A stretch of DNA of 64,000 nt. It comes from Streptomyces sp. NBC_00820 (GTDB taxonomy: Bacteria; Actinomycetota; Actinomycetes; Streptomycetales; Streptomycetaceae). The DNA is taken from contig NZ_CP108882.1 of assembly GCF_036347055.1 (NCBI RefSeq), positions 558,001 through 622,000 of the forward strand, given 5' to 3'. Both the position numbers and the translations under genes were made by a program. Shown here one piece after another: positions 1 through 64,000 of the stretch; position 1 is the stretch's first letter, and each line of letters begins with the position of its first letter. Under the pieces are notes generated by a model that was not told the DNA's origin, did not search any database, and saw only the letters and a program-made list of their open reading frames with translations.

Positions 1-321
1 CAGAAGCCGGACGCCTCCAGCATCTTCGGCTGCCACGGTCTGCTGGACGCGCCCAACGACGCCGTGCGCGGGCCCATCTCCCGTACGCTCTGCGCCGGTT
101 ACAACCGCTCGACGCTCCTCACCAACCCCAACCAACCGGACTCCTCACCGGCGAACTTCTACCAGGACGCGGTGACCAACCAGTACGCGCGCGCCATCCA
201 CGCGCAGATGGCCGACGGCAAGGCGTACGCCTTCGCCTTCGACGACGTCGGCAACCAGGAGTCGCTGGTCAACGACGGCAATCCGCAGCAGGCTCTTCTG
301 ACGCTCGATCCGCTGAGCTGA
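1..321 (+). CDS. GH64 endo-beta-1,3-glucanase, C-terminal part (5' end outside window)
   Basis: The frame is open from base 1 to the TGA at 319-321, so only the last 106 residues are present. The segment with LCAGYNRSTLLTNPNQP, then FYQDAVTNQYARAIH, then DGKAYAFAFDDVG is the characteristic end of glycoside hydrolase family 64, the Streptomyces laminaripentaose-producing beta-1,3-glucanases that are secreted to cut fungal and algal glucan. The protein ends right after this block, so no carbohydrate-binding module follows the catalytic domain. A strong hairpin follows the stop and separates it from the convergent protease gene. Signal peptide and catalytic acids lie upstream of the window and cannot be checked. 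Confidence 0.82.
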   Translation, partial: QKPDASSIFGCHGLLDAPNDAVRGPISRTLCAGYNRSTLLTNPNQPDSSPANFYQDAVTNQYARAIHAQMADGKAYAFAFDDVGNQESLVNDGNPQQALLTLDPLS

Positions 322-329
322 CATGCGGC

Positions 330-364
330 GGTCCCGCACGCGGACGGCTTCCGCGTGCGGGACC
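330..364. terminator. Bidirectional hairpin terminator between GH64 and M4 protease genes
   Basis: A perfect 14-bp inverted repeat (330-343 with 351-364) flanks a 7-nt loop, 9 nt after the glucanase stop and 36 nt before the end of the convergent protease gene. There is no U-tract, as is usual for Streptomyces terminators. Confidence 0.75.
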
Positions 365-399
365 GTGCTGTCATGCCGGTCGTGCCGGTCGTGCCGGGA

Positions 400-2805
400 T
401 CAGCTGGTCGTCAGGGCGGTGTCGTCCACGACGAAGCTGGTCTGGAGGGAGATGTCCTCCACTCCGTTGAACTTGAGGGTGACCGTCTGGCCCGCGAAGG
501 AGGACAGGTCGAAGGTCTTCTGGCTGTACCCGGAGGCGGCGTTGAGGTTCGAGTAGGTCGCCAGGGAGGTCGAGCCGGCGGTCACCGTCAGCTTGTCGTA
601 CTGGGTGCCGGTGGTGGTCTCGCTCGTGTCGATGTGCAGGTAGAAGGTGAGGCTCGCCCGGCAGCCGGCCGGGATCGTCACGCTCTGGGAGAGCGTGTCG
701 GTGTGCGACGTGCCGTACCCGTCGAGCCAGGCCTTGTACGAGCCGCCGTGCGCGGCCTCACCGGTGTCGTTGGTGATGACTCCGCTGGTGGCGGTCCAGC
801 CGGTGCCGCCCGACTCGAAGCCGGGGTTGCTCAGCAGCTGGGTCGTGCCGCAACTGCCGGCGGCCCTGACCGTCCAGGTGAACGCGGCCGTGCCGGTCGC
901 GCCGGTGGAGTCGGTCACCGTGACGGTGGTGCTGTAGGTGCCCGCGGTCGTGGGCGTACCGGAGATCAGGCCGGTCGAGCTGTTGACGGACAGGCCCGGG
1001 GGCAGTCCGGTCGCGGCGTAGCTCAGCGCTCCCGGGTTGGTGCTGCTCGCCGAGACCTGGAGGTTCACCGCGGTGCCGACGACCGAGGACTGGCTGCCCG
1101 GGTTGGTGACCGTGACGCCGTTGGCGGGCGGGTTGATGTGGCTGCCGACGTTGATGCCGGCGAAGGCGTTGCCCACACCCGCGTACTGGGTGGAGTTGGT
1201 GCCGTACAGCGCGGCTGCCGCGTTGAGGGCGGCCGTGCGGGCGGCGGCGTAGTTGGTGCTCGACGTCATGTACGACGTCAGCGCCTTGTACCAGATCTGC
1301 AGGGCGGCGGCCCGGCCGATACCGGTGACGGCGACGCCGTCGGACGTCGGGCTGTTGTACGTGACCCCGTTGATGACCTTGGTTCCGCTGCCCTCGGAGA
1401 GCAGGTAGAACATGTGGTTCGCGGGGCCGGAGGAGTAGTGCACGTCCAGGTTGCCGACACCCGAGTACCAGCTGTCGGCCGAGGCACCGTCCTTGCTGGG
1501 CTTGTCCATGTAACGCAGCGGCGTGCCGTCGCCGTTGATGTCGATCTTCTCGCCGATGAGGTAGTCACCGACGTCGGAGGAGTTGTTGGCGTAGAACTCC
1601 ACGCCGGTGCCGAAGATGTCGGAGGTGGCCTCGTTCAACCCGCCCGACTCACCTGTGTAGTTGAGGCCGGCGGTGTTGGAGGTGACACCGTGGCTCATCT
1701 CGTGGCCGGCCACGTCGAGCGAGGTCAGCGGGTCGGCGTTGCCGGAGCCGTCGCCGTACGTCATGCAGAAGCAGCTGTCGTCCCAGAACGCGTTCACGTA
1801 GGCATTGCTGTAGTGCACGCGGGAGTAGGCGGCGACGCCGTCGTTCCGGATGCCGCTGCGGCCGAACGTGTTCTTGTAGAAGTCCCACGTCATCGCGGCG
1901 CCGTAGTGCGCATCGGCTCCGGCGGTGGCGGCGTTGGACGTGGTGCCGTTGCCCCAGGTGTCGTTGGTCTGGGAGAACAGCGTGCCGGTGCCCGAGGTGC
2001 CGTGGTTCAGGTTGTACGTCTTGTGGCCGCCGCGCGCGCCGTCGGTGAGCGTGAAGTTCGACCCCGACTGGGTCGTCGTCAGCGTCACCTGGCCGCTGTA
2101 CTGGGTGTTGCCGACACCGGTCTTGACCGCCTGGTAACGGTACAGCTCCTTGCCGGTCGTGGCGTCGGTGACGACGTGCAGCTGGCTGGGCGTGCCGTCG
2201 TCCTGGAAGCCGCCGATCACGGTCTCCCAGGCGAGTTTCGGGGTGCCGGTGCCGGCCCAGATCACCTTGCGGGCGCTGTCCGTCGCGGGCTTCGCGGCGT
2301 CGAGCGTGCGGGCGGCCTTCAGCGCCTTCGACTCGGCGGCGGCCTTGGTGAAGGTCGCGGTGGTGGAGGCGACCTTGATGGTGTGCTTGTTGTTGAAGGT
2401 CGAGCTCACCGTGCCGGCGGCCAGAGAGGCGGGCGGGGTGTGCACGACGAGGTCGCCGCCGAGGACGGGGAGGCCCGCGTAGGTGCGCTCGTAACGGGTG
2501 TGCAGCGTACCGTCGTTGTCCTTGACGACGTCCCGGGCGACCAGCTTCTCCTTCGCGCCGAGCCCGAGGGTGCGGGCGGTCGCGGTGGTCTTCTGCTGGG
2601 CGTCCTTGAGCAGCGCGTGCTGCTGGGAGGGGCTGAGCTTGGCTTCCAGGCCGCCGGAGCGCAGCGGGCTGGGGTGGGGGGCGGCCGGCTTGGCGGTGGC
2701 GGGCCCCGCCTGGATGCCTACGGCCAAAAGGGCGGCCGTGGAGACCAGGGCGGCTCCGACCGCGGTCCGCTTTCCGGCGACACGTCTGTGGGGAAGTGGT
2801 CTCAC
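400..2805 (-). CDS. Secreted M4 (thermolysin-like) neutral zinc metalloprotease with Ig-like and C-terminal beta-sandwich domains
   Basis: The protein is 801 aa from GTG 2805, chosen because AGGAGG lies just upstream and a signal peptide (residues 1 to about 38, ending ATA-KP) follows directly; longer in-frame starts add only an arginine/proline-rich stretch. Domains in order: signal peptide; FTP/PepSY-type inhibitory propeptide (about 60-215, with the LPVLGGDLVVH motif); M4 catalytic domain (about 230-555) with H368-E-M-S-H372 and third zinc ligand E392 in GGLNEATSD, and the general His in HYSSGPANHMFYL; a putative Ig-like domain (about 560-645, NPGSQSSVVGTAVNLQV start); and a last 150 residues starting CGTTQLLSNPGFESGG that look like a carbohydrate/P-like beta-sandwich. 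Expected role is extracellular protein degradation after propeptide autoprocessing. It is monocistronic and transcribed towards the GH64 gene. A second, shorter M4 paralogue lies at 57686-59479. Confidence 0.9.
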   Translation of the reverse strand: MRPLPHRRVAGKRTAVGAALVSTAALLAVGIQAGPATAKPAAPHPSPLRSGGLEAKLSPSQQHALLKDAQQKTTATARTLGLGAKEKLVARDVVKDNDGTLHTRYERTYAGLPVLGGDLVVHTPPASLAAGTVSSTFNNKHTIKVASTTATFTKAAAESKALKAARTLDAAKPATDSARKVIWAGTGTPKLAWETVIGGFQDDGTPSQLHVVTDATTGKELYRYQAVKTGVGNTQYSGQVTLTTTQSGSNFTLTDGARGGHKTYNLNHGTSGTGTLFSQTNDTWGNGTTSNAATAGADAHYGAAMTWDFYKNTFGRSGIRNDGVAAYSRVHYSNAYVNAFWDDSCFCMTYGDGSGNADPLTSLDVAGHEMSHGVTSNTAGLNYTGESGGLNEATSDIFGTGVEFYANNSSDVGDYLIGEKIDINGDGTPLRYMDKPSKDGASADSWYSGVGNLDVHYSSGPANHMFYLLSEGSGTKVINGVTYNSPTSDGVAVTGIGRAAALQIWYKALTSYMTSSTNYAAARTAALNAAAALYGTNSTQYAGVGNAFAGINVGSHINPPANGVTVTNPGSQSSVVGTAVNLQVSASSTNPGALSYAATGLPPGLSVNSSTGLISGTPTTAGTYSTTVTVTDSTGATGTAAFTWTVRAAGSCGTTQLLSNPGFESGGTGWTATSGVITNDTGEAAHGGSYKAWLDGYGTSHTDTLSQSVTIPAGCRASLTFYLHIDTSETTTGTQYDKLTVTAGSTSLATYSNLNAASGYSQKTFDLSSFAGQTVTLKFNGVEDISLQTSFVVDDTALTTS

Positions 2806-3109
2806 TCGTACTCCTCCTGCTGCGGCCGTTTGGGGAGCGGCCGGTGACAGACCGGGCGCACGGTTGTGCTGCCCGGGCGAGCTGAGCTGTGCGGGACCGT
2901 GCATCCGTGAGCAGAACGGAAAAGGATCTGCGGAACTGCGGATCTGCGTGCGGGGGGAGAATGTCAGGATTGACTCGTCCATGCCAGACACTGCGGAGGC
3001 AATCGAGGGTTTTCCCTATGGCGTGGCGCTGTCGCCCCGTACGGGTTTGGCCCTCGGCGACAGCGGCTGACGGCGGCCGGCCCGGAACCGCCCCCGGCGG
3101 CCGGGGGTT
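2806..3109. other. Intergenic leader region upstream of the M4 protease
   Basis: These 304 bases carry the protease leader and presumably its promoter, plus the hairpin at 3027-3065. The stretch around 2915-3010 is less GC-rich than the surroundings, as promoters in this genome tend to be. I see no coding frame with a ribosome binding site and cannot assign -35/-10 boxes with confidence. Confidence 0.45.
3027..3065 (-). terminator. Hairpin downstream of the ArsR-type remnant
   Basis: A 10-bp inverted repeat (CGCTGTCGCC with GGCGACAGCG) encloses a 19-nt loop. It lies 45 nt after the stop of the regulator remnant on the minus strand and would end any transcript coming from it before the protease promoter. 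Confidence 0.45.
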
Positions 3110-3327
3110 TCAGGTCGCCAGCCGGCCATCGAGCGGGCTGCGCAGGTACAGGACGAGGTGTCCGTGGCGGGCCCGGGTGACCAGTCCGGCGCCGTGCAGG
3201 ACGCCGAGGTGCCGGCTCACCGCACCGGGGCTCAGGGCCGGCCGGCCAGGTCGGTGGTGCTCGCGGGCTCCGTGAGCTGCGCCAGGAGGCGTGCGCGGGT
3301 GCGGCCGAGGAGGTTGGTCAGGGCCTA
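3110..3327 (-). pseudogene. ArsR-type winged-helix regulator remnant, frameshifted and lacking its N-terminal part
   Basis: On the minus strand, one frame gives LTNLLGRTRARLLAQLTEPA then STTDLAGRP and stops. The next frame continues without a gap as ALSPGAVSRHLGVLHGAG and ends RSPLDGRLAT. The two parts join at a run of GGCC repeats near 3237-3246 into the usual winged-helix end of Streptomyces ArsR-like regulators, in which the domain sits at the C-terminus. A one-base indel in the GGCCGGCCGGCC run is the simplest explanation. The expected N-terminal 200 or so residues of such regulators are absent: upstream of about 3327 lies an unrelated fragment on the other strand. I read this as a dead gene or a scar of a deletion, though a sequencing error could explain the frameshift alone. 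Confidence 0.65.
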
Positions 3328-3328
3328 G

Positions 3329-3484
3329 CGGCGCAGCCTGGTGCGCCTCGCCGCCCTGGACGTGTCCGTCGTCCACCCGGGCCACGGGCGCCCTTTCGGC
3401 CGGGAGCGGCTGGACGAGCTGATCGAGCGCCACCTGTGCCGTACCGCGTCCGGGCGGGAGGTGCCGCGCAGCGCGCGAGCGTAG
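3329..3484 (+). pseudogene. C-terminal fragment of a metallo-beta-lactamase-fold hydrolase
   Basis: Fifty-one codons followed by TAG (3482-3484) read RRSLVRLAALDVSVVHPGHG then RPFGRERLDELIERH, the standard end of MBL-fold hydrolases: a helix, the last metal-ligand histidine in HPGHG, and the C-terminal helix. An in-frame TAG at 3326-3328 abuts the first codon of the fragment and there is no start codon or ribosome binding site. It sits tail-to-nothing against the ArsR remnant, so a deletion that removed the body of both genes would explain the junction. It is not expected to be expressed. Confidence 0.6.
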
Positions 3485-3527
3485 GGGCCCGCCCCGCCCA
3501 ACCGTCCATGATCCGCGCATTGTTACC

Positions 3528-5039
3528 GTGCACCGCGTGACTGACTCCTCACGCGACACCGCGCAGGGCGCCGGCTGGGGCGCGGCCGAACCGGGCGCCT
3601 ACAAGCAGTTGATGCCGGACCACGTCGAGAAGTTGTCGTGGCTGAGCCCGAGGACGCTGTGGGCGGCCCGGAACGGGGTGGTGGCGTCGTGGTTCGGTGA
3701 TCCGACCGGGCGTACGCGCGGCCGCTGGGTGGCGCGGCGGGCCGCGGCGGGGGCGCCCGCGGACAAGGTGATCCGGCGGGAGGTGCCGGAGCGGTTCTCG
3801 TTCATGGTGATCGGGGACACCGGGGAGGGCGACGACTCCCAGTACTGTGCCGTGCCCGGCTTCCTGACGGCAGGTCAGGACACGGAGTTCGCGGTGATCG
3901 CGAGCGACGTCATCTATCCGGTGGGCGGCGCGGACGACTACGGCACCAAGTTCTTCCGGCCGTACCAGGGTTACCCGGCTCCGATATACGCGATACCGGG
4001 CAACCACGACTGGTACGAGGACCTCGGCGCGTTCATGCGCGTCTTCTGTGCCGACACCCCGCCGCTCGACCCGGAGCCCGCCCCACGGCCGCTGACCGCC
4101 GGCTCGTGGCGGGCTCTGCTGTGGCGTCGGCCGCGGCCGGCGGACGAGCAACGCCTGGCCGAGACACGGGCGTTGCGTGCGGCGCCGGGGCAACAGGCCG
4201 TGCAGCCCGGCCCGTACTGGGCGATCGACGCCGGGCCCGTGCGGATCGTCGGCATCGACACCGGACTGCTGGGCACGGTCGACGCCGAACAGGGCGCGTG
4301 GCTGCGGGAGGTGTCCCGGGGACCGAAGCCGAAGATCCTGATCACCGGTTCACCGCTGTACGTGGACGGTGAGCACCACCCGTGCGCCATCGAGTCAGGG
4401 GGCACCGTCGACGACGTCGTACGCGACCCGGCCCACCACTACGTGGCGGCGATCGGCGGTGACATCCACAACTACCAGCGCTACCCCGTCGAGGTGGACG
4501 GCCGGACGGTCCAGTACGTGGTCGCGGGCGGCGGCGGCGCGTTCATGCACGCCACGCACACCATCCCCCGTGTCTCGGTCGCGAACGTCACCGAGCGGGA
4601 GTTCCGCTGCTACCCGCTGCGCGGCGACTCGCTGGCCTTCTACAGCCGCCTGTACGGCCGCCGGCTGGGGCTGCGCCGCTTCTTCACCCTGACCGAGTCC
4701 GAGGCCACGGCCGTGACGGCCGAGCGTCTCGGCATCGAACCGGGGCGCGCGCCCGGCCCGGACACCCGGGTCACCCGGCGCACACGGATCGTCGCGGGGC
4801 TGCTGGGCACCGGCCGGCGGCCGGACCACCGGCGCCGGTTCCGGCTGCCGGTGCGGAAGATGTACACCCAGCTGTTCTCCCCGGGATCGGCCACCTACAG
4901 CCCGCCGTTCTTCAAGTCCTTCCTGCGGCTGGACGTCACCCCGGAGTCGGTGCGGCTGCGCTGCTTCGCCGCGACCGGCCACCGGGCGCAGGAACTCGAC
5001 CCGCCGGTCGAGGACGAGGTCGTCATCGCCCTGAAGTGA
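3528..5039 (+). CDS. Calcineurin-like metallophosphoesterase
   Basis: This 503-aa protein (GTG 3528; GTG 3537 is an equally possible start three codons later) carries the dimetal phosphoesterase motifs in order: GDTGEGD with D97, a degenerate GDxxY motif ASDVIYP with D127, GNHDWY with N159-H160, and GGDIHNYQ as the GDxH motif. The long C-terminal part (about 330-503) is typical of the large actinobacterial members and has no recognisable extra domain. There is no signal peptide or membrane segment, so it is probably cytoplasmic. The substrate cannot be told from sequence. The gene starts 43 nt after the MBL-fold remnant and is followed by a separate oxidoreductase gene 92 nt downstream. Confidence 0.85.
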   Translation: MHRVTDSSRDTAQGAGWGAAEPGAYKQLMPDHVEKLSWLSPRTLWAARNGVVASWFGDPTGRTRGRWVARRAAAGAPADKVIRREVPERFSFMVIGDTGEGDDSQYCAVPGFLTAGQDTEFAVIASDVIYPVGGADDYGTKFFRPYQGYPAPIYAIPGNHDWYEDLGAFMRVFCADTPPLDPEPAPRPLTAGSWRALLWRRPRPADEQRLAETRALRAAPGQQAVQPGPYWAIDAGPVRIVGIDTGLLGTVDAEQGAWLREVSRGPKPKILITGSPLYVDGEHHPCAIESGGTVDDVVRDPAHHYVAAIGGDIHNYQRYPVEVDGRTVQYVVAGGGGAFMHATHTIPRVSVANVTEREFRCYPLRGDSLAFYSRLYGRRLGLRRFFTLTESEATAVTAERLGIEPGRAPGPDTRVTRRTRIVAGLLGTGRRPDHRRRFRLPVRKMYTQLFSPGSATYSPPFFKSFLRLDVTPESVRLRCFAATGHRAQELDPPVEDEVVIALK

Positions 5040-5131
5040 CCGGGCCGCGGGGATCACACGGTTGTCACACTCGCCTGCCAGAATCGAGGCAGAACCGAAG
5101 GGGAACTCACGTACGACCACTGGAGGAGCCC

Positions 5132-6160
5132 GTGCCGTCCACTCCCCGCCCGTTGCGCAAGCTGGGCTTCCTCACCATCGGCCTGTTCGACGCGGCCGAC
5201 CCGGGCCGGGGCCACGAGTCCACGCTGGAGATCATCGAGCTGGGCGAGCGGCTGGGCTTCGACAGTGCCTGGGTCCGCAACCGGCACCTGCAGTACGGCA
5301 TCTCGTCCCCCGTCGCCGTGCTGGCGGCGGCCTCCCAGCGCACCCGGCGCATCGACCTGGGCACGGCGGTGATCCCACTGGGCTGGGAGAACCCGCTGCG
5401 CCTGGCCGAGGACCTGGCGACCGTCGACCTGCTGTCCGGCGGCCGGCTGAACCCGGGCGTCAGCGTGGGCCCGCCGATGCGCTACGAACAGATCAAGGAC
5501 GCGCTGTACCCGGACACGGCCGACGCGGAGGACTTCGGCCACGAGCGGGTACGACGGCTGCTGGACCTGGTGCGGGGCAAACCGGCCGGCGGCTTCAGTG
5601 GAACGGAGGGCTTCGAGGTCTTCTCGGACGTGGTCCAGCCGCACTCCGCCGGGCTGGGCCGGCGGCTCTGGTACGGCGGCGCGAGCCTCGGCTCGGCCCG
5701 CTGGGCGGGCGAGCACGACATGAACTTCCTGACCAGCAGCGTCGTCAAGGCCGAGGACCGGGACGGGCCGCTGGATTTCGCGGAGATCCAGCTGTCCCAC
5801 ATCCGCGCGTTCCGCGCCCGCCACCCCGACGGCGAGGCCGCGCGCGTGTCCCAGGGCCTCGTGGTCATCCCCACCGACTCCGCGAACGCCGACCAGCGCG
5901 CCAGGTACCGGGAGTACGCCGCCGAGCGCCTGCCCCGCACGGCCTCCCCGCAGGGACCCGCGCGGCTGCTGTTCGCGCCCGACCTGGTCGGCACCTCCGA
6001 CGAGATCGCCGAGCGTCTGCACGCGCACGCCGCGTTCCGCGAGGTCGACGAGGTGGCGTTCGCGCTGCCGTTCACCTTCCGGCACGAGGACTACGTGCAG
6101 ATACTGACGGACATGGCGACCCGGCTGGGCCCCGCGCTGGGGTGGCGGCCGGCGGTCTGA
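5132..6160 (+). CDS. LLM-class (luciferase-like) flavin-dependent oxidoreductase
   Basis: The protein is 342 aa from GTG 5132, preceded by GGAGG at good spacing; the open frame extends further upstream but without conserved sequence. The start KLGFLTIGLFDAAD, the helix ELGERLGFDSAWVRNRHL and the strand RRIDLGTAVIPLGWENPLRLAEDLA (spread over residues 8-100) are the bacterial luciferase TIM-barrel pattern, and LLSGGRLNPGVSVGPP is the usual phosphate-binding region of the flavin site. Such enzymes use FMN or F420 and reduce or monooxygenate small molecules. No partner gene in the neighbourhood points to a substrate. Its 3' end faces the TauD-type gene, only 39 nt away. Confidence 0.87.
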   Translation: MPSTPRPLRKLGFLTIGLFDAADPGRGHESTLEIIELGERLGFDSAWVRNRHLQYGISSPVAVLAAASQRTRRIDLGTAVIPLGWENPLRLAEDLATVDLLSGGRLNPGVSVGPPMRYEQIKDALYPDTADAEDFGHERVRRLLDLVRGKPAGGFSGTEGFEVFSDVVQPHSAGLGRRLWYGGASLGSARWAGEHDMNFLTSSVVKAEDRDGPLDFAEIQLSHIRAFRARHPDGEAARVSQGLVVIPTDSANADQRARYREYAAERLPRTASPQGPARLLFAPDLVGTSDEIAERLHAHAAFREVDEVAFALPFTFRHEDYVQILTDMATRLGPALGWRPAV

Positions 6161-6199
6161 CACCGGCCGACTCCGCCGAGGGGCCGCGCCCGGCCGCCG

Positions 6200-7273
6200 T
6201 CACCAGCGCCCCTGCTCCGTCCCCACCACGGCCTGCGACCGCCCGCCGTCCACGCCCACCGGTACGTCACCGGCGAGCATCACCCGGTGCATGGTCCGGG
6301 GGAAGCCGAGGTGGGCGTTGTCACCGGGGGCCAGATGGATGGTGGCCCGGTTGTCCCAGAAGGCGACGCTGCCGGGTTCCCATCGGAAGCGGACCGTGTA
6401 CTCGGGGCGGACCGCCTGTTCCAGGAGCATCTCCAGCAGCGCGGCGCTCTCGGGGCGGGACACGTCGCGGATCTGCTCCAGGTAGTAGCCGTTGACGAAC
6501 AGCACCCGCTCCCCCGTCTCCGGGTGCACGCGCACCAGCGGGTGCACCGAGGCGACCTGGTGGTCCTGGAGGTGCCGGAGGTACGCGTCCTCGCCCGGCC
6601 GGGGCTGGTAGCCGACGCCGAGCCGGTGTTCGGCGCGCAGACCGTCCACGAAGGCGCGGACCGGCGCGGACAGGCCGGCATAGGCGGCGGCGAGGTTGGC
6701 CCAGGTGGTGTCGCCGCCGTACGGCGGAACGGTCTCGGCGCGCAGGATGGTCGCGGCCGGCGGGTCGATCCGGGCGCCGTGGTCGCAGTGCCAGCCGCGC
6801 AGCAGGGTGTGCCGGCGCCGTCGCAGCCACTCCTCGTGCTCCATGCCGAACCGTCCGCCCAGTTCCAGCCGGTCGGCGGTGGTCTCCACCTCGGGGAAGC
6901 CGGCCGGCGAGGCGCTGCCGCGCCGGCCCATGACGACGGGCTTGCCGAAGCGGCGGGCGAACGCGACGTGCCCGGCGTGGTCCAGGTGCTGGCCCCGGAA
7001 GAACACGACCTTCCAGCGCAGCAGCGCCCGCCTGATGAGCGCGACCACGGCCTCGTCGAGGGGGTCGGCGAGGTCGACTCCGGTGATCTCGGCACCGATG
7101 TACCCGGCGACCGGCATCACCTCGACGCCTTCGACCCGCTCCACCCCCTCGTCCCACCCGGCCTTCTCCGGCGTCCCGGCCCTGTCCGTCTTACCTGCCC
7201 CCGCCGCCTTCCCTGCCCTCTCCGTCTTCCCTGCCCGCGCGGCCTGTTCCGCGATGGCCCTGTCCGTCGTCAT
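6200..7273 (-). CDS. TauD/TfdA-family Fe(II)/2-oxoglutarate dioxygenase
   Basis: From ATG 7273 the protein is 357 aa. After a low-complexity N-terminus of about 45 residues made of AGK/RAGK/TERAG-like units, the family fold begins with the strand VEVMPVAGYIGAEITGVDLADP. The iron-binding facial triad is visible: H162 and D164 in WHCDHGARI, and H329 in TMHRVML, with the 2-oxoglutarate-binding Arg expected shortly after. HPLVRVHPETGERVLFVNGYY is a conserved TauD/TfdA block. Family members hydroxylate taurine, alkylsulfonates, phenoxyacetates and similar acids; the actual substrate is unknown. The repetitive head is absent from well-known relatives and may be a poorly chosen start: internal GTG or ATG codons before the fold exist. 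It diverges from the LigD-like gene. Confidence 0.87.
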   Translation of the reverse strand: MTTDRAIAEQAARAGKTERAGKAAGAGKTDRAGTPEKAGWDEGVERVEGVEVMPVAGYIGAEITGVDLADPLDEAVVALIRRALLRWKVVFFRGQHLDHAGHVAFARRFGKPVVMGRRGSASPAGFPEVETTADRLELGGRFGMEHEEWLRRRRHTLLRGWHCDHGARIDPPAATILRAETVPPYGGDTTWANLAAAYAGLSAPVRAFVDGLRAEHRLGVGYQPRPGEDAYLRHLQDHQVASVHPLVRVHPETGERVLFVNGYYLEQIRDVSRPESAALLEMLLEQAVRPEYTVRFRWEPGSVAFWDNRATIHLAPGDNAHLGFPRTMHRVMLAGDVPVGVDGGRSQAVVGTEQGRW

Positions 7274-7438
7274 GCGCGCTCCGATGGTCGTCGTACCGGC
7301 TCCAGGGAGATCGTGGCAGCGAAGCGTCGCGTCGGCGACAGGGCCATGGGCGAAAGCACCGGCTGAAGGATCACCTACCGGGTACTCGGAGACCGCAGGG
7401 CGCCGCGGCGGTGGAACGGAGACGGAAGGAGCCCGCAC

Positions 7439-8047
7439 ATGGCGACGGAGGACCGGCTGCGGACCTACCGCGGCAAGCGCGACTTCGGGCGCACCCGTGA
7501 GCCGTCCGGAACGCCCCCGGCACCGGAGGGTGAGCGGCCCCGCTTCGTGGTGCAGATCCACGACGCGCGCCGGATGCACTTCGACTTCCGGCTCCAGGTG
7601 GACGACGTCCTGAAGTCCTGGTCCGTGCCCAAGGGGCCGTCGGCGGATCCCGGGGACAAGCGGCTGGCCGTGCCGACCGAGGACCACCCGCTGGAGTACG
7701 AGGAGTTCGAGGGCGTCATCCCCAAGAGCGAGTACGGGGGCGGCACCGTGATCGTCTGGGACACCGGGACCTACGAGCCGCTCAGCCACGACCGCCGGGG
7801 ACGCCCCGTGGACTTCGCCGAGTCACTGGAGCGCGGGCACGCCACCTTCCGGCTGCACGGCACCAAGCTGCGCGGCGAGTACGCCCTGACCCGCTTCCGG
7901 GGCGGGGAGGACGAGGAGGATGCCTGGCTGCTGGTGCGCAAGGGTCCGGCGCGGGCGGAGGGGCACGGCACGCCCGACCCCCGGCGGGCCCGCTCGGTAC
8001 GCACCGGCCGCACCCTCGCTCAGGTGGCCGCCGACGCCGGTGGGTGA
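7439..8047 (+). CDS. Free-standing LigD-type DNA 3'-phosphoesterase domain protein
   Basis: This 202-aa protein is almost entirely the phosphoesterase (PE, also called DNA polymerase ligase N-terminal) domain. Metal-site residues H41 and D49 with H47 lie in HDARRMHFDFRL, and H83 in EDHPLEYEEFEG; these match the His/His/Asp/His set known from Pseudomonas LigD. The following block IPKSEYGGGTVIVWDTGTYE is also diagnostic. The family trims 3'-phosphates and 3'-ribonucleotides at breaks before nonhomologous end joining. In many bacteria the domain is fused to ligase and polymerase domains; here it stands alone, and a separate ATP-dependent ligase lies 3.4 kb downstream (11440-12438). GGAAGGAG precedes the ATG. 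Confidence 0.9.
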   Translation: MATEDRLRTYRGKRDFGRTREPSGTPPAPEGERPRFVVQIHDARRMHFDFRLQVDDVLKSWSVPKGPSADPGDKRLAVPTEDHPLEYEEFEGVIPKSEYGGGTVIVWDTGTYEPLSHDRRGRPVDFAESLERGHATFRLHGTKLRGEYALTRFRGGEDEEDAWLLVRKGPARAEGHGTPDPRRARSVRTGRTLAQVAADAGG

Positions 8048-8125
8048 GCGGCGGGTGCCCGCGCGGCAGGAGGCGCCGGACCCGGGCCGCCGGTTGCCGT
8101 GACCGGGCAGCCGGCTCGGCCGGGC

Positions 8126-8593
8126 TCAGCCCTTGGCGGCGCGCAGGGCGGCCAGCGCCCGGTCGGCGTGGGTGTTCATCCGCACCTCGCTGCGGACGAC
8201 CTCCAGGATCGTGCGGTCCTGCCCGATGACGAAGGTGGCCCGCTTGGTGGGCGCGAGCGCGAAGCCCCGCTTGACGCCGAACAGTTCGCGGACCGCGCCG
8301 TCGGTGTCGGAGAGCAGCGGCATGCCGAGGGTGTGCCGGCCGGCGAACTGCTGCTGGCGTTCGACGCTGTCACCGCTGATCCCGACGGGCTGCGCGCCGG
8401 CCTCGGCGAACTCCGTGGCGAGGTCACGGAAGTGGCAGGCCTCGGCGGTGCAGCCGGGCGAAAGGGCCGCGGGATAGAAGAACAGCACCACCGGTCCGTC
8501 GGCGAGCAGTTCCGTGAGGCTGCGCGTGGTGCCGGTCTCGTCCGGCAGCGCGAAGTCCTCGGCCTTCTGTCCGACCTCGATGCGTTCGCTCAT
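8126..8593 (-). CDS. Peroxiredoxin of the AhpC/TSA (BCP/PrxQ) type
   Basis: The 155-aa product has a thioredoxin-like fold with the peroxidatic motif as YPAALSPGCTAEAC: C48 is the peroxidatic and C53 the likely resolving cysteine, as in BCP/PrxQ enzymes. The family's usual Thr of PxxxTPGCT is Ser here, a conservative change. The remainder (VGISGDSVERQQQFAG and PLLSDTDGAVRELFGV) fits the family over its full length. It reduces peroxides in the cytoplasm using thiol donors. The ATG overlaps the stop of the upstream DoxX-like gene (ATGA at 8590-8593), so the two are translationally coupled. Confidence 0.92.
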   Translation of the reverse strand: MSERIEVGQKAEDFALPDETGTTRSLTELLADGPVVLFFYPAALSPGCTAEACHFRDLATEFAEAGAQPVGISGDSVERQQQFAGRHTLGMPLLSDTDGAVRELFGVKRGFALAPTKRATFVIGQDRTILEVVRSEVRMNTHADRALAALRAAKG

Positions 8594-8973
8594 GACTGTC
8601 CCTCTCCGCTTCGGGCCACACTGCGGGCCCACAGCACCATGGGCACCTGGAGAGGCAGCCGGGCCAGCGCCGCGTTGCGCTGCGACGCGGGCCGGTGACG
8701 CCAGTCCAGGGCCATCTTCACATTGGCCGGGAAGACCCCGACGAAGAAGGCGGCGGCCGCCTTCGCGGCCACCGGGCGCGTCCGGCGCGCGGCGATACCG
8801 GCCGCCAGCGCCAGTTCCACGGCCCCGCTGCCGTACGTCCACGCCCGGGGCGAGCCCGGAAGCCGCGCGGGGATCGTGGCGTCGAACTGCCTCGGGGCGG
8901 CGAAGTGGGCGACCCCGGCCGCGGCCAGCAGGCCGGCCAGCAGCAGGGCTGAGCGTTCGGTGGACCGGGGCAC
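8590..8973 (-). CDS. DoxX-family small membrane protein
   Basis: From GTG 8973 (AGGAGACGAC just upstream) the protein is 127 aa with four predicted membrane segments: an N-terminal ALLLAGLLAAAGVAHFA helix, a GSGAVELALAAGIAA helix, an AAAAFFVGVFPANVKMA helix and a C-terminal LPLQVPMVLWARSV helix. This is the DoxX layout seen in small quinone-linked or redox-associated membrane proteins, some of which in actinobacteria work with superoxide dismutase and thiol systems. Overlap with a peroxiredoxin gene supports a role in membrane-side redox defence, but that is inference. Confidence 0.8.
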   Translation of the reverse strand: MPRSTERSALLLAGLLAAAGVAHFAAPRQFDATIPARLPGSPRAWTYGSGAVELALAAGIAARRTRPVAAKAAAAFFVGVFPANVKMALDWRHRPASQRNAALARLPLQVPMVLWARSVARSGEGQS

Positions 8974-9485
8974 GTCGTCTCCTCTGGTGACCTGCCGCCG
9001 GATATTACTCCAGGGTAGAAGCCGCGAGTGATCGCGGGGTCCGGCGGTCGGGCAGTGCGGCGGCACGGCGACCCGGTGGCCGGGGGCCCACCTGTCCAGC
9101 GGTCCAGCGGTCCAGCAGTCCAGCAGTCCAGCAGTCCAGCAGTCCAGCAGTCCAGCAGTCCAGCAGTCCAGCAGTCCAGCAGTCCGAGGGTCGGTCAGTG
9201 CGACAGTCGGTCAGTCCGACGGTCGGGTGATCGGGCCACCCCGGCAACTGCCGTACGAGCGGCCCCGGTCGCCAGGCGTGCCCGGTGACCGGTCCTCCGG
9301 TACGGGGACGGCGGAACGCCCCGTCCCCGGAGACCGCGCGGACCGGCGCGCGGGCGAGTCGGCCGTCCCCGGGGACGTCCCGGGCGTCCCACGGGACGCG
9401 GGGACGGCATTGCGGGGAACCCGCGCGGCAAGGCTGGCGTCGTGATCACGGCTCGTGGTCACGAGATCGACAGCCGGAGGTTTCC
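8974..9485. other. Gene-free interval with tandem repeats between DoxX and SH3 genes
   Basis: These 512 bases lie between divergent genes. They hold the 8-bp repeat block at 9094-9185, related GTCGGTCAGT/GTCCGACGGTCGG copies just after it (9190-9232), and a G/C-rich part (9290-9410) with many GTCCCCGG-like short inverted pieces. Open frames through this stretch consist only of repeat-derived or low-complexity residues and lack ribosome binding sites. Promoters for both flanking genes should be here but I cannot place them. Confidence 0.55.
9094..9185. repeat. 8-bp tandem repeat (GTCCAGCA), 11 full copies
   Basis: Eleven consecutive copies of GTCCAGCA follow each other without interruption, the first two being GTCCAGCG, with half a copy at the end. 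Because the period is not a multiple of three, every reading frame through it cycles, which argues against coding. It is the kind of locus that changes copy number by slippage. Confidence 0.92.
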
Positions 9486-10067
9486 ATGATCCGACGGACC
9501 CTCAAGAGCGGCCTGCTGACCACGGTCGCGGTGCTCGCCTTCCTGCCCACGGCGGCCGGCGCGGCCCCGGCAACCGCCGCGGTCCCGCACCCGGTGCCCG
9601 CCATGACGGCCCAGCACTCCGCGTACCCCGCCCCGTACCCGGCCCTCCTCGTCCAGCACCGGACGGGCCACGCCGCGTACCGCACCCGCCGCACGGCATG
9701 CCGTACGTACGGCATCCGCCACTCCGCCTGCCGTACGTACCGCACGTACCGCCGGCTCCACCCGAGTCGCGCCCGCCACATCGTCACGCGGAGCCTCTCG
9801 TACCACCGCACCCTGCCCGCCGCCCACCGCACCGTGCCCGTCGTCGGCCGGGTGGCCACGCGTCGCACCCGGCTGAACGTCCGTTCCGGCCCGGGCACCG
9901 GCTACCGCGTGATCGGCCACCGGCACGCGCGCCGGCTGCTCACGCTCTCCTGCCGGACCCACGGCTCCGGGGTGTACGGCAACCACACCTGGTACCGGCT
10001 CCCGCACCGCCGGGGGTACGTCGCCGCCCACTACGTGCGCACCGGGCGCGCCGTCCCCTGGTGCTGA
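9486..10067 (+). CDS. Secreted, highly basic SH3-domain protein
   Basis: The ATG at 9486 follows GGAGG at ideal spacing and gives 193 aa. Residues 1-27 are a signal peptide (LLTTVAVLAFLPTAAGAAPA). Residues about 35-125 form an unusual low-complexity segment rich in Arg, His, Tyr and Thr with repeated YRT/CRT pieces and very few acidic residues. The C-terminal part (about 127-193) is a bacterial SH3 domain: TRRTRLNVRSGPGTGYRVIG is the canonical RSGP motif, followed by TWYRLPHRRGYVAAHYVR. Such domains usually bind peptidoglycan. The cationic linker suggests interaction with anionic polymers such as teichoic acids or DNA at the surface. A strong terminator follows, so the gene is monocistronic. 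Confidence 0.83.
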   Translation: MIRRTLKSGLLTTVAVLAFLPTAAGAAPATAAVPHPVPAMTAQHSAYPAPYPALLVQHRTGHAAYRTRRTACRTYGIRHSACRTYRTYRRLHPSRARHIVTRSLSYHRTLPAAHRTVPVVGRVATRRTRLNVRSGPGTGYRVIGHRHARRLLTLSCRTHGSGVYGNHTWYRLPHRRGYVAAHYVRTGRAVPWC

Positions 10068-10100
10068 CGGCAGCCGTTCGTCGTACGACCTGATCGCCGA

Positions 10101-10134
10101 GGCCTGTTCGGGAGTCCCGTGTCCCGAACAGGCC
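10101..10134 (+). terminator. Strong hairpin terminator after the SH3 gene
   Basis: A perfect 13-bp stem (GGCCTGTTCGGGA with TCCCGAACAGGCC) encloses an 8-nt loop, starting 33 nt after the stop codon. A short T-containing stretch follows. Confidence 0.85.
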
Positions 10135-10166
10135 TTCGGCGTGTCACGCGGCTCACCGTCCTCATA

Positions 10167-10192
10167 CCCCATGGGGTGTTGCGACGCCCCAT
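10167..10192. promoter_or_regulatory. Palindromic candidate operator upstream of the HTH-membrane gene
   Basis: CCCCATGGGG, a perfect 10-bp palindrome, is followed after 10 nt by another CCCCAT half-site. It lies about 70 nt upstream of the ATG at 10260 in an otherwise unstructured leader. This could be a regulator site; no matching regulator is known to me. Confidence 0.3.
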
Positions 10193-10259
10193 CTCCGGGA
10201 ATCCATGCGACATCAGGGGCCAAAGCGCCCATAGCGGAACGGGAGTCGAGGGACGCGCG

Positions 10260-11012
10260 ATGCGGCATCCCCGGGAGACGGCCACGCCGGACGAGGCACT
10301 GGCGGCGAGCCTGCGCGAACTGAAGGACCGTACGGGCCTGAGCCTGGCGGCGCTGGCCGCGCGTACCCCGTACAGCAAGTCCGCCTGGCACCGCTATCTG
10401 ACGGGCTGTCAGCGTCCGCCCCGCCCGGCCGTGGAGGCGCTGAGCCGGCTCGCGGGCGCCGATCCCGCGGCCGTACTGGCACGGTGGGAGGCGGCCGACG
10501 GACCGCCGCCCGCGAGCCCGCCCGGTGAGGCGCCCGGCAGGCGCCGCGCCTGGGCGAGGTGGGTTCCGCTGCCCGCGCTGGCACTGCTCGGCGTGGCCGC
10601 CGCCGTCGCCCTGCCCGACCGGGGCGGGGCGCCCGTCACGCGCGTCCTGACCACGGTCCGGCACTGCCACGGACGTTCCTGCCGCGGGGAGTTGCCCGAC
10701 GCGTCCGTCTGCGCCCGCGGCGCCCGCACCGAGAGCTCGGTGACCGGGGCCGCCTACGACGTCCGGCTGCGCTACTCCCCCTCCTGCGGCACCGCCTGGT
10801 CGGAGGCGCGCACGCGCGCTCCGCGGCCGCTGGAGGTGTCGGTTCGAGCGGGCCAGGACGCGCTGTCGGCCAGCTATCCGGCGGACGGCTCCGGCGGTGG
10901 CGCGAGTCCGATGCTCGCCGTCGGGTCGCCCCGGGGAGTGGAGGCGTGTGCCGAGGTCGCGGGGGAACTGGCCTGCACGGGACTGGACGTGGAGCCGAAC
11001 GGCCCGGAGTGA
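10260..11012 (+). CDS. HTH (XRE-like) protein with one membrane segment and extracytoplasmic DUF2690-like domain
   Basis: The ATG at 10260 gives 250 aa. Residues about 10-75 are a helix-turn-helix of the XRE type as found in Streptomyces (LAASLRELKDRTGLSLAALA then RTPYSKSAWHRYLTGCQRPP). A single hydrophobic helix follows at about 100-120 (WVPLPALALLGVAAAVALP). The remaining 130 residues are predicted outside the membrane and contain paired cysteines (HCHGRSCRGELPD, SVCARGARTE, YSPSCGTAWSEA, ACAEVAGELACTG). The pattern matches the DUF2690 extracellular domain that Streptomyces couples to an internal HTH. It may sense an envelope signal and act on DNA from the membrane; that function is inferred. 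The open frame extends upstream but across the candidate operator. Confidence 0.78.
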   Translation: MRHPRETATPDEALAASLRELKDRTGLSLAALAARTPYSKSAWHRYLTGCQRPPRPAVEALSRLAGADPAAVLARWEAADGPPPASPPGEAPGRRRAWARWVPLPALALLGVAAAVALPDRGGAPVTRVLTTVRHCHGRSCRGELPDASVCARGARTESSVTGAAYDVRLRYSPSCGTAWSEARTRAPRPLEVSVRAGQDALSASYPADGSGGGASPMLAVGSPRGVEACAEVAGELACTGLDVEPNGPE

Positions 11013-11439
11013 GACGGCCGCGGCCGGCCCACGGATCCGGTCCCGACCGTCCGACCGTCCGTCCGTCCGTCCACCCATCCGGCCGTCCATCCGGTCGTCC
11101 ATCCGGCCGTCATCGTGTCCGGTACAGCTCGGTGAACGCCTCGCGCGCGGCCCTGTGGGCGAGGTGCGGGCCGCCGCTCCGCCGGGCGAGGCGTACGGCG
11201 AGGCTTACGGCGACGAGTTCGGCCTCGCGCACCGGTCGGCAGCCGATGCGGGGCGTGGGTACTGGCGCGTCCGCCGTGGACCCGGCGGTCACGCCGATGC
11301 CACGTCCGACGGGGTGCCGGGTGCGCCGACCGCCACTGCCGACCGCCAAGGTCGACGACGGCCCCGGACGCCCTGCTCCGTGCGGCCCCGTTCAGGGGAA
11401 ACGGCGCCGAAAGGGGCGTACCGGGGGGACCGGCGGTCG
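11013..11439. other. Gene-poor interval with short repeats before the DNA ligase gene
   Basis: The first part (11040-11112) is a degenerate run of CCGTCCGT/CCATCCGG units of 4 and 8 bases. The rest is ordinary GC-rich sequence in which one minus-strand frame (11110-11349, 79 codons) ends in SLAVRLARRSGGPHLAHRAA followed by EAFTELYRTR. That end looks protein-like, but the first 40 residues do not, and no ribosome binding site is visible, so I treat it as a possible gene fragment and not a gene. Confidence 0.4.
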
Positions 11440-12438
11440 ATGCCTTCTGCCGTGACCGTCATGACTCTGCCGCTCGTCCCGCCGATGCTCGCCACCGCGG
11501 GCAGTCTGCCGCCGGCCGCCCAGGACGCGCGGTGGGCGTACGAGACGAAACAGGACGGTCAGCGGGTGATGGTCTACCTGCCCGGTGACGGCAGAGTGCT
11601 GCTGCGCGCCCGCTCCGGCGAGGACATCACCGGCGCCTACCCCGAACTCGCGGCACTCGGCGGCGCCCTGGGCGGCACGCCCGCCGTGCTGGACGGCGAG
11701 GTGCTGGCGCTGGACGGACAGGGGCGGGCCGACTTCCAGTTGCTGCAGAGCCGGATGGGGCTCGCCCACTCCCCCGCGCTGGCGGCACGCCGGGCCGCCC
11801 AGGTGCCGGTGCATCTGGTGCTGTTCGACGTGCCCTACCTGACGGAGCCACTGCTGCGGGTCCCGTACGCGCGACGCCGGACACGGCTGGAGGAGCTGGG
11901 CCTGGCCGGGGCGTACTGGTCCACGCCCGCCGCGGTGGTGGGGCACGGCGCCGAGGCCCTGCGTGCCACCCGGGAGCACGGCCTGGAGGGGCTCGTGTGC
12001 AAGCGGCTGGACTCGGTGTACGAGCCGGGGGTGCGGTCCCGGTCCTGGATCAAGATCCGGAACATGCGCAGCGAGGACGTGATCGTGGGCGGCTGGCTGC
12101 CCGGCAAGGGGCGGCTGGCCGGGCTGCCCGGCGCGGTACTGGTCGGCCAGCGGGGCGGCGGCCTGCTGCGGTACGCCGGCCGGGTGGGCACCGGCTGGAG
12201 CGAGGCGGAACGCGCCGAACTGGCGGCGCTGTTGCGGGCCGCCGCGAGCGACCGATGCCCCTTCGACCCGGTGCCGCGGATCCCGGACGCGCACTGGGTG
12301 CTGCCCCGGCTGGTCGGCGAGGTCGGCTACAGCACGCGGACCCGGGCCGGGCTGCTGCGCCAGCCGTCCTGGCTGCGGCTGCGCCCGGACCTCACGCCGC
12401 GGGAGTCCGCGGCCGACCTTCCCGAGGGTTTCCGCTGA
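11440..12438 (+). CDS. ATP-dependent DNA ligase (LigD/LigC ligase-domain type)
   Basis: The 332-aa protein starts at ATG 11440 (GGGGGGA upstream; ATG 11461, seven codons later, is an alternative). Nucleotidyltransferase motifs are in order: motif I ETKQDGQR with the AMP-accepting K37, LDGEVLALD (motif III), HLVLFDVPYL (IIIa), EGLVCKR (IV), and SWIKIRN (V). The C-terminal OB-fold follows (EDVIVGGWLPGKG then LLRYAGRVGTGW). It contains only ligase and OB domains, with no phosphoesterase or polymerase domain. It would seal nicks or ends during end joining. The separate PE-domain gene at 7439-8047 would complement it; no ku gene or LigD polymerase domain is in the window. Confidence 0.92.
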   Translation: MPSAVTVMTLPLVPPMLATAGSLPPAAQDARWAYETKQDGQRVMVYLPGDGRVLLRARSGEDITGAYPELAALGGALGGTPAVLDGEVLALDGQGRADFQLLQSRMGLAHSPALAARRAAQVPVHLVLFDVPYLTEPLLRVPYARRRTRLEELGLAGAYWSTPAAVVGHGAEALRATREHGLEGLVCKRLDSVYEPGVRSRSWIKIRNMRSEDVIVGGWLPGKGRLAGLPGAVLVGQRGGGLLRYAGRVGTGWSEAERAELAALLRAAASDRCPFDPVPRIPDAHWVLPRLVGEVGYSTRTRAGLLRQPSWLRLRPDLTPRESAADLPEGFR

Positions 12439-12556
12439 GGCGGAACGGCACCTGTTGGTCAGGGTTTCACTCCTGGGACTCCCGGGATGTCTTGGCACCG
12501 GGACACATCACCGGGATGCTGAACTCCCGTACCCCCCACCACTGTTGGAGGTCTCC

Positions 12557-13333
12557 GTGACTTCTCCCACCGCCCGGGTCCGGCGCGGCAGATGGCTCGC
12601 CGCGCTGACCGGTGCCGCCGTGCTCGTCGTCGCCTTCCCCGCGGTCGCCTTCGCGGCCCCGCCGCTCGCGCTGCCCGTCAACGCCGATGCCGGCGACCTG
12701 GCGTACCAGCCCGCCTTCGACTACGACACGGACGGCTGTTACCCGACGCCCGCCATCGGCCCCGACGGCACGATCAACCCCGGCCTGAACCCGACCGGCG
12801 CCCTGAACGGCAACTGCCGGGACGCCTCGGACCTGGACAACACCAACAGCTACTCGCGCTCCAAGTGCAACAACGACTGGTGCGCCTACCTCTACGGCCT
12901 CTACTTCGAGAAGGACCAGGCACTGCCCGGCGTCAGCCTCGGCGGTCACCGCAACGACTGGGAGCACGTGGTCGTCTGGGTGCGGGACGGGCAGGTCCAG
13001 TACGTGTCGACGTCCAACCACGGCTCGTTCACCGTGCACCCCGCCTCCGAGGTGCGCTTCGAGGGGGCGCACGCGAAGGTCGTCTACCACAAGGACGGTA
13101 TCGGCACCCACTGCTTCCGGCTGGCCAACACCAACGACGAGCCGCCGGAGAACCACAAGCACACCTGGCAGTACCCGCCCCTGGTCGGCTGGAACGGCTA
13201 CCCGTCCGGCCTGCGCGACAAGTTGAGCACCTACGACTTCGGCAGCGCCAACTTCGGCCTCAAGGACGCGAGCTTCGTCTCCCATCTGTCCTCGGCGAAG
13301 CCGTCCGGCATCCCCTTCGACCCCAACGCCTGA
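12557..13333 (+). CDS. Secreted NPP1/NLP (necrosis- and ethylene-inducing-like) protein
   Basis: GTG 12557 follows TTGGAGGTCTCC and gives 258 aa with a signal peptide at 1-33 ([18 protein letters not shown]). The mature part matches NLP cytolysins throughout: a first block with a paired cysteine ([12 protein letters not shown]), the [18 protein letters not shown] core, and the heptapeptide GHRNDWE at 130-136 followed by HVVVW. The classical heptapeptide is GHRHDWE; here the second His is Asn. In plant pathogens NLPs insert into plant membranes and cause necrosis; Streptomyces homologues are known but their role is unclear. A terminator follows closely, so it is monocistronic. Confidence 0.9.
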
Positions 13334-13350
13334 CCCCCCGGCCTCGGCGC

Positions 13351-13381
13351 GGGGACCACGCGGGACCCTCGCGTGGTCCCC
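13351..13381 (+). terminator. Hairpin terminator after the NLP gene
   Basis: A perfect 12-bp stem (GGGGACCACGCG with CGCGTGGTCCCC) and a 7-nt loop begin 17 nt after the stop codon. Confidence 0.85.
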
Positions 13382-13556
13382 GCCGGACCACCGCCGCGGC
13401 CACGCACGGCCCGGCGGTGGCCCGACGGCGGCCCGCGGCTGTCCGACGGCGGTCCGGCTCCGGCCTTCCTCCGGCCTCCCCCGGCGGGGTGGCGGACGCC
13501 GGGAGCGAGGATGGCGCTGTGCGGTTCCACGGCCCTCAGGGTCTATGGTGTCCCCC

Positions 13557-14492
13557 ATGTCCGCGCCCGAGCTGATCCGCATCGTGTCCCGTGACTCACC
13601 GATGGCACTCGCCCAAGTCGAGCGCGTACGCGCCGAGTTGGGGACGCTGCACCCAGGGGTGCGCACCGAGGTCGTGCCTGTGAAGACCACCGGCGACAAG
13701 TGGCTCGGCGACCTGTCGAAGGTCGAGGGCAAGGGGGCGTTCACCAAGGAGGTCGACGCGGCCCTGCTCGCCGGGGAGGCGGACCTCGCGGTGCACTGCG
13801 TCAAGGACGTGCCCGCCGACCGGCCGCTGCCGGCCGGCACGGTGTTCGCCGCGTTCCTGAAGCGCGACGACATCCGCGACGCGCTGGTACACCCGGGCGG
13901 ACTCACCCTCGACGAACTGCCGGCCGGCACCCGCGTCGGCACCTCCTCGGTACGCCGGGTGGCCCAACTGGCCGCCACCCACCCGCACCTGGAGTGCGTG
14001 CCGTTCCGCGGCAACGCCAACCGGCGGCTGGCGAAGCTGGCCGCCGGCGAGGCGGACGCACTGCTGCTCGCGCTGGCCGGTCTGGAGCGGATCGGCCGCC
14101 AGGACGTGATCAGCGAGGTGCTGTCCACGGAGACGATGATGCCGCCGATCGGCGCGGGCATCCTCGCCCTGCAGTGCCGGGAGGGCGACACCGAGCTGAT
14201 CGACGCGGTCAGCGGGCTCGGCGACCCGGCCACACACCGGGAGGCGACGGCCGAGCGGATGTTCCTGCATGTGCTCCAGGGGCACTGCAACAGCCCCATC
14301 GCCGGCTTCGCACGCGTGGACCGCAGCGGTGAACTCTCCCTGCGGGCCTGCGTGTTCACTCCGGACGGCAAGACCAGGCTGAACGCCCACGAGTGGGCGG
14401 GCCGACTGGACGCCGCCACGCTCGGCACCTCGGTCGCGGTAGCGCTGCTGAGGCAGGGCGCACGGGAGATCATCGACGGCATCCCGCACTGA
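13557..14492 (+). CDS. hemC: Hydroxymethylbilane synthase (porphobilinogen deaminase), stand-alone copy
   Basis: The protein is 311 aa from ATG 13557; an ATG 12 nt upstream is possible. It joins four porphobilinogens into hydroxymethylbilane. The catalytic Asp is D84 in [11 protein letters not shown], the substrate-binding arginines lie in [11 protein letters not shown] and FRGNANRRL, and the dipyrromethane cofactor would attach to C244 in [12 protein letters not shown]. The usual motif there is G-G-C-Q-x-P-(IL)-G, so GHCNSPIAG is divergent. No other heme gene is nearby, whereas Streptomyces normally keep hemC with hemA/hemB/hemD elsewhere. It is therefore likely a second paralogue, possibly for a specialised tetrapyrrole or for redundancy. 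Confidence 0.88.
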
Positions 14493-14557
14493 TCCTCCCC
14501 GTGACGGGGCACGCGGGACGCGCGGCTCCTGGCCGCGGTCGCCCAGTCCGGTCGAGG

Positions 14558-15082
14558 TCAGGCGGTACCCGGCTCGCTCTGGTCCTTCAGATAGGCGGTC
14601 AGCTGGTGGGCGAGACTGCCCGGGCCTGCGCTCACGGCCGTGGCCGTCGCCATGGCCTCCGGGACGCCGATGCCGCCGGTCCACAGCCGGCGGTCGGCCC
14701 ACTCCTCGTCCACCCGCAGCTGGACCTGGATGTCGATGTGGGTGAGCGCGTCCTGCGGGGCGGCCGCGTAGAGCACGGCGGTGGCCCGGCGCAGGGGGTG
14801 GACGTCGAAGCCCTCGATGAACTGCGAGTTGCGCCAGTCGATGAACGCGCCCTCTCCGTCGGGGCCGACGCGGACGTCGAGCTGGCCGTCCTCCAGATGG
14901 ATGCCGTAGTGCCGTGCGCCCCGGTTCTCGACGGTCACCCGGAGACTGAAGTACGACAGCCCGGCCGCGGCCTCGTCACGTCCGCGCGGCGGCTCGGCCG
15001 GCTCCAGACGGTGGACGCGGACCCGCAGGCCGGCGTGCTCGTCGTACTCCTGCCAGTCACCGACCACGTTCGGCTCGTACAC
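14558..15082 (-). CDS. Conserved hypothetical protein (beta-rich, cytoplasmic)
   Basis: I do not recognise the family. GTG 15082 follows GAGAGGGGCGCC and gives 174 aa. There is no signal peptide or membrane segment. The middle part alternates short strands (YFSLRVTVENRGARHYGIHL, then LDVRVGPDGEG, then HIDIQVQLRVDEEW) like an immunoglobulin-type or DUF4352-like fold, and the start VVGDWQEYDEHAGLRVRVHR fits an additional strand. The last 40 residues look helical. It is transcribed convergently to hemC and alone. A 15-bp palindrome lies about 100 nt upstream of its start. Confidence 0.65.
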   Translation of the reverse strand: MYEPNVVGDWQEYDEHAGLRVRVHRLEPAEPPRGRDEAAAGLSYFSLRVTVENRGARHYGIHLEDGQLDVRVGPDGEGAFIDWRNSQFIEGFDVHPLRRATAVLYAAAPQDALTHIDIQVQLRVDEEWADRRLWTGGIGVPEAMATATAVSAGPGSLAHQLTAYLKDQSEPGTA

Positions 15083-15179
15083 GGCGCCCCTCTCGAACTC
15101 TCAAGAGCTGCTGTCTATCCGTGTGCTCAGCGCACTGTCAAATGAGCGGAATACGCCGTGGCCAGGTGATTCACCCGCT

Positions 15180-15194
15180 TTGATCAGTGATCAA
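15180..15194. promoter_or_regulatory. TTGATCA-G-TGATCAA palindrome, candidate operator
   Basis: Two 7-bp arms with a 1-nt spacer form a perfect inverted repeat 98 nt upstream of the hypothetical gene start at 15082, inside an AT-richer stretch (15130-15215). The next gene on the other side ends here (15274), so the site most likely serves the hypothetical gene. Confidence 0.4.
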
Positions 15195-15273
15195 GCGCTG
15201 CCCAGGAAAAATCCCCCCGGCGGGCCTCGGGGCCGGGTTCGGGGGCGTGCCGTACATCACGTCGGCGGCAAGA

Positions 15274-16185
15274 TCAGCGGGCCAGGCGGCCGAGCAGCGA
15301 GGAGGCCGCGGCGATGCCGAGGGCCGCGGCCACCGCCAGGACACCGAAATCGGCGCCGAGATGGGCGGGCGTGCCGAGCAGGAGCCCGCGCAGGGCGTCC
15401 ACCTGGTAGCTGAGCGGGTTCACCTTGCTGACGGCCTGGAGCCAGCCCGGCATCACCGAGACGGGATACAGGGCGTTGGAGCCGAAGAAGAGCGGCATCG
15501 TGATCGCCTGCCCGAAGCCCATCAGCCGGTCGCGGCTGAGGACGATGCCGGCGATGGTCATCGACAGGCACGAGAAGAAGGCGGAGGCGAGGATCACGGC
15601 CGCGGCGACGCCGAGCAGCCGCAGCGGGTTCCAGGTGAGGGCGACGCCGAGCGCGGCGGCGATGACGATCACGACGACGGCCTGGATCAGCGCCTTCACT
15701 CCGGCCGCGAACGCCTTGCCGGTGATCAGCGCCGAGCGGGGGGTCGGAGTGACCAGCAGCTTGTTCAGGATGCCGGCGTCGCGCTCCCAGATGATCTGGA
15801 TGCCGTAGAAGATCGCGATGAACATCGCGGACTGGGCGATGATGCCGGGCGCCAGGTAGTCGATGTACGGGATGCCGCCGGTGGGAATCGCGTGGATCCG
15901 GGTGAAGGTCTGGCCGAAGATCAGCAGCCACAGGGCCGGCTGGACGGCCCGTGTGTACAGCTCGGTGCGGTCGTGGCGCAGCTTCTGCAGTTCGACGGCG
16001 CACATGGCGACGACCCGGGCGGGCAGCAGCCGCCAGCCCGCACGGGGGCGGGGCGGGGTGAGCAGCAGGGAAGTGGCGGCGGCCGAGACGACAGGACCGG
16101 CCGGAGTGGGAGGACCGGTGGTACCGGCACGGGCTGTGGTGCCGTCAGCCGACGCGGCGGGCGGTGCGGCGGGTGCTTCGGACAT
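15274..16185 (-). CDS. ABC-2 type exporter permease (DrrB-like)
   Basis: The protein is 303 aa from ATG 16185, which has AGGAGA at good distance and lies 41 nt inside the 3' end of the ATPase gene. After an alanine/proline-rich cytoplasmic head of about 60 residues come six membrane segments, including AVQPALWLLIFGQTF, YLAPGIIAQSAMFIAIFYGI, LIQAVVVIVIAAALGVAL, AAAVILASAFFSCLSMTIAG and the terminal GVLAVAAALGIAAASS. The internal E-R-D-A-G-I-L-N-K-L-L-V-T-P signature is typical of ABC-2 permeases related to DrrB. It forms the channel of an exporter with the ATPase encoded upstream; the substrate is probably a drug-like or lipid-like compound. Confidence 0.9.
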   Translation of the reverse strand: MSEAPAAPPAASADGTTARAGTTGPPTPAGPVVSAAATSLLLTPPRPRAGWRLLPARVVAMCAVELQKLRHDRTELYTRAVQPALWLLIFGQTFTRIHAIPTGGIPYIDYLAPGIIAQSAMFIAIFYGIQIIWERDAGILNKLLVTPTPRSALITGKAFAAGVKALIQAVVVIVIAAALGVALTWNPLRLLGVAAAVILASAFFSCLSMTIAGIVLSRDRLMGFGQAITMPLFFGSNALYPVSVMPGWLQAVSKVNPLSYQVDALRGLLLGTPAHLGADFGVLAVAAALGIAAASSLLGRLAR

Positions 16186-17110
16186 CGCGGAAGTCTCCTC
16201 CTGAACGGTCCCGGTCGCCGAGGCCACTGCCGGCGACCTCCCGGAACACGTCCTCGAGCGTGGGCAGGGTGTCCGTCTCCCGGCGCTCGGCCAGGCCCCG
16301 GCGCAGTTCGTCCGGGGTACCCAGGGCGCGGACGCGGCCCCGGTGCATCAGGCCGACCCGGTCGCAGTACTGGTCGGCCTCGTCCATGTAGTGGGTGGTG
16401 ACCAGGACGGTCATGCCGGTGGCGGCACGGACGGCGTCGATGTGCGCCCAGACGCTGGTGCGGGCGATGGGGTCCAGGCCGATGGTGGGCTCGTCGAGGA
16501 TCAGCAGCCGGGGCGCGCTGACCAGGGCCTGGGCGAGTTCGAGGCGGCGGACCATGCCGCCGGAGTAGGTGCCGGCCAGGCGGTCGGCCGCGTCGGCGAG
16601 GTCGACGGCCGCGAGTGCCTGGGCGACGCGTTCGGCGCGCTCGCGGCGCGGCACGTCGAAGACGCGGGCGAAGAGGGCCACGTTCTCGCGTCCGGTGAGT
16701 CCGCTGTCGGCGGACAGCTGCTGCGGGACGTAGCCGAGGAGGCGGCGCACCGCCATGCGCTCCTTGGCGGCGTCGTGGCCGAAGACGCGGACCGTGCCCG
16801 CCGGTACCGGCAGCAGCGTGGTGATGCAGCGGATGGCGGTGGTCTTGCCGGCGCCGTTGGGTCCGAGCAGCCCGAACACCTCGCCCTCGCGGACGGTGAG
16901 ATCGAGCCCGTCGACGGCGTTGGTGTCGCCGAAGGCGTAGGCGAGCCGCGTACAGGCGACGGCCTCGGCGGGGGCGGAGGCGTCGGAACGGGCGGCCGAA
17001 CCGGCTGCATCGACGGGGACGACGGCGGGGTCCGCGCCGGGGGCGACAGCGGGGTCCGCGTCAACGGGGGCGTCGGAGGGGGCGGGGGTGTCGTCGGGGG
17101 CGGTCGTCAT
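16145..17110 (-). CDS. ABC exporter ATP-binding subunit (DrrA-like)
   Basis: This 321-aa ATPase starts at ATG 17110, overlapping the MarR stop by ATGA. The first 50 residues are an Asp/Ala/Pro-rich unstructured tail. Then come Walker A (GPNGAGKTT), the Q-loop region LLGYVPQQLSADSGLTGREN, signature (TYSGGMVRRLELAQAL), Walker B (LLILDEPTIGLDP) and the H-loop (VLVTTHYMDEAD). The ending with VFREVAG fits DrrA-type exporters, whose C-terminal segment couples to the permease. It powers export through the ABC-2 permease encoded next. Confidence 0.93.
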   Translation of the reverse strand: MTTAPDDTPAPSDAPVDADPAVAPGADPAVVPVDAAGSAARSDASAPAEAVACTRLAYAFGDTNAVDGLDLTVREGEVFGLLGPNGAGKTTAIRCITTLLPVPAGTVRVFGHDAAKERMAVRRLLGYVPQQLSADSGLTGRENVALFARVFDVPRRERAERVAQALAAVDLADAADRLAGTYSGGMVRRLELAQALVSAPRLLILDEPTIGLDPIARTSVWAHIDAVRAATGMTVLVTTHYMDEADQYCDRVGLMHRGRVRALGTPDELRRGLAERRETDTLPTLEDVFREVAGSGLGDRDRSGGDFRDVRSTRRTARRVG

Positions 17111-17562
17111 GCTTCCTCGGCCTCCTCGTGCAGGGCGGCGGCCAGCTTCCGCAACGCCGGGAGCGCCGCGTACAGGGCCTCGCGGTCGGCCTCGTCGAGC
17201 CGGGACACCTGCCGGGCGACCAGTTCGGCGCGTCGGTGGCGCCAGTCCTCCAGGCGGGTCCGGGCGGCGTCGGTGAGGAGCAGACGGGCGGCCCGCCGGT
17301 CGGCCGGGTCGGTCTCGCGGACCAGGTAGCCGTCGCGGACGAGGTGGTTGACGAGGGTCGACACGGAGTTGCCCGCCAGACGCAGCTCCCGGGCGGCCTC
17401 CGAGACACCGACGCCCGGACGGCCCTCGACCAGGCGCAGCAGTTCGACCTCGGCGCCACGCAGCCTCGGCCCGGTGAGGCCGGCGCGCAGCCGGCGCCGG
17501 ATCAGTCGCTGGATCCGGACCAGAGAGTCGGCGAGCTCCTCCGCGAGGGATTCCGCGTTCAC
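17107..17562 (-). CDS. MarR-family transcriptional regulator of the ABC exporter operon
   Basis: GTG 17562 gives 151 aa with a central winged helix-turn-helix: ELLRLVEGRPGVGVSEAARE, then the recognition helix LAGNSVSTLVNHLVRDGYLV and the wing ETDPADRRAARLLLT with the DxRxxR motif. Helices at both ends would form the dimer. It is the first gene of the MarR-ATPase-permease operon, and a perfect 11-bp inverted repeat lies only 7 nt upstream of its start, so autorepression relieved by an exported ligand is the simple model. No Shine-Dalgarno is obvious; the transcript may be nearly leaderless. Confidence 0.9.
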   Translation of the reverse strand: MNAESLAEELADSLVRIQRLIRRRLRAGLTGPRLRGAEVELLRLVEGRPGVGVSEAARELRLAGNSVSTLVNHLVRDGYLVRETDPADRRAARLLLTDAARTRLEDWRHRRAELVARQVSRLDEADREALYAALPALRKLAAALHEEAEEA

Positions 17563-17569
17563 ATCACAA

Positions 17570-17594
17570 GATTACCTCTGTCGCAGAGGTAATC
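17570..17594. promoter_or_regulatory. Palindromic operator of the MarR-ABC operon
   Basis: GATTACCTCTG and CAGAGGTAATC form a perfect 11-bp inverted repeat around a 3-nt centre. It ends 8 nt upstream of the marR-like start codon, where it would cover the promoter or transcription start. The centre-to-centre distance suits a MarR dimer. Confidence 0.8.
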
Positions 17595-17669
17595 GCGCGG
17601 ACTGCAGAGGCAACCGCCTCAAGGCCAGGTCAAGAGGCGGGCGCGAGCGTGGACGCGAGAGGCGGACCC

Positions 17670-17720
17670 AAATGCACCTTATGGGGGCATTTGTTTCGAT
17701 TCACCCGTCCGGGGGAATCA
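17670..17720 (+). promoter_or_regulatory. Possible SigB/F-type promoter and inverted repeat upstream of the sigma factor gene
   Basis: AAATGC and GCATTT (17670-17692) form a 6-bp inverted repeat with an 11-nt spacer. It overlaps GTTT at 17693-17696, which is followed at about 15 nt by GGGGGAA. That spacing resembles the GTTT-N14/16-GGGTAT promoters read by SigB/SigF-class sigma factors, which would allow autoregulation, but the -10 part matches poorly. Confidence 0.3.
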
Positions 17721-17849
17721 ACCCCCCGTGCTTCGGCCAGGAGGCACGTCCGTGGGACCCGGCTCAGACCGGCCCCCGATGTCGATGTGCCCGGTCCGAG
17801 CGTGCCCTCCCACGGTGACTGTCACCCACCTGCCGAGGAAGTACGAGCA

Positions 17850-18644
17850 ATGCCTGTCACTGGCTGCACGAAGCCCCATCCCCACGACGACGCCCCCGAC
17901 ACGGCCGAGTCCTTCGAACGGCTCGCCGCGCTGCCGGACGGCCCCGAGCGCCGCGCGCTGCGGGACGAGCTGGTCCGGCTCTGGCTGCCCATGGCCGAGC
18001 GGATAGCGGTGCGCTTCCGCGGCCGCGGGGAGTCACTGGAGGACCTGTACCAGGTGGCCGCGCTGGGCCTGGTCAAGGCCGTGGACCATTTCGATCCGGA
18101 GCGCGGCCGCGCCTTCGAGGCCTACGCGGTCCCCACCATCACCGGCGAGATCAAGCGCCACTTCCGCGACCACATGTGGACCCTGCACGTGCCACGCCGG
18201 GTCCAGGACCTGCGGAACAGGGTGCGCGGCGCCATGAAGGAACTGGCCCAGACCACCTCGGGCCACGCTCCCACCGTCGCCGAGATCGCCGCGCACACCC
18301 GGCTCACCGAGGCCGAGGTGCGCACCGGGCTGGAGGCCCTGGAGTGCTTCTCGGCGCTGTCCCTCGACGCGGAGGTGGCCGGTACGGACGGGTACGCGCT
18401 CGGCGACTCCCTGGGGGAGGCGGACCCCGGCTTCGACCTCGTGGTCGACCGCGCGGCGGTCAAGCCGTGTCTGGCGGCGCTGCCCGAACGTGAGCGCGTC
18501 ATCCTCTACCTGCGCTTCTTCCGGGGCATGACACAGAGCCGGATCGCCGAGCAGCTCGGCATCTCGCAGATGCACGTCTCCCGGCTGCTCAGCGGCTGCT
18601 GCGACCGGCTCCGCACGGAGCTGCTCTCGGAGGAACGCGGCTGA
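17850..18644 (+). CDS. SigB/SigF/SigG-type RNA polymerase sigma factor
   Basis: From ATG 17850 (GAGGAAG upstream) the protein is 264 aa, the normal size for the stress/sporulation sigma factors of Streptomyces. Region 2 is clear: ESLEDLYQVAALGLVKAVDH with the -10 recognition helix, then FEAYAVPTITGEIKRHFRDH and WTLHVPRRVQDL. Region 3 spans ELAQTTSGHAPTVAEIAAHT and region 4 is LPERERVILYLRFFRGMTQS with the HTH RIAEQLGISQMHVSRLLSGC. Such factors are held by RsbW-like anti-sigma factors and released by stress or development. No anti-sigma gene is adjacent, but an intact RsbW-like ATPase (33224-33658) lies 14.6 kb away. Confidence 0.95.
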   Translation: MPVTGCTKPHPHDDAPDTAESFERLAALPDGPERRALRDELVRLWLPMAERIAVRFRGRGESLEDLYQVAALGLVKAVDHFDPERGRAFEAYAVPTITGEIKRHFRDHMWTLHVPRRVQDLRNRVRGAMKELAQTTSGHAPTVAEIAAHTRLTEAEVRTGLEALECFSALSLDAEVAGTDGYALGDSLGEADPGFDLVVDRAAVKPCLAALPERERVILYLRFFRGMTQSRIAEQLGISQMHVSRLLSGCCDRLRTELLSEERG

Positions 18645-18673
18645 GCCTCACGGAGCCGACGGACGGCCGAGCC

Positions 18674-19153
18674 TCACTCCTCCGGACACCCGGAGATCTC
18701 CTCCGTCACGGCTGGCACGACCTCCGCCGGCGCCTGCGGCGTCTCCGGCGCCTGCACCCTCTCCGTCCCCTCCGGCCTCTCCGTCCCCTCCGGTCTCTCC
18801 CGCCCCTCCGGCCCCGTCACCACGGGTACGGTGCCCTGCTCGGCGCCGGGGACCTGTGTAGGTCCGTACCGGTCGAGCGCGCTCTCCAGTTCCGCGCGGA
18901 TCTCGGGCTCGATGTCACCCCGGCGGCCCCAGACGAGGATCAGCTCCGCGATGGTGCGCAGCTTGATGTTGGTGTGCTGGGAGACCTCCTTGAGCACCTC
19001 CCACCCCTGGTCCGGCGAGATCCGGCCGAGGGCCACCATCATCCCGATCGCCTGGTCGACGACCGCGTGGGAGGTCACGGCCTCCTTCAGCTGATCGACT
19101 TCCGTCCGCAGCTCGGTGATCCGGTCCGGCTCGCTCTCCGCCATACCCTCCAT
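18674..19153 (-). CDS. ANTAR-domain RNA-binding regulator (short form)
   Basis: The 159-aa product starts at ATG 19153 (ATG 19144 is an alternative). After a short coiled-coil start (ITELRTEVDQLKEAVTSH) comes the ANTAR three-helix domain at about 27-85: VVDQAIGMMVALGRISPDQG, WEVLKEVSQHTNIKLRTIAE, LILVWGRRG. The C-terminal 60 residues are low complexity with PEGTERPEGTER units and many Pro/Glu. ANTAR proteins bind paired hairpins in nascent RNA and prevent termination; Streptomyces encode many such stand-alone forms. The gene ends facing the sigma factor gene, 29 nt away. Confidence 0.88.
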   Translation of the reverse strand: MEGMAESEPDRITELRTEVDQLKEAVTSHAVVDQAIGMMVALGRISPDQGWEVLKEVSQHTNIKLRTIAELILVWGRRGDIEPEIRAELESALDRYGPTQVPGAEQGTVPVVTGPEGRERPEGTERPEGTERVQAPETPQAPAEVVPAVTEEISGCPEE

Positions 19154-19272
19154 GCTGCTCACTCGCCTGGCCCCCTGCCACCGGGGTACTCGACAGGCAT
19201 CCCACCCCCATCCGGTTGGACACTGTTCGCAGAGCGGTGGCCGCCGGGCCCCGAGAGCAGGACGCGACCGCA

Positions 19273-20085
19273 ATGACCCAAGAGACCCCTCTCAGCGGTG
19301 AACCGAGGAAGAACAGGGAGATCGTCTCCACCCACTCCGTCTTCGGTGCGCCGTGCTGGGTGAGCCTGACCAGCCGCGACCGGCAGACCACCCAGGACTT
19401 CTACACGGCCGTCCTGGGCTGGCGATGGCGTGGCGCCAAGCTCGGCGACCACTTCCGGATCGCGCTGGCGGGCGGCGTGCCGGTGGCCGGGATCGCGGCG
19501 GTCGCCGACATGTGGCAGATGACGGTGGCCTGGACGCCGTACTTCGCGGTGCCGGACGCCGACGTGGCCGTGGCCCGCGCCCGCGAGCGCGGCGGTACGG
19601 CCGCGGTCGGACCGCTGTCCTTCCCGCCGGGCCGTGCCGCGCTCCTCGCCGACCGCGACGGAGCCACCTTCGGCATCTGGCAGGGCGAACTGGTCTCCAA
19701 CTGGGAGACGTGGCGCCGCGCGGCCCCGACCTTCATCCGGCTGCACACCCGCAACGCCTTCGACTCCGCGATCTTCTACGGCGAGATCCTCGACTGGGCC
19801 TCCGGGAAACCGGGGTGCTGCGAGGTCGAGTACGAGGGCGGCGAGGTGGTCCTGCGCAGCCGGGGCGACGCGGTCGCGCGTATCGACTCGGGCGCGGTGG
19901 AAGCGACTCCCGACCCCTCCGTTCGGCCGCACTGGCAGATTCATTTCACGGTCACGGACGTCGCGGCCTGTGCCCGCGCGGCCGAGAAGCACGGCGGCAG
20001 CGTCCTGCGCGAGGACGACCAGGAGGCGATTCTGCGGGACCCGGACGGCGCCCAGTTCACGGTGACGTCCCGCCACGCCCACTGA
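19273..20085 (+). CDS. VOC-family (glyoxalase/bleomycin-resistance fold) protein, two modules
   Basis: The ATG at 19273 gives 270 aa with two tandem vicinal-oxygen-chelate modules. The first begins FGAPCWVSLTSRDRQTTQDF and ends DRDGATFGIWQG; the second begins FIRLHTRNAFDSAIFYGEIL and ends LRDPDGAQFTV. Each has the beta-alpha-beta3 pattern with the YxxxLGW-type helix end. It resembles the Streptomyces group that includes small-molecule-binding or hydrolase-like proteins; the reaction is not predictable. It stands alone, divergent from the ANTAR gene, and is closed by a hairpin shared with glgX. Confidence 0.88.
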   Translation: MTQETPLSGEPRKNREIVSTHSVFGAPCWVSLTSRDRQTTQDFYTAVLGWRWRGAKLGDHFRIALAGGVPVAGIAAVADMWQMTVAWTPYFAVPDADVAVARARERGGTAAVGPLSFPPGRAALLADRDGATFGIWQGELVSNWETWRRAAPTFIRLHTRNAFDSAIFYGEILDWASGKPGCCEVEYEGGEVVLRSRGDAVARIDSGAVEATPDPSVRPHWQIHFTVTDVAACARAAEKHGGSVLREDDQEAILRDPDGAQFTVTSRHAH

Positions 20086-20101
20086 CCGCCCACACACACG
20101 T

Positions 20102-20134
20102 CACCGCCACCGCGAGACATCCGCGGTGGCGGTG
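20102..20134. terminator. Bidirectional hairpin between the VOC gene and glgX
   Basis: CACCGCCACCGCG and CGCGGTGGCGGTG form a perfect 13-bp stem with a 7-nt loop, 16 nt after the VOC stop and 50 nt before the end of glgX on the other strand. Confidence 0.8.
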
Positions 20135-20184
20135 GTGACCGGTGAGGTGGGGCCGTCGCGAGACGGCGGCGGGGCCGCTCGGGG

Positions 20185-22322
<2,138 letters not shown>

Positions 22323-22326
<4 letters not shown>

Positions 22327-22859
22327 CGGGCACCCTCCAAGGCGCCCTCGAAGGCGTCGTGGAGGGCGTCGTCCATGGCCGCGGCCGGTGCGGCCACCGA
22401 GGCCACCCGCAGCGCGCGCGGCACTTGCAGCACCTGGCGCAGGCTCGGCGCAGGGGCGAGCGGGACCAGCGGGACGCGCTGCCCGGCACGGGCCCGCTGG
22501 GAGAACCAGATGATCTTGCTGCCGGTCTCCGTGGCGCAGCATCCCCAGCCGTCGCTCATGGCGGCGATGTCGGCCAGGCAGGCCCGCAGGTCCTGGTCGG
22601 GGCGCAGGTCCCGGTCGTCCCCGCCGACGGCGGTGATGAGGTGCTGGCCGTTCCACCACATCTCGATCGACGTGGCCTTGTCGGTGGCATGCTGGTCGAT
22701 CGCCCGCAGCAGCAGTTCGGTGCCGCGGCGGACGGGGACCACGAGGTTCTCCAGGTCCCAATAGCGGAGGTGGGCGGCCAGGATGCGGCTGACCTGTCCC
22801 ACCCGTTCCGGGCTGACTTCCACGTCGAGGTGGTAGTAGCAGGGCACTGCGGTCTTCAT
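22323..22859 (-). CDS. Degenerate RsbW-like (GHKL-fold) protein co-transcribed with glgX
   Basis: The 178-aa protein begins at ATG 22859 after GAGGAGC. Its layout follows Streptomyces RsbW-like anti-sigma ATPases: [25 protein letters not shown] in place of the first helix, then [19 protein letters not shown] where the N-box ELxxNAxxHA should be, a strand pair [11 protein letters not shown], and [20 protein letters not shown] ending the domain. The key N-box Asn and the glycine-rich G-box are missing, so ATP binding is doubtful. A Pro/Ala-rich tail follows. Its GTGA overlap with glgX implies coupled translation. It may be a regulatory protein that has lost kinase activity. The family match is by eye only. 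Confidence 0.6.
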
Positions 22860-23153
22860 CGTCGCTTGCTCCTCACCGGCGAAGCTCCCGATCCCCCGCC
22901 CGCCCGGGAGGGATCCCGGACACGTAACGTGAGCTTCGATCGCTTCTGAGTCACCTCCACAGTGGGGTCGCTACGCCATTCGTGCAACACGAGCATCACG
23001 AACGGCCGGGTCGTTGAACGTCCAACAGGACGTTGTGTGTCCATACGTGCACCATGAGTGAAAGCCTCGATCGCCGTAACGGTTCCGTGCCTCTCCCTGC
23101 GCGGACGCCACCCGACCGCCGGGAGCGCGCCCAGTCGAGAGCGTGGAAGGTGA
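22860..23153. promoter_or_regulatory. Divergent promoter region between the glgX and glgE operons
   Basis: This 294-bp stretch separates the two divergent glycogen transcription units. It is relatively AT-rich around 22920-23060 and contains AACGTCC-AACA-GGACGTT (23017-23034), a perfect 7-bp inverted repeat that could be an operator acting on both sides. TTGAAC at 23015-23020 may be a -35 box for the rightward genes. No coding sequence is supported. Confidence 0.5.
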
Positions 23154-23462
23154 ATGAGGGCCATGCTGCTACCCGCCAAGGCCGAAGTGGCCCGGCAGTT
23201 GCGGCGTTACCGGGCATGGGAGCGCGAGATGCTCGCCTCGCCCCACGACCGCGCGGTCCGGGCCACCTTCGAGGATTCCGGCTACACCCTGTGTGTGCTG
23301 ATGGGAAAACGCTGCGCCCGCGAGGCGGCGGACGCGGCCGAGCGGTATCTGCGTTCCACCCTGGCCGGCTATCTGCGCGAGCAGGACAGCCGGCCCCAGC
23401 CGGGCCGGGCGGCCCGTCGCGCGCCGCCGTCGGAGCGGCGTTCCACGGCGCCAAGCTCCTGA
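23154..23462 (+). CDS. DUF5133-type small protein upstream of glgE
   Basis: The open frame gives 102 aa from ATG 23154; ATG 23163, with GAGGG just before it, may be the real start (99 aa). The region EVARQLRRYRAWEREMLASP then RAVRATFEDSGYTLCVLMGK and AADAAERYLR matches the short Streptomyces DUF5133 family, whose core SYTLCV.TG is seen here as GYTLCVLMG. Family members are small helical proteins often found near regulatory and stress genes; their function is unknown. The tail is Arg/Pro/Ser-rich. It lies 108 nt before glgE, with a strong hairpin in between. Confidence 0.68.
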   Translation: MRAMLLPAKAEVARQLRRYRAWEREMLASPHDRAVRATFEDSGYTLCVLMGKRCAREAADAAERYLRSTLAGYLREQDSRPQPGRAARRAPPSERRSTAPSS

Positions 23463-23520
23463 CCTGGCACCGTTCATGGCGTTCCCCTCGGGACGGCGAC
23501 GGCCGCCCCGTTTCTCGGAT

Positions 23521-23551
23521 CGCGAAGCCGGGCCCGGTGCCCGGCTTCGCG
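23521..23551 (+). terminator. Strong hairpin between the DUF5133 gene and glgE
   Basis: CGCGAAGCCGGGC and GCCCGGCTTCGCG form a perfect 13-bp stem with a 5-nt loop, followed 3 nt later by the glgE ribosome binding site. It may end the DUF5133 transcript or act as an attenuator/processing element that sets glgE output. No U-tract is present. Confidence 0.65.
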
Positions 23552-23570
23552 CACGGCGGAGGTGAGAAAC

Positions 23571-25558
23571 ATGCGCAGGACCCCGGCGATCGGCCGCGTA
23601 CCGGTACGTGACGTCCGGCCGGCCGTGGAGTGCGGCAGGCGCCCGGCGAAGGCGGTGACCGGAGAAACGTTCCAGGTCACCGCCACCGTGTTCCGTGAGG
23701 GACATGACGCGGTGGGTGCCAATGTGGTCCTGCGCGATCCGAAGGGCCGTCGCGGCCCGTGGACCCCGATGCGTGAGCTGAGCCCCGGCAGCGACCTCTG
23801 GGGCGCGGAGATCACCCCTGACGCCACCGGCCGCTGGACGTACCGGGTGGAGGCCTGGAGCGATCCGCTGACGACCTGGCGGCACATCGCGGGGGTGAAG
23901 GTGCCGGCCGGTATCGACGTCGGCCTGGTCCTGGAGGAGGGCGCCGAACTCCACGAGCGCGCGGCCGCCGGGGTGCCCAAGGGGCCGGAGCGGAACCTGG
24001 TGCTGGCGGCCGCCACGGCCCTCGGCGACGACACCCTGTCGGTGCGGGACCGCCTCACGGGCGCCCTGTCGGCGGAGGTGGCCGAGCTGCTCACCCGGTA
24101 TCCGCTGCGGGAGCTGGTCTCGGCGTCGGATCCGATGCCGCTGCTGGTGGAGCGGGAGCGGGCGCTGTACGGCTCCTGGTACGAGTTCTTCCCGCGTTCG
24201 GAGGGTGCGGCGGAGGGTGCGCACGGTACCTTCCGCACCGCCGCCCGGCGGCTTGAGGCGATCGCGGAGATGGGCTTCGACGTGGTCTATCTGCCGCCGG
24301 TGCATCCGATCGGGACGACGTTTCGCAAGGGCCGCAACAACACGCTGACCGCGGGTCCCGACGACGTCGGTGTGCCGTGGGCGATCGGTTCGCCCGAGGG
24401 CGGTCACGACGCCGTCCATCCCGATCTGGGCACGCTCGACGACTTCGACCACTTCGTGGGCCGGGCGCGGGAGTTGGGTCTGGAGGTGGCGTTGGACTTC
24501 GCCCTCCAGTGCTCCCCCGACCACCCCTGGGTGCACAAGTACCCGGAGTGGTTCCACCACCGGCCGGACGGCACGATCGCCTACGCGGAGAATCCGCCGA
24601 AGAAGTACCAGGACATCTACCCCGTCGCCTTCGACGCCGACATGGACGGCCTGGTCGCGGAGACCGTGCGGGTGCTGCGGCACTGGATGGAGCACGGGGT
24701 GCGGATCTTCCGCGTCGACAACCCGCACACCAAGCCGGTGGTCTTCTGGGAGCGGGTGATCGGTGAGGTCAACTCGGCCGACCCGGACGTGATCTTCCTG
24801 GCGGAGGCGTTCACCCGTCCGGCGATGATGCACACCCTGGCGCAGGTCGGTTTCCAGCAGTCGTACACGTACTTCACCTGGCGCAACAGCAAGCAGGCGC
24901 TGACGGACTACCTGACCGAGCTGTCGGGTGAGGCGGCGGCCTGGATGCGGCCGAACTTCTTCGCCAACACCCCCGACATCCTGCACGCCTACCTCCAGCA
25001 CGGCGGCCGGCCCGCCTTCGAGATCCGCGCCGTCCTCGCCGCGACCCTGTCCCCCTCCTGGGGCATCTACAGCGGCTACGAACTCTGCGAGAACACCCCC
25101 CAGCGCGAGGGCGGCGAGGACTACCTCGACTCGGAGAAGTACCAGCTCGTCCACCGCGACTGGGAGGCCGCCGCACGCGAGGGCCGCACCATCGCACCCC
25201 TGATCACCCGGCTCAACACCATCCGCCGGCAGCACCCCGCGCTACAGCGCCTGCGCAATCTCCGCTTCCATCCGACCGACAACGACTCGGTGCTCGCCTA
25301 CAGCAAGAGCACGGGGACGGACACGGTCATCGTGGTCGTCAACCTCGACCCGCATCACACCCAGGAGGCCACGGTCTCGTTGGACATGCCGCAACTCGGC
25401 CTGGACCGGAACGCTGCCCTGTCCGTACACGACGAACTGACAGGGGAGACCTACCACTGGGGCAGGACCAACTACGTGCGACTCTCCCCCGGCCGGGTGC
25501 CGGCGCACGTGCTCCACGTCGGGCGATCGACGCCCCAGATCGGAGGGCCCGCAGCCTC

Positions 25559-25562
<4 letters not shown>
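23571..25562 (+). CDS. glgE: Alpha-1,4-glucan:maltose-1-phosphate maltosyltransferase GlgE
   Basis: ATG 23571 follows GGCGGAGG and gives 663 aa. GlgE extends alpha-1,4-glucan with maltosyl units from maltose 1-phosphate. The GH13_3 catalytic residues are D383 ([10 protein letters not shown]), E412 (FLAEAFTRP) and D469 (FANTPDIL), each exactly 11 positions earlier than in the characterised S. coelicolor enzyme. The N-terminal region (about 1-110) is the Ig-like N domain, and [16 protein letters not shown] is the family's substrate loop. It overlaps treS by ATGA, so GlgE and TreS are made together, which fits their shared intermediate. Confidence 0.96.
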
Positions 25563-27277
<1,715 letters not shown>

Positions 27278-27308
27278 GGCTCCGGCGCCGAGGAAAGGAC
27301 GCGTCACC

Positions 27309-28673
27309 ATGCCGAAGACCATCACTCTCCGGCCCAGAACCGCCGACGGAGCCGAACGGCCGCTCGCCTCGCTGGGCGGGCTGCTGCACGACTGGCTGCC
27401 CGAACAGCGCTGGTTCGCGGGCAAGGACCGGCCGGTCACCGATCTGTCGGTGCTGTCCATGACCGAGCTGTTCCCGGGCTGTCTGCATCTGCTGGTGCAC
27501 GCCTCGCACGCGCCGGTGCCCACCCCGGGCGGCACCACCCCGCCCGGCGACTGCTACCAGCTGCTGCTCGGCCTGCGCGAGCAGCGCTCCCCGCGCCTGG
27601 AGCGGGCGTTCATCGGCCGCGCCGAGCGGGGCCCGCTGGCGGGCCTCGCCGTCTACGACGCCCTGCACGACCCGCACGCCGCGAACCTGCTGCTGGAACG
27701 GCTGCGGCAGCCCGGCACCGCGGGCCCGCTGAGCTTCGAGGCGGCCCCGGGCGCCGGACTGCCCGGCGGCCTTCCGCCCCGGCTGCTGGACGCCGAGCAG
27801 TCCAACTCCTCGATCGTGTACGGCGACGCGTACATCCTGAAGGTGTTCCGCCGCATCCAGCCGGGCGTCAACCCCGACCTGGAGGTGCCGGGCGCACTGG
27901 CCGCGCAGGGCTGCCGGCGGGTGCCCGCTCCGGTGGCGTGGTTCAGCACGACCGCTCCGCGCCCGGCCACGCTGGGTGTGCTGCAGCCGTTCCTGCCGGA
28001 CGCCACCGACGGCTGGACGCTGGCGTTGCGCGCCCTCGCCGCGGGCGAGGACTTCACCACCGAGGCGAGCGAGCTGGGCCGGGCGATGGCCGAGGTGCAC
28101 GTGGCGCTGGCCGATGCGTTCCCCCCGGCCGGGCAGGGCGAGAACGGCCGTACCGCGGAGGCGATGTGCGCGCGGCTGGAGGCGGCCGCGCGCGCCGTGC
28201 CCGGACTGCGGCCGTTCGTGCCCGGTCTGCGGGCGGCGTTCGGCGCGCTGGCGACCTGCGACGCCGGGCCACCCGCCCAGCGCATCCACGGCGATCTGCA
28301 CCTCGGACAGGTGCTGCGGGCCGGACACGACTGGTTCGTCATCGACTTCGAGGGCGAGCCCTCCCGTCCGCTCTCCGAGCGGCGGGCCGCGCACTCCCCG
28401 GTGCGGGACGTCGCCGGGATGCTGCGCTCCTTCGACTACGCGGCCCGGCAGCGCCGCCCCTGGCGACCCGAATGGGCGCGCCGCTGCCGGGAGGCGTTCT
28501 GCGCGGGCTATGCCGCGCGGGCAGGCTGGGATCCACGCAAGAAGCACGCGCTGCTGCGCGCGCACGAAACAGACAGGGCGGTGTACGAGGTGCTGTACGA
28601 AGCGAGACACCGGCCGGACTGGCTGCCGGTCCCGATGGCCGCGATCAAGCGGCTCGCCGTGTGGGGGGGCTGA
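27309..28673 (+). CDS. pep2: Maltokinase Pep2
   Basis: ATG 27309 follows GAGGAAAGGACG and gives 454 aa. The enzyme phosphorylates maltose from TreS to maltose 1-phosphate, the GlgE donor. It has the N-terminal cap ([18 protein letters not shown], the family signature) and an aminoglycoside-phosphotransferase-like kinase fold: [18 protein letters not shown] with the ATP-binding lysine, [11 protein letters not shown] as the catalytic Brenner loop with its Asp, and [12 protein letters not shown] as the metal-binding motif. It is the third gene of the operon, ending 4 nt before the glgB start codon. Confidence 0.95.
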
Positions 28674-28677
28674 CGTC

Positions 28678-30885
28678 ATGGCACTGCGCGACACCTCCCT
28701 CCCCGAGGCCGCGGGTCCCGTCCGCCACGCGGCGCTCCCCCTCGACCGGGCCGACCGCGACCGCCTGCTCGGCGGCGCGCACCACGACCCGCACGCGCTG
28801 CTGGGCGCGCACCCGGTGCCGGGCGGCACCCTGTTCCGGGCCCTGCGTCCGAACGCCCGCACCGTGAGCGTGCTGGTGGACGGGATGCGCAACAGCCTGG
28901 TCCCGCAGGGCGACGGGCTCTTCGCCGCCGTGCTGCCCTACGCGCAGATCCCCTCGTACCGGCTGCTCGTGGCGTACGACGACGGCGAACAGGAGGTGGA
29001 GGACCCCTACCGCTTCGTGCCCGCCCTCGGCGAGCTGGACCTGCATCTCGTCCGTGAGGGCCGGCACGAGCAGCTGTGGAAGGCGCTGGGCGCCGAGCCG
29101 ATGACCCACCAGGGGGTGGCCGGTACCCGGTTCACCGTGTGGGCGCCGAACGCACAAGGGGTCAGGGTCGCCGGGGACTTCACGTACTGGGACGGCACGC
29201 AGTACCCGATGCGTTCACTGGGCGCGTCCGGGGTGTGGGAGCTGTTCGTGCCGGGCGTCGGCGAGGGCGCCCGGTACAAGTTCGAGATCACGTCGCGCCA
29301 CGGCGGTCGCTTCCTGAAGGCGGACCCCATGGCCCGGCGCACGGAGATGCCGCCCGCGACCGCGTCCGTCGTCGCGGTGTCGCGGTACGAGTGGGACGAC
29401 GCCGACTGGATGGCCCATCGGGGCGACGCCCCGGTGCACGAGGCGCCGTTCTCGGTGTACGAGGTGCATCTGGCCTCCTGGCGACCCGGCTTGACGTATC
29501 GTCAGCTGGCTGACGAACTGCCCGCGTACGTGCGGGAGATGGGCTTCACGCATGTGGAGCTGATGCCGGTCGCCGGACACCCCTTCTCCGGCTCCTGGGG
29601 CTACCAGGTCACCTCGTACTACGCGCCGACGCCCCGCCTCGGCTCGCCCGACGACTTCAAGTACCTCGTCGACGCGCTGCACCGGGCCGGGATCGGCGTG
29701 ATCATGGACTGGGTACCGGCCCACTTCCCCAAGGACGACTGGGCGCTGGCCCGGTTCGACGGGGACCCGCTGTACGAGCCCGGGGACTCGCGGCGGGCCG
29801 AGCACCCGGACTGGGGGACGTACGAGTTCGACTTCGCCCGTACCGAGGTGCGCAACTTCCTCGTGGCGAACGCCGTGTACTGGTGCGAGGAGTTCCACAT
29901 CGACGGCCTGCGCGTCGACGCCGTCGCCTCGATGCTCTACCTCGACTACTCGCGCGACTCCGGTCAGTGGGAGCCGAACGTCTTCGGCGGGCGGGAGGAC
30001 CTGGGCGCGGTCGCCTTCCTGCAGGAGATGAACGCGACCGTCTACCGGCGCTGCCCCGGGGTGGTGACCATCGCCGAGGAGTCCACCGCCTGGGACGGGG
30101 TGACCCGGCCGACGGACAGCGGGGGCCTCGGGTTCGGGCTGAAGTGGAACATGGGCTGGATGCACGACTCGCTCCAGTACATCCAGCACGAGCCGGTGCA
30201 CCGCAAGTACCACCACCACGAGATGACCTTCTCGATGGTGTACGCCTACAGCGAGAACTACGTCCTGCCCATCTCCCACGACGAGGTCGTGCACGGCAAG
30301 CAGGCGCTGGTGTCGAAGATGCCGGGCGACTGGTGGCAGCGGCGCGCGAACCACCGCGCCTACCTGGGCTTCATGTGGGCCCACCCCGGCAAGCAACTCC
30401 TCTTCATGGGGCAGGAGTTCGCGCAGGGTGCGGAGTGGTCGGCGGAACACGGCCCCGAGTGGTGGCTGCTGGACGAGGACTACCACTCCGCGGGCGACCA
30501 CCGGGGTGTGCGGGAGCTGGTACGGGACCTGAACGCGCGGTACCGGGCCACGCCGGCGCTGTGGGAGCGGGACACCGACCCGGCGGCCTTCCGCTGGGTG
30601 CTGTGCGACGCGGCCGAGGACAACGTCTTCGCGTTCGTCCGCCACGACCGCACGGGCTCGCCCCTGCTGGCGGTGTCGAACTTCTCCCCGGTCGTCCGCC
30701 ACGACTACCTGCTGGGGGCCCCGGAGGGGGTCCCCGCCTGGCGGGAGGCGCTCAACACGGACGACCCGCGCTACGGCGGCGGGGGCGTGGACACCGGTGC
30801 CGCCGCGGCGCTCGCGCCGGAGGACGGGTTCCTGCGGGTGACGCTGCCGCCGCTGGCCACGGTCTGGCTGACGCCCGTGCGCTGA
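28678..30885 (+). CDS. glgB: 1,4-alpha-glucan branching enzyme GlgB
   Basis: The 735-aa protein starts at ATG 28678, 4 nt after the pep2 stop. Two N-terminal beta-sandwich modules come first ([20 protein letters not shown] and later [20 protein letters not shown], the latter a CBM48), then the GH13_9 barrel. Catalytic residues are D414 ([16 protein letters not shown]), E467 (IAEESTAW) and D535 ([10 protein letters not shown]). It introduces alpha-1,6 branches into the linear glucan made by GlgE. It ends the operon, followed by a long hairpin. glgE-treS-pep2-glgB is the complete GlgE pathway apart from trehalose supply. Confidence 0.96.
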
Positions 30886-30907
30886 CCTGCGGACAGCAGC
30901 GCCCGTT

Positions 30908-30949
30908 CCAGGGGCAGTCGGGGTCGTACGGACCCGTGACTGCCCCTGG
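30908..30949 (+). terminator. Terminator of the glgE-treS-pep2-glgB operon
   Basis: An outer 12-bp stem (CCAGGGGCAGTC with GACTGCCCCTGG) encloses an inner 5-bp stem GGGTC/GACCC, 22 nt after the glgB stop. The combined hairpin is long and very stable. Confidence 0.85.
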
Positions 30950-31142
30950 TGGCGTCCCCGGCGGTGTGCCGGGATCGGGCCGGGACGGCACCTCTCGGCC
31001 ACCGCCGGACACGCGCAGATCATCAGCCGATCACGACTTGCCTGTTCCGGGCCACGAAAGCGCTTCCCTGGGCTACATTCGAGCACCGCCGACGACGGAT
31101 CCGATCGGCAAAGTCACCCTCCGTACACCCGGGAGCAGTGCA

Positions 31143-33047
31143 ATGCGCGACGACGACCTCGCTCCACCGGCCGTCCCGCCGCTCACCGGCGGGCTCGCCG
31201 ACACCGTCTTCGAGACCGCGGACCGCGACCCCACCCTGCCGCTGCTCGCGCGGCGCCGGGACCCGTCCTCCGAGGAGTGGGAGGAGGTGACGGCGGTCGA
31301 GCTGCGCGACGAAGTGGTCGACGTGGCCAAGGGGTTGGTCGCCGCGGGGATCTCGCCGGGCCACCGCGTGGCGATGATGGCCCGTACCCGCCACGAGTGG
31401 ACGGTACTGGCGCACGCGCTGTGGACGCTCGGCGCGGAGGTCGTCCCCGTCCATCCGACGTCGTCGCGCGAGCAGGTGGAGTGGATCCTTCGGGACGCCG
31501 GCTGTGTGGCCGTGGCGGTCGAGGACGAGCAGGGCGCCATGACCGTCGGCACGGTGTGCGCGGCGCTCCCCCGGCTCCAGCACGTGTGGCAACTGGACGC
31601 GGGCGCACTCGCCCAGCTCACCGAGCGGGGCGCGATCATCCCGCTGACCACGGTGGAGTCGTTGCGCCGGATCGTGCTGCCGGACTCGACGGCGGCCGTC
31701 GCCTACACCTCCGGCACCTCGGGACGGCCGCTGGGCTGTGCGCTGAGCCACCGGAACCTGGCCTATCCCTGCGACACCCTGCTGGCCGGCTGGGGCCACA
31801 CCGCGGCGCCGGCCGGTGAACGGCCGTCGATACTGGCGTTCCTGCCGTTCTCACACGTGTACGGGATCATGGTCCAGCAGATGTGCCTGCGGGGCGGGAT
31901 CCTGATGGCACACGAGCCGGAGATGAACGAGGCCTCACTGGCCTCGGCACTGCGCTCCTTCCGGCCGACGTACGTGTACGGGGTGCCGTCGGTGTTCGAG
32001 AAGCTGTACAAGACCTTCCTGCGTACGGCCCAACAGGCGGGCCGGGGTGCGGTGTTCGAGCGGGCGGCGCAGACGGCGCGGGACTTCGCGGAGGCGGAGG
32101 AGCGCCGCCGGCTGGGCAGCGGACCTGGCCCCAACCTGGAACTCCGCCTCCAGCACGCCCTGTACGAGCGGACGGTGTACCGCAAGCTGCGCTCGGCGTT
32201 CGGCGGGCGCGCGCTGCGGGGCTCGTCGGGCGGCTCCTCGCTCAGCCGGGAGATGTCCCTGTTCTACGAGGGCATCGGCATGGCCATCGGCGACGGGTAC
32301 GGGCTGACCGAGACCGCCGGCGGGATCACGGTGCAGCCGCTCGGGCGGGGGAAGTCGGGGACGGTGGGCGTGCCGGTGCCGGGGACCGAGATCCAGGTGG
32401 CCGACGACGGGGAGATCCTGGTGCGCGGGCCGTCGGTGTTCCAGGGCTACATCGGTGACGAGGCGCGCACCCGGGCCGTGCTGCACAGCGGCTGGCTGGC
32501 CACCGGGGACATCGGCCAGCTGGACTCCGAGGGCTATCTGACGATCACCGGACGCAAGAAGGACGTCCTCGTCACCAGCAGCGGCAAGAGCGTGGCGCCG
32601 GCGCCGCTGGAGCAGCGGCTGCGCATGCATCCACTGGTCCACCAGGCGGTGGTCGTCGGCGACGACCGGCCGTGCGTGGGGGCGCTGATCACCCTGGATC
32701 CGGAGTTCCTCACGCACTGGCGGGGCGCGCTGGCCCTCCAGGGGGACTCCGCGGGCCGGGAGAGCCGCGAGGAGAGCGCGCTGCGGGAGGAGCTCGGCCG
32801 GGCCATCGCCTCGGCCAACAGTTCGGTGTCCCGGGCGGAGTCCATCCGGGTCTACCGGGTTGTCCAGGAACCCTTCGGCCCGGACAACGGCCTGCTGACC
32901 CCGTCCCTGAAGCTGCGCCGTGACGCCATCGCGCGGTACTACGCCGCCGAGATCGACGCGATGTACGAGGCGCGCTCCCGCGCGATACGGCGGCCGACCC
33001 CGCAGGAACCGGCCGACTGGGACGAGCCGGACGACGTCTTCCGGTAG
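31143..33047 (+). CDS. AMP-dependent long-chain acyl-CoA synthetase-like enzyme (FadD15-like)
   Basis: ATG 31143 gives 634 aa of the ANL adenylation superfamily. The opening VELRDEVVDVAKGLVAAGIS and GHRVAMMARTRHEWTVLAHA are typical of FadD15-like long-chain ligases. Motif A3 reads YTSGTSGRPLGCALSHRNL: the usual Lys of TSGTTGxPKG is Leu. The motif YGLTETAGG, the GWLATGDIG hinge partner, the hinge GRKKDVLVTSSGK and the A10 lysine in LTPSLKLRRDAI are present, so adenylation remains plausible. It would activate a fatty or aryl acid as the CoA ester. The gene is monocistronic, with a 257-bp leader after the glgB terminator. Confidence 0.9.
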   Translation: MRDDDLAPPAVPPLTGGLADTVFETADRDPTLPLLARRRDPSSEEWEEVTAVELRDEVVDVAKGLVAAGISPGHRVAMMARTRHEWTVLAHALWTLGAEVVPVHPTSSREQVEWILRDAGCVAVAVEDEQGAMTVGTVCAALPRLQHVWQLDAGALAQLTERGAIIPLTTVESLRRIVLPDSTAAVAYTSGTSGRPLGCALSHRNLAYPCDTLLAGWGHTAAPAGERPSILAFLPFSHVYGIMVQQMCLRGGILMAHEPEMNEASLASALRSFRPTYVYGVPSVFEKLYKTFLRTAQQAGRGAVFERAAQTARDFAEAEERRRLGSGPGPNLELRLQHALYERTVYRKLRSAFGGRALRGSSGGSSLSREMSLFYEGIGMAIGDGYGLTETAGGITVQPLGRGKSGTVGVPVPGTEIQVADDGEILVRGPSVFQGYIGDEARTRAVLHSGWLATGDIGQLDSEGYLTITGRKKDVLVTSSGKSVAPAPLEQRLRMHPLVHQAVVVGDDRPCVGALITLDPEFLTHWRGALALQGDSAGRESREESALREELGRAIASANSSVSRAESIRVYRVVQEPFGPDNGLLTPSLKLRRDAIARYYAAEIDAMYEARSRAIRRPTPQEPADWDEPDDVFR

Positions 33048-33223
33048 ACCGGGCGGCCTCTTCCGGCGGAAGGGATCACCGGTCCGGAGGATCACCGGCG
33101 CGGTGGGCGCTTACCCGGCCCTGGTGTGGGAACCCGCAGCGTGGGGAGTGATCCGCGACGCCGACCGCCCCGTCCGTATCAGGTCGAGCCGCTCCCTCAC
33201 GGCCGGGGCCGGAGAAACACGAG

Positions 33224-33658
33224 ATGCCGACGGAGCCGCGCAGGGACGACACATCTTCCTCGGAGGAGCGGTACGAGTGTGCGTACGCCTTTCCGGGCGA
33301 GCTGCGCAACGTCACGGGCGCGCGGCTCGCCGCGGAGGCGTTCCTGCGCTCCCTCGCGCGGCGGGCGCCGCCCGGCGCGCCCGAGTACTGGGACGACATC
33401 CTGCTGGTCGTCACGGAACTGGCCGCCAACGCGATCCAGTACGCGCCCGGACCGTTCGGGCTGCGGATGCGCCGCACCTTCGACGGGGTGCACGTGACGA
33501 TGCACGACACCAGCCGGGTCCGGCCGGAGCCGCGGCCGTTCCGCCCGAGCGCGGGCGGCGGCGGTATCGGCTGGCACCTGGTGCGCACCCTGAGCGATCA
33601 GGTGAGCGTGGTCGTGGAGGACCACGGCAAGGACATCCACGTCTTCCTCCCCTGGTGA
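33224..33658 (+). CDS. RsbW-like ATP-binding (serine/threonine kinase-type anti-sigma) protein
   Basis: ATG 33224 follows GGAGAAACACGAG and gives 144 aa, a single HATPase_c domain. The N-box is WDDILLVVTELAANAIQYAP with the magnesium-binding Asn, the G1-like strand is GVHVTMHDTSRVRP, and the G2 box is GGGGIGWHLVRTLSDQV. These are intact, in contrast to the degenerate relative at 22323-22859. Streptomyces encode dozens of these; most bind SigB-class sigma factors or anti-anti-sigma partners. No partner gene is adjacent, so the target is unknown; the SigF-type factor at 17850-18644 is one candidate. Confidence 0.87.
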   Translation: MPTEPRRDDTSSSEERYECAYAFPGELRNVTGARLAAEAFLRSLARRAPPGAPEYWDDILLVVTELAANAIQYAPGPFGLRMRRTFDGVHVTMHDTSRVRPEPRPFRPSAGGGGIGWHLVRTLSDQVSVVVEDHGKDIHVFLPW

Positions 33659-33896
33659 CCGGCGCGCGGTCCGCCCGCGGCCCCGGACGCCGGTCGGGCG
33701 TACGCACGCGCGAAAGCTCGTCCGGGCGATTCCCGGATGGCGTGTCCGGTGCGGGGGCATGCTGGTGCCCGCGCGTTCGTCTGCCTGCCGCGGCCGGCTG
33801 GCGGAACGGCCCGGGCCACGGTGGGATCGGTGTGGCGGCGACGGTCCAGGGCATGCGAACGGCGTCGAGTCGGACCGCCTGGAGCCAGAGAGAGGG

Positions 33897-35276
33897 ATGA
33901 ACACCGTGACACGACCCAGGATCCTGGTGGTGGGTGCGGGCTTCGCCGGAGTCGAGTGCGTCCGCCGTCTGGAGCGTGAACTAGCGCCGGGCGAAGCGGA
34001 CGTCACGCTGGTGACGCCGTACTCCTACCAGCTGTACCTTCCGCTGCTGCCCCAGGTCGCCTCCGGCGTCCTCACCCCGCAGTCCATCGCCCTCTCGCTG
34101 CGCCGCAGCGAGAAGTACCGCACCCGGATCATCCCGGGCGGCGCGATCGGCGTGGACCCGGAGGCCAAGGTCTGCGTCATCCGCACCATCACCGACGAGA
34201 TCGTCAACGAACCCTACGACTACCTGGTGCTGACACCGGGCAGCGTGACCCGCACCTTCGACATCCCGGGCCTGGCCGAACACGCCATCGGCATGAAGAC
34301 CCTCGCCGAGGCCGCCTACGTCCGCGACCACGTCATCTCCCAGCTGGACCTCGCCGACGCCAGCGGCGACCCGGCCGAACGCGAGGCACGGCTGCAGTTC
34401 GTGGTGGTCGGCGGAGGGTACGCGGGCACCGAGACCGCGGCCTGCCTGCAGCGCCTGACCCACGCCGCCGTCAAGCGCTACCCCCGCCTGGACCCGGGTC
34501 TGATCAAGTGGCACCTGATCGACATCGCGCCGAAGCTCATGCCCGAACTGGGCGACCGGCTCGGCCGCAGCGCGATGGAGATCCTGCGCCGGCGCGGCAT
34601 CGACGTCTCGCTGGGCGTGTCGGTCGAGAAGGTGAGCGAGGACTCGGTCACCTTCACCGACGGCCGGGTCGTCCCGACGCACACACTGATCTGGACGGCC
34701 GGCGTGGTCGGCAGCCCCCTGATCGACACGTTCGACGCGAAGAAGGTCCGCGGGCGGCTCGCGGTCACCCCGGAGATGACCGTGCCCGGCCACGACGGGG
34801 TGTTCGCGCTCGGCGACGCCGCGGCGGTGCCCGACCTGGCCAAGCACGAGGAGGGGGCGGTCTGCCCGCCCACCGCCCAGCACGCGATGCGGCAGGGCAG
34901 GAGGGCCGCGCAGAACGTCATCGCCGCGCTGCGCGGCGAGCCGCTCCAGCCGTACGTCCACACGGACCTGGGACTCGTCGTCGACCTCGGCGGCAAGGAC
35001 GCCGTCTCCAAGCCGCTCGGCATCGAACTGCGCGGGCTGCTCGCGCAGATCGTGGCCCGCGGCTACCACTGGTCCGCGCTGCGCACCAACGTCGCCAAGA
35101 TCCGGGTCCTGGTCAACTGGCTGCTGAACGCGGTCGCCGGCGACGACTTCGTCCGCACCGGCTTCCAGCGGGGCAGGCCCGCCCGCCTGAAGGACTTCGA
35201 GTACACCGACTCCTACCTGACGCCCGAGCAGGTCCGCGCCGAGGTACGGGAGAGCCAGGGCACCGAACGTTCCTGA
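33897..35276 (+). CDS. Type II NADH dehydrogenase-like FAD oxidoreductase
   Basis: From ATG 33897, with a purine-rich GAGAGAGGG directly before it, the protein is 459 aa. FAD binding is shown by RILVVGAGFAGVECVRRLER at residues 8-27, NAD(P)H binding by LQFVVVGGGYAGTETAACLQ at about 165-184, and the second FAD motif by GVFALGDAAAVPD. YSYQLYLPLLPQVASG is the usual quinone/FAD site region of NDH-2. The C-terminal amphipathic part (LVNWLLNAVAGDDFVRTGF) fits membrane attachment. It would oxidise NADH to feed the quinone pool without proton pumping. A short hairpin (35287-35300) follows. Confidence 0.88.
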   Translation: MNTVTRPRILVVGAGFAGVECVRRLERELAPGEADVTLVTPYSYQLYLPLLPQVASGVLTPQSIALSLRRSEKYRTRIIPGGAIGVDPEAKVCVIRTITDEIVNEPYDYLVLTPGSVTRTFDIPGLAEHAIGMKTLAEAAYVRDHVISQLDLADASGDPAEREARLQFVVVGGGYAGTETAACLQRLTHAAVKRYPRLDPGLIKWHLIDIAPKLMPELGDRLGRSAMEILRRRGIDVSLGVSVEKVSEDSVTFTDGRVVPTHTLIWTAGVVGSPLIDTFDAKKVRGRLAVTPEMTVPGHDGVFALGDAAAVPDLAKHEEGAVCPPTAQHAMRQGRRAAQNVIAALRGEPLQPYVHTDLGLVVDLGGKDAVSKPLGIELRGLLAQIVARGYHWSALRTNVAKIRVLVNWLLNAVAGDDFVRTGFQRGRPARLKDFEYTDSYLTPEQVRAEVRESQGTERS

Positions 35277-35286
35277 CACGCCCGGA

Positions 35287-35300
35287 ACCACCTGGGTGGT
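35287..35300 (+). terminator. Short hairpin after the NADH dehydrogenase-like gene
   Basis: ACCACC and GGTGGT form a 6-bp stem with a 2-nt centre 11 nt after the stop codon. It is small, so termination here may be partial. Confidence 0.35.
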
Positions 35301-35393
35301 GTGACCCGGATCACCGGCGAACGTCGATCATTCGCGGGAGGGCCGGCGGTCTTCATCGGTGACCAGAACACGTCACACGAAGGAGACGCCGGC

Positions 35394-35495
35394 ATGGCCG
35401 AGATGGAGCTGGTCGCCTGGCCGAAGTCCGAGCACGGTCTCGGGCACGGGCACGCCAACGCGCTCGTGGCGCACACGCTGGCCCAAAGCAGGTAA
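35394..35495 (+). CDS. 33-aa small protein with a strong ribosome binding site
   Basis: ATG 35394 is preceded by AAGGAGACGCCGGC, one of the best Shine-Dalgarno matches in the window, and the frame runs to TAA, a rare stop in this genome. The peptide begins MAEMELVAWPKSEHGLGHGH and ends NALVAHTLAQSR. It has no membrane segment or signal peptide, four His residues in the middle (HGLGHGH and AH) and no Cys. I do not recognise it. It lies 66 nt upstream of the FUSC gene start, so it could be a separate small protein or a leader peptide for that gene. Confidence 0.6.
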   Translation: MAEMELVAWPKSEHGLGHGHANALVAHTLAQSR

Positions 35496-35560
35496 CCGGC
35501 ACCCGCCGTGCCATGCTGGACCGGAGATCACTTTCGGAACGGGAGAGAGAGCGCGGCGGC

Positions 35561-37831
35561 GTGAGGGCACTGAGCCGAGCGGTGCGGGTGGGCCTGTGGG
35601 ACCGGATCGCGGCGTCCGATCCCGGTCTGCTCAGGCTCACCGCGGGCATGCGCAACATGTTCTCCGTCGCGCTCACCCTCGGCGTGCTGGCCGCGCTGCA
35701 GGTACCGGTGCCCCAGCTGGTCGCGGGCGCCATGACGGCGATGGCCGCGACCTTCGCCATCCGGGAGAAGCACCCGGCCGCGCAGGCCGTCACCCTCGCG
35801 CTCAGCGTGCCCGTGGCGTTCGCCTCGATCTCGCTGGGGGCGCTGCTGAACCGGTGGCCGGTGGCGAGCGACATGTGCTTCGTCCTGATCATCTTCGGCG
35901 CCGTCTACAGCCGCCGCTTCGGCGAGCGCGGCACGGCGCTCGGGGTGATCGTCTTCCAGATCTACTTCGTGGCGCTGTTCGTCGGGGCGACCATCCCCTC
36001 GCTGCCCGCCCTCAGCCTCGTCATCGCCGTCGCGTTCGGCTGCAGCGCCCTCGCCCGGTTCGTGCTGCTGCCGCAGACCCCGGCGGGCACGCTGGACCGG
36101 CTGCGGCGGGCCTTCCGGGCGCGGCTCGGCCAGTTGATCGCCATTCAGGCCGAGCTTCTGGACGCCGAGCCCGAGGACGTGGACAAGGTCCTCAAGGACC
36201 TGCGCACCAGCACCGCCCGCCTGCACGAGACGGCACTGGAGATCCAGGGCCGTCTGGACTACAGCGTCCCCGACCCCGCGGTGGCACGGCTGCTGGAGCG
36301 CCGGATCGCCGACGCCGAGATCGCCGGGGAGCGGCTCGGGCTGATGCTGCTCACCGCGCGCAGTGCCGAGCGCACCAACACCCTCACCCTGCACCTGCCG
36401 GGCGCCCACCTGAAGATCGGCGAGATGCCGGTGCGGGAGGAGGCGCGGACCAAGCTGCGCCGGGACCTGGAGGCGCTGCGCCTGCTGGTGCTGCGGCCGG
36501 CCGGCGAGGCCTCGGGGACGGCGCTGGCGCAGGTCCGCAACCGGCTGCTCGGATACCGCGAGGAAGGGAACCTGCCGAAGGCCTCCCCGCCCGTGCAGGA
36601 CGTGTTCCGGGGCCTCGGCGAGGCCACGCGGGCCGTGCTCGGGCTGCGGACCGCGCTGGAGGGGGCGCAGGACGAGTCCGACGACAGCCCGGAGACGGCC
36701 CGCTCCCGCGAGGAGCTCGACGCCGAGAACGCCGCCATCGAGGGCAGCGAGGAGACCGAGCCGGAACCGGCCGGACTGCAGCGGCTCACCACCCGGTCCG
36801 CCGTCCAGGTGGCGGTGGGTTCCGCGCTGGCGATCGGCGCGGGTGAGCTGCTGTCCAGCAGGCGCTGGTACTGGGCGGTGCTGACCTGCTGGATCGTGTT
36901 CGTCAACACCGTGTCCACCGGCGAGATCCTGGTGAAGGGGTACCGCCGGGTGCTCGGCACGGTCCTCGGCGTGGTGGCCGGTGTCGGGCTGGCCGGGCTG
37001 GTCGGGCACCACACGTGGACGGCGTTCGCGCTGGTGCTGGTGTGCATCTTCGCGATGTTCTACACCGCACCCCTGTCCTACACACTGCTGTCGTTCTTCG
37101 TGACGGCCGCCCTGGGACTGCTGTACACGCTTCTCAACACCTACAGCATGGCGGTGCTGCTGCTGCGCGTGGAGGAGACGGTGCTGGGCGCGGTCTGCGG
37201 AGTGCTGGCCGCGGTGCTGGTGCTGCCGGTCGACACCGACCGGCACACCAACGAGCTGCTCGCCGACGTCCTCGACAAGCTCGCGGACGTCACGCGGGCC
37301 GCCGTGGACCAGCTCAGCGGTACGCCGCACACCGATCTGGTGGACAAGGCGCGCGACCTGGACCAGGCACTGGCCGATCTGCGGGCGGCCACACAGCCGC
37401 TGACGCACCCGATCACCCCGATGCGCACGCGCCGGGACACCGTGCGCTACCTGGTGGCACTGCTGGAGACCTGCGCGTACCACGCGCGTGCGCTCGCGGC
37501 CACCGCCGAGCTGCTGCCGAGCAACCCGTCGATCGCGGCGGACCCACGGCTGCGCGGGGTGTGCCGGCGAATCCTGCACAACATCGAGGCGATCGCCGCG
37601 CACGTCCGGGACCCGCACTCCACGGCCGAGCTGGAGACCGGTCCGAGCATCGCGTCGATGCTGGAGCCGGGCACCCTGGGCTCGCCGCGCTACGGCCGGG
37701 TGACCGACCGGGTACTGCGGCACCTCCAGCGGCTGGACGAGGCGGTCTCGGGCCTGGCCCGCCCGCTCGGCATCAGCGTGGCGCGGCCGGAGAAGGCGAA
37801 GGAGCGAGCCGAAGTGAAACAGGTCACGTGA
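35561..37831 (+). CDS. FUSC-family (aromatic acid exporter-like) membrane protein
   Basis: I start at GTG 35561, behind GGGAGAGAGAG; ATG 35513 would add 16 hydrophilic residues but lacks a ribosome binding site. The protein is then 756 aa. It has two membrane halves: five to six helices near residues 30-185 (VALTLGVLAALQVPVPQLVA, LIIFGAVYSRRFG, VIVFQIYFVALFVGATIPSL, LVIAVAFGCSALARFVLL) and six near 420-570 (WYWAVLTCWIVFVNTVSTGE, VLGTVLGVVAGVGLAGLVG, ALVLVCIFAMFYTAPLSYTL). Between and after lie long helical cytoplasmic regions. This is the FUSC/AaeB-YccS arrangement, thought to export aromatic or toxic compounds. The substrate is unknown. Confidence 0.88.
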   Translation: MRALSRAVRVGLWDRIAASDPGLLRLTAGMRNMFSVALTLGVLAALQVPVPQLVAGAMTAMAATFAIREKHPAAQAVTLALSVPVAFASISLGALLNRWPVASDMCFVLIIFGAVYSRRFGERGTALGVIVFQIYFVALFVGATIPSLPALSLVIAVAFGCSALARFVLLPQTPAGTLDRLRRAFRARLGQLIAIQAELLDAEPEDVDKVLKDLRTSTARLHETALEIQGRLDYSVPDPAVARLLERRIADAEIAGERLGLMLLTARSAERTNTLTLHLPGAHLKIGEMPVREEARTKLRRDLEALRLLVLRPAGEASGTALAQVRNRLLGYREEGNLPKASPPVQDVFRGLGEATRAVLGLRTALEGAQDESDDSPETARSREELDAENAAIEGSEETEPEPAGLQRLTTRSAVQVAVGSALAIGAGELLSSRRWYWAVLTCWIVFVNTVSTGEILVKGYRRVLGTVLGVVAGVGLAGLVGHHTWTAFALVLVCIFAMFYTAPLSYTLLSFFVTAALGLLYTLLNTYSMAVLLLRVEETVLGAVCGVLAAVLVLPVDTDRHTNELLADVLDKLADVTRAAVDQLSGTPHTDLVDKARDLDQALADLRAATQPLTHPITPMRTRRDTVRYLVALLETCAYHARALAATAELLPSNPSIAADPRLRGVCRRILHNIEAIAAHVRDPHSTAELETGPSIASMLEPGTLGSPRYGRVTDRVLRHLQRLDEAVSGLARPLGISVARPEKAKERAEVKQVT

Positions 37832-37842
37832 CCCGTTACTGC

Positions 37843-37976
37843 TTGCGCGGGTGCCGGGCAGGTGGTTTATCGTTCACCCATAAGTGGTGGCGGAGTGAAC
37901 CGGTTCCGTCCGCGCGTCCTTCGCCCATCACCGCATACGGCCCTGGCTGGTTTCCCCCGTCCAGCCAGGGCTTTTT
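37843..37976 (+). ncRNA. Possible short transcript between the FUSC and cNMP genes
   Basis: TTGCGC (37843-37848) is followed after 17 nt by TTTATC (37866-37871), a possible sigma-70-type promoter with a weak -10 box. About 70 nt further on is a perfect intrinsic terminator (37940-37976). Between them are an inverted GTTCAC/GTGAAC pair (37872-37906) and no convincing reading frame. This would give a transcript of about 95 nt. Equally, the terminator may simply serve the FUSC gene, which ends 109 nt before it. Confidence 0.3.
37940..37976 (+). terminator. Intrinsic terminator with U-tract
   Basis: GCCCTGGCTGG and CCAGCCAGGGC form a perfect 11-bp stem around a 10-nt loop and are followed at once by TTTTT. 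Such a canonical U-tract is unusual in this GC-rich background. Confidence 0.93.
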
Positions 37977-38097
37977 CATGCCTCCGGCACAGACGGCCAC
38001 CCGGAACCCGGACCTTCGAGGTGCCCGGTCCGGCGGCAGCGGCTGAAATGGGCTTAGGGAAAGCACCCGAACCGCTGCCGGCGAGGAGCCCCGCGCC

Positions 38098-38553
38098 ATG
38101 ACCAAAGCGATAAAACTGCTGACCGCCCTGCCGCAGGCCCAGCGTGAGCGCCTGATGGAGCTGGCCAAGGAGGTCTCCTTCCCCGAGGACGCCCGCATCT
38201 TCCAGGCGGGCGGCACCGCCGACCGCTTCTGGGTCATCCGCTCGGGCGCGGTCTCCCTGGACCAGCAGGTCACCTCCCGGCAGTGGGTCACCGTGGCCAC
38301 GCTCGGTGCCGGCGACATGCTCGGCTGGTCCTGGCTCTTCCCGCCGTACGAGTGGGACTTCGGGGCCGTGGCCTTCAGCAACGTACGGGCCTACGAGTTC
38401 GACGGACCCTCGGTGCTCGGGCTGTGCGTGGAGGACCCGCTGCTCGGCCTCTCACTGGTGCGCACGGTCGCCGAGATCCTCGCCCACCGCCTGGAGACGA
38501 CCCGCGGCAAGCTCATGGACCAGTACGCGGTCCGCCGGCAGCGCCCGCTGTAG
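38098..38553 (+). CDS. Cyclic nucleotide-binding-domain protein without DNA-binding domain
   Basis: The ATG at 38098 gives 151 aa consisting of one Crp/Fnr-type beta-barrel sensor domain: EVSFPEDARIFQAGGTADRF, then WVIRSGAVSLDQQV, then TLGAGDMLGWSWLFPPYEWD in place of the phosphate-binding cassette, followed by the C helix (LVRTVAEILAHRLETTRGKL). The cassette lacks the usual GE...A-R-AA pattern, so cyclic nucleotide binding is doubtful. No helix-turn-helix follows. Such single-domain proteins occur next to transport or redox genes; the partner is unknown. It converges on the MFS gene, with a 7-bp hairpin (38607-38627) in the gap. Confidence 0.85.
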   Translation: MTKAIKLLTALPQAQRERLMELAKEVSFPEDARIFQAGGTADRFWVIRSGAVSLDQQVTSRQWVTVATLGAGDMLGWSWLFPPYEWDFGAVAFSNVRAYEFDGPSVLGLCVEDPLLGLSLVRTVAEILAHRLETTRGKLMDQYAVRRQRPL

Positions 38554-38606
38554 GCCGCCGGACCGACAGACGAAGGACCGACGCACCGAAGAGGTGAGCC
38601 GGCGGA

Positions 38607-38627
38607 CCGGCGCGCGGGGTGCGCCGG
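38607..38627. terminator. Hairpin between the cNMP gene and the convergent MFS gene
   Basis: CCGGCGC and GCGCCGG form a 7-bp stem with a 7-nt loop between the two stop codons. Confidence 0.5.
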
Positions 38628-38630
38628 CCG

Positions 38631-39932
38631 TCAGATCCGGTAGCGGCGCAGTGCCGGAACCGCGGCGGCCAGCGCCAGGATCACCACGACGACGAGCACG
38701 CCGCCGCCCGCCACGGCGGCCTGGGCGCCGAACACCGAGCCGGCGGTGCCGTGGAGCACGTCGGCGAGGCGGGGCCCGCCCACCACGACCACGGTGAACA
38801 CGCCCTGCATCCGGCCGCGCATCTCGTCGGTCGCGGCCGACAGCAGGATCGCCTGGCGGAAGACCATGGAGACCATGTCCCCCACGCCCGCGCCGACGAG
38901 GAAGGCCAGGGCCACCCAGAGGTTGTCGCTCAGTCCGAACCCGGTGATGGCCAGGCCCCAGCCGGCCACCGAGCCGATGACCATCCAGCCGTGCCGCCGG
39001 GCCCGGGAGAAGACCCCGGAGAACAGGCCGCCGAGCACCGCGCCCACCGCGATGCCGGCGAACAGCACGCCGAGCGCGAGCCCTTCGCCGTAGGAGGCAT
39101 ACGTCTGCGCGGCCAGCTGCGGGTACAGGGCGCGGGGCATGCCGAAGACCATGGCGATGATGTCGGCGAGGAAGGACAGCAGCAGCACCTTGTGCCCGGC
39201 GATGTAGCGGAACCCGGCCGCGATCTCGCGCAGCCCGGCCCGCCGCGTCCGCGCGTCGCCCAGCGGTGCCAGCGCGGGGAGGCGGAAGACCGCCCAGACG
39301 GTCACACACAGCGCGAGCGTGTCGATCAGGTACAGCACCGGCAGCCCGATCACCGGGATCAGCGCACCCGCCAGCAGCGGGCCCACCACCAGGCCCGTCT
39401 GCATCACCGTCGCGCCGAGCGCGTTGGCCGCGGGCAGTTCCTCGGCCGGGACCAGACGGGCGATCGAGGCGCTGCGGGTCGGGGAGTTGAGCCCGAAGAA
39501 CGCCTGCTGCGCGCCGAGCAGCACCATCAGCACGACCACGGAGTCCAGTCCGACGGCGGCCTGCGCCCAGAAGAGCAGCGAGGTCACGGCTATTCCGCCG
39601 TTGGTGATGAGCAGCAGCTTGCGCCGGTCGACCATGTCGGCGACAGCCCCGCCCCAGAGCGCGAACACGACCATGGGCACCAGACCGACGAGGCTGGCGT
39701 AACCGACCCAGGCCGAGGAGTGCGTGATGTCGTAGATCTGCTTGGGCACGGCGACGGCCGTGAGCTGGCTGCCGACGGCGGTGACGATGGTCGACGACCA
39801 CAGGCGCCGGAAAGCCGGGATGCGCAGGGGCCGGGTGTCCATCGCCCAGCGGCGCCAGCCGTGCTGGGGCGCCCCCGGCGCGGCCTCGGCGACGGGGGCG
39901 GGTTCGGTACTGCTGCTCTCGCTCGTGTCCAC
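38631..39932 (-). CDS. MFS exporter (EntS-like, 12 membrane segments)
   Basis: GTG 39932, with AGGAA at 7 nt, gives 433 aa; ATG 39956 would add eight residues. About 45 cytoplasmic residues precede twelve hydrophobic segments in two groups of six. The opening TRPLRIPAFRRLWSSTIVTA and the loop between TM2 and TM3 (GGAVADMVDRRKLLLITNGG) are the MFS signatures of the enterobactin exporter/multidrug group (MFS_3). The central loop contains GDARTRRAGLREIAAGFRYI, as in EntS relatives. It probably exports a siderophore-like or drug-like compound by proton antiport; no siderophore genes are adjacent. Confidence 0.9.
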   Translation of the reverse strand: MDTSESSSTEPAPVAEAAPGAPQHGWRRWAMDTRPLRIPAFRRLWSSTIVTAVGSQLTAVAVPKQIYDITHSSAWVGYASLVGLVPMVVFALWGGAVADMVDRRKLLLITNGGIAVTSLLFWAQAAVGLDSVVVLMVLLGAQQAFFGLNSPTRSASIARLVPAEELPAANALGATVMQTGLVVGPLLAGALIPVIGLPVLYLIDTLALCVTVWAVFRLPALAPLGDARTRRAGLREIAAGFRYIAGHKVLLLSFLADIIAMVFGMPRALYPQLAAQTYASYGEGLALGVLFAGIAVGAVLGGLFSGVFSRARRHGWMVIGSVAGWGLAITGFGLSDNLWVALAFLVGAGVGDMVSMVFRQAILLSAATDEMRGRMQGVFTVVVVGGPRLADVLHGTAGSVFGAQAAVAGGGVLVVVVILALAAAVPALRRYRI

Positions 39933-40027
39933 GGAATTCCTGGTTGCTCGATACATCTTTCGATTCGAGCTTCACTATGGCAGCAACTCCTGTGACCGCC
40001 GAACCGGTTGTGCGCGAGCCGGACGGG

Positions 40028-40645
40028 TCAGACTCCGGAGACCAGCATCATCGTCCCGAGGCCCAGCATCGTGACGGCGACCAGGCCGTCCAGGACGCGC
40101 CAGGCGGTGGGCCGGGCGAGGAAGCGGCCGAGCAGCCGGGCACCGAAGCCGAGGGCGGCGAACCAGCACAGGCTGGCGGCGGCGGCGCCCAGGCCGAACG
40201 TCCAGCGCAGCGGTCCGCGGTCGGCGGCGAGGGAGCCCAGCAGGAAGACGGTGTCCAGGTAGACGTGCGGGTTGAGCCAGGTCATCGCCAGGCAGGTGAG
40301 CACCGCGCGCCGACGGGAGCCGGCGGCCTCGCCCTCCGTGCGCAGACCGGTGCCGGGTCCGAGGACGCGCCGGGCGGCGAGAGCGCCGTAGCAGAGCAGG
40401 AACACGCCGCCGACGAGCCCCACCACCCGCACCGCGTCCGGCCACGCCACCACCACCGCGCCGACGCCGCCGACACCCAGCGCGATGAGCAGCGCGTCGG
40501 AGAGCGCGCAGATGCCGACCACCGCGAGGACGGCGTCACGGCGCACCCCTTGGCGCAGGACGAAGGCGTTCTGGGCGCCGATGGCGACGATCAGGGAGAG
40601 ACCGGCGCCGAATCCGGCGGCCGCGGTGGTCAGGGCGTGGTTCAT
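40028..40645 (-). CDS. LysE/ArgO-type basic amino acid exporter
   Basis: ATG 40645 gives 205 aa with six hydrophobic segments: GFGAGLSLIVAIGAQNAFVL (the conserved GAQNAFVLRQG motif), AVVGICALSDALLIALGVGG, VVGLVGGVFLLCYGALAA, a central TWLNPHVYLDTVFLLGSLAA with the family N-P-x-x-x-L-D block, and two more. The length and motifs fit LysE/ArgO, which export lysine and arginine when intracellular levels are high. It diverges from a LysG/ArgP-like regulator with an operator between them, the standard lysE-lysG arrangement. Confidence 0.93.
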   Translation of the reverse strand: MNHALTTAAAGFGAGLSLIVAIGAQNAFVLRQGVRRDAVLAVVGICALSDALLIALGVGGVGAVVVAWPDAVRVVGLVGGVFLLCYGALAARRVLGPGTGLRTEGEAAGSRRRAVLTCLAMTWLNPHVYLDTVFLLGSLAADRGPLRWTFGLGAAAASLCWFAALGFGARLLGRFLARPTAWRVLDGLVAVTMLGLGTMMLVSGV

Positions 40646-40681
40646 GTCCTCGACGGTAGACAAGCGATCTCCGCAGGTACA

Positions 40682-40707
40682 GCTAAAGATTCTTACGTAC
40701 CCTTAGC
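40682..40707. promoter_or_regulatory. LysR-type operator between the lysE-like and lysG-like genes
   Basis: GCTAA (40682-40686) and TTAGC (40703-40707) form an inverted repeat with a 16-nt spacer, within an AT-rich stretch lying 7 to 33 nt upstream of the regulator start. It fits LysR-type sites (T-N11-A core). The 69-bp intergenic region must hold both divergent promoters. Confidence 0.6.
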
Positions 40708-40714
40708 GCTCGTG

Positions 40715-41614
40715 ATGACTGAACTTCCCCTGGAGCAGGTGCGGACCCTGCTGGCCGTGGTGGACGAGGGCACGTTCGACGCCGCGGCCGCGGCCCTGCA
40801 CCTGACGCCGTCGGCGGTCAGCCAGCGGATCAAGGCGCTGGAACAGCGGACCGGGCGGGTGCTGCTCCAGCGCACCAAGCCGGTGCGGCCGACGGAGTCC
40901 GGCGCGGTCCTGGTGCGGTTCGCCCGTCAGCTGGCCCGGCTGGAGCGGGACGCGCGCGGTGAGCTGGGGCTGAGCGGCGCCGGGGAGCCGACCCGGGTGT
41001 CGGTCGCGGTGAACGCCGACTCGCTGGCGACCTGGTTCCTCGGGGCACTCACCGGGGTACCGGGGCTCTGCTTCGAGCTGCACCGGGAGGACGAGGACCA
41101 CACGGCGGCGCTGCTGCGCGAGGGGCTGGTGATGGCGGCCGTGACCTCCTCGCCCGACCCGGTCCCCGGCTGCTCGGTCAGCCCGCTCGGCCGGATGCGC
41201 TACCTGCCGGTGGCCGCGCCGGAGTTCGCCGCCCGTCACCTGACCGGCCCCCTGCGGGACACGCTGCCCGACGCGCCCGTCGTGGTCTTCGACACCAAGG
41301 ACGACTTCCAGGACGGCTTCGTACGCCGTTCGGGCGGCACCGGCGCCGGCTCGCTGCGGCATCACGTCCCGACCTCGGAGGGCTTCGTCGGCGCGGTCGC
41401 CGCGGGGCTCGGCTGGGGCATGGTGCCGGAGACGCAGGCCGAACCGCTGCTGCGCGACGGACGCCTCGTCCTGCTCACCTCCGTGGACCCGCTCGCCCCT
41501 GTGGAGTGGATGGAGGTCGCCCTGTACTGGCAGCAGTGGAAGCTCGACTCCCCCGCCCTGGCGGCCGTCGCCGAGGCGGTCACCGCGACGGCGGCGGAGG
41601 CGCTGCGCGGCTGA
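40715..41614 (+). CDS. LysR-family regulator of the LysG/ArgP type
   Basis: ATG 40715 gives 299 aa. The N-terminal HTH (VRTLLAVVDEGTFDAAAAAL, HLTPSAVSQRIKALEQRTGR, VLLQRTKPVRPTESGAVLVR) is the ArgP/LysG form, in which the wing motif is R-x-x-P-x-x-P-T-x-A/S-G. The effector domain follows (RVSVAVNADSLATWFLGAL then ELHREDEDHTAALLREGLVM). LysG activates lysE transcription when it binds lysine, arginine or histidine. Divergence from the exporter gene supports that role. Confidence 0.92.
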   Translation: MTELPLEQVRTLLAVVDEGTFDAAAAALHLTPSAVSQRIKALEQRTGRVLLQRTKPVRPTESGAVLVRFARQLARLERDARGELGLSGAGEPTRVSVAVNADSLATWFLGALTGVPGLCFELHREDEDHTAALLREGLVMAAVTSSPDPVPGCSVSPLGRMRYLPVAAPEFAARHLTGPLRDTLPDAPVVVFDTKDDFQDGFVRRSGGTGAGSLRHHVPTSEGFVGAVAAGLGWGMVPETQAEPLLRDGRLVLLTSVDPLAPVEWMEVALYWQQWKLDSPALAAVAEAVTATAAEALRG

Positions 41615-41651
41615 GCCGCGCCCTCGGCCCGCACGCCGCTCACCGCCCCGC

Positions 41652-42416
41652 TCACCGCCCCGTTGACTCCCCTGCTCGATCTCCCGCTCGCTCGCCTGCT
41701 GGCTCTCCCGCTCGCGCCCCCGCCGCGAGCCGGCCCTCGGCGCTGTCCAGGAGCATCTCCAGCGCCGTCGGGTACGCGCTGTTGACCATGCGCCGGGCCA
41801 GCTGGGGAGCCGCCTCGGCGATACGGGGGTGGGTGGCCCGGGGCAGGCGGGCGTAGGTGGAGTGCCACTTGTCCTCGTCGGCCCGCTGGGAGGCGCTCGG
41901 CAGGGCGAGGGAGGCGGCGTCGAGGGCGGCGAAGGCCAGGGTCTGGTCGATGAAGGCGTGGTAGACGCGAACGGTGTCCGCCAGGCCGAAGCCGGCGGTG
42001 CGCAGGACGTCCAGGACCGCCTCGTCGGCGGCCAGTTCGTGGACGCGGCCGGTGACGCGGCTCGCGGTCAGCAGCGCGGCCTGCGGATGGGCGACGTACG
42101 CGGCGTGGATGCGCAGTCCCATCGCGCGCAGGTCCGCCCGCCACCGCCCTGTGCGCTCCCAGCCGTCGAGGGCCTGCCCGATGAGCGCGTCACCGATGGC
42201 GAGCGTGAGGTCGTCCATGCCGCGGAAGTACCGGTACAGGGCGCTGGGGTCGCAGTCGAGCGCCAGGCCGAGGCGGCGCGCGGTGAGCCCGGCGCTGCCG
42301 TGCTCGCGCAGCAGGCGCAGCGCGGCGGCGACGATCAGCGTCTCGGACAGCACGGTGCCGCTGCGGGTGGGCCGGCGCCTGCGCCGTTTCTCCTCGGGTA
42401 CGACGGCCTTGGGCAC
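41652..42416 (-). CDS. TetR/AcrR-family regulator with repetitive C-terminal tail
   Basis: GTG 42416 gives 254 aa. The HTH is at about 28-75: ETLIVAAALRLLREHGSAGL, TARRLGLALDCDPSALYRYF, the latter containing the recognition helix. The ligand domain has the TetR_C_33-like pattern (AYVAHPQAALLTASRVTGRV, HAFIDQTLAFAALDAASLAL). The last 30 residues are built from AGE/AGD-PAGERAGDRAGES repeats and are probably unstructured. It regulates an unknown target; the divergent saccharopine dehydrogenase-like gene is the nearest candidate. It converges on the lysG-like gene. Confidence 0.87.
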   Translation of the reverse strand: MPKAVVPEEKRRRRRPTRSGTVLSETLIVAAALRLLREHGSAGLTARRLGLALDCDPSALYRYFRGMDDLTLAIGDALIGQALDGWERTGRWRADLRAMGLRIHAAYVAHPQAALLTASRVTGRVHELAADEAVLDVLRTAGFGLADTVRVYHAFIDQTLAFAALDAASLALPSASQRADEDKWHSTYARLPRATHPRIAEAAPQLARRMVNSAYPTALEMLLDSAEGRLAAGARAGEPAGERAGDRAGESTGR

Positions 42417-42448
42417 GGCGGATCCTCCCGTCGGTCTCTTGGTCCTTC

Positions 42449-42575
42449 GGCACTTCGACCATGTGACGCTTTGGCGCTTTAGCTCTTTGGCACTTTGACG
42501 CTTCGGCGCTCTGAGGCCTTGGCCGTTCGGTGACGCGTCGGCAGTTCGGCCGTCGAACCTTCGGCGCCGTTCGGC
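42449..42575. repeat. Degenerate tandem repeat of about 10 bp
   Basis: The interval upstream of the TetR gene is made of imperfect CTTTGGCGCT / CTTTGGCACT / CTTCGGCGCT units, grading into TTCGGCCGTC-like units. It has many T-runs unlike its surroundings. Open frames across it are repeat-derived. It lies between divergent TetR and dehydrogenase genes and so must also contain, or be interrupted by, their promoters. Confidence 0.6.
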
Positions 42576-42697
42576 CCCGTATGTCCATTCCTTATGCCAA
42601 CGCCATTGACCTTACGGCATGGTCCGGCGTTGGATTCCGGCCAAGGCGCGCCTGCCAAGACTTCGTTCTCGTCCCGATCAGGCAGGGAGTTTCCGAC

Positions 42698-43918
42698 ATG
42701 CGTGTACTGCTCGTGGGTGCCGGTGGTGTGGGTACGGCCGTCACCCGGATCGCGGCCCGGCGGCCGTTCTTCGACCTCATGGTGGTCGCCGACTACGACG
42801 CCGACCGGGCCGGGGCGGCGGTCGCGGCCCTCGACGACGCCGGCGGCCGGTTCCTCGCCGCCCGCGTCGACGCGGGCGACGAGGCGGCGGTGGCGCGGCT
42901 GCTCGCCCGTCACGACTGCGACGTGCTGCTCAACGCGACCGACCCGCGGTTCGTGATGCCGCTGTTCCGCGCGGCGCGCTCGGCCGGCGCGACCTATGTG
43001 GACATGGCGATGTCGCTGTCCCGGCCGCACCCGGAGCGGCCGTACGAGGAGTGCGGGGTGAAGCTGGGCGACGAGCAGTTCGCGCTGGCCGACGAGTGGG
43101 AGAAGGCGGGCGCGCTGGCACTGGTCGGCATGGGCGTGGAGCCCGGCCTGTCGGACGTGTTCGCCCGGTACGCGGCGGACGAACTCTTCGACTCCATCGA
43201 GGAGATCGGCGTCCGCGACGGCGCGAACCTGACCGTCGACGGCTACGACTTCGCCCCGTCGTTCAGCATCTGGACCACCATCGAGGAGTGCCTGAACCCG
43301 CCGGTCGTCTACGAGGCCGGGCGCGGCTGGTTCACCACCGAGCCGTTCAGCGAGCCCGAGGTGTTCGACTTCCCCGAGGGCATCGGCCCGGTGGAGTGCG
43401 TGAACGTCGAACACGAGGAGGTGCTGCTGATGCCGCGCTGGGTCGGCGCGGAGCGGGTCACCTTCAAGTACGGCCTGGGCGGTGAGTTCATCGAGACGCT
43501 GAAGACACTGCACCGGCTGGGCCTGGACACCACCGAGCCGGTGGCCGCGCCCGGCCCTCAAGGGCCCGTGCCGGTCTCCCCGCGGGACGTGGTCGCCGCG
43601 TGCCTGCCCGATCCGGCGGGGCTGGGCGAGCTGATGCACGGCAAGACCTGCGCGGGCACCTGGGTGCGCGGCGCCAAGGACGGGGCGCCGCGCGAGGTGT
43701 ACCTGTACCACGTGGTCGACAACCAGTGGTCGATGGCGGAGTACGGCTGCCAGGCTGTGGTGTGGCAGACGGCGGTGAACCCGGTCGTCGCCCTCGAACT
43801 CCTCGCCACCGGCGCCTGGTCGGGCACCGGCGTCCTCGGCCCGGAGGCCTTCCCCGCCCGCCCCTACCTGGACCTGCTGACCGAGTACGGCTCCCCGTGG
43901 GGGCTGCGCGAGCAGTGA
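42698..43918 (+). CDS. Saccharopine dehydrogenase-family oxidoreductase
   Basis: ATG 42698 (GGGAG upstream) gives 406 aa. The Rossmann fold opens MRVLLVGAGGVGTAVTRIAA with GxGxxG, ending its first strand pair at LMVVADYDADRA. The C-terminal catalytic half (ALVGMGVEPGLSDVFARYAA, YGLGGEFIETLKTLHRLGLD) matches the saccharopine reductase/carboxynorspermidine synthase group. Substrates could be saccharopine, a lysine-derived imine, or polyamine precursors. The lysine exporter pair 2 kb upstream makes a lysine link attractive, but they are separate transcription units. Its stop lies 10 nt from the end of the convergent M1 peptidase gene. Confidence 0.85.
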   Translation: MRVLLVGAGGVGTAVTRIAARRPFFDLMVVADYDADRAGAAVAALDDAGGRFLAARVDAGDEAAVARLLARHDCDVLLNATDPRFVMPLFRAARSAGATYVDMAMSLSRPHPERPYEECGVKLGDEQFALADEWEKAGALALVGMGVEPGLSDVFARYAADELFDSIEEIGVRDGANLTVDGYDFAPSFSIWTTIEECLNPPVVYEAGRGWFTTEPFSEPEVFDFPEGIGPVECVNVEHEEVLLMPRWVGAERVTFKYGLGGEFIETLKTLHRLGLDTTEPVAAPGPQGPVPVSPRDVVAACLPDPAGLGELMHGKTCAGTWVRGAKDGAPREVYLYHVVDNQWSMAEYGCQAVVWQTAVNPVVALELLATGAWSGTGVLGPEAFPARPYLDLLTEYGSPWGLREQ

Positions 43919-43928
43919 GCCGCGCCGG

Positions 43929-45356
43929 TCAGGCCCGGCCCGGCTTGCCCTTGGTGTACAGCCAGGTGTGGAACAGCCCGTCGAGGTCCTTGCCCGACAC
44001 GCGCTCGGCGAGCCGCACGAACCGGTCCGTCGTGCCGTGTCCGGCCCGGTGCTCGGCCGCCCAGGCGCGCAGCACGCGGAAGAAGTCCTTGTCGCCCACG
44101 GCCCTGCGCAGCTCGTGCAGGGTCATGGCGCCACGGGCGTAGACGGGCGTGTCGAAGATGTTCGCACCGCTGCCCGGGTCGCCGGGCGGGAAGGCCCACA
44201 GGCCGTTCGAGGCGGGGCGGGCGTAGAGCGCGTCGAAGGTCTTCTGGGCGCTGTCGCCACCGTGCTGCTCGCTGTACAGCCATTCGGCGTAGGTGGCGAA
44301 GCCCTCGTTGAGCCAGATGTCCTTCCACGCGGTGAGCGAGACGGAGTCGCCGAACCACTGGTGGGCATTCTCGTGGACGAGGGTGCTCAGGTCGGGCGCG
44401 GAGTCGTAGAGCGGCCGGCTCTGGGTCTCCAGGGCGTAGCCGACGTCCGGGGCGTGGTCGACGACCGACCCGGCGGCACGGAAGGGGTAGGGCCCGAACA
44501 GCCCGCTCTCCCACTCCAGTACGGAGGGCAGCTTCTTGAGCACCGGCGCGGCCGCGCGCGCCTCCCGCGGGTCGACGGCGTTGTACACCTGGACGCCGTC
44601 ACGCGTGGTGTACCTCTCGATGTCGAACTTGCCGACCGTGGCGGTGGCCAGGTAGGCGGCCATGGGCTCGGACTGGCGCCAGCGGAAGGTGGTGCGGCCG
44701 TGGGTGGTGCGCCGGCCGAGCAGGACGCCGTTGGCGACGGCGGTGCGCCCCTCGGGGACCGTGAGGGTGAAGTCGTACGACGCCTTGTCCGTGGGGTGGT
44801 TGTTCGCCGGGAACCAGGTCATCGCGCCCTGCGGCTCACCGGCGACGAACGCTCCGTCGTCCGTGGGGATCCAGCCGTCCGCGGAGCCGTCCGGGTCGGT
44901 GACGGGTGCGGGGGTGCCCCGGTAGGTGACGGTGACGTGGAACTCCTGGCCCTCGCGCAGCGCGTGGCGCGGGGTGACGACGAGTTCCTGGCCGCTGCGG
45001 GTGAAGCGGGCGGTGGCGCGGTCGACGGTGACGCCGGTGACCTTCAGTCCCTTGAGGTCGAGGTCGAAGCGGGTGAGCCGCTGGGTGGCGCGGGCGGTGA
45101 GGTCCGCCTTGCCGTCGAGGTGCCGGGAGGAGGTGTCGTAGCCGAGTGCGAGGCCGTAATGGCGGACGTGGTAGCCGCCGTTGCCGCTGAGCGGGAAGTA
45201 GGGGTCGCCTGCGCCGGACGCGCCGGTGGTGCCGGCCGCCGCGGGTCCGGCGGCCCCGAGCAGCGCCGCCACGGCGACGGGCACGGTGGCGAGGACCGCC
45301 TCGCGGCGGAGGACTGCGGTACGTCGTCGGACGGCCGGTCTGCGGGGTGACGTCAC
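43929..45356 (-). CDS. Secreted M1-family zinc aminopeptidase
   Basis: GTG 45356 follows GAGGAGCGCAC and gives 475 aa with a signal peptide at about 1-38 (AVLATVPVAVAALLGAAGPA). The N-terminal beta-sandwich (YHVRHYGLALGYDTSSRHLD) precedes the thermolysin-like domain, where zinc is bound by H328-E-N-A-H332 and the Glu of WLNEGFATYAEW. The canonical GAMEN exopeptidase loop is replaced by GYALETQSRP, as in the short actinobacterial M1 group. The C-terminal helical domain of PepN is mostly missing, consistent with the short length. It would trim peptides outside the cell. Confidence 0.91.
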   Translation of the reverse strand: MTSPRRPAVRRRTAVLRREAVLATVPVAVAALLGAAGPAAAGTTGASGAGDPYFPLSGNGGYHVRHYGLALGYDTSSRHLDGKADLTARATQRLTRFDLDLKGLKVTGVTVDRATARFTRSGQELVVTPRHALREGQEFHVTVTYRGTPAPVTDPDGSADGWIPTDDGAFVAGEPQGAMTWFPANNHPTDKASYDFTLTVPEGRTAVANGVLLGRRTTHGRTTFRWRQSEPMAAYLATATVGKFDIERYTTRDGVQVYNAVDPREARAAAPVLKKLPSVLEWESGLFGPYPFRAAGSVVDHAPDVGYALETQSRPLYDSAPDLSTLVHENAHQWFGDSVSLTAWKDIWLNEGFATYAEWLYSEQHGGDSAQKTFDALYARPASNGLWAFPPGDPGSGANIFDTPVYARGAMTLHELRRAVGDKDFFRVLRAWAAEHRAGHGTTDRFVRLAERVSGKDLDGLFHTWLYTKGKPGRA

Positions 45357-45525
45357 GTGCGCTCCTCGGAATGGGGTGGCGGTGATCGAACCGCCCACAG
45401 ATTAGAGGCGCGCGCGGGGCGGGTTCCCCCTCATTCAGGTCAAGTCACGCCGCGTCGCCGCGCGGGGCGCGCCGCCGGCCGACGTAGTCTCGCGGGACCG
45501 TCCGTGTCCCGAGAGGAGCCCGATC

Positions 45526-45873
45526 GTGAGTGTGCGCGTGCGTCGCATCTACGACCCGCCCGAGTCCGACGACGGGCTGCGCGTGCTGGTGGACCGGCTG
45601 TGGCCTCGCGGGCTGACCAAGGAGGAGGCGCACATCGACGAGTGGCCCAAGGCCCTGACGCCGTCGACGGAGTTGCGCCAGTGGTACCACGGAGGCGGCA
45701 CGTACGAGGAGTTCCGGCGCCGCTACGAGTCGGAGCTGGAGGCCCCCGGAAGCGCGGAACTGCTCGACGGTCTCAGGAAGTCCAGCCACGACGGACCGGT
45801 CACTCTCCTCACGGCGTCCAAGCGGCCCGGGGAGAGTCACGCGGATGTCCTGGCGGAGCTGTTGAAGGGCTGA
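45526..45873 (+). CDS. DUF488-family protein
   Basis: GTG 45526 follows GAGAGGAG and gives 115 aa, a full-length small DUF488 protein. Diagnostic motifs are RRIYDPPESDDGLRVLVDRL, WPRGLTKEEAHIDEW with the conserved Asp-Arg-x-W-P-R-G core, and LLTASKRPGESHADVLAELL near the end (usually LLYAAKD..HN.A). The family is widespread, cytoplasmic and of unsettled function, sometimes linked to heme or redox stress. It stands alone, divergent from the M1 peptidase gene. Confidence 0.9.
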   Translation: MSVRVRRIYDPPESDDGLRVLVDRLWPRGLTKEEAHIDEWPKALTPSTELRQWYHGGGTYEEFRRRYESELEAPGSAELLDGLRKSSHDGPVTLLTASKRPGESHADVLAELLKG

Positions 45874-45888
45874 CTGTGGCGGAGCGGA

Positions 45889-45902
45889 GGCGCTGAAGCG
45901 CC
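45889..45902. terminator. Short hairpin between the DUF488 gene and the convergent FAD dehydrogenase gene
   Basis: GGCGCT-GA-AGCGCC is a 6-bp inverted repeat 15 nt after the DUF488 stop, followed by further GGCCGGGGCC symmetry. Confidence 0.4.
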
Positions 45903-45968
45903 GGCCGGGGCCGGGCGGGGCGGTGGGGCGCGGGCGTGCCGCGTCCCACCACCGGCGGAAGGCTCCGG

Positions 45969-47651
45969 TCAGTCCGCCTGCCGGGCCGCCGCCCGGCCCG
46001 CGGCCCGGCCCGAGAAGAGGCAGCCGCCGAGGAAGGTGCCTTCGAGGGCGTTGTACCCGTGAACGCCGCCGCCGCCGAAGCCGGCGACCTCGCCCGCCGC
46101 GTAGAGGCCGGCGAGGGGATTGCCGTCGAGGCCGAGGGCGCGGGAGTCGAGGTCGGTCTGGATGCCGCCGAGGGTCTTGCGGGTCAGGACGCGCAGCCGC
46201 ACGCCTATCAGGGGGCCGGCGGCGGGGTCGAGGATGCGGTGCGGGGTGGCGACCCGGCCGAGGCGGTCGCCGATGAAGCGGCGGGCGTTGCGGATGCCCT
46301 GGACCTGGGCGTCCTTGCTGTAGGGGTTGGCCATCTGCAGGTCGCGGGCCTCGATCTGGCGGCGGACCTCGGCCGCGTCCAGCAGCGGCTCGTCCGTGAG
46401 TCCGTTCATCCTCTCGACCAGTTGCTCCAGGTTGCCCGCGGTGACGAAGTCGGCGCCCTTGTCGAGGAAGGCCTGGACAGGGACGGGGGCTCCCTTGCCC
46501 AGCAGTCGGTCCCGGAGCACGGCCCCCCGGTCCTTCGCCGTGATGTCGGGGTTCTGCTCGGAGCCGGAGAGCGCGAACTCCTTCTCGACGATCTTCCGGG
46601 TGAGGACGAACCAGGAGTGGTCGTAGCCCGCGATGTCCTCGGTGGTGCGCAGGTACTTGAGGGTGCCGAGGGTGTCGTAGCCCGGCAGGCAGGGGTCGGG
46701 CAGGCGGCGGCCGAGGGCGTCGAGCCAGATGGAGGACGGGCCGGGCAGGATGCGGATGCCGTGGCCGGGCCAGACGGGGTCCCAGTTCTGCAGGCCCTCG
46801 GTGTAGTGCCACATGCGGTCCCGGTTGACCAGGCGTGCCCCCGCCTCCGCGCTGATGCCGAGCATGCGTCCGTCGACGTAGGCGGGGACGCCGGTGACCA
46901 TCTCGGCGGGCGCGGTGCCGAGCCGCTCGGGCCAGTGGCGGCGGACGATGTCGTGGTCGGCGCCGATACCGCCGCTGGTGACGATCACGGCCTGGGCCCT
47001 GAGTTCGAAGTCGCCGGCGCGGTCGCGGTTGGAGGCGACGCCGCGCGGTGAGTCGTCGTCGGCGAGGAGGGTGCCGCGCACTCCGCGTGCCGCGCCGTCC
47101 TCGATGACCAGCTCGTCGACCCGGTGGCGGTGGTGGAAGGTGAGCAGTCCGTCCCGGGCGGCCTGGCGGGCGTACTCGACGAAGGGTCCGACCACGCCGG
47201 TGCCGGTGCCCCAGGCGATGTGGAAGCGGGGTACGGAGTTGCCGTGGCCGGTGGCCCGCAGGTCGCCGCGCTCGGCCCAGCCGACGGTCGGCAGCAGCTC
47301 GATGCCGTGTCCCTGGAGCCAGGACCGCTTCTCGCCGGCCGCGAACTCGACGTAGGCGCGCGCCCAGCGCACGGCCCAGGAGTCCTCGTCCGCGATCCGG
47401 TCGAACTGGGCGCTGCCCCGCCAGTCGTTCCAGGCGAGGTCGAAGGAGTCCTTGATGCCGAGGCGGCGCTGCTCGGGCGAGCCCACGAGGAAGAGCCCGC
47501 CGAAGGACCAGAACGCCTGGCCGCCGAGGTTGGCGGCGTTCTCCTGCTCGACCAGGGCGACCCGCTTGCCCCGGCTGGTGATCTCATGCGCCGCGACCAG
47601 GCCGGCGAGGCCCGCTCCGACGACGATGACGTCCGCGTCCATGGCGTCCAT
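45969..47651 (-). CDS. FAD-binding dehydrogenase of the fumarate reductase/ketosteroid dehydrogenase fold
   Basis: ATG 47651 gives 560 aa; ATG 47642 is also possible. FAD binding is shown by DADVIVVGAGLAGLVAAHEI at the start and by GLYAAGEVAGFGGGGVHGYN near the C-terminus. QENAANLGGQAFWSFGGLFL is the family's loop around the isoalloxazine. This is the 'FAD-binding dehydrogenase' group close to 3-ketosteroid delta-1-dehydrogenases and flavocytochrome c. It lacks a signal peptide and heme motifs. The substrate is unknown; a TetR regulator gene immediately upstream, same strand and 97 nt away, probably controls it. Confidence 0.87.
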   Translation of the reverse strand: MDAMDADVIVVGAGLAGLVAAHEITSRGKRVALVEQENAANLGGQAFWSFGGLFLVGSPEQRRLGIKDSFDLAWNDWRGSAQFDRIADEDSWAVRWARAYVEFAAGEKRSWLQGHGIELLPTVGWAERGDLRATGHGNSVPRFHIAWGTGTGVVGPFVEYARQAARDGLLTFHHRHRVDELVIEDGAARGVRGTLLADDDSPRGVASNRDRAGDFELRAQAVIVTSGGIGADHDIVRRHWPERLGTAPAEMVTGVPAYVDGRMLGISAEAGARLVNRDRMWHYTEGLQNWDPVWPGHGIRILPGPSSIWLDALGRRLPDPCLPGYDTLGTLKYLRTTEDIAGYDHSWFVLTRKIVEKEFALSGSEQNPDITAKDRGAVLRDRLLGKGAPVPVQAFLDKGADFVTAGNLEQLVERMNGLTDEPLLDAAEVRRQIEARDLQMANPYSKDAQVQGIRNARRFIGDRLGRVATPHRILDPAAGPLIGVRLRVLTRKTLGGIQTDLDSRALGLDGNPLAGLYAAGEVAGFGGGGVHGYNALEGTFLGGCLFSGRAAGRAAARQAD

Positions 47652-47667
47652 GACGTCTGTGTCCTTC

Positions 47668-47733
47668 CGTCTTCGACTACGACTCGTTGCGTCTTCGCCT
47701 ACGACTCGTTCCGTCTGCGACTACGACTCGTCC
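47668..47733. repeat. 22-bp tandem repeat, three copies
   Basis: Three head-to-tail copies of CGTCTTCGACTACGACTCGT plus two variable bases fill most of the gap between the TetR stop and the FAD dehydrogenase start. Copies differ at two or three positions. The repeat would sit in the leader of the dehydrogenase mRNA. Confidence 0.85.
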
Positions 47734-47747
47734 GGGGTGCTGCGGTC

Positions 47748-48500
47748 TCACGCGGGGGCGGCGCGACCGTGCCCGGGAGCGCCTTGGCCGTCCCCGGGAG
47801 TGGCGTGGCCGTGCCCGGGGGTGCCGGCACCGTCGGTCAGCAGGGCGGTGAGCAGCTGCTTGAGCCAGCTGCGGGCGGCGTCGACGTCCTTGTCCAGCAG
47901 GAGCTGGGTGGTGACGCCGTCGTACGCGGCGACCACCGCGCGGGCCGCGCCGTCCGCGCCACCGAGCACGGCGGGCAGCGTGGCGTGTCCCCCGGCCCGG
48001 AAGAGGCGGTCGGCGACGGCCTCGCGCAGGCGGGCGCGGTGGTCGAGGAGGACCCGGGCGACGGCCGGGTCCCGGGCCGCGTGCACCAGGAAGTCGGTCT
48101 TCACCAGCAGCCAGTCCACGTCGAGCAGCAGCACCTCCGTGACCCGGTCCACGGAGGCGGGCACGTCGAGGCCGGGTCCGTCCTGGGCGAGCGCCTCGGC
48201 CACCTGGGCGGCGATGAGGTCGGCACGCTCCTGGTAGAGGGCGAAGAACAGCTCGTCGAGCGTGGCGAAGTTGGAGTAGAAGGCGCCCCGGCTGTAGCCG
48301 GCGGCCTCGCAGACCTCCTCGATGGAGACGCGGCCGAAGCCCTTGGCGGCGAAGACCGCGAAGGCGGCGTCGAGCAGGTTCGCCCGCGTCCTGGCCCGCC
48401 GTCTGGTGACCCGCGGGGCCGTGTCCCGCAGGGCCGTGTCCCGCGCAGTCGTGTCCGCCGTCATGCCCGCCGCCGTTTCCGCCGCCGTGTCGGCCGTCAT
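47748..48500 (-). CDS. TetR-family regulator
   Basis: ATG 48500 with GGAGGG upstream gives 250 aa. After a 35-residue Thr/Asp/Ala-rich head the HTH is RTRANLLDAAFAVFAAKGFG then RVSIEEVCEAAGYSRGAFYS with NFATLDELFFALY, a classic TetR_N domain with the recognition helix GYSRGAFYSNF. The ligand-binding helices follow; the last 25 residues are Gly/His/Pro-rich. A cluster of GATAC half-sites lies just upstream of the start and is its likely operator. The FAD dehydrogenase downstream on the same strand is the likely target, possibly in the same transcript. Confidence 0.9.
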   Translation of the reverse strand: MTADTAAETAAGMTADTTARDTALRDTAPRVTRRRARTRANLLDAAFAVFAAKGFGRVSIEEVCEAAGYSRGAFYSNFATLDELFFALYQERADLIAAQVAEALAQDGPGLDVPASVDRVTEVLLLDVDWLLVKTDFLVHAARDPAVARVLLDHRARLREAVADRLFRAGGHATLPAVLGGADGAARAVVAAYDGVTTQLLLDKDVDAARSWLKQLLTALLTDGAGTPGHGHATPGDGQGAPGHGRAAPA

Positions 48501-48514
48501 GTCCGCCCTCCGTT

Positions 48515-48550
48515 TCGATACGGGAATGTATCCGATACACGGGTGTATCG
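48515..48550. promoter_or_regulatory. Double inverted-repeat operator of the TetR gene
   Basis: CGATACAC-GG-GTGTATCG (48533-48550) is a perfect 8-bp inverted repeat. Immediately beside it GATAC-6 nt-GTATC (48517-48532) forms a second, weaker one. The pair spans 17-50 nt upstream of the TetR start codon and could bind two dimers, as several TetR operators do. Confidence 0.75.
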
Positions 48551-48622
48551 AAAGGGGTGTCCAGCTCTCGGGAGTCCCTCGTGAAGGGAACACATTTTCG
48601 ATTACCGAGGTACGCTGAGTCC

Positions 48623-49249
48623 ATGTCCACGCACCTTCAGGGCTCCCTGTTCGACCAGACCGACGAGCTGCGGCTCGGTTCCCTCCACGGGCTGCGCCGG
48701 ACCGGACTGAGCGCCGGCGCCTGGATCGACGTGCTGCCGGGCTGGCTGAGCGGCGCCGACGCGCTGTTCGAACAGCTCGCCGCCGAGGTTCCGTGGCGGG
48801 CCGAGCGCCGCAAGATGTACGACGCCGTCGTGGCCGTACCACGTCTGCTCGCCTTCTACGACGCCCGCGACCCGCTGCCCCACCCGGTGCTCGACGAGGC
48901 CCGCGCCGCCCTGACCGCGCGCTACGCGCGGGAGACGGGCGGTCCGTTCACCACCGCCGGACTGTGCTTCTACCGAGACGGCCGGGACAGTGTCGCCTGG
49001 CACGGCGACCGGATCGGACGGGGCGCCCGCGAGGACACGATGGTCGCGATCCTGTCCGTCGGCGCGCCCCGCGACCTGCTGCTGCGGCCGCTGGGCGGAG
49101 GCGAGACGGTCCGGCGGCCGCTGGGGCACGGCGACCTGATCGTGATGGGCGGCTCCTGCCAGCGCACCTGGGAGCACTGCGTCCCCAAGACAGCCCGGGC
49201 CACCGGGCCCCGGATCAGCATCCAGTTCCGGCCGCACGGCGTACGGTGA
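48623..49249 (+). CDS. AlkB-like Fe(II)/2-oxoglutarate dioxygenase
   Basis: ATG 48623 gives 208 aa. The AlkB fold is recognised from the nucleotide-lid region and the iron-binding H127-x-D129 in VAWHGDRIGRG, the distal His in WEHCVPKTARATGPRISIQF and the 2-oxoglutarate-binding Arg pair in RISIQFRP. LCFYRDGRDSVAWHGD corresponds to the conserved N-x-Y-x-D/G-x-x-D-x-I/V-x-W-H-x-D block. It would remove alkyl groups from DNA or RNA bases by oxidation. It is monocistronic, divergent from the TetR gene. Confidence 0.9.
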   Translation: MSTHLQGSLFDQTDELRLGSLHGLRRTGLSAGAWIDVLPGWLSGADALFEQLAAEVPWRAERRKMYDAVVAVPRLLAFYDARDPLPHPVLDEARAALTARYARETGGPFTTAGLCFYRDGRDSVAWHGDRIGRGAREDTMVAILSVGAPRDLLLRPLGGGETVRRPLGHGDLIVMGGSCQRTWEHCVPKTARATGPRISIQFRPHGVR

Positions 49250-49341
49250 CGCGGGCGCAACGCGGGCGGATCACTTTCGCACGCCGGTGACGCGTCTGGT
49301 TGGCTGTCCCCGACGATCACTCGACCGGGACAGGGGACAGC

Positions 49342-50088
49342 ATGTCCGCAGACGTACGCCAAGTAGCCGACGACACCTACCTGGTGCACGGCCACCACAC
49401 CAACTGGGTGATCCTCAGGGACGGTGACGCCGTCACACTCGTCGACACCGGATATCCCGGGGACCGCGAGGGCGTCCTCGAGTCCCTCGCGGCGGTGGGC
49501 AGTTCACCGGAGGCCGTCGCCGCCGTGCTGATCACCCACGCGCACAACGACCACATCGGGTCGGCCGAGTACCTGCGCACGACGTACGGCACCCCGGTCC
49601 ACCTGCACCCGGCGGAAGTCCCGCACGCGCGCCGGGACTTCCTCCAGCAGGCCACCATCGGGGACGTCGTCCGCAACGCCTGGCGCCCCGGTGTGCTGCC
49701 CTGGGCCGCACACGTCATCCGGGTCGGCGGGACCGCCCACAACCCCGTCACCGCCCCCGAACCGTTCCCCGGCGAGGGCCCGCTCGACCTTCCCGGGCGC
49801 CCCGTCCCGGTGCACACGCCCGGCCACACGGACGGCCACTGCGTCTACCACCTGCCGGAGGCGGGCATCGTGATCTCCGGCGACGCGCTGGTCAGCGGCC
49901 ACGCGACCTCCCGGATCAAGGGCCCCCAGCTGCTCCACACCTTCTTCCACCACGAGCGCGCGCAGGCCCTGGCCTCCCTGGACCTGATCGGCGCCCTCGA
50001 CGGCGACACCCTGCTGCCGGGCCACGGACCGCTCCACAAGGGTCCGGTGCGAGCCGCCGCCGACCAGGCACGGGAACGGGCCGCCTAG
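49342..50088 (+). CDS. MBL-fold metallohydrolase
   Basis: ATG 49342 follows AGGGGACAGC and gives 248 aa. Dizinc-binding residues are H66, H68, D70 and H71 in THAHNDHIGS, the middle His in VHTPGHTDGHCVYHL, the bridging Asp in VISGDALVSGH and the last His in LLPGHGPLHKG. This is the glyoxalase II/quorum-lactonase-like group. The reaction could be thioester, lactone or phosphodiester hydrolysis. It is a single gene between AlkB and an unrecognised gene. The MBL fragment at 3329-3484 has a similar end but is from another family member. Confidence 0.9.
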   Translation: MSADVRQVADDTYLVHGHHTNWVILRDGDAVTLVDTGYPGDREGVLESLAAVGSSPEAVAAVLITHAHNDHIGSAEYLRTTYGTPVHLHPAEVPHARRDFLQQATIGDVVRNAWRPGVLPWAAHVIRVGGTAHNPVTAPEPFPGEGPLDLPGRPVPVHTPGHTDGHCVYHLPEAGIVISGDALVSGHATSRIKGPQLLHTFFHHERAQALASLDLIGALDGDTLLPGHGPLHKGPVRAAADQARERAA

Positions 50089-50134
50089 AAACCGGGGCCT
50101 GCCGGCGCGACGGGTCCTGCTAGAACAGTCACCG

Positions 50135-50770
50135 ATGGGCACTCAGGAGCGCGAACGCAAGGTGTACCGGCCGCTGTGGCGGGCCGGCCTCGAAGTGATT
50201 CCGAACGCCGTTCCGGCCGGCACGATACCGTTCGTCGGCGGGTACCGGATCGAGGACGTGGTCGGCGGCTTCTCCCACCCGTACGAGACTCCGCGGCTCG
50301 TCCGACGGCTCAACGCGGACTGGTACGAACTCGCCGTCTCCTCGGGCCTTCTCGACCACCGGCGCGAGTTCCTCGTCAGGCTTCCGCAGGGCACCCGAAC
50401 ACACCGGGCCGCTCTGCGGCACACGGAGAGCGGCAACGACGCGCCGGCGGTCTGGACCCGGGTCCGGCTCCTGGAGCGCTGGGACATCATGGGCCGGGGT
50501 GCGGGATCGGCGTTCCTCGGCGTGCACGCGGGCCACCCGGGCTTCGGCATGATGGCTCTCGACAGCAGTGTCTACATCCATGCCTCGACGGGCGAGATCG
50601 GTGTCGACGTGCTCACGGTGGTCCACCCGGACCGCTCGGAGAACGTTCTGCGGACCATGGAGCGGATCGTGCTCCATGACAGTCCCTACGACGACCACCC
50701 GTTCAAGCGGCAGGTCGCCGCCTGGCTCGCCGGACGTGCACGGAGCGGCCTCAGCCCGTCGGGCCGCTGA
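50135..50770 (+). CDS. Hypothetical protein, possibly SUKH-like
   Basis: I do not firmly recognise this 211-aa protein (ATG 50135, no clear ribosome binding site). It has no signal peptide or membrane segment. The first half reads like a helical/strand domain (ADWYELAVSSGLLDHRREFL). The middle FLGVHAGHPGFGMMALDSSV followed by YIHASTGEIGVDVLTVVHPD has the strand-turn-strand 'ldxxtGev' pattern of SUKH-type immunity proteins, and ENVLRTMERIVLHDSPY resembles their final helix. It precedes another unrecognised gene by 109 nt on the same strand. An immunity or regulatory role is inference. Confidence 0.55.
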   Translation: MGTQERERKVYRPLWRAGLEVIPNAVPAGTIPFVGGYRIEDVVGGFSHPYETPRLVRRLNADWYELAVSSGLLDHRREFLVRLPQGTRTHRAALRHTESGNDAPAVWTRVRLLERWDIMGRGAGSAFLGVHAGHPGFGMMALDSSVYIHASTGEIGVDVLTVVHPDRSENVLRTMERIVLHDSPYDDHPFKRQVAAWLAGRARSGLSPSGR

Positions 50771-50879
50771 CGACACGGCCCGGGCGTTCGGCCGGAGCGC
50801 CTCGGACCTGGAACCTCGGGCCTCGGACCTTGGGCCGAATTGCGGTGCGGATCGCGGGAGTTCCTGTCAGTCTGAGCGC

Positions 50880-51497
50880 GTGTCCAAGATCGATACGACG
50901 GACGAGTGCCCGGCCGGTGAGCTTGCCGGGCCCGGGAACCTCCACACCTACCGGATACGCGGCCTCAACCGCAGCGCGCTGGTCCTGTGGAGCACAGGAC
51001 CAGAGGTCACGGATGACCGCGTACCGACCGTGACGGTGGACGGACACCGGCGGGTTCCGGTGTTCGCGACCACCCGGCAGGCGCGGGCGTTCGCGAACCG
51101 CCAGGGGCGGGATTTGATCACGGAGAGCGACAGCACACTGGAGCTCGTACGGGTCCAGCGCTGGCTGGCGGACCCCGCCCGCCGGGCCGTACCGTCCGGC
51201 CCGGTACTGGACGCGTGGAACTTCTTCGAGGACCTCGCCCGTGGACTCCGCACGGAGCACTCGCTACCCCGGCAGACAGCCGTGCACAACGACGCCTACG
51301 AGAAGCTGTTCGGCGGTGAGTGCTCCGCGTGGACCCCCGAGGAGCGCGCCACCGTACTCGAACTGCTCACAGCGGGAGTGGAGTTGTGGGAGACCTGCCC
51401 GGTCGTGGTGAACCCTCGCACGCCCGGCGACCACTCGTCGCGGCACGCCGCGCGCGGCTCGGGCGAAGGTCCGGACCCCCGGGATCCCGCCGGCTGA
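50880..51497 (+). CDS. Hypothetical protein
   Basis: I do not recognise this gene. GTG 50880 gives 205 aa; no good ribosome binding site is visible. The first 110 residues form probable strands and helices (HTYRIRGLNRSALVLWSTGP, VTVDGHRRVPVFATTRQARA, FANRQGRDLITESDSTLELV) ending in VQRWLADP. A second part (VLDAWNFFEDLARGLRTEHS and NDAYEKLFGGECSAWTPEER) is helical. The last 30 residues are Arg/Gly/Pro-rich. There are no membrane segments. The order, cytosolic unknown after SUKH-like unknown, recalls immunity-gene islands, but no toxin gene is present. Confidence 0.55.
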   Translation: MSKIDTTDECPAGELAGPGNLHTYRIRGLNRSALVLWSTGPEVTDDRVPTVTVDGHRRVPVFATTRQARAFANRQGRDLITESDSTLELVRVQRWLADPARRAVPSGPVLDAWNFFEDLARGLRTEHSLPRQTAVHNDAYEKLFGGECSAWTPEERATVLELLTAGVELWETCPVVVNPRTPGDHSSRHAARGSGEGPDPRDPAG

Positions 51498-51580
51498 CGT
51501 CCGCCAGACTGCGGGCTCCCCGAGCAGGCCGGCAGGCGCGCCGCTCGCCCGCCCTGCCGCTCTCCCGCTCTCCCGCCGGG

Positions 51581-52447
51581 TCAGTCGTGCGGGACCACCG
51601 CCACCGGGCACTCCGCGTGGTGCAGCACCCCGTGCGCGACCGAGCCGATACGGGCGCCGACGGCCGTGCGGTGGGCGCGGCGGCCCACGACCAGCAGCTG
51701 AGCCCGCCCGGCCAGTGACAGCAGCACCTGGCCGGCGCTGCCCAGCTCCACGTGCTCGGCCACCGGGACCTCGGGGTAGCGCTCCCGCCAGGGTCCGAGC
51801 GCGTCGGCCAGGGCCTGCTTCTCGTACGGTTCGAGGCCGCCGGCGTCGTCCAGGAGCTTGAGCGAGGCCGGGCTGTAGGCGAAGACGGGCGGCAGGGTCC
51901 AGGCGCGGACGGCCCGTACGGTGGCGCCCCGGGCGGCCGCCGTCTCGAACGCGAAGGACAGCGCGGCCGCGCTGTCCTCCGGGCCGCCGTGCTGGCCGAC
52001 GACGACGTCCCGTCCGCCGGCCTCGGCCACCGGCTCGTCCCCGGCGCGTACCAGGACCACGGGCCGGTGCGCCTCGGCGATCACCTGCCGGCCGACCGAG
52101 CCGAGCAGGAACCCGACCACCGGGCCGTGCCCGCGCGAGCCCAGCACCAGCATCTCGGCGTCGGCGGCAGCCTCGGCCAGCGCCTCCGCGGCCCCGCCTT
52201 CCAGCACGTCGACACCGACCTCCGGCACCTGGTGCCGCCCGCAGACGGCGCGCACGGCCTCGGCGACCCCGTCCGTCACCCACCCCTGCTGGGTGTCGCG
52301 GTCGGCCCCGGGGAGCGCGTCGGCGTAGCGCCACGCGTGCACCACGCGCAGGGGCAGTCCCCGGCGTACGGCCTCGCGGGCGGCCCAGTCCAGCGCGGCC
52401 AGGCTCTCCTCCGTACCGTCCACCCCTGCCGTGATCGGACGTGTCAT
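51581..52447 (-). CDS. Tandem-domain universal stress protein
   Basis: ATG 52447 gives 288 aa with two UspA domains. The first (1-140) opens RPITAGVDGTEESLAALDWA and has the ATP-binding motif GSRGHGPVVGFLLGSVGRQV. The second opens DVVVGQHGGPEDSAAALSFA and has VVGRRAHRTAVGARIGSVAH with the same G-x2-G-x9-G-S spacing, then HHAECPVAVVPHD. Such proteins in actinobacteria respond to hypoxia, oxidants or dormancy and bind ATP. It diverges from the redox-signalling operon at 52683-56175, and both may share stress control from the 235-bp region between them. Confidence 0.93.
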   Translation of the reverse strand: MTRPITAGVDGTEESLAALDWAAREAVRRGLPLRVVHAWRYADALPGADRDTQQGWVTDGVAEAVRAVCGRHQVPEVGVDVLEGGAAEALAEAAADAEMLVLGSRGHGPVVGFLLGSVGRQVIAEAHRPVVLVRAGDEPVAEAGGRDVVVGQHGGPEDSAAALSFAFETAAARGATVRAVRAWTLPPVFAYSPASLKLLDDAGGLEPYEKQALADALGPWRERYPEVPVAEHVELGSAGQVLLSLAGRAQLLVVGRRAHRTAVGARIGSVAHGVLHHAECPVAVVPHD

Positions 52448-52682
52448 GCGTGGGCCTCCCTGGTTGTTCGGTGTCCGTGGGAGCCAGTCTTCCCCGAGCG
52501 GCGCACTCTCCCCCGGCGTTCCCGGAAGGCCACGTGGCCGCGGTGACCGAGGCGGCCCCGGTGGCCGAGGTGACCACCGCGTGCCGGGGCGAACCCGGGC
52601 GATCGAACATACGATGGGCGGGAACCGGTGCGGTGGCTCCGCGTCACCGTCTCGTGGATCCGGCCGCTCGGGTGGGAGACGT

Positions 52683-54359
52683 ATGGCACAGGCCGCCGAC
52701 GCAGCGCGGACCGTCATCCTGACCGTGGACGACGACCCGGGGGTCTCCCGCGCCGTCGCCCGTGACCTCAGACGCCGCTACGGGGCGTCGTACCGGATCG
52801 TGCGCGCGGAGTCCGGGGAGTCCGCGCTGGACGCGCTGCGCGAGCTGAAGCTGCGCGGCGACCTGGTGGCGGTGATCCTCGCGGACTACCGGATGCCGCA
52901 GATGAACGGTATCGAGTTCCTGGAGCAGGCCCTCGACGTGTATCCGGGGGCGCGGCGGGTGCTGCTGACCGCGTACGCGGACACGGGCGCGGCGATCGAC
53001 GCGATCAACGTCGTGGACCTGGACCACTACCTGCTCAAGCCGTGGGACCCGCCGGAGGAGAAGCTCTACCCGGTGCTGGACGACCTGCTCCAGGCCTGGC
53101 GGTGCAGCGACTACCGGCCGGTGCCCGCCACGAAGGTGGTCGGGCACCGCTGGTCGGCGCGCTCCTCGGACGTGCGCGAGTTCCTGGCCCGCAACCAGGT
53201 GCCGTACCGCTGGTACTCGGTGGAGGAGCCGGAGGGCCGGCGGCTGCTGGCGGCGGCCGGGCAGGACGGCCGGCGGCTGCCCCTGGTGATCACCCCGGAC
53301 GGCACGGTCCTGGTCGAGCCCGAGGCGCCCGAGCTGGCCGCGCGGGTGGGCCTGGCGACGACACCCACGGCCGACTTCTACGACCTGGTGGTGATCGGCG
53401 GCGGTCCGGCCGGACTGGGCGCGGCCGTGTACGGGGCCTCTGAGGGGCTGCGGACCGTCCTCGTGGAGCGGTCGGCGACGGGCGGGCAGGCCGGGCAGAG
53501 CTCCCGGATCGAGAACTACCTCGGCTTCCCCGACGGCGTCTCCGGTGCCCAGCTCACCGACCGGGCGCGGCGGCAGGCGACCAGGTTCGGCGCCGAGATC
53601 CTCACCGCGCGCGAGGTGACGCGGCTGGAGATCAACGGGGCGGCGCGGATCGTGCACTTCGCGGACGGCACGGCGATCGCGGCGCACAGCGTGATCCTGG
53701 CGACGGGCGTGCAGTACCGGCAGCTTGAGGCCGAGGGCTGCCTCGACCTGACCGGCTGCGGGGTGTTCTACGGCTCCGCGCTGACCGAGGCGGCCTCCTG
53801 CCAGGACCACGACGTGTACATCGTCGGCGGCGCCAACTCGGCCGGGCAGGCGGCGATGTACCTGGCCCGGTACGCCAAGTCGGTGACGCTGCTGGTGCGC
53901 GGGGCCGACCTGTCGGCGTCGATGTCGCACTACCTGGTCCAGCAGATCGACGACGCCCCGAACATCTCGGTGCGCCCGCACACGGTGGTCGACGCCGCGC
54001 ACGGCTCGGACCGCCTGGAGCGGCTGACGCTGCGCCATGTGGCCAGCGGGGAGAGCGAACAGGTCGACGCGCAGTGGATGTTCGTGTTCATCGGCGCGGC
54101 CCCGCTCACCGACTGGCTGGGTGACTCGGTGCTGCGGGACGCGCGGGGGTTCATCCTGGCCGGGCCCGACCTGACCGCCGACGGGCGGCCGCCGGCCGGC
54201 TGGGAGCTGGACCGGCCGCCGTACCACCTGGAGACCAGTGTGCCGGGCGTGTTCGTGGCGGGCGACGCGCGCGCGGAGTCCGCCAAGCGCGTCGCGTCCG
54301 CCGTCGGAGAGGGAGCCATGGCCGTCATGCTCGTCCACCGGTATCTGGAGCAGTCGTGA
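52683..54359 (+). CDS. Receiver / thioredoxin-like / thioredoxin-reductase-like fusion protein
   Basis: ATG 52683 (GGGAGACGT upstream) gives 558 aa. Residues about 10-130 are a CheY-type receiver: DDD at 17-19, phospho-acceptor D68 in VILADYRMPQMNG, Thr in VLLTAYADTGAA and Lys in HYLLKPWDPP. Residues about 150-225 look like a thioredoxin/glutaredoxin-fold domain without a CxxC (FLARNQVPYRWYSVEEPEGR). Residues 228-558 are a pyridine nucleotide-disulfide oxidoreductase of thioredoxin-reductase type (DLVVIGGGPAGLGAAVYGAS, IENYLGFPDGVSG, VYIVGGANSAGQAAMYLARY, GVFVAGDARAESAKRVASAV). The redox CATC of TrxR is replaced by GVFYGSALTEAASC, so it is not a normal TrxR. It overlaps the kinase gene by GTGA. 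Confidence 0.92.
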   Translation: MAQAADAARTVILTVDDDPGVSRAVARDLRRRYGASYRIVRAESGESALDALRELKLRGDLVAVILADYRMPQMNGIEFLEQALDVYPGARRVLLTAYADTGAAIDAINVVDLDHYLLKPWDPPEEKLYPVLDDLLQAWRCSDYRPVPATKVVGHRWSARSSDVREFLARNQVPYRWYSVEEPEGRRLLAAAGQDGRRLPLVITPDGTVLVEPEAPELAARVGLATTPTADFYDLVVIGGGPAGLGAAVYGASEGLRTVLVERSATGGQAGQSSRIENYLGFPDGVSGAQLTDRARRQATRFGAEILTAREVTRLEINGAARIVHFADGTAIAAHSVILATGVQYRQLEAEGCLDLTGCGVFYGSALTEAASCQDHDVYIVGGANSAGQAAMYLARYAKSVTLLVRGADLSASMSHYLVQQIDDAPNISVRPHTVVDAAHGSDRLERLTLRHVASGESEQVDAQWMFVFIGAAPLTDWLGDSVLRDARGFILAGPDLTADGRPPAGWELDRPPYHLETSVPGVFVAGDARAESAKRVASAVGEGAMAVMLVHRYLEQS

Positions 54360-55828
54360 GCGGGCAGCTCATGCCGTGCAGCCCGCAGGAGATCGGCTCC
54401 CTGTTCCTGTTCGAGAAGCTGGCGCCCGAGCAGTTGGGGCGGCTGTGCGGCGCGGGCCGGATCGAGCTGTTCCCGCCCGGCCCGGTGTACACCGAGGGCG
54501 AACCCGCCACCTGCTTCTACGTGATGCTGGAGGGCACGGTGGTGCTCTCCCGCCGGGTCGGCGCCGATGACGTGGAGGTGACGCGGACCTCGCAGCGCGG
54601 GGTGTACGCGGGCGCCATGCAGGCGTATCTGGGGGACCGGGTGCGGCAGGTGTACAACAACTCGATGCGGGTGACGGAGCCGACGCGGTTCTTCGTGCTG
54701 CCGGCGGAGACCTTCGCGGAGATCATGAGCGAGTGGTTCCCGATGGCCGTGCACCTGCTGGAGGGGTTGTTCTACGGCTCGAAGAACGCCCAGGCGACGG
54801 TCGGGCAGCGCGAACGGCTGCTGGCCCTCGGCTCGTTGTCCGCGGGGCTGACGCATGAGCTGAACAACCCCGCCGCGGCCGCCGTCCGGGCGACGGCCTC
54901 GCTGCGGGAGCGGGTCGCGAAGATGCGGCACAAGCTCGCCATGATCGCCGAATCACCCTTCTCCCACGAGGCCTTGGCGAACCTGATCGAGATCCAGGAG
55001 CGCACCGCCGAGCGGGTCTCCAAGGCGCCGTCGCTCAGCCCGCTGGAGGTGTCCGACCGGGAGGACGCGCTCGCGGACTGGCTGGACGACCACGGTGTCG
55101 AGGGCGGCTGGCGGATCGCGCCGGTCTTCGTGCAGGCGGGACTCGACACCGACTGGCTGGAGCAGGTCGCGGCGGCCGTCGGCGAGGAGATCCTGCCCGG
55201 GGCGGTGGGCTGGCTCAACTACACCGTCGAGACCGAGCTGTTGATGAACGAGATCGAGGACTCCACCACCCGGATCACGCATCTGGTCGACGCGGCCAAG
55301 CAGTACTCGCAGCTGGACCGGGCGCCCTACCGGGTGGTGGACGTGCACGAACTCCTCGACAGCACCCTGCTGATGCTGTCCGCCAAGATCGGCCCGCGCA
55401 TCGACGTCGTGAAGGAGTACGACCGCACGCTCCCACCGGTGCCCGCCTATCCGGCGGAGCTGAACCAGGTGTGGACGAACCTCGTCGACAACGCGGTGTC
55501 GGCCATCGACAGCGCGGGCGGGGACGGCACGCTGACCGTGCGGACGACGTCCGACCACGAGTGGCTGGTGGTGGAGTTCCGGGACACGGGACCCGGTGTC
55601 CCGCCGGACATCAAGGACCGGATCTTCGACCCGTTCTTCACCACCAAGCCGGTCGGCGAGGGCACCGGTCTCGGTCTGGACATCTCCTGGCGGATCGTCG
55701 TCAACAAGCACCACGGCGCCCTGCGGGTGGAGTCGGTGCCGGGCGACACCCGCTTCCAGGTCTTCCTTCCGCTGACCGCCGAGACACCGGACGAGGAGTC
55801 CGGTCCGACTCCCGAGGAGGCAGTATGA
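54356..55828 (+). CDS. Histidine kinase with N-terminal cyclic-nucleotide-binding-like domain
   Basis: GTG 54356, inside the upstream stop, gives 490 aa. Residues about 10-130 form a Crp-type sensor (LFLFEKLAPEQLGRLCGAGR, TEGEPATCFYVMLEGTVVLS). The dimerisation/phosphotransfer helix carries H167 in GSLSAGLTHELNNPAAAAVR. The ATPase domain has the N-box ELNQVWTNLVDNAVSAIDSA, G1 FRDTGPGVPPD, the F-box FDPFFTTKP and G2 GEGTGLGLDISWRIV. There are no membrane segments, so it is a soluble kinase. The receiver of the preceding fusion is its obvious phosphorylation target, and the sensor could read a nucleotide or redox ligand. Confidence 0.93.
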   Translation: MSGQLMPCSPQEIGSLFLFEKLAPEQLGRLCGAGRIELFPPGPVYTEGEPATCFYVMLEGTVVLSRRVGADDVEVTRTSQRGVYAGAMQAYLGDRVRQVYNNSMRVTEPTRFFVLPAETFAEIMSEWFPMAVHLLEGLFYGSKNAQATVGQRERLLALGSLSAGLTHELNNPAAAAVRATASLRERVAKMRHKLAMIAESPFSHEALANLIEIQERTAERVSKAPSLSPLEVSDREDALADWLDDHGVEGGWRIAPVFVQAGLDTDWLEQVAAAVGEEILPGAVGWLNYTVETELLMNEIEDSTTRITHLVDAAKQYSQLDRAPYRVVDVHELLDSTLLMLSAKIGPRIDVVKEYDRTLPPVPAYPAELNQVWTNLVDNAVSAIDSAGGDGTLTVRTTSDHEWLVVEFRDTGPGVPPDIKDRIFDPFFTTKPVGEGTGLGLDISWRIVVNKHHGALRVESVPGDTRFQVFLPLTAETPDEESGPTPEEAV

Positions 55829-56175
55829 GCGGCGACGAGGCGATCGACCCGGGCGTTCCCCCCAGCGGCACCGGGTGCGTCGAGTGCGACGACGCGGGCG
55901 GCTGGTGGTTCCATCTGCGCCGGTGCGCGCAGTGTGGGCACATCGGCTGCTGTGACGACTCCCCCTCCAAGCACGCCACGGCCCACTACCGGGCCACCGG
56001 CCATCCGGTGATCCGCAGCTTCGAGCCGGGCGAGGAGTGGTTCTGGAACTTCGCCGAGAACGAGCTGTACAACTCGGGCCCCGAACTCGCTCCCCCGGCC
56101 TGCCATCCCGAGGACCAGCCGGTGCCGGGCCCGGCCGGACGGGTGCCGGCGAACTGGGCGGACACGCTGCGCTGA
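55825..56175 (+). CDS. UBP-type (ZnF-UBP) zinc-finger protein
   Basis: ATG 55825 follows GAGGAGGCAGT and overlaps the kinase stop as ATGA; the product is 116 aa. The UBP zinc finger is complete: C18 and C21 in GCVECDD, C34 and C37 in RRCAQCGHIGCC, further Cys 42/43, then H50, H54 and H60 in SKHATAHYRATGHP, followed by FEPGEEWFWNFAENEL. In eukaryotes this domain grips the free C-terminal Gly-Gly of ubiquitin. Bacterial members are common in actinobacteria and proteobacteria with unknown ligand. Coupled translation with a kinase and a reductase-like protein suggests it works with them. Confidence 0.93.
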   Translation: MSGDEAIDPGVPPSGTGCVECDDAGGWWFHLRRCAQCGHIGCCDDSPSKHATAHYRATGHPVIRSFEPGEEWFWNFAENELYNSGPELAPPACHPEDQPVPGPAGRVPANWADTLR

Positions 56176-56200
56176 CCCGGGCGGCCCCCGCGGGACGCGT

Positions 56201-57520
56201 TCAGCGCCCGCAGTCGAGGCTGCCGGGGTCCACGGCGTCGGCCAGGGCCCGCATGCCCCGGTCGCCGGGGTGGAGGTGGTCGCCGCTGTCGAGGGCGGGC
56301 CTCATCCGCGCGGGGTCGTCGGGGCTGCCGAGGACCCGGTCGAAGTCGGCGACCGCGTCGAAGGCGCCGCCGGTGCGGATGAACCGGTTCACTTCCTGGC
56401 GTACCGCCTCGGCGGCCGGGCTCCACTCGGGCCAGCCCTTGAAGGGGCCGACCGTCGCCCCCACCACGCATGTCCCGGCCGCGTGCGCGCGCCTGACGAT
56501 CTGGCGGTAGCCGGCGACGAGCTCGGCCGCGGAGGCTCCGCCGACCGCCTTGATGTCGTTGACCCCTTCGAAGAGGACCACGGTGCGCACACCGGGCTGG
56601 GAGAGGACGTCCCGGTCCAGCCGGCGCAGGGCGCTCTGTCCTCCGGCGTCCTGGAGGACCTCGTTGCCCGACATCCCCGCGTCGGCCACGCCCTTGACGT
56701 GTGTGCCGGCCTTGCGCAGACGCCGGGCGAGGTAGTCGGTCCAGCGCCGGTCGCGGTCGGCGGTGGACCGCAGACCGTCGGTCAGGGAGTCGCCGAGCGC
56801 GACGACGGCTCCGGTGGCGGGGTGGGCCGGGCGCACGGAGACGGCGTCCAGGTACCACCAGGAGCCGGTGGTCCGCGTCCAGTGCGCGGCCCTGTCCTCG
56901 GCGGTGTGGTCGCCCTCGGTGACGTACGACGTCTGCAGGGCCGTCACATGGCCGGTGGCCGGCCCCCGCGCGCCGGGGGTGCGGAGGCTGACGGCCAGCG
57001 CGGCGGCGGCCGGCAGCCTGCCCGGCAGCGGATCGCTCCACGCGACGGCGCCGGCCGGCACGGTGACCGTGCGGGCTCCGCCGAAGGTCAGCGGCCGGTT
57101 GCTGCCCCCGCGCAGGGCGGCACCCTCGCTCCGCAGGCCCGCGTAGACCTTGTCCACGGTGAGCGGGCGGTCGCCGAAGGCGTTCGAGAGGCGGATCCGC
57201 AGGCCGCTCCCGCCGACGCTGGTGCGCACGACGAGCCGGTAGCCGCGGCCGGCGACGCCCTCGCCGGCGAGGCCGGCGCTCGCCGCCCAGGTGACGACTC
57301 CGGAGGGCCTGCCGACGGTCACGGGAAGGGTGCCCGCGGCCCCGGCGGGCTGGGCCTGCCCGGCGAGGGCGAGGAGCAGAAGGGCCGCGGCACGCGGGAC
57401 GGCCCCGGAACGGGCGTTCACCGTGCCACGTGCCGCCGCGTCCCGCCGTGCCACGGACCCGCCGGGCCCGGGCCGCGGGCGGGCCGTACGGGACGTGCCT
57501 GCGCGTCTCACGCACGCCAT
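56201..57520 (-). CDS. Secreted SGNH/GDSL-family esterase or lipase
   Basis: ATG 57520, behind GGCGGGACG, gives 439 aa; GTG starts nearer the hydrophobic core also exist. A long Arg-rich head precedes the hydrophobic stretch PRAAALLLLALAGQAQPAGA, fitting an export signal. An extra N-terminal beta-domain (GYRLVVRTSVGGSGLRIRLS, residues to about 225) comes before the SGNH hydrolase: S245 in VALGDSLTDG, the Gly/Asn blocks ADAGMSGNEVLQ and FEGVNDIKAV, and the catalytic Asp-His in DSGDHLHPGDRGM. It would hydrolyse esters outside the cell, for example acyl groups on polysaccharide. It is read in the same direction as the M4 gene upstream but separated by a terminator. Confidence 0.9.
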   Translation of the reverse strand: MACVRRAGTSRTARPRPGPGGSVARRDAAARGTVNARSGAVPRAAALLLLALAGQAQPAGAAGTLPVTVGRPSGVVTWAASAGLAGEGVAGRGYRLVVRTSVGGSGLRIRLSNAFGDRPLTVDKVYAGLRSEGAALRGGSNRPLTFGGARTVTVPAGAVAWSDPLPGRLPAAAALAVSLRTPGARGPATGHVTALQTSYVTEGDHTAEDRAAHWTRTTGSWWYLDAVSVRPAHPATGAVVALGDSLTDGLRSTADRDRRWTDYLARRLRKAGTHVKGVADAGMSGNEVLQDAGGQSALRRLDRDVLSQPGVRTVVLFEGVNDIKAVGGASAAELVAGYRQIVRRAHAAGTCVVGATVGPFKGWPEWSPAAEAVRQEVNRFIRTGGAFDAVADFDRVLGSPDDPARMRPALDSGDHLHPGDRGMRALADAVDPGSLDCGR

Positions 57521-57592
57521 CGTCCCGCCATTCGGGTGAATTCGCACCTCGATGGGTTTCACGCCCAGGACGCCGACCCGGCTCCGGCTCCG

Positions 57593-57632
57593 GATGTGCG
57601 GATGTGCGGATGTGCGGATGTGCGGATGTGCG
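57593..57632. repeat. 8-bp tandem repeat (GATGTGCG), five copies
   Basis: Five exact copies of GATGTGCG abut the terminator stem between the M4 protease and GDSL genes. Like the block at 9094, the 8-bp period is incompatible with conserved coding. Confidence 0.92.
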
Positions 57633-57659
57633 GATGCCCCGCGCGGGGCGGGGCATCCG
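57631..57659 (-). terminator. Hairpin terminator of the second M4 protease gene
   Basis: CGGATGCCCCGC and GCGGGGCATCCG form a perfect 12-bp stem with a 5-nt loop, 27 nt after the protease stop on the minus strand. The last repeat unit feeds into the stem, so slippage there could alter the flank. Confidence 0.85.
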
Positions 57660-57685
57660 GTGGTGCTGGTGTTCGCCTGCGACGA

Positions 57686-59479
57686 TCAGTGACCGGCGGC
57701 CGGCGCGTTGGCGGCGGTGACGTTGACCGCGGCCCACGCCTTGTCCACCGTCTTGTACTCGGTGCTGGTCGACCCGTACAGGTCCTTGGCCGCCTTCAGC
57801 GTCGCGGCGCGCGCGTCGTGGAAGTCGGTCGAGGAGACCATGTAGCGGGTCAGAGCCCGGTAGAAGATGGCGGTCGCCTTGGTACGGCCGATGCCCTTGA
57901 CCGTGGACCCGTTGTAGGTCGGCGAGTTGTAGGCGACGGTGCCGATCGTCTTCTTGCCGCTGCCCTCCGCGAGGAGGTAGTAGGCGTGCGAGGAGACGCC
58001 GGACCCGGCGTGCACCTCCGTGTAGTACGTGTCCGGCGACCAGTAGTCGATCGTGCCCTCGAGCTTGTCGAGCGACGGGTGGTCCAGACGGCGCAGGAAC
58101 TTCTGGGCCAGGCCCAGCTTCTCGCCGATCAGGTAGTCCGGCGTGTCCTTCGCGTTCTTCGCGTAGAACTCCACGTTGGAGCCGAAGATGTCCGCGAGCG
58201 ACTCGTTCAGCGCGCCGGGCTCGCCGTACTGGTTGCCGTCCGAGTCGACGTAGGTCGGCTCGAGCTTGGCGGTCGAGTCCACGACGCCGTGGGTCAGCTC
58301 GTGACCGGTGACGTCGAGGACGACGAGCGGCTTCTTGAACATGTCGCCGTCGCCGTCGCCGTACAGCATGCAGGTGCAGGCCGGGTCCCAGAAGGCGTTG
58401 GCGACGCCACGGCCCCAGTGGACCATGCCGCGCGCGGCCTTGCTGTTGTTGGCTATGCCCTTGCGGCCGAAGGTCTTCTTGTAGAAGTCCAGCGTCTTCG
58501 TGATGCCGTACTGGGCGTCGGCGGCGGCGCTGGCGCGGTTGCTGGTCGCGCCGTTGCCCCACACGTCGGTGGTGTTGGTGAACTTCGTTCCCGCGCTGAA
58601 GCTCTCCGTGTACTTGCCCTTGGCGTCACGCGTCTCGCTGCCGTACCGGCTCGGGTCCTTCAGCTGGTAGTGGCCGCGCGAGGTCGCCGTGGTGGTGAGG
58701 CCGACACTGCCCATGAAGAGGGTCTTGCCGGTGCCGTGCGCGGTCGCGGGGTAGTGCGTCACGCCCGAGAGCCGCGCGCCGAGCAGCCCGGCCATCGAGG
58801 GCGCGCTGCCGGTGGCCGGCTCGGCCGTCTCGCCACGCTTGCGCAGGGTCTTGAGCAGCTTCGGCGACAGGAACTCGTCGGCGTCCGGCGTGTTGCTGCG
58901 CACCTTGCCGGTGAGGGCGTCGACGACGACCGTGCTGGAACCGCCGTCGGCGGAGTCGGTGCCGGTCACCGTCACCTGGTAGGCGAGGGTGGCGGCGCCT
59001 CCGCGGGCGTCCACCACCAGCGCCACGCTGTCCGCGTCGCCCTGGGCCGCCTCGGCGGCCTTCGCGGCGGCCTGGCCGGCCGTCAGCTTGGGCGTGGTGG
59101 CGGCGGGCTTCACGGCGTGGTCGGCGGCACGGGTGACACCCGTGTACGCCAGCTGCCGGTTCAGGTGGACGACGAGGTCGCCGCCGAGCACCGGCATGCC
59201 GTCGTGGCTGCGGACGAAACGGACGTGCCGCGCGCCCTCGGGGTCGACCATCACGTCCTGGGCGACGAGTTCGTCACCCTGGGAGACGCCGGTCTCGGAG
59301 GTGTGGGCGAAGGCCGCGGCGCGCGCCGCCTCCACCACCGCCGTGGCCGTCGTGGCGGTGGAGGCGGCAGAAGGCGCCACCCCCGTGGCGGGCCCCGCGA
59401 CGGCCGTACCGGCCAGGCCCGTGGCAGCCGTCGTCACCGCGACGGCGACGGCGAGGCTGCGTATGTGCGGTCTACGCAC
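57686..59479 (-). CDS. Secreted M4 neutral zinc metalloprotease (second copy)
   Basis: GTG 59479 (AAGGAACA upstream) gives 597 aa. A signal peptide (SLAVAVAVTTAATGLAGTAV) is followed by an FTP/PepSY propeptide (MPVLGGDLVVHLNRQLAYTG) and the catalytic domain with H393-E-L-T-H397 and the zinc-ligand E426 in PGALNESLADIFG. The HEXXH-to-Glu spacing is 33 residues compared with 24 in the other copy, because of a 9-residue insertion (EPTYVDSDGNQYGEPG region). A Cys pair CTCMLYGDGDGD precedes a calcium-type loop. It ends soon after the catalytic domain, without the Ig-like and C-terminal domains of the 400-2805 paralogue. It is an extracellular protease expected to self-activate. Confidence 0.92.
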   Translation of the reverse strand: MRRPHIRSLAVAVAVTTAATGLAGTAVAGPATGVAPSAASTATTATAVVEAARAAAFAHTSETGVSQGDELVAQDVMVDPEGARHVRFVRSHDGMPVLGGDLVVHLNRQLAYTGVTRAADHAVKPAATTPKLTAGQAAAKAAEAAQGDADSVALVVDARGGAATLAYQVTVTGTDSADGGSSTVVVDALTGKVRSNTPDADEFLSPKLLKTLRKRGETAEPATGSAPSMAGLLGARLSGVTHYPATAHGTGKTLFMGSVGLTTTATSRGHYQLKDPSRYGSETRDAKGKYTESFSAGTKFTNTTDVWGNGATSNRASAAADAQYGITKTLDFYKKTFGRKGIANNSKAARGMVHWGRGVANAFWDPACTCMLYGDGDGDMFKKPLVVLDVTGHELTHGVVDSTAKLEPTYVDSDGNQYGEPGALNESLADIFGSNVEFYAKNAKDTPDYLIGEKLGLAQKFLRRLDHPSLDKLEGTIDYWSPDTYYTEVHAGSGVSSHAYYLLAEGSGKKTIGTVAYNSPTYNGSTVKGIGRTKATAIFYRALTRYMVSSTDFHDARAATLKAAKDLYGSTSTEYKTVDKAWAAVNVTAANAPAAGH

Positions 59480-61000
<1,521 letters not shown>

Positions 61001-61064
61001 CGGAGCCCCGTACTCCGGGAACGGGAGCCCGCGATCTTGGCGGAACGGTCTCGTCCGGGACACT

Positions 61065-61751
61065 ATGCACCGCATGAAGGGTGACCTCTTTTCCAGTGAG
61101 CACGTGGTGCAGCCGGCCGTCGAGCCGGGAATGAGCATCGAGAACGCCAAGTGCGTCAAGTACACGGTGAACGGCGAGATGTTCGCCCGGCAGGGCGCGA
61201 TGATCGCCCACCGCGGGAACCTGCAGTTCGAACGCAAGGGCCAGGGCGTGGGCGGCATGCTCAAGCGCGCGGTCACCGGCGAGGGCCTGCCGCTGATGGC
61301 GGTGCGCGGACAGGGCGAGGTCTGGTTCGCGCACGAGGCGCAGAACTGCTTCATCGTCGAGGTGGAGCCCGGTGACCAGTTCACGGTCAACGGCCGCAAC
61401 GTCCTGTGCTTCGACCCCACGCTGTCGTACGAGATCAGGACCGTGAAGGGTTCGGGCATCGCCGGTGGCGGCCTGTTCAACAGCGTGTTCTCCGGACACG
61501 GCCGGCTGGGCCTGGCCTGCGAGGGCAACCCGCTGGTGATACCGGTCTCGGCGCAGCAGCCCGTGTACGTCGACACGGACGCGGTGGTCGGCTGGACCGC
61601 GCATCTGCAGACCTCGCTGCACCGCTCCCAGTCGCTCGGCTCGATGCTGCGCGGCGGCTCCGGGGAAGCGGTGCAACTGATGCTCCAGGGGGAGGGGTTC
61701 GTCGTGGTGCGGCCGAGCGAGGCCACGCCGCAGAAGGCGCAGCAGCACTGA
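61065..61751 (+). CDS. AIM24-family protein
   Basis: ATG 61065 gives 228 aa (ATG 61074 gives 225). The whole length is the AIM24/TerD-unrelated double-stranded beta-helix: GMSIENAKCVKYTVNGEMFA, RQGAMIAHRGNLQFERKGQG, GEVWFAHEAQNCFIVEVEPG and GLACEGNPLVIPVSAQQPVY with conserved glycines. In yeast the family is mitochondrial; in bacteria it is of unknown function and often co-occurs with stress or tellurite-type genes. A clean hairpin terminator follows, so it does not run into the TPR gene. Confidence 0.9.
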   Translation: MHRMKGDLFSSEHVVQPAVEPGMSIENAKCVKYTVNGEMFARQGAMIAHRGNLQFERKGQGVGGMLKRAVTGEGLPLMAVRGQGEVWFAHEAQNCFIVEVEPGDQFTVNGRNVLCFDPTLSYEIRTVKGSGIAGGGLFNSVFSGHGRLGLACEGNPLVIPVSAQQPVYVDTDAVVGWTAHLQTSLHRSQSLGSMLRGGSGEAVQLMLQGEGFVVVRPSEATPQKAQQH

Positions 61752-61823
61752 CCCCACGGGGTGATCTGCGCCTCACAGGCAACCCCCGTCGCCGTACCGG
61801 CGTCTTTTCCGGCAACAGACCAC

Positions 61824-61846
61824 GCCCTGCCCCTCGGGGGCAGGGC
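61824..61846 (+). terminator. Hairpin terminator after the AIM24 gene
   Basis: GCCCTGCCCC and GGGGCAGGGC form a perfect 10-bp stem with a 3-nt loop, followed by ATCTTT. Confidence 0.85.
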
Positions 61847-61860
61847 ATCTTTCCGAGACG

Positions 61861-61892
61861 CTATACACACCATGTATACACTCCGTGTATAG
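61861..61892. promoter_or_regulatory. Three-part inverted-repeat operator upstream of the TPR gene
   Basis: CTATACAC (61861-61868) and GTGTATAG (61885-61892) form a perfect 8-bp inverted repeat around 16 nt whose centre contains the palindrome GTATAC (61874-61879). The stretch is AT-rich in an otherwise GC-rich setting and ends 10 nt before the TPR start codon, overlapping the Shine-Dalgarno region and probably the promoter. A dedicated repressor or activator is expected to bind it. Confidence 0.8.
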
Positions 61893-61902
61893 AAGGGTAC
61901 GC

Positions 61903-63294
61903 ATGTACGGCAAGGCTTCCGCCCCGGAGTACCAGGGCTCCCTGACCACCCTGTCCGTGAACGCGTCGCTGGACGACGTGCTGGCCGAGGGCACCGCGCG
62001 GCTGCGCGAGGCCGAGCGGTCCGGACACCCCGCCGAAGTGGCCCGTTGCGGGCTCGCCGTGGCGGAGGCGCACCGGCGGCTCGGCCGGATACACGACGCC
62101 GACCAGGCTTGGAAGGCCAGTTACCGGGCCGCGAGAGAGGCCGGGGACACCGCCGCGATGGCCTGGGCGCTGTGGAGCGGCGGCACCCTCGCCCGGCAGC
62201 GCGGCTCCTTCCCGCTCGCCCGGCGCCTGCTGGGTCTCGCGGCCGAACTCGGCGAGCGGGGCGGCGACATCGTCGTCCGCGGCTACTCCCTGGCCGGGCT
62301 CGCCGAGACCGGACGCATCCAGGGCGACTACGCGGCCGTCGGCCGGCTGCACGAGCAGTTGCTGGCCGAGGCCCGGAGGCGCGGGGAGGCCCGGCACACG
62401 GTGTGGGCGCTGGAAGGCATCGCACAGATGCACCGCAACACCGGGGAGTACGACCGCGCCCACGCGCTGTTCGAGGAGGCGGCGGAGATAGCCGAGCGCG
62501 CCGACGACCGGCGCGGCCATGCCTGGGCGCTGCGCGGACTCGCCGACATCCGGTCGGTGCGCGACGGAGACACCGAGGGGGCACTGGAGCTGCTGGCACG
62601 GGCCGAGGCGACCTGCCGGACGATGAACCTCTCCAGCGCGCTCGCCTACAACCACAAGATGCGGGGCAACGTCCTCTACCGCGCCGGGCGTTACCCCGAG
62701 GCCCGGGACCTGTACCAGCTGGCCCTGACGGAGTTCCGCGCGATGAACGAGCCGCGCGGCACGGCACTGGCACGGCTCGGCCTGGTCAAGTCACTGGCCC
62801 GGCTGGGCCGCGCCCACTCGGAGACCGCGGCCGAACTCGCGGACCTCGCGGCCACGTCGGAACGCATCGGCCTGCGGCACGCGCGGGAGATGGTCGCCCT
62901 CGCCCAGGCGGAGTTCGCTCCGGGAGCGAGGACGGTGCGGGCACGGGGCGAGTCCGGCACGGCCGCACAAACCACGCGCCCACGAACGGAGTCCGGGGCA
63001 GCGGGAGAACCCGCCCACACACGGGCCGAGTCCCGCACCACCACGAGCACCGCCCGTACGCGGGCAGAATCCCCCACCACCACGAGCACCGCCCGTACTC
63101 GGGCAGAATCCCGCACCACCACGAGCACCGCCCGTACGCGGGCCGAGTCCCGCACCGTCACGAGCACCGCCCACGCGCGGGCCGAGTCCCGCACGCCCTC
63201 CGACGGCCCCGCACCGCGGACGCGGTCCCGTACGGACGCGGCACCCGCCCCGGCGCAGGCCGAGTCCCGCGTGACCGAGGGGGGTCCGCGGTGA
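61903..63294 (+). CDS. Tetratricopeptide-repeat protein with 13-residue repeat tail
   Basis: ATG 61903 follows AGAAGGG at good spacing and gives 463 aa. Residues about 30-325 are helical TPR-like hairpins (SGHPAEVARCGLAVAEAHRR, GDYAAVGRLHEQLLAEARRR, NTGEYDRAHALFEEAAEIAE, RAGRYPEARDLYQLALTEFR). The remaining 120 residues are low complexity; within them four 39-bp units encode RTTTSTARTRAES-type repeats. There is no signal peptide or membrane segment. The stop overlaps the start of the polyprenyl synthase gene by GTGA, so both are co-expressed from the operator-controlled promoter. A scaffold or regulatory role for the isoprenoid pathway is possible but unproven. Confidence 0.85.
   Translation: MYGKASAPEYQGSLTTLSVNASLDDVLAEGTARLREAERSGHPAEVARCGLAVAEAHRRLGRIHDADQAWKASYRAAREAGDTAAMAWALWSGGTLARQRGSFPLARRLLGLAAELGERGGDIVVRGYSLAGLAETGRIQGDYAAVGRLHEQLLAEARRRGEARHTVWALEGIAQMHRNTGEYDRAHALFEEAAEIAERADDRRGHAWALRGLADIRSVRDGDTEGALELLARAEATCRTMNLSSALAYNHKMRGNVLYRAGRYPEARDLYQLALTEFRAMNEPRGTALARLGLVKSLARLGRAHSETAAELADLAATSERIGLRHAREMVALAQAEFAPGARTVRARGESGTAAQTTRPRTESGAAGEPAHTRAESRTTTSTARTRAESPTTTSTARTRAESRTTTSTARTRAESRTVTSTAHARAESRTPSDGPAPRTRSRTDAAPAPAQAESRVTEGGPR
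63034..63189 (+). repeat. 39-bp in-frame tandem repeat in the TPR gene, four copies
   Basis: Four consecutive 39-bp units (start CGCACCACCACGAGCACCGC, 63034, 63073, 63112, 63151) encode 13-residue units of the form RTTTSTARTRAES. Copies are nearly identical in DNA as well as protein, implying recent expansion. Loose related units lie before and after. Confidence 0.9.
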
Positions 63295-64000
63295 CGCTGT
63301 CCTCCGCGGCGGCGCCCGCGCCGCCGACCGCGCCCGATGTCCTGCTGCGGTGCCAGGAGCTGGTGCGTCCCGCGCTGCGGGACGCGGTGAAGCGCCTGCA
63401 TCCGTGGACGGCCGAGATGGCCGCGTACTCCTTCGGCTGGTGCGAAGTCGGGGGCGCGCCCGCGTCCTTGGGCGGTGGCAAGGGCGTGCGGCAGGCGCTC
63501 GCGCTGCTCGGCGCCGAGGCGGTGGGCGCGGACGCGCACACCGGTGTGCCCGCGGCGGTCGCGGTGGAGCTGGTGCACGCCTTCTCGCTGCTGCACGACG
63601 ACATCATGGACGGCGACACGGTCCGGCGCGGACGCCCCGCCGTGTGGCGGGCGTACGGCACGGGCCCGGCGGTCCTCGCCGGTGACGCCCTGTTCGCGCT
63701 GGCCGTCGAGAGCCTCGCCGCCGCGCCGGGCGGACCCGGCGCCCTGCGGCTGCTCTCCGCCGCGCTATCCGACCTGGTGCGCGGGCAGGCCGACGACCTG
63801 CTGTTCGCCGCACGGCCCTGGGCGGGGCCGCAGCGCGTGACACCCGAGGAGTACCGGGCGATGGCCGAGCGCAAGACGGGCGCTCTGCTGGGGTGCGCCC
63901 TCGCCCTCGGGGCCGCGCTGGGCGGCGCCCCCTCCCCCGTGACCGGCGCGCTGGACCGGGCCGGACGGCATCTCGGCATCGCCTTCCAGATGGTCGACGA
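63291..64000 (+). CDS. Polyprenyl diphosphate synthase (partial, 3' end outside window)
   Basis: GTG 63291 overlaps the TPR stop; 236 codons are present. The all-helical trans-isoprenyl diphosphate synthase fold is shown by GGKGVRQALALLGAEAVGAD (usually GGKRxRP), VELVHAFSLLHDDIMDGDTV with the first Asp-rich motif DDIMD, RRGRPAVWRAYGTGPAVLAG and AERKTGALLGCALALGAALG. The second DDxxD motif begins at the window end (AFQMVDD). It condenses IPP with allylic diphosphates, giving geranylgeranyl or longer products for carotenoid, terpenoid, hopanoid or quinone paths. Small residues before DDIMD and the following genes would be needed to predict chain length and pathway. Confidence 0.93.
   Translation, partial: MTLSSAAAPAPPTAPDVLLRCQELVRPALRDAVKRLHPWTAEMAAYSFGWCEVGGAPASLGGGKGVRQALALLGAEAVGADAHTGVPAAVAVELVHAFSLLHDDIMDGDTVRRGRPAVWRAYGTGPAVLAGDALFALAVESLAAAPGGPGALRLLSAALSDLVRGQADDLLFAARPWAGPQRVTPEEYRAMAERKTGALLGCALALGAALGGAPSPVTGALDRAGRHLGIAFQMVD

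Follow-up and report, generated by a model that had tools for sequence, protein, structure and literature searches.

Most characterised response regulators alter transcription or second messengers. Those with enzymatic output, such as the CheB, GGDEF/EAL and PP2C types, combine a receiver fused to an enzyme with a cognate kinase encoded next door, and we know of no characterised response regulator with a pyridine-nucleotide flavoprotein as its output. Thioredoxin-reductase (TrxR)-like FAD/NAD(P)H modules are best known from the low-Mr thioredoxin reductases and from AhpF, which carries two thioredoxin-fold domains. The ZnF-UBP fold family includes the domains of USP5 and HDAC6 as well as the bacterial protein 2ida. 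In USP5 the R221K substitution weakens binding ~43-fold by Kd, and changing the RRY motif to KWF leaves no detectable binding, according to the available part of the study (PMC3247260).

All three of these components come together in the window, the whole 64,000-nucleotide stretch of Streptomyces sp. DNA analysed here, as the genes TR, HK and ZF. Like the CheB, GGDEF/EAL and PP2C-type regulators, TR is a receiver fused to an enzyme with a kinase gene next door, but its output is a pyridine-nucleotide flavoprotein. Like AhpF and the low-Mr thioredoxin reductases it has a TrxR-like module, preceded by a thioredoxin-fold domain; unlike them it lacks the CxxC of the module and any conserved Cys in its thioredoxin-fold domain, of which there is one rather than the two of AhpF, and it carries an extra regulatory domain at the N-terminus. 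ZF shares the fold of USP5, HDAC6 and 2ida and lacks the Arg/RRY motif with which USP5 holds the ubiquitin tail. Our favoured reading, held with moderate confidence, is that the operon is a two-component system in which an enzyme, a thiol-poor NAD(P)H flavoenzyme, serves as response regulator and ZF is accessory. The features of the operon are as follows.

52683..54359, + strand: TR, receiver / thioredoxin-fold / TrxR-like flavoprotein, 558 aa (Met at 52683, stop at 54357-54359)
52716..53054, + strand: TR receiver domain, aa 12-124 (Response_reg, Pfam 52.9 bits), with the D68 codon at 52884-52886
53130..53345, + strand: predicted TR thioredoxin/glutaredoxin-fold domain, no conserved Cys, aa 150-221 (secondary structure of the model, 20-homologue alignment)
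53379..54350, + strand: TR TrxR-like FAD/NAD(P)H domain, aa 233-556 (Pyr_redox_2 at aa 233-544, structure search)
53775..53786, + strand: position held by the CxxC in true TrxR, occupied in TR by S365-A-L-T368 with E369 next (alignments)
54356..54359, + strand: GTGA stop/start overlap of TR and HK (reading frames)
54356..55828, + strand: HK, 490-aa histidine kinase with no evident membrane segment (GTG start at 54356)
54485..54730, + strand: HK cNMP-binding-like sensor domain, aa 44-125 (Pfam 32.6 bits)
54854-54856, + strand: HK H167 codon (frame translation)
55454..55777, + strand: HK HATPase_c domain, aa 367-474 (Pfam 84.7 bits)
55825..55828, + strand: ATGA stop/start overlap of HK and ZF (reading frames)
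55825..56175, + strand: ZF, zf-UBP zinc-finger protein, 116 aa (ATG start at 55825)

The architecture of TR is already annotated, since the NCBI product names "fused response regulator/thioredoxin-disulfide reductase" and "cyclic nucleotide-binding domain-containing thioredoxin-disulfide reductase" exist and are borne by some of its homologues, most of those in the homologue listing being named "FAD-dependent oxidoreductase". Both longer names imply a thioredoxin-disulfide reductase activity, against which the missing CxxC of TR speaks. Among the literature titles and abstract openings surveyed, none describes a TR-HK-ZF operon; in the available part of a review of Deinococcus thiol reductases (PMC8945050), "response regulator" occurs only in the references and "cyclic nucleotide" and "UBP" are absent.

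An earlier, sequence-only reading had proposed a three-gene operon at 52683-56175 joined by GTGA and ATGA overlaps, and frame calls and Pfam matches bear this out. Across 80 close loci, HK gives a match of >300 bits in all 80 and ZF one of >80 bits in 77, a few having split or cut genes (for example HK of L064 and ZF of L024 and L067). The in-frame 4-base overlap recurs between TR and HK in 69 of the 80, and between HK and ZF in 72 of the 77 that have ZF. By these presences and overlaps the arrangement exceeds chance. The fixed stoichiometry of the three products that had been read from the overlaps was not borne out; they speak for translational coupling only.

D68 of TR and H167 of HK lie where the earlier reading had put them. 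In all 31 aligned close relatives of TR, D16, D17, D68, T96 and K119 are invariant, so that the phospho-accepting set (DD, D, T/S, K) is complete. H167, N375, D410 and G436 of HK are invariant in 20/20 aligned kinases; the H-box His and the N, G1 and G2 motifs of the ATP site are thus present, with the HisKA match at aa 158-186 falling below the Pfam cut-off. How the two proteins travel together was surveyed in a draw of 119 genomes, where 44 of 82 TR places were read (the 43 best plus G092:C9, the 38 weaker being left out). HK lies directly downstream in 15/15 places with a well-conserved receiver and is adjacent in 0/29 others, of which 25 can be judged, as L201, L204, L208 and L221 have <1 kb of downstream DNA before a contig end. 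In those 29 the receiver is mostly absent or degenerate, and the 17 receiver-like TRs without HK have lost D68 in 13 cases and T96 in 15. A second set of 27 other or partly overlapping loci, partly reached through ZF matches and therefore biased for ZF frequencies, gave HK with the receiver in 10/10 against 0/17 (Fisher p = 1.2e-7, assuming an independence of loci that the tree contradicts); unrelated kinase genes near L137 and L142 (40 and 49 bits to HK) were not counted.

Adjacent TR and HK genes are found in Deinococcus, Caballeronia, Paraburkholderia, Gloeothece and Nostoc sp. C052; in Nostoc edaphicum the two genes are close together. In the tree all 27 receiver-plus-kinase TRs fall into one clade (support 0.962), which spans four bacterial phyla; the association is therefore one event kept over time, not 15. 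Judged from these sequence patterns, HK is probably the kinase of TR. The earlier idea of a kinase acting on a flavoenzyme rather than on a transcription factor gains support of the same kind, from receiver conservation and from the way HK tracks receiver integrity. Co-occurrence across genera holds for the TR-HK pair; the full triad was seen only in part of Actinomycetota.

The flavoprotein module is matched by Pyr_redox_2 at 105 bits, and its FAD and NAD(P)H Rossmann motifs, GGGPAG and GGANSA, are present in the alignment. With Foldseek, TrxR in the FR form (5mh4) superimposes on the TR model with a TM of 0.91 by target length, while AhpF has the top E-value but a poor global superposition (TM 0.37-0.39). 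NCBIfam TRX_reduct scores 212 bits, below its cut-off of 343. The CxxC is absent from 20/20 diverse homologues and from 43 of the 44 TR places of the draw, the exception (L221/G052) being a partial, distant match. The lack of a CxxC led us to reject TR as an ordinary thioredoxin reductase; what had been called thioredoxin-reductase-like is so in fold and not in chemistry. The middle domain, also proposed earlier to be thioredoxin-like, has no Pfam match, yet in the AlphaFold2 model (middling confidence: pLDDT 74.9, pTM 0.50) its predicted beta-alpha-beta-alpha-beta-beta-alpha order fits.

The HK sensor belongs to the CNB sequence family (PF00027, cut-off 27.5 bits). The phosphate-binding cassette of canonical cNMP-binding domains contains Glu and Arg in a GE...RA pattern, which by eye is missing from the HK consensus GVYAGAxQAYLGDRVPQVYNNSMRV. 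No membrane segment appears in HK by eye or in its structure model (middling confidence, pTM 0.38), in agreement with the soluble kinase described before. That the sensor is modular is seen in a paralogous locus of the same genome, Trx - ZF - CNB-TR, where CNB is fused to the flavoprotein and there is no HK; the Trx of that locus carries WCGPC.

In the mechanism we propose, HK would autophosphorylate at H167 and hand the phosphate to D68 of TR, and the phosphorylated receiver would gate the attached FAD/NAD(P)H module. As the module lacks CxxC and the thioredoxin-fold domain lacks a conserved Cys, electrons would not take the classical dithiol route; they may reach an acceptor straight from the flavin, or via the single C373 in those branches that keep it. 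ZF would be an accessory zinc protein that probably serves HK/TR as partner or substrate adaptor and presumably does not read ubiquitin or Pup tails. A kinase-enzyme pair found across four phyla suggests a little-studied way of switching an enzyme, instead of genes, by phosphorylation. If so, a cell could readjust its redox flow through a kinase acting on an NAD(P)H flavoenzyme, with no need to transcribe new genes, and the name "thioredoxin-disulfide reductase" would be corrected on members of this family, which has no such disulfide. The TR-HK linkage, with receiver decay where the kinase is missing, makes the idea directly testable with two purified proteins. A more ambitious version, which we consider rather unlikely, is that this cross-phylum class controls the electron flow of the cell directly, receiver phosphorylation switching a TrxR-fold NAD(P)H flavoenzyme that has no redox disulfide. 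In that version its ZF partner would recognise a novel type of ligand, and kinase, flavoenzyme and antiporter would be tied into a single stress response; as the Arg of ubiquitin readers is replaced by an invariant Asp, the ligand would then perhaps be a cation or an amine end and not a carboxylate tail.

The direction of signalling could also be reversed, with the flavin module as a redox or NAD(P)H sensor whose receiver reports to HK, the true output being an unlinked response regulator. Some redox sensors are retired enzymes, and loss of CxxC is expected of a sensor rather than of a disulfide reductase; we nevertheless find this doubtful, since the full phosphorylation site in every aligned receiver points to TR as phosphate acceptor, the receiver has mostly decayed or disappeared where HK is missing, and inspection by eye of the called genes surrounding the triad showed no other response regulator. 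It is similarly improbable that TR is still a thiol reductase, working through a single-Cys mechanism at C373 or with the flavin directly reducing a partner, for instance the Trx next to CNB paralogues. Such a Trx stands next to CNB-TR in this genome, in G050, in a Rhodococcus and on two Streptomyces plasmids; C373, beside the lost CxxC site, is kept in 31/31 close and 16/20 diverse homologues, and E369, which we take to be the acid at the E. coli D139 position, in 30/31 close relatives. Against this, no more than 17 of the 44 TR places of the draw retain C373 (11 among the 15 receiver-type TRs), and the neighbourhoods of those 15 contain no Trx relative of >80 bits. The switched flavoenzyme remains our preferred account of TR, and the question passes to ZF, which Pfam places in zf-UBP (52.1 bits, cut-off 22.7) and which alone matches PDB 2ida_A (E 4.9e-26). 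Its zf-UBP Cys/His columns are invariant, so that zinc binding is predicted, and the family has its own invariant stretch, G-H-x-G-C-C-D. At the position of the USP5 RRY motif the bacterial family has C43-D44-[DSQ]45, with Asp44 in 18/18 and Arg in none; the register is uncertain by ~1 residue with the same outcome, and plain pairwise alignment places H39 there, also not Arg.

This bears on the earlier suggestion that ZF binds a C-terminal Gly-Gly, of Pup or another tail, and delivers it to the kinase/flavoenzyme pair. The zf-UBP fold favours it, as does the greater frequency of Pup in genomes of the draw with ZF (23/27) than in those without (36/92; Fisher p = 2e-5, treating as independent loci that the tree shows are not), an association that may merely follow lineage or lifestyle. 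Even the R221K change cripples USP5, whereas here the Arg is replaced throughout. The tail of Pup, moreover, ends in GGE or GGQ and not in a free Gly-Gly, as given in the available part of PMC3769308. No Pup match turned up in one genome that carries the triad (G100), and ZF-TR neighbours occur on plasmids of Rhizobium, Agrobacterium and Burkholderia, groups in which we know of no Pup. Pup/Gly-Gly as the likely ligand was rejected on motif, Pup tail and G100; a role as Gly-Gly reader is unlikely, delivery of such a tail to the pair is highly improbable, and the range of possible ligands for the bacterial zf-UBP family is narrowed accordingly. An accessory role must also be set against the view that the TR-HK pair is real and ZF an unrelated passenger held by translational coupling. 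Among the 15 receiver-type TRs of the draw, 5 have ZF as a neighbour (split in two in L186) and 10 do not, and ZF stands beside TR in 0/6 Deinococcus, Burkholderiales and cyanobacterial loci, so that the core TR-HK device does not need ZF; ZF is also found away from TR, either by itself or together with antiporter-like genes. We still judge the passenger view unlikely, because ZF adjoins four separate TR branches (intact receiver, degenerate receiver, CNB, no N-terminal domain) and because 52 of 120 matches listed unite HK and zf-UBP in one protein, which, the query being such a fusion, shows recurrence and not frequency. In G097 the fusion forms one continuous reading frame, and relatives of it likewise combine the two domains in a single chain; a supposed fusion in G100 was dropped, HK and ZF being in different frames.

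The surroundings of the operon were compared with the tLST stress island, which carries sHsp20, ClpK, YfdX, HdeD, Trx, KefB and PsiE-type genes; the words "zinc" and "oxidoreductase" do not occur in the main text of the tLST paper (PMC8290217). A likeness exists in that Clp ATPase, Trx or PsiE genes also lie near plasmid-borne ZF/TR paralogues, while no tLST-type genes were seen by eye among those called in the 17 kb around the triad. Upstream lie two further features.

51581..52447, - strand: divergent universal stress protein gene (PF00582; start as called)
52601..52617, + strand: promoter/operator-like element GATCGAACATACGATGG, an ATCG-N6-CGAT palindrome ~79 bases before the TR start; conserved

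The stress protein gene, pointed out earlier, is real but lies close upstream in only 43/80 related loci. A DosR-type palindrome fitted upstream of TR no better than in shuffles, and a sigma-70 and terminator scan found nothing. The 17-mer has no second copy in the 8.1 Mb genome at <=2 mismatches. Of 81 upstream regions, mostly of related Streptomyces, 56 contain its 14-base core with <=1 mismatch, so that part of this conservation is common descent; 810 composition shuffles never gave <3 mismatches. TACGAT within the element fits a TANNNT -10 box.

The window (G000:C1:558001-622000) lies in a genome made up of a single contig of 8.1 Mb, which its nearest homologues mark as a Streptomyces. The gene calls and their translations place three genes in the window as follows, with a short upstream element:

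52601-52617, GATCGAACATACGATGG, about 79 bases 5' of the TR start
52683-54359, plus strand, TR: receiver, thioredoxin fold and TrxR-like flavoprotein
54356-55828, plus strand, HK: histidine kinase with a cNMP-binding-like (CNB) domain
55825-56175, plus strand, ZF: zf-UBP protein

The overlapping three-gene operon described by the sequence-only reading is borne out, as TR/HK and HK/ZF each share four bases, and domain search recovers the receiver and pyridine-nucleotide flavoprotein of TR, the cNMP-binding and HATPase domains of HK and the zf-UBP domain of ZF, with D68 of TR and H167 of HK positioned as that reading had them. The operon encodes a real and widely conserved device, a variant of the two-component kind. 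The receiver-TrxR-like fusion is already annotated, judging from NCBI product names of homologues, and among the matches listed in open-licence PMC full text no title or abstract start describes a TR-HK-ZF operon. Window positions 56201-61000, 3' of the triad, hold an SGNH-type esterase, an M4-type metalloprotease and a serine hydrolase (translations by eye), without link to it.

Co-occurrence across genera had been proposed as a check, and it is found. A GTDB genome scan with TR, from which the best 80 of 576 relatives were taken (71-94% identity to TR), places HK beside TR in all 80 loci and ZF in 77, the exceptions being L017, L068 and L076; beyond Streptomyces these 80 include Microtetraspora, Actinacidiphila, Tsukamurella, Pseudonocardia, Cellulomonas and several MAGs. 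Within this set the in-frame four-base overlap recurs at 69 of 80 TR/HK and 72 of 77 HK/ZF junctions, and a divergent Usp gene lies close 5' of TR in 43 of 80 loci.

An evenly drawn, phylum-wide set of 119 genomes searched with TR gave 82 places in 62 genomes, of which 44 were given flanks and domain scores, the 38 left out being the weaker ones. At 15 of the 44 the receiver scores 100 bits or more and keeps its phosphorylation-site residues, counting L220, cut by a contig end, and L194, with Glu in place of the first Asp, and an HK relative lies directly 3' of TR on the same strand in every one of the 15. Of the other 29 places, 17 show only weak similarity to a receiver, and the rest begin with a CNB domain or with nothing recognised at the N-terminus; HK stands beside TR in none of the 29, although L201, L204, L208 and L221, with less than 1 kb of downstream DNA, cannot be judged. 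Another 27 loci around plasmid and genome matches, seven of which recur among the 44, divide by receiver in the same manner (HK in 10/10 versus 0/17). At the Nostoc edaphicum locus L133, HK is about 3 kb from TR, with a transposase and a channel gene between.

In a midpoint-rooted FastTree tree of 68 TR cores, all 27 receiver-plus-kinase TRs form one clade (support 0.962) spanning Actinomycetota, Deinococcus, Paraburkholderia/Caballeronia, Nostoc and Gloeothece; the TR-HK association is therefore one ancient linkage, retained ever since. Receivers without a kinase are mostly degenerate: the 17 weak domains score at most 87 bits and keep D68 in four cases and T96 in two, and 17 of 18 degenerate-receiver TRs belong to another clade (support 0.961), with L152 outside it. 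Loci L196-L211 and L120 represent this clade, in which the same flavoprotein carries such receivers and no kinase was seen; these are possibly pseudo-receivers, independent of phosphorylation. The proposal that HK would act on TR, a kinase addressing a flavoenzyme, is well supported by these sequence comparisons.

The catalytic residues of HK are kept in 20/20 relatives, and C8 and C31 are invariant in 20/20 triad-type kinases but not in more distant relatives. The HK model (pTM 0.38) predicts long DHp helices at 145-199 and 280-320, between which four further helices (204-275, about 70 residues) are inserted, and by eye a matching stretch is present in Deinococcus, Burkholderiales and cyanobacterial relatives; its Foldseek matches are ordinary HisKA-type kinases. 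The Nostoc edaphicum relative has, by eye, a receiver-like N-terminus in place of CNB.

The description of TR as thioredoxin-reductase-like holds for its fold but not for its chemistry. In an alignment with true TrxR chains, S365-A-L-T368 stands where those chains have CxxC, and the pair is absent from 20/20 diverse homologues, which also share no conserved cysteine in the thioredoxin-fold domain, and from 43 of the 44 draw places. C373 is kept in 31/31 close relatives, 16/20 diverse homologues and 17/44 draw places, E369 in 30/31 close relatives, and among the 120 closest proteins listed the site is GVFYGSALTEA in 87 and GVYYGSALTEA in 33. An AlphaFold2 model (31 sequences, pLDDT 74.9, pTM 0.50) supports the predicted three-domain reading. 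In Foldseek its best E-value is to AhpF (4xvg, 2.4e-29), with a TM of only 0.37-0.39; superposing the flavoprotein module on FR-form TrxR (5mh4) gives a TM of 0.91 by target length. TR falls 131 bits short of the NCBIfam TrxR model. Taken together, TR has the TrxR fold without TrxR chemistry.

This core of thioredoxin-fold and TrxR-like domains, joined to a receiver in the window, carries a CNB domain in the genome's own paralogue (L086 8205-10019), in Rhodococcus L141, Rhizobium L137 and Agrobacterium L140 and on Streptomyces plasmids L149 and L151, and stands alone in L139, L142, L145, L147 and L150. The CNB-like domain is on the kinase in the window and on the enzyme in the paralogue, which suggests that the same kind of input may be delivered in cis or by phosphorelay. 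The paralogue belongs to a second cassette, L086 8205-10725 (G000:C1:449204-451724), of Trx (WCGPC), ZF and CNB-flavoprotein genes, overlapping or abutting on one strand, with no HK relative. On Rhodococcus and Streptomyces plasmids (L141 1-5927, L149 1-5296, L151 1-5374) the order J-domain and/or CbpM, ClpB, Trx, ZF (missing from L151), CNB-flavoprotein ties the flavoprotein to disaggregase genes.

The zf-UBP domain occurs at 37 places in 27 of the 119 draw genomes, and at four in the window's own genome:

the triad
the Trx-ZF-CNB-TR cassette
L087 8004-9922, transcribed divergently to a gene that by eye resembles an antiporter
a place where neither TR nor HK nor an antiporter was seen nearby

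ZF adjoins TRs of all sorts on the tree (receiver, degenerate-receiver (L120), CNB and core-only), and it appears to be accessory, since it is adjacent to only 5 of the 15 receiver-type TRs of the draw. It also forms the C-terminus of antiporter-like proteins in L091 and L109, and in genome G097 HK and ZF are one protein. Searching with that fusion itself gave 6258 matches at E <= 1e-30, and by hand count 52 of the 120 listed have PF02148 and PF02518 in one protein. In G097 (L118) the fusion lies 3' of TR (7777-9534, minus) and a second, separate ZF just 5' of it (11975-12355, minus).

That ZF would read a Gly-Gly or Pup tail has in its favour a Pup match in 23/27 ZF genomes versus 36/92 others, where a single match of the 36 falls short of the curated cut-off; the difference has a p of 2e-5 with kinship ignored. 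In the USP5 study (PMC3247260), the Kd rises from 2.3 uM for USP5 to 100 uM in R221K and 88 uM in Y261F, and an RRY swap leaves no detectable binding. At that site 18/18 bacterial domains have C42-C43-D44-[DSQ], in a register uncertain by about one residue, and the four ZF genomes without a Pup match include the triad genome G100; the Gly-Gly or Pup reading is not supported.

A 14-base core of GATCGAACATACGATGG has 46 exact and 10 one-mismatch copies in 81 upstream regions, mostly of related Streptomyces, and the 17-mer has no second copy in the genome at up to two mismatches; conservation and single occurrence suggest a candidate dedicated promoter or operator. Neighbours of the paralogues are J-domain or CbpM, ClpB and Trx genes, or a Clp ATPase with PsiE, and the receiver-type TR-HK loci of two Nostoc and one Deinococcus (L136) have LtrA ('low temperature requirement protein A') nearby on the 3' side. 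These TR/ZF paralogue and LtrA neighbourhoods form a stress setting resembling parts of the stress island tLST (PMC8290217), and the window's own operon may likewise have a stress role. In the cyanobacterial loci L133 1357-7668, L134 1330-9079 and L144 1-7125, GlgX and an AGE-family epimerase gene precede TR, with LtrA 3' in the two Nostoc.
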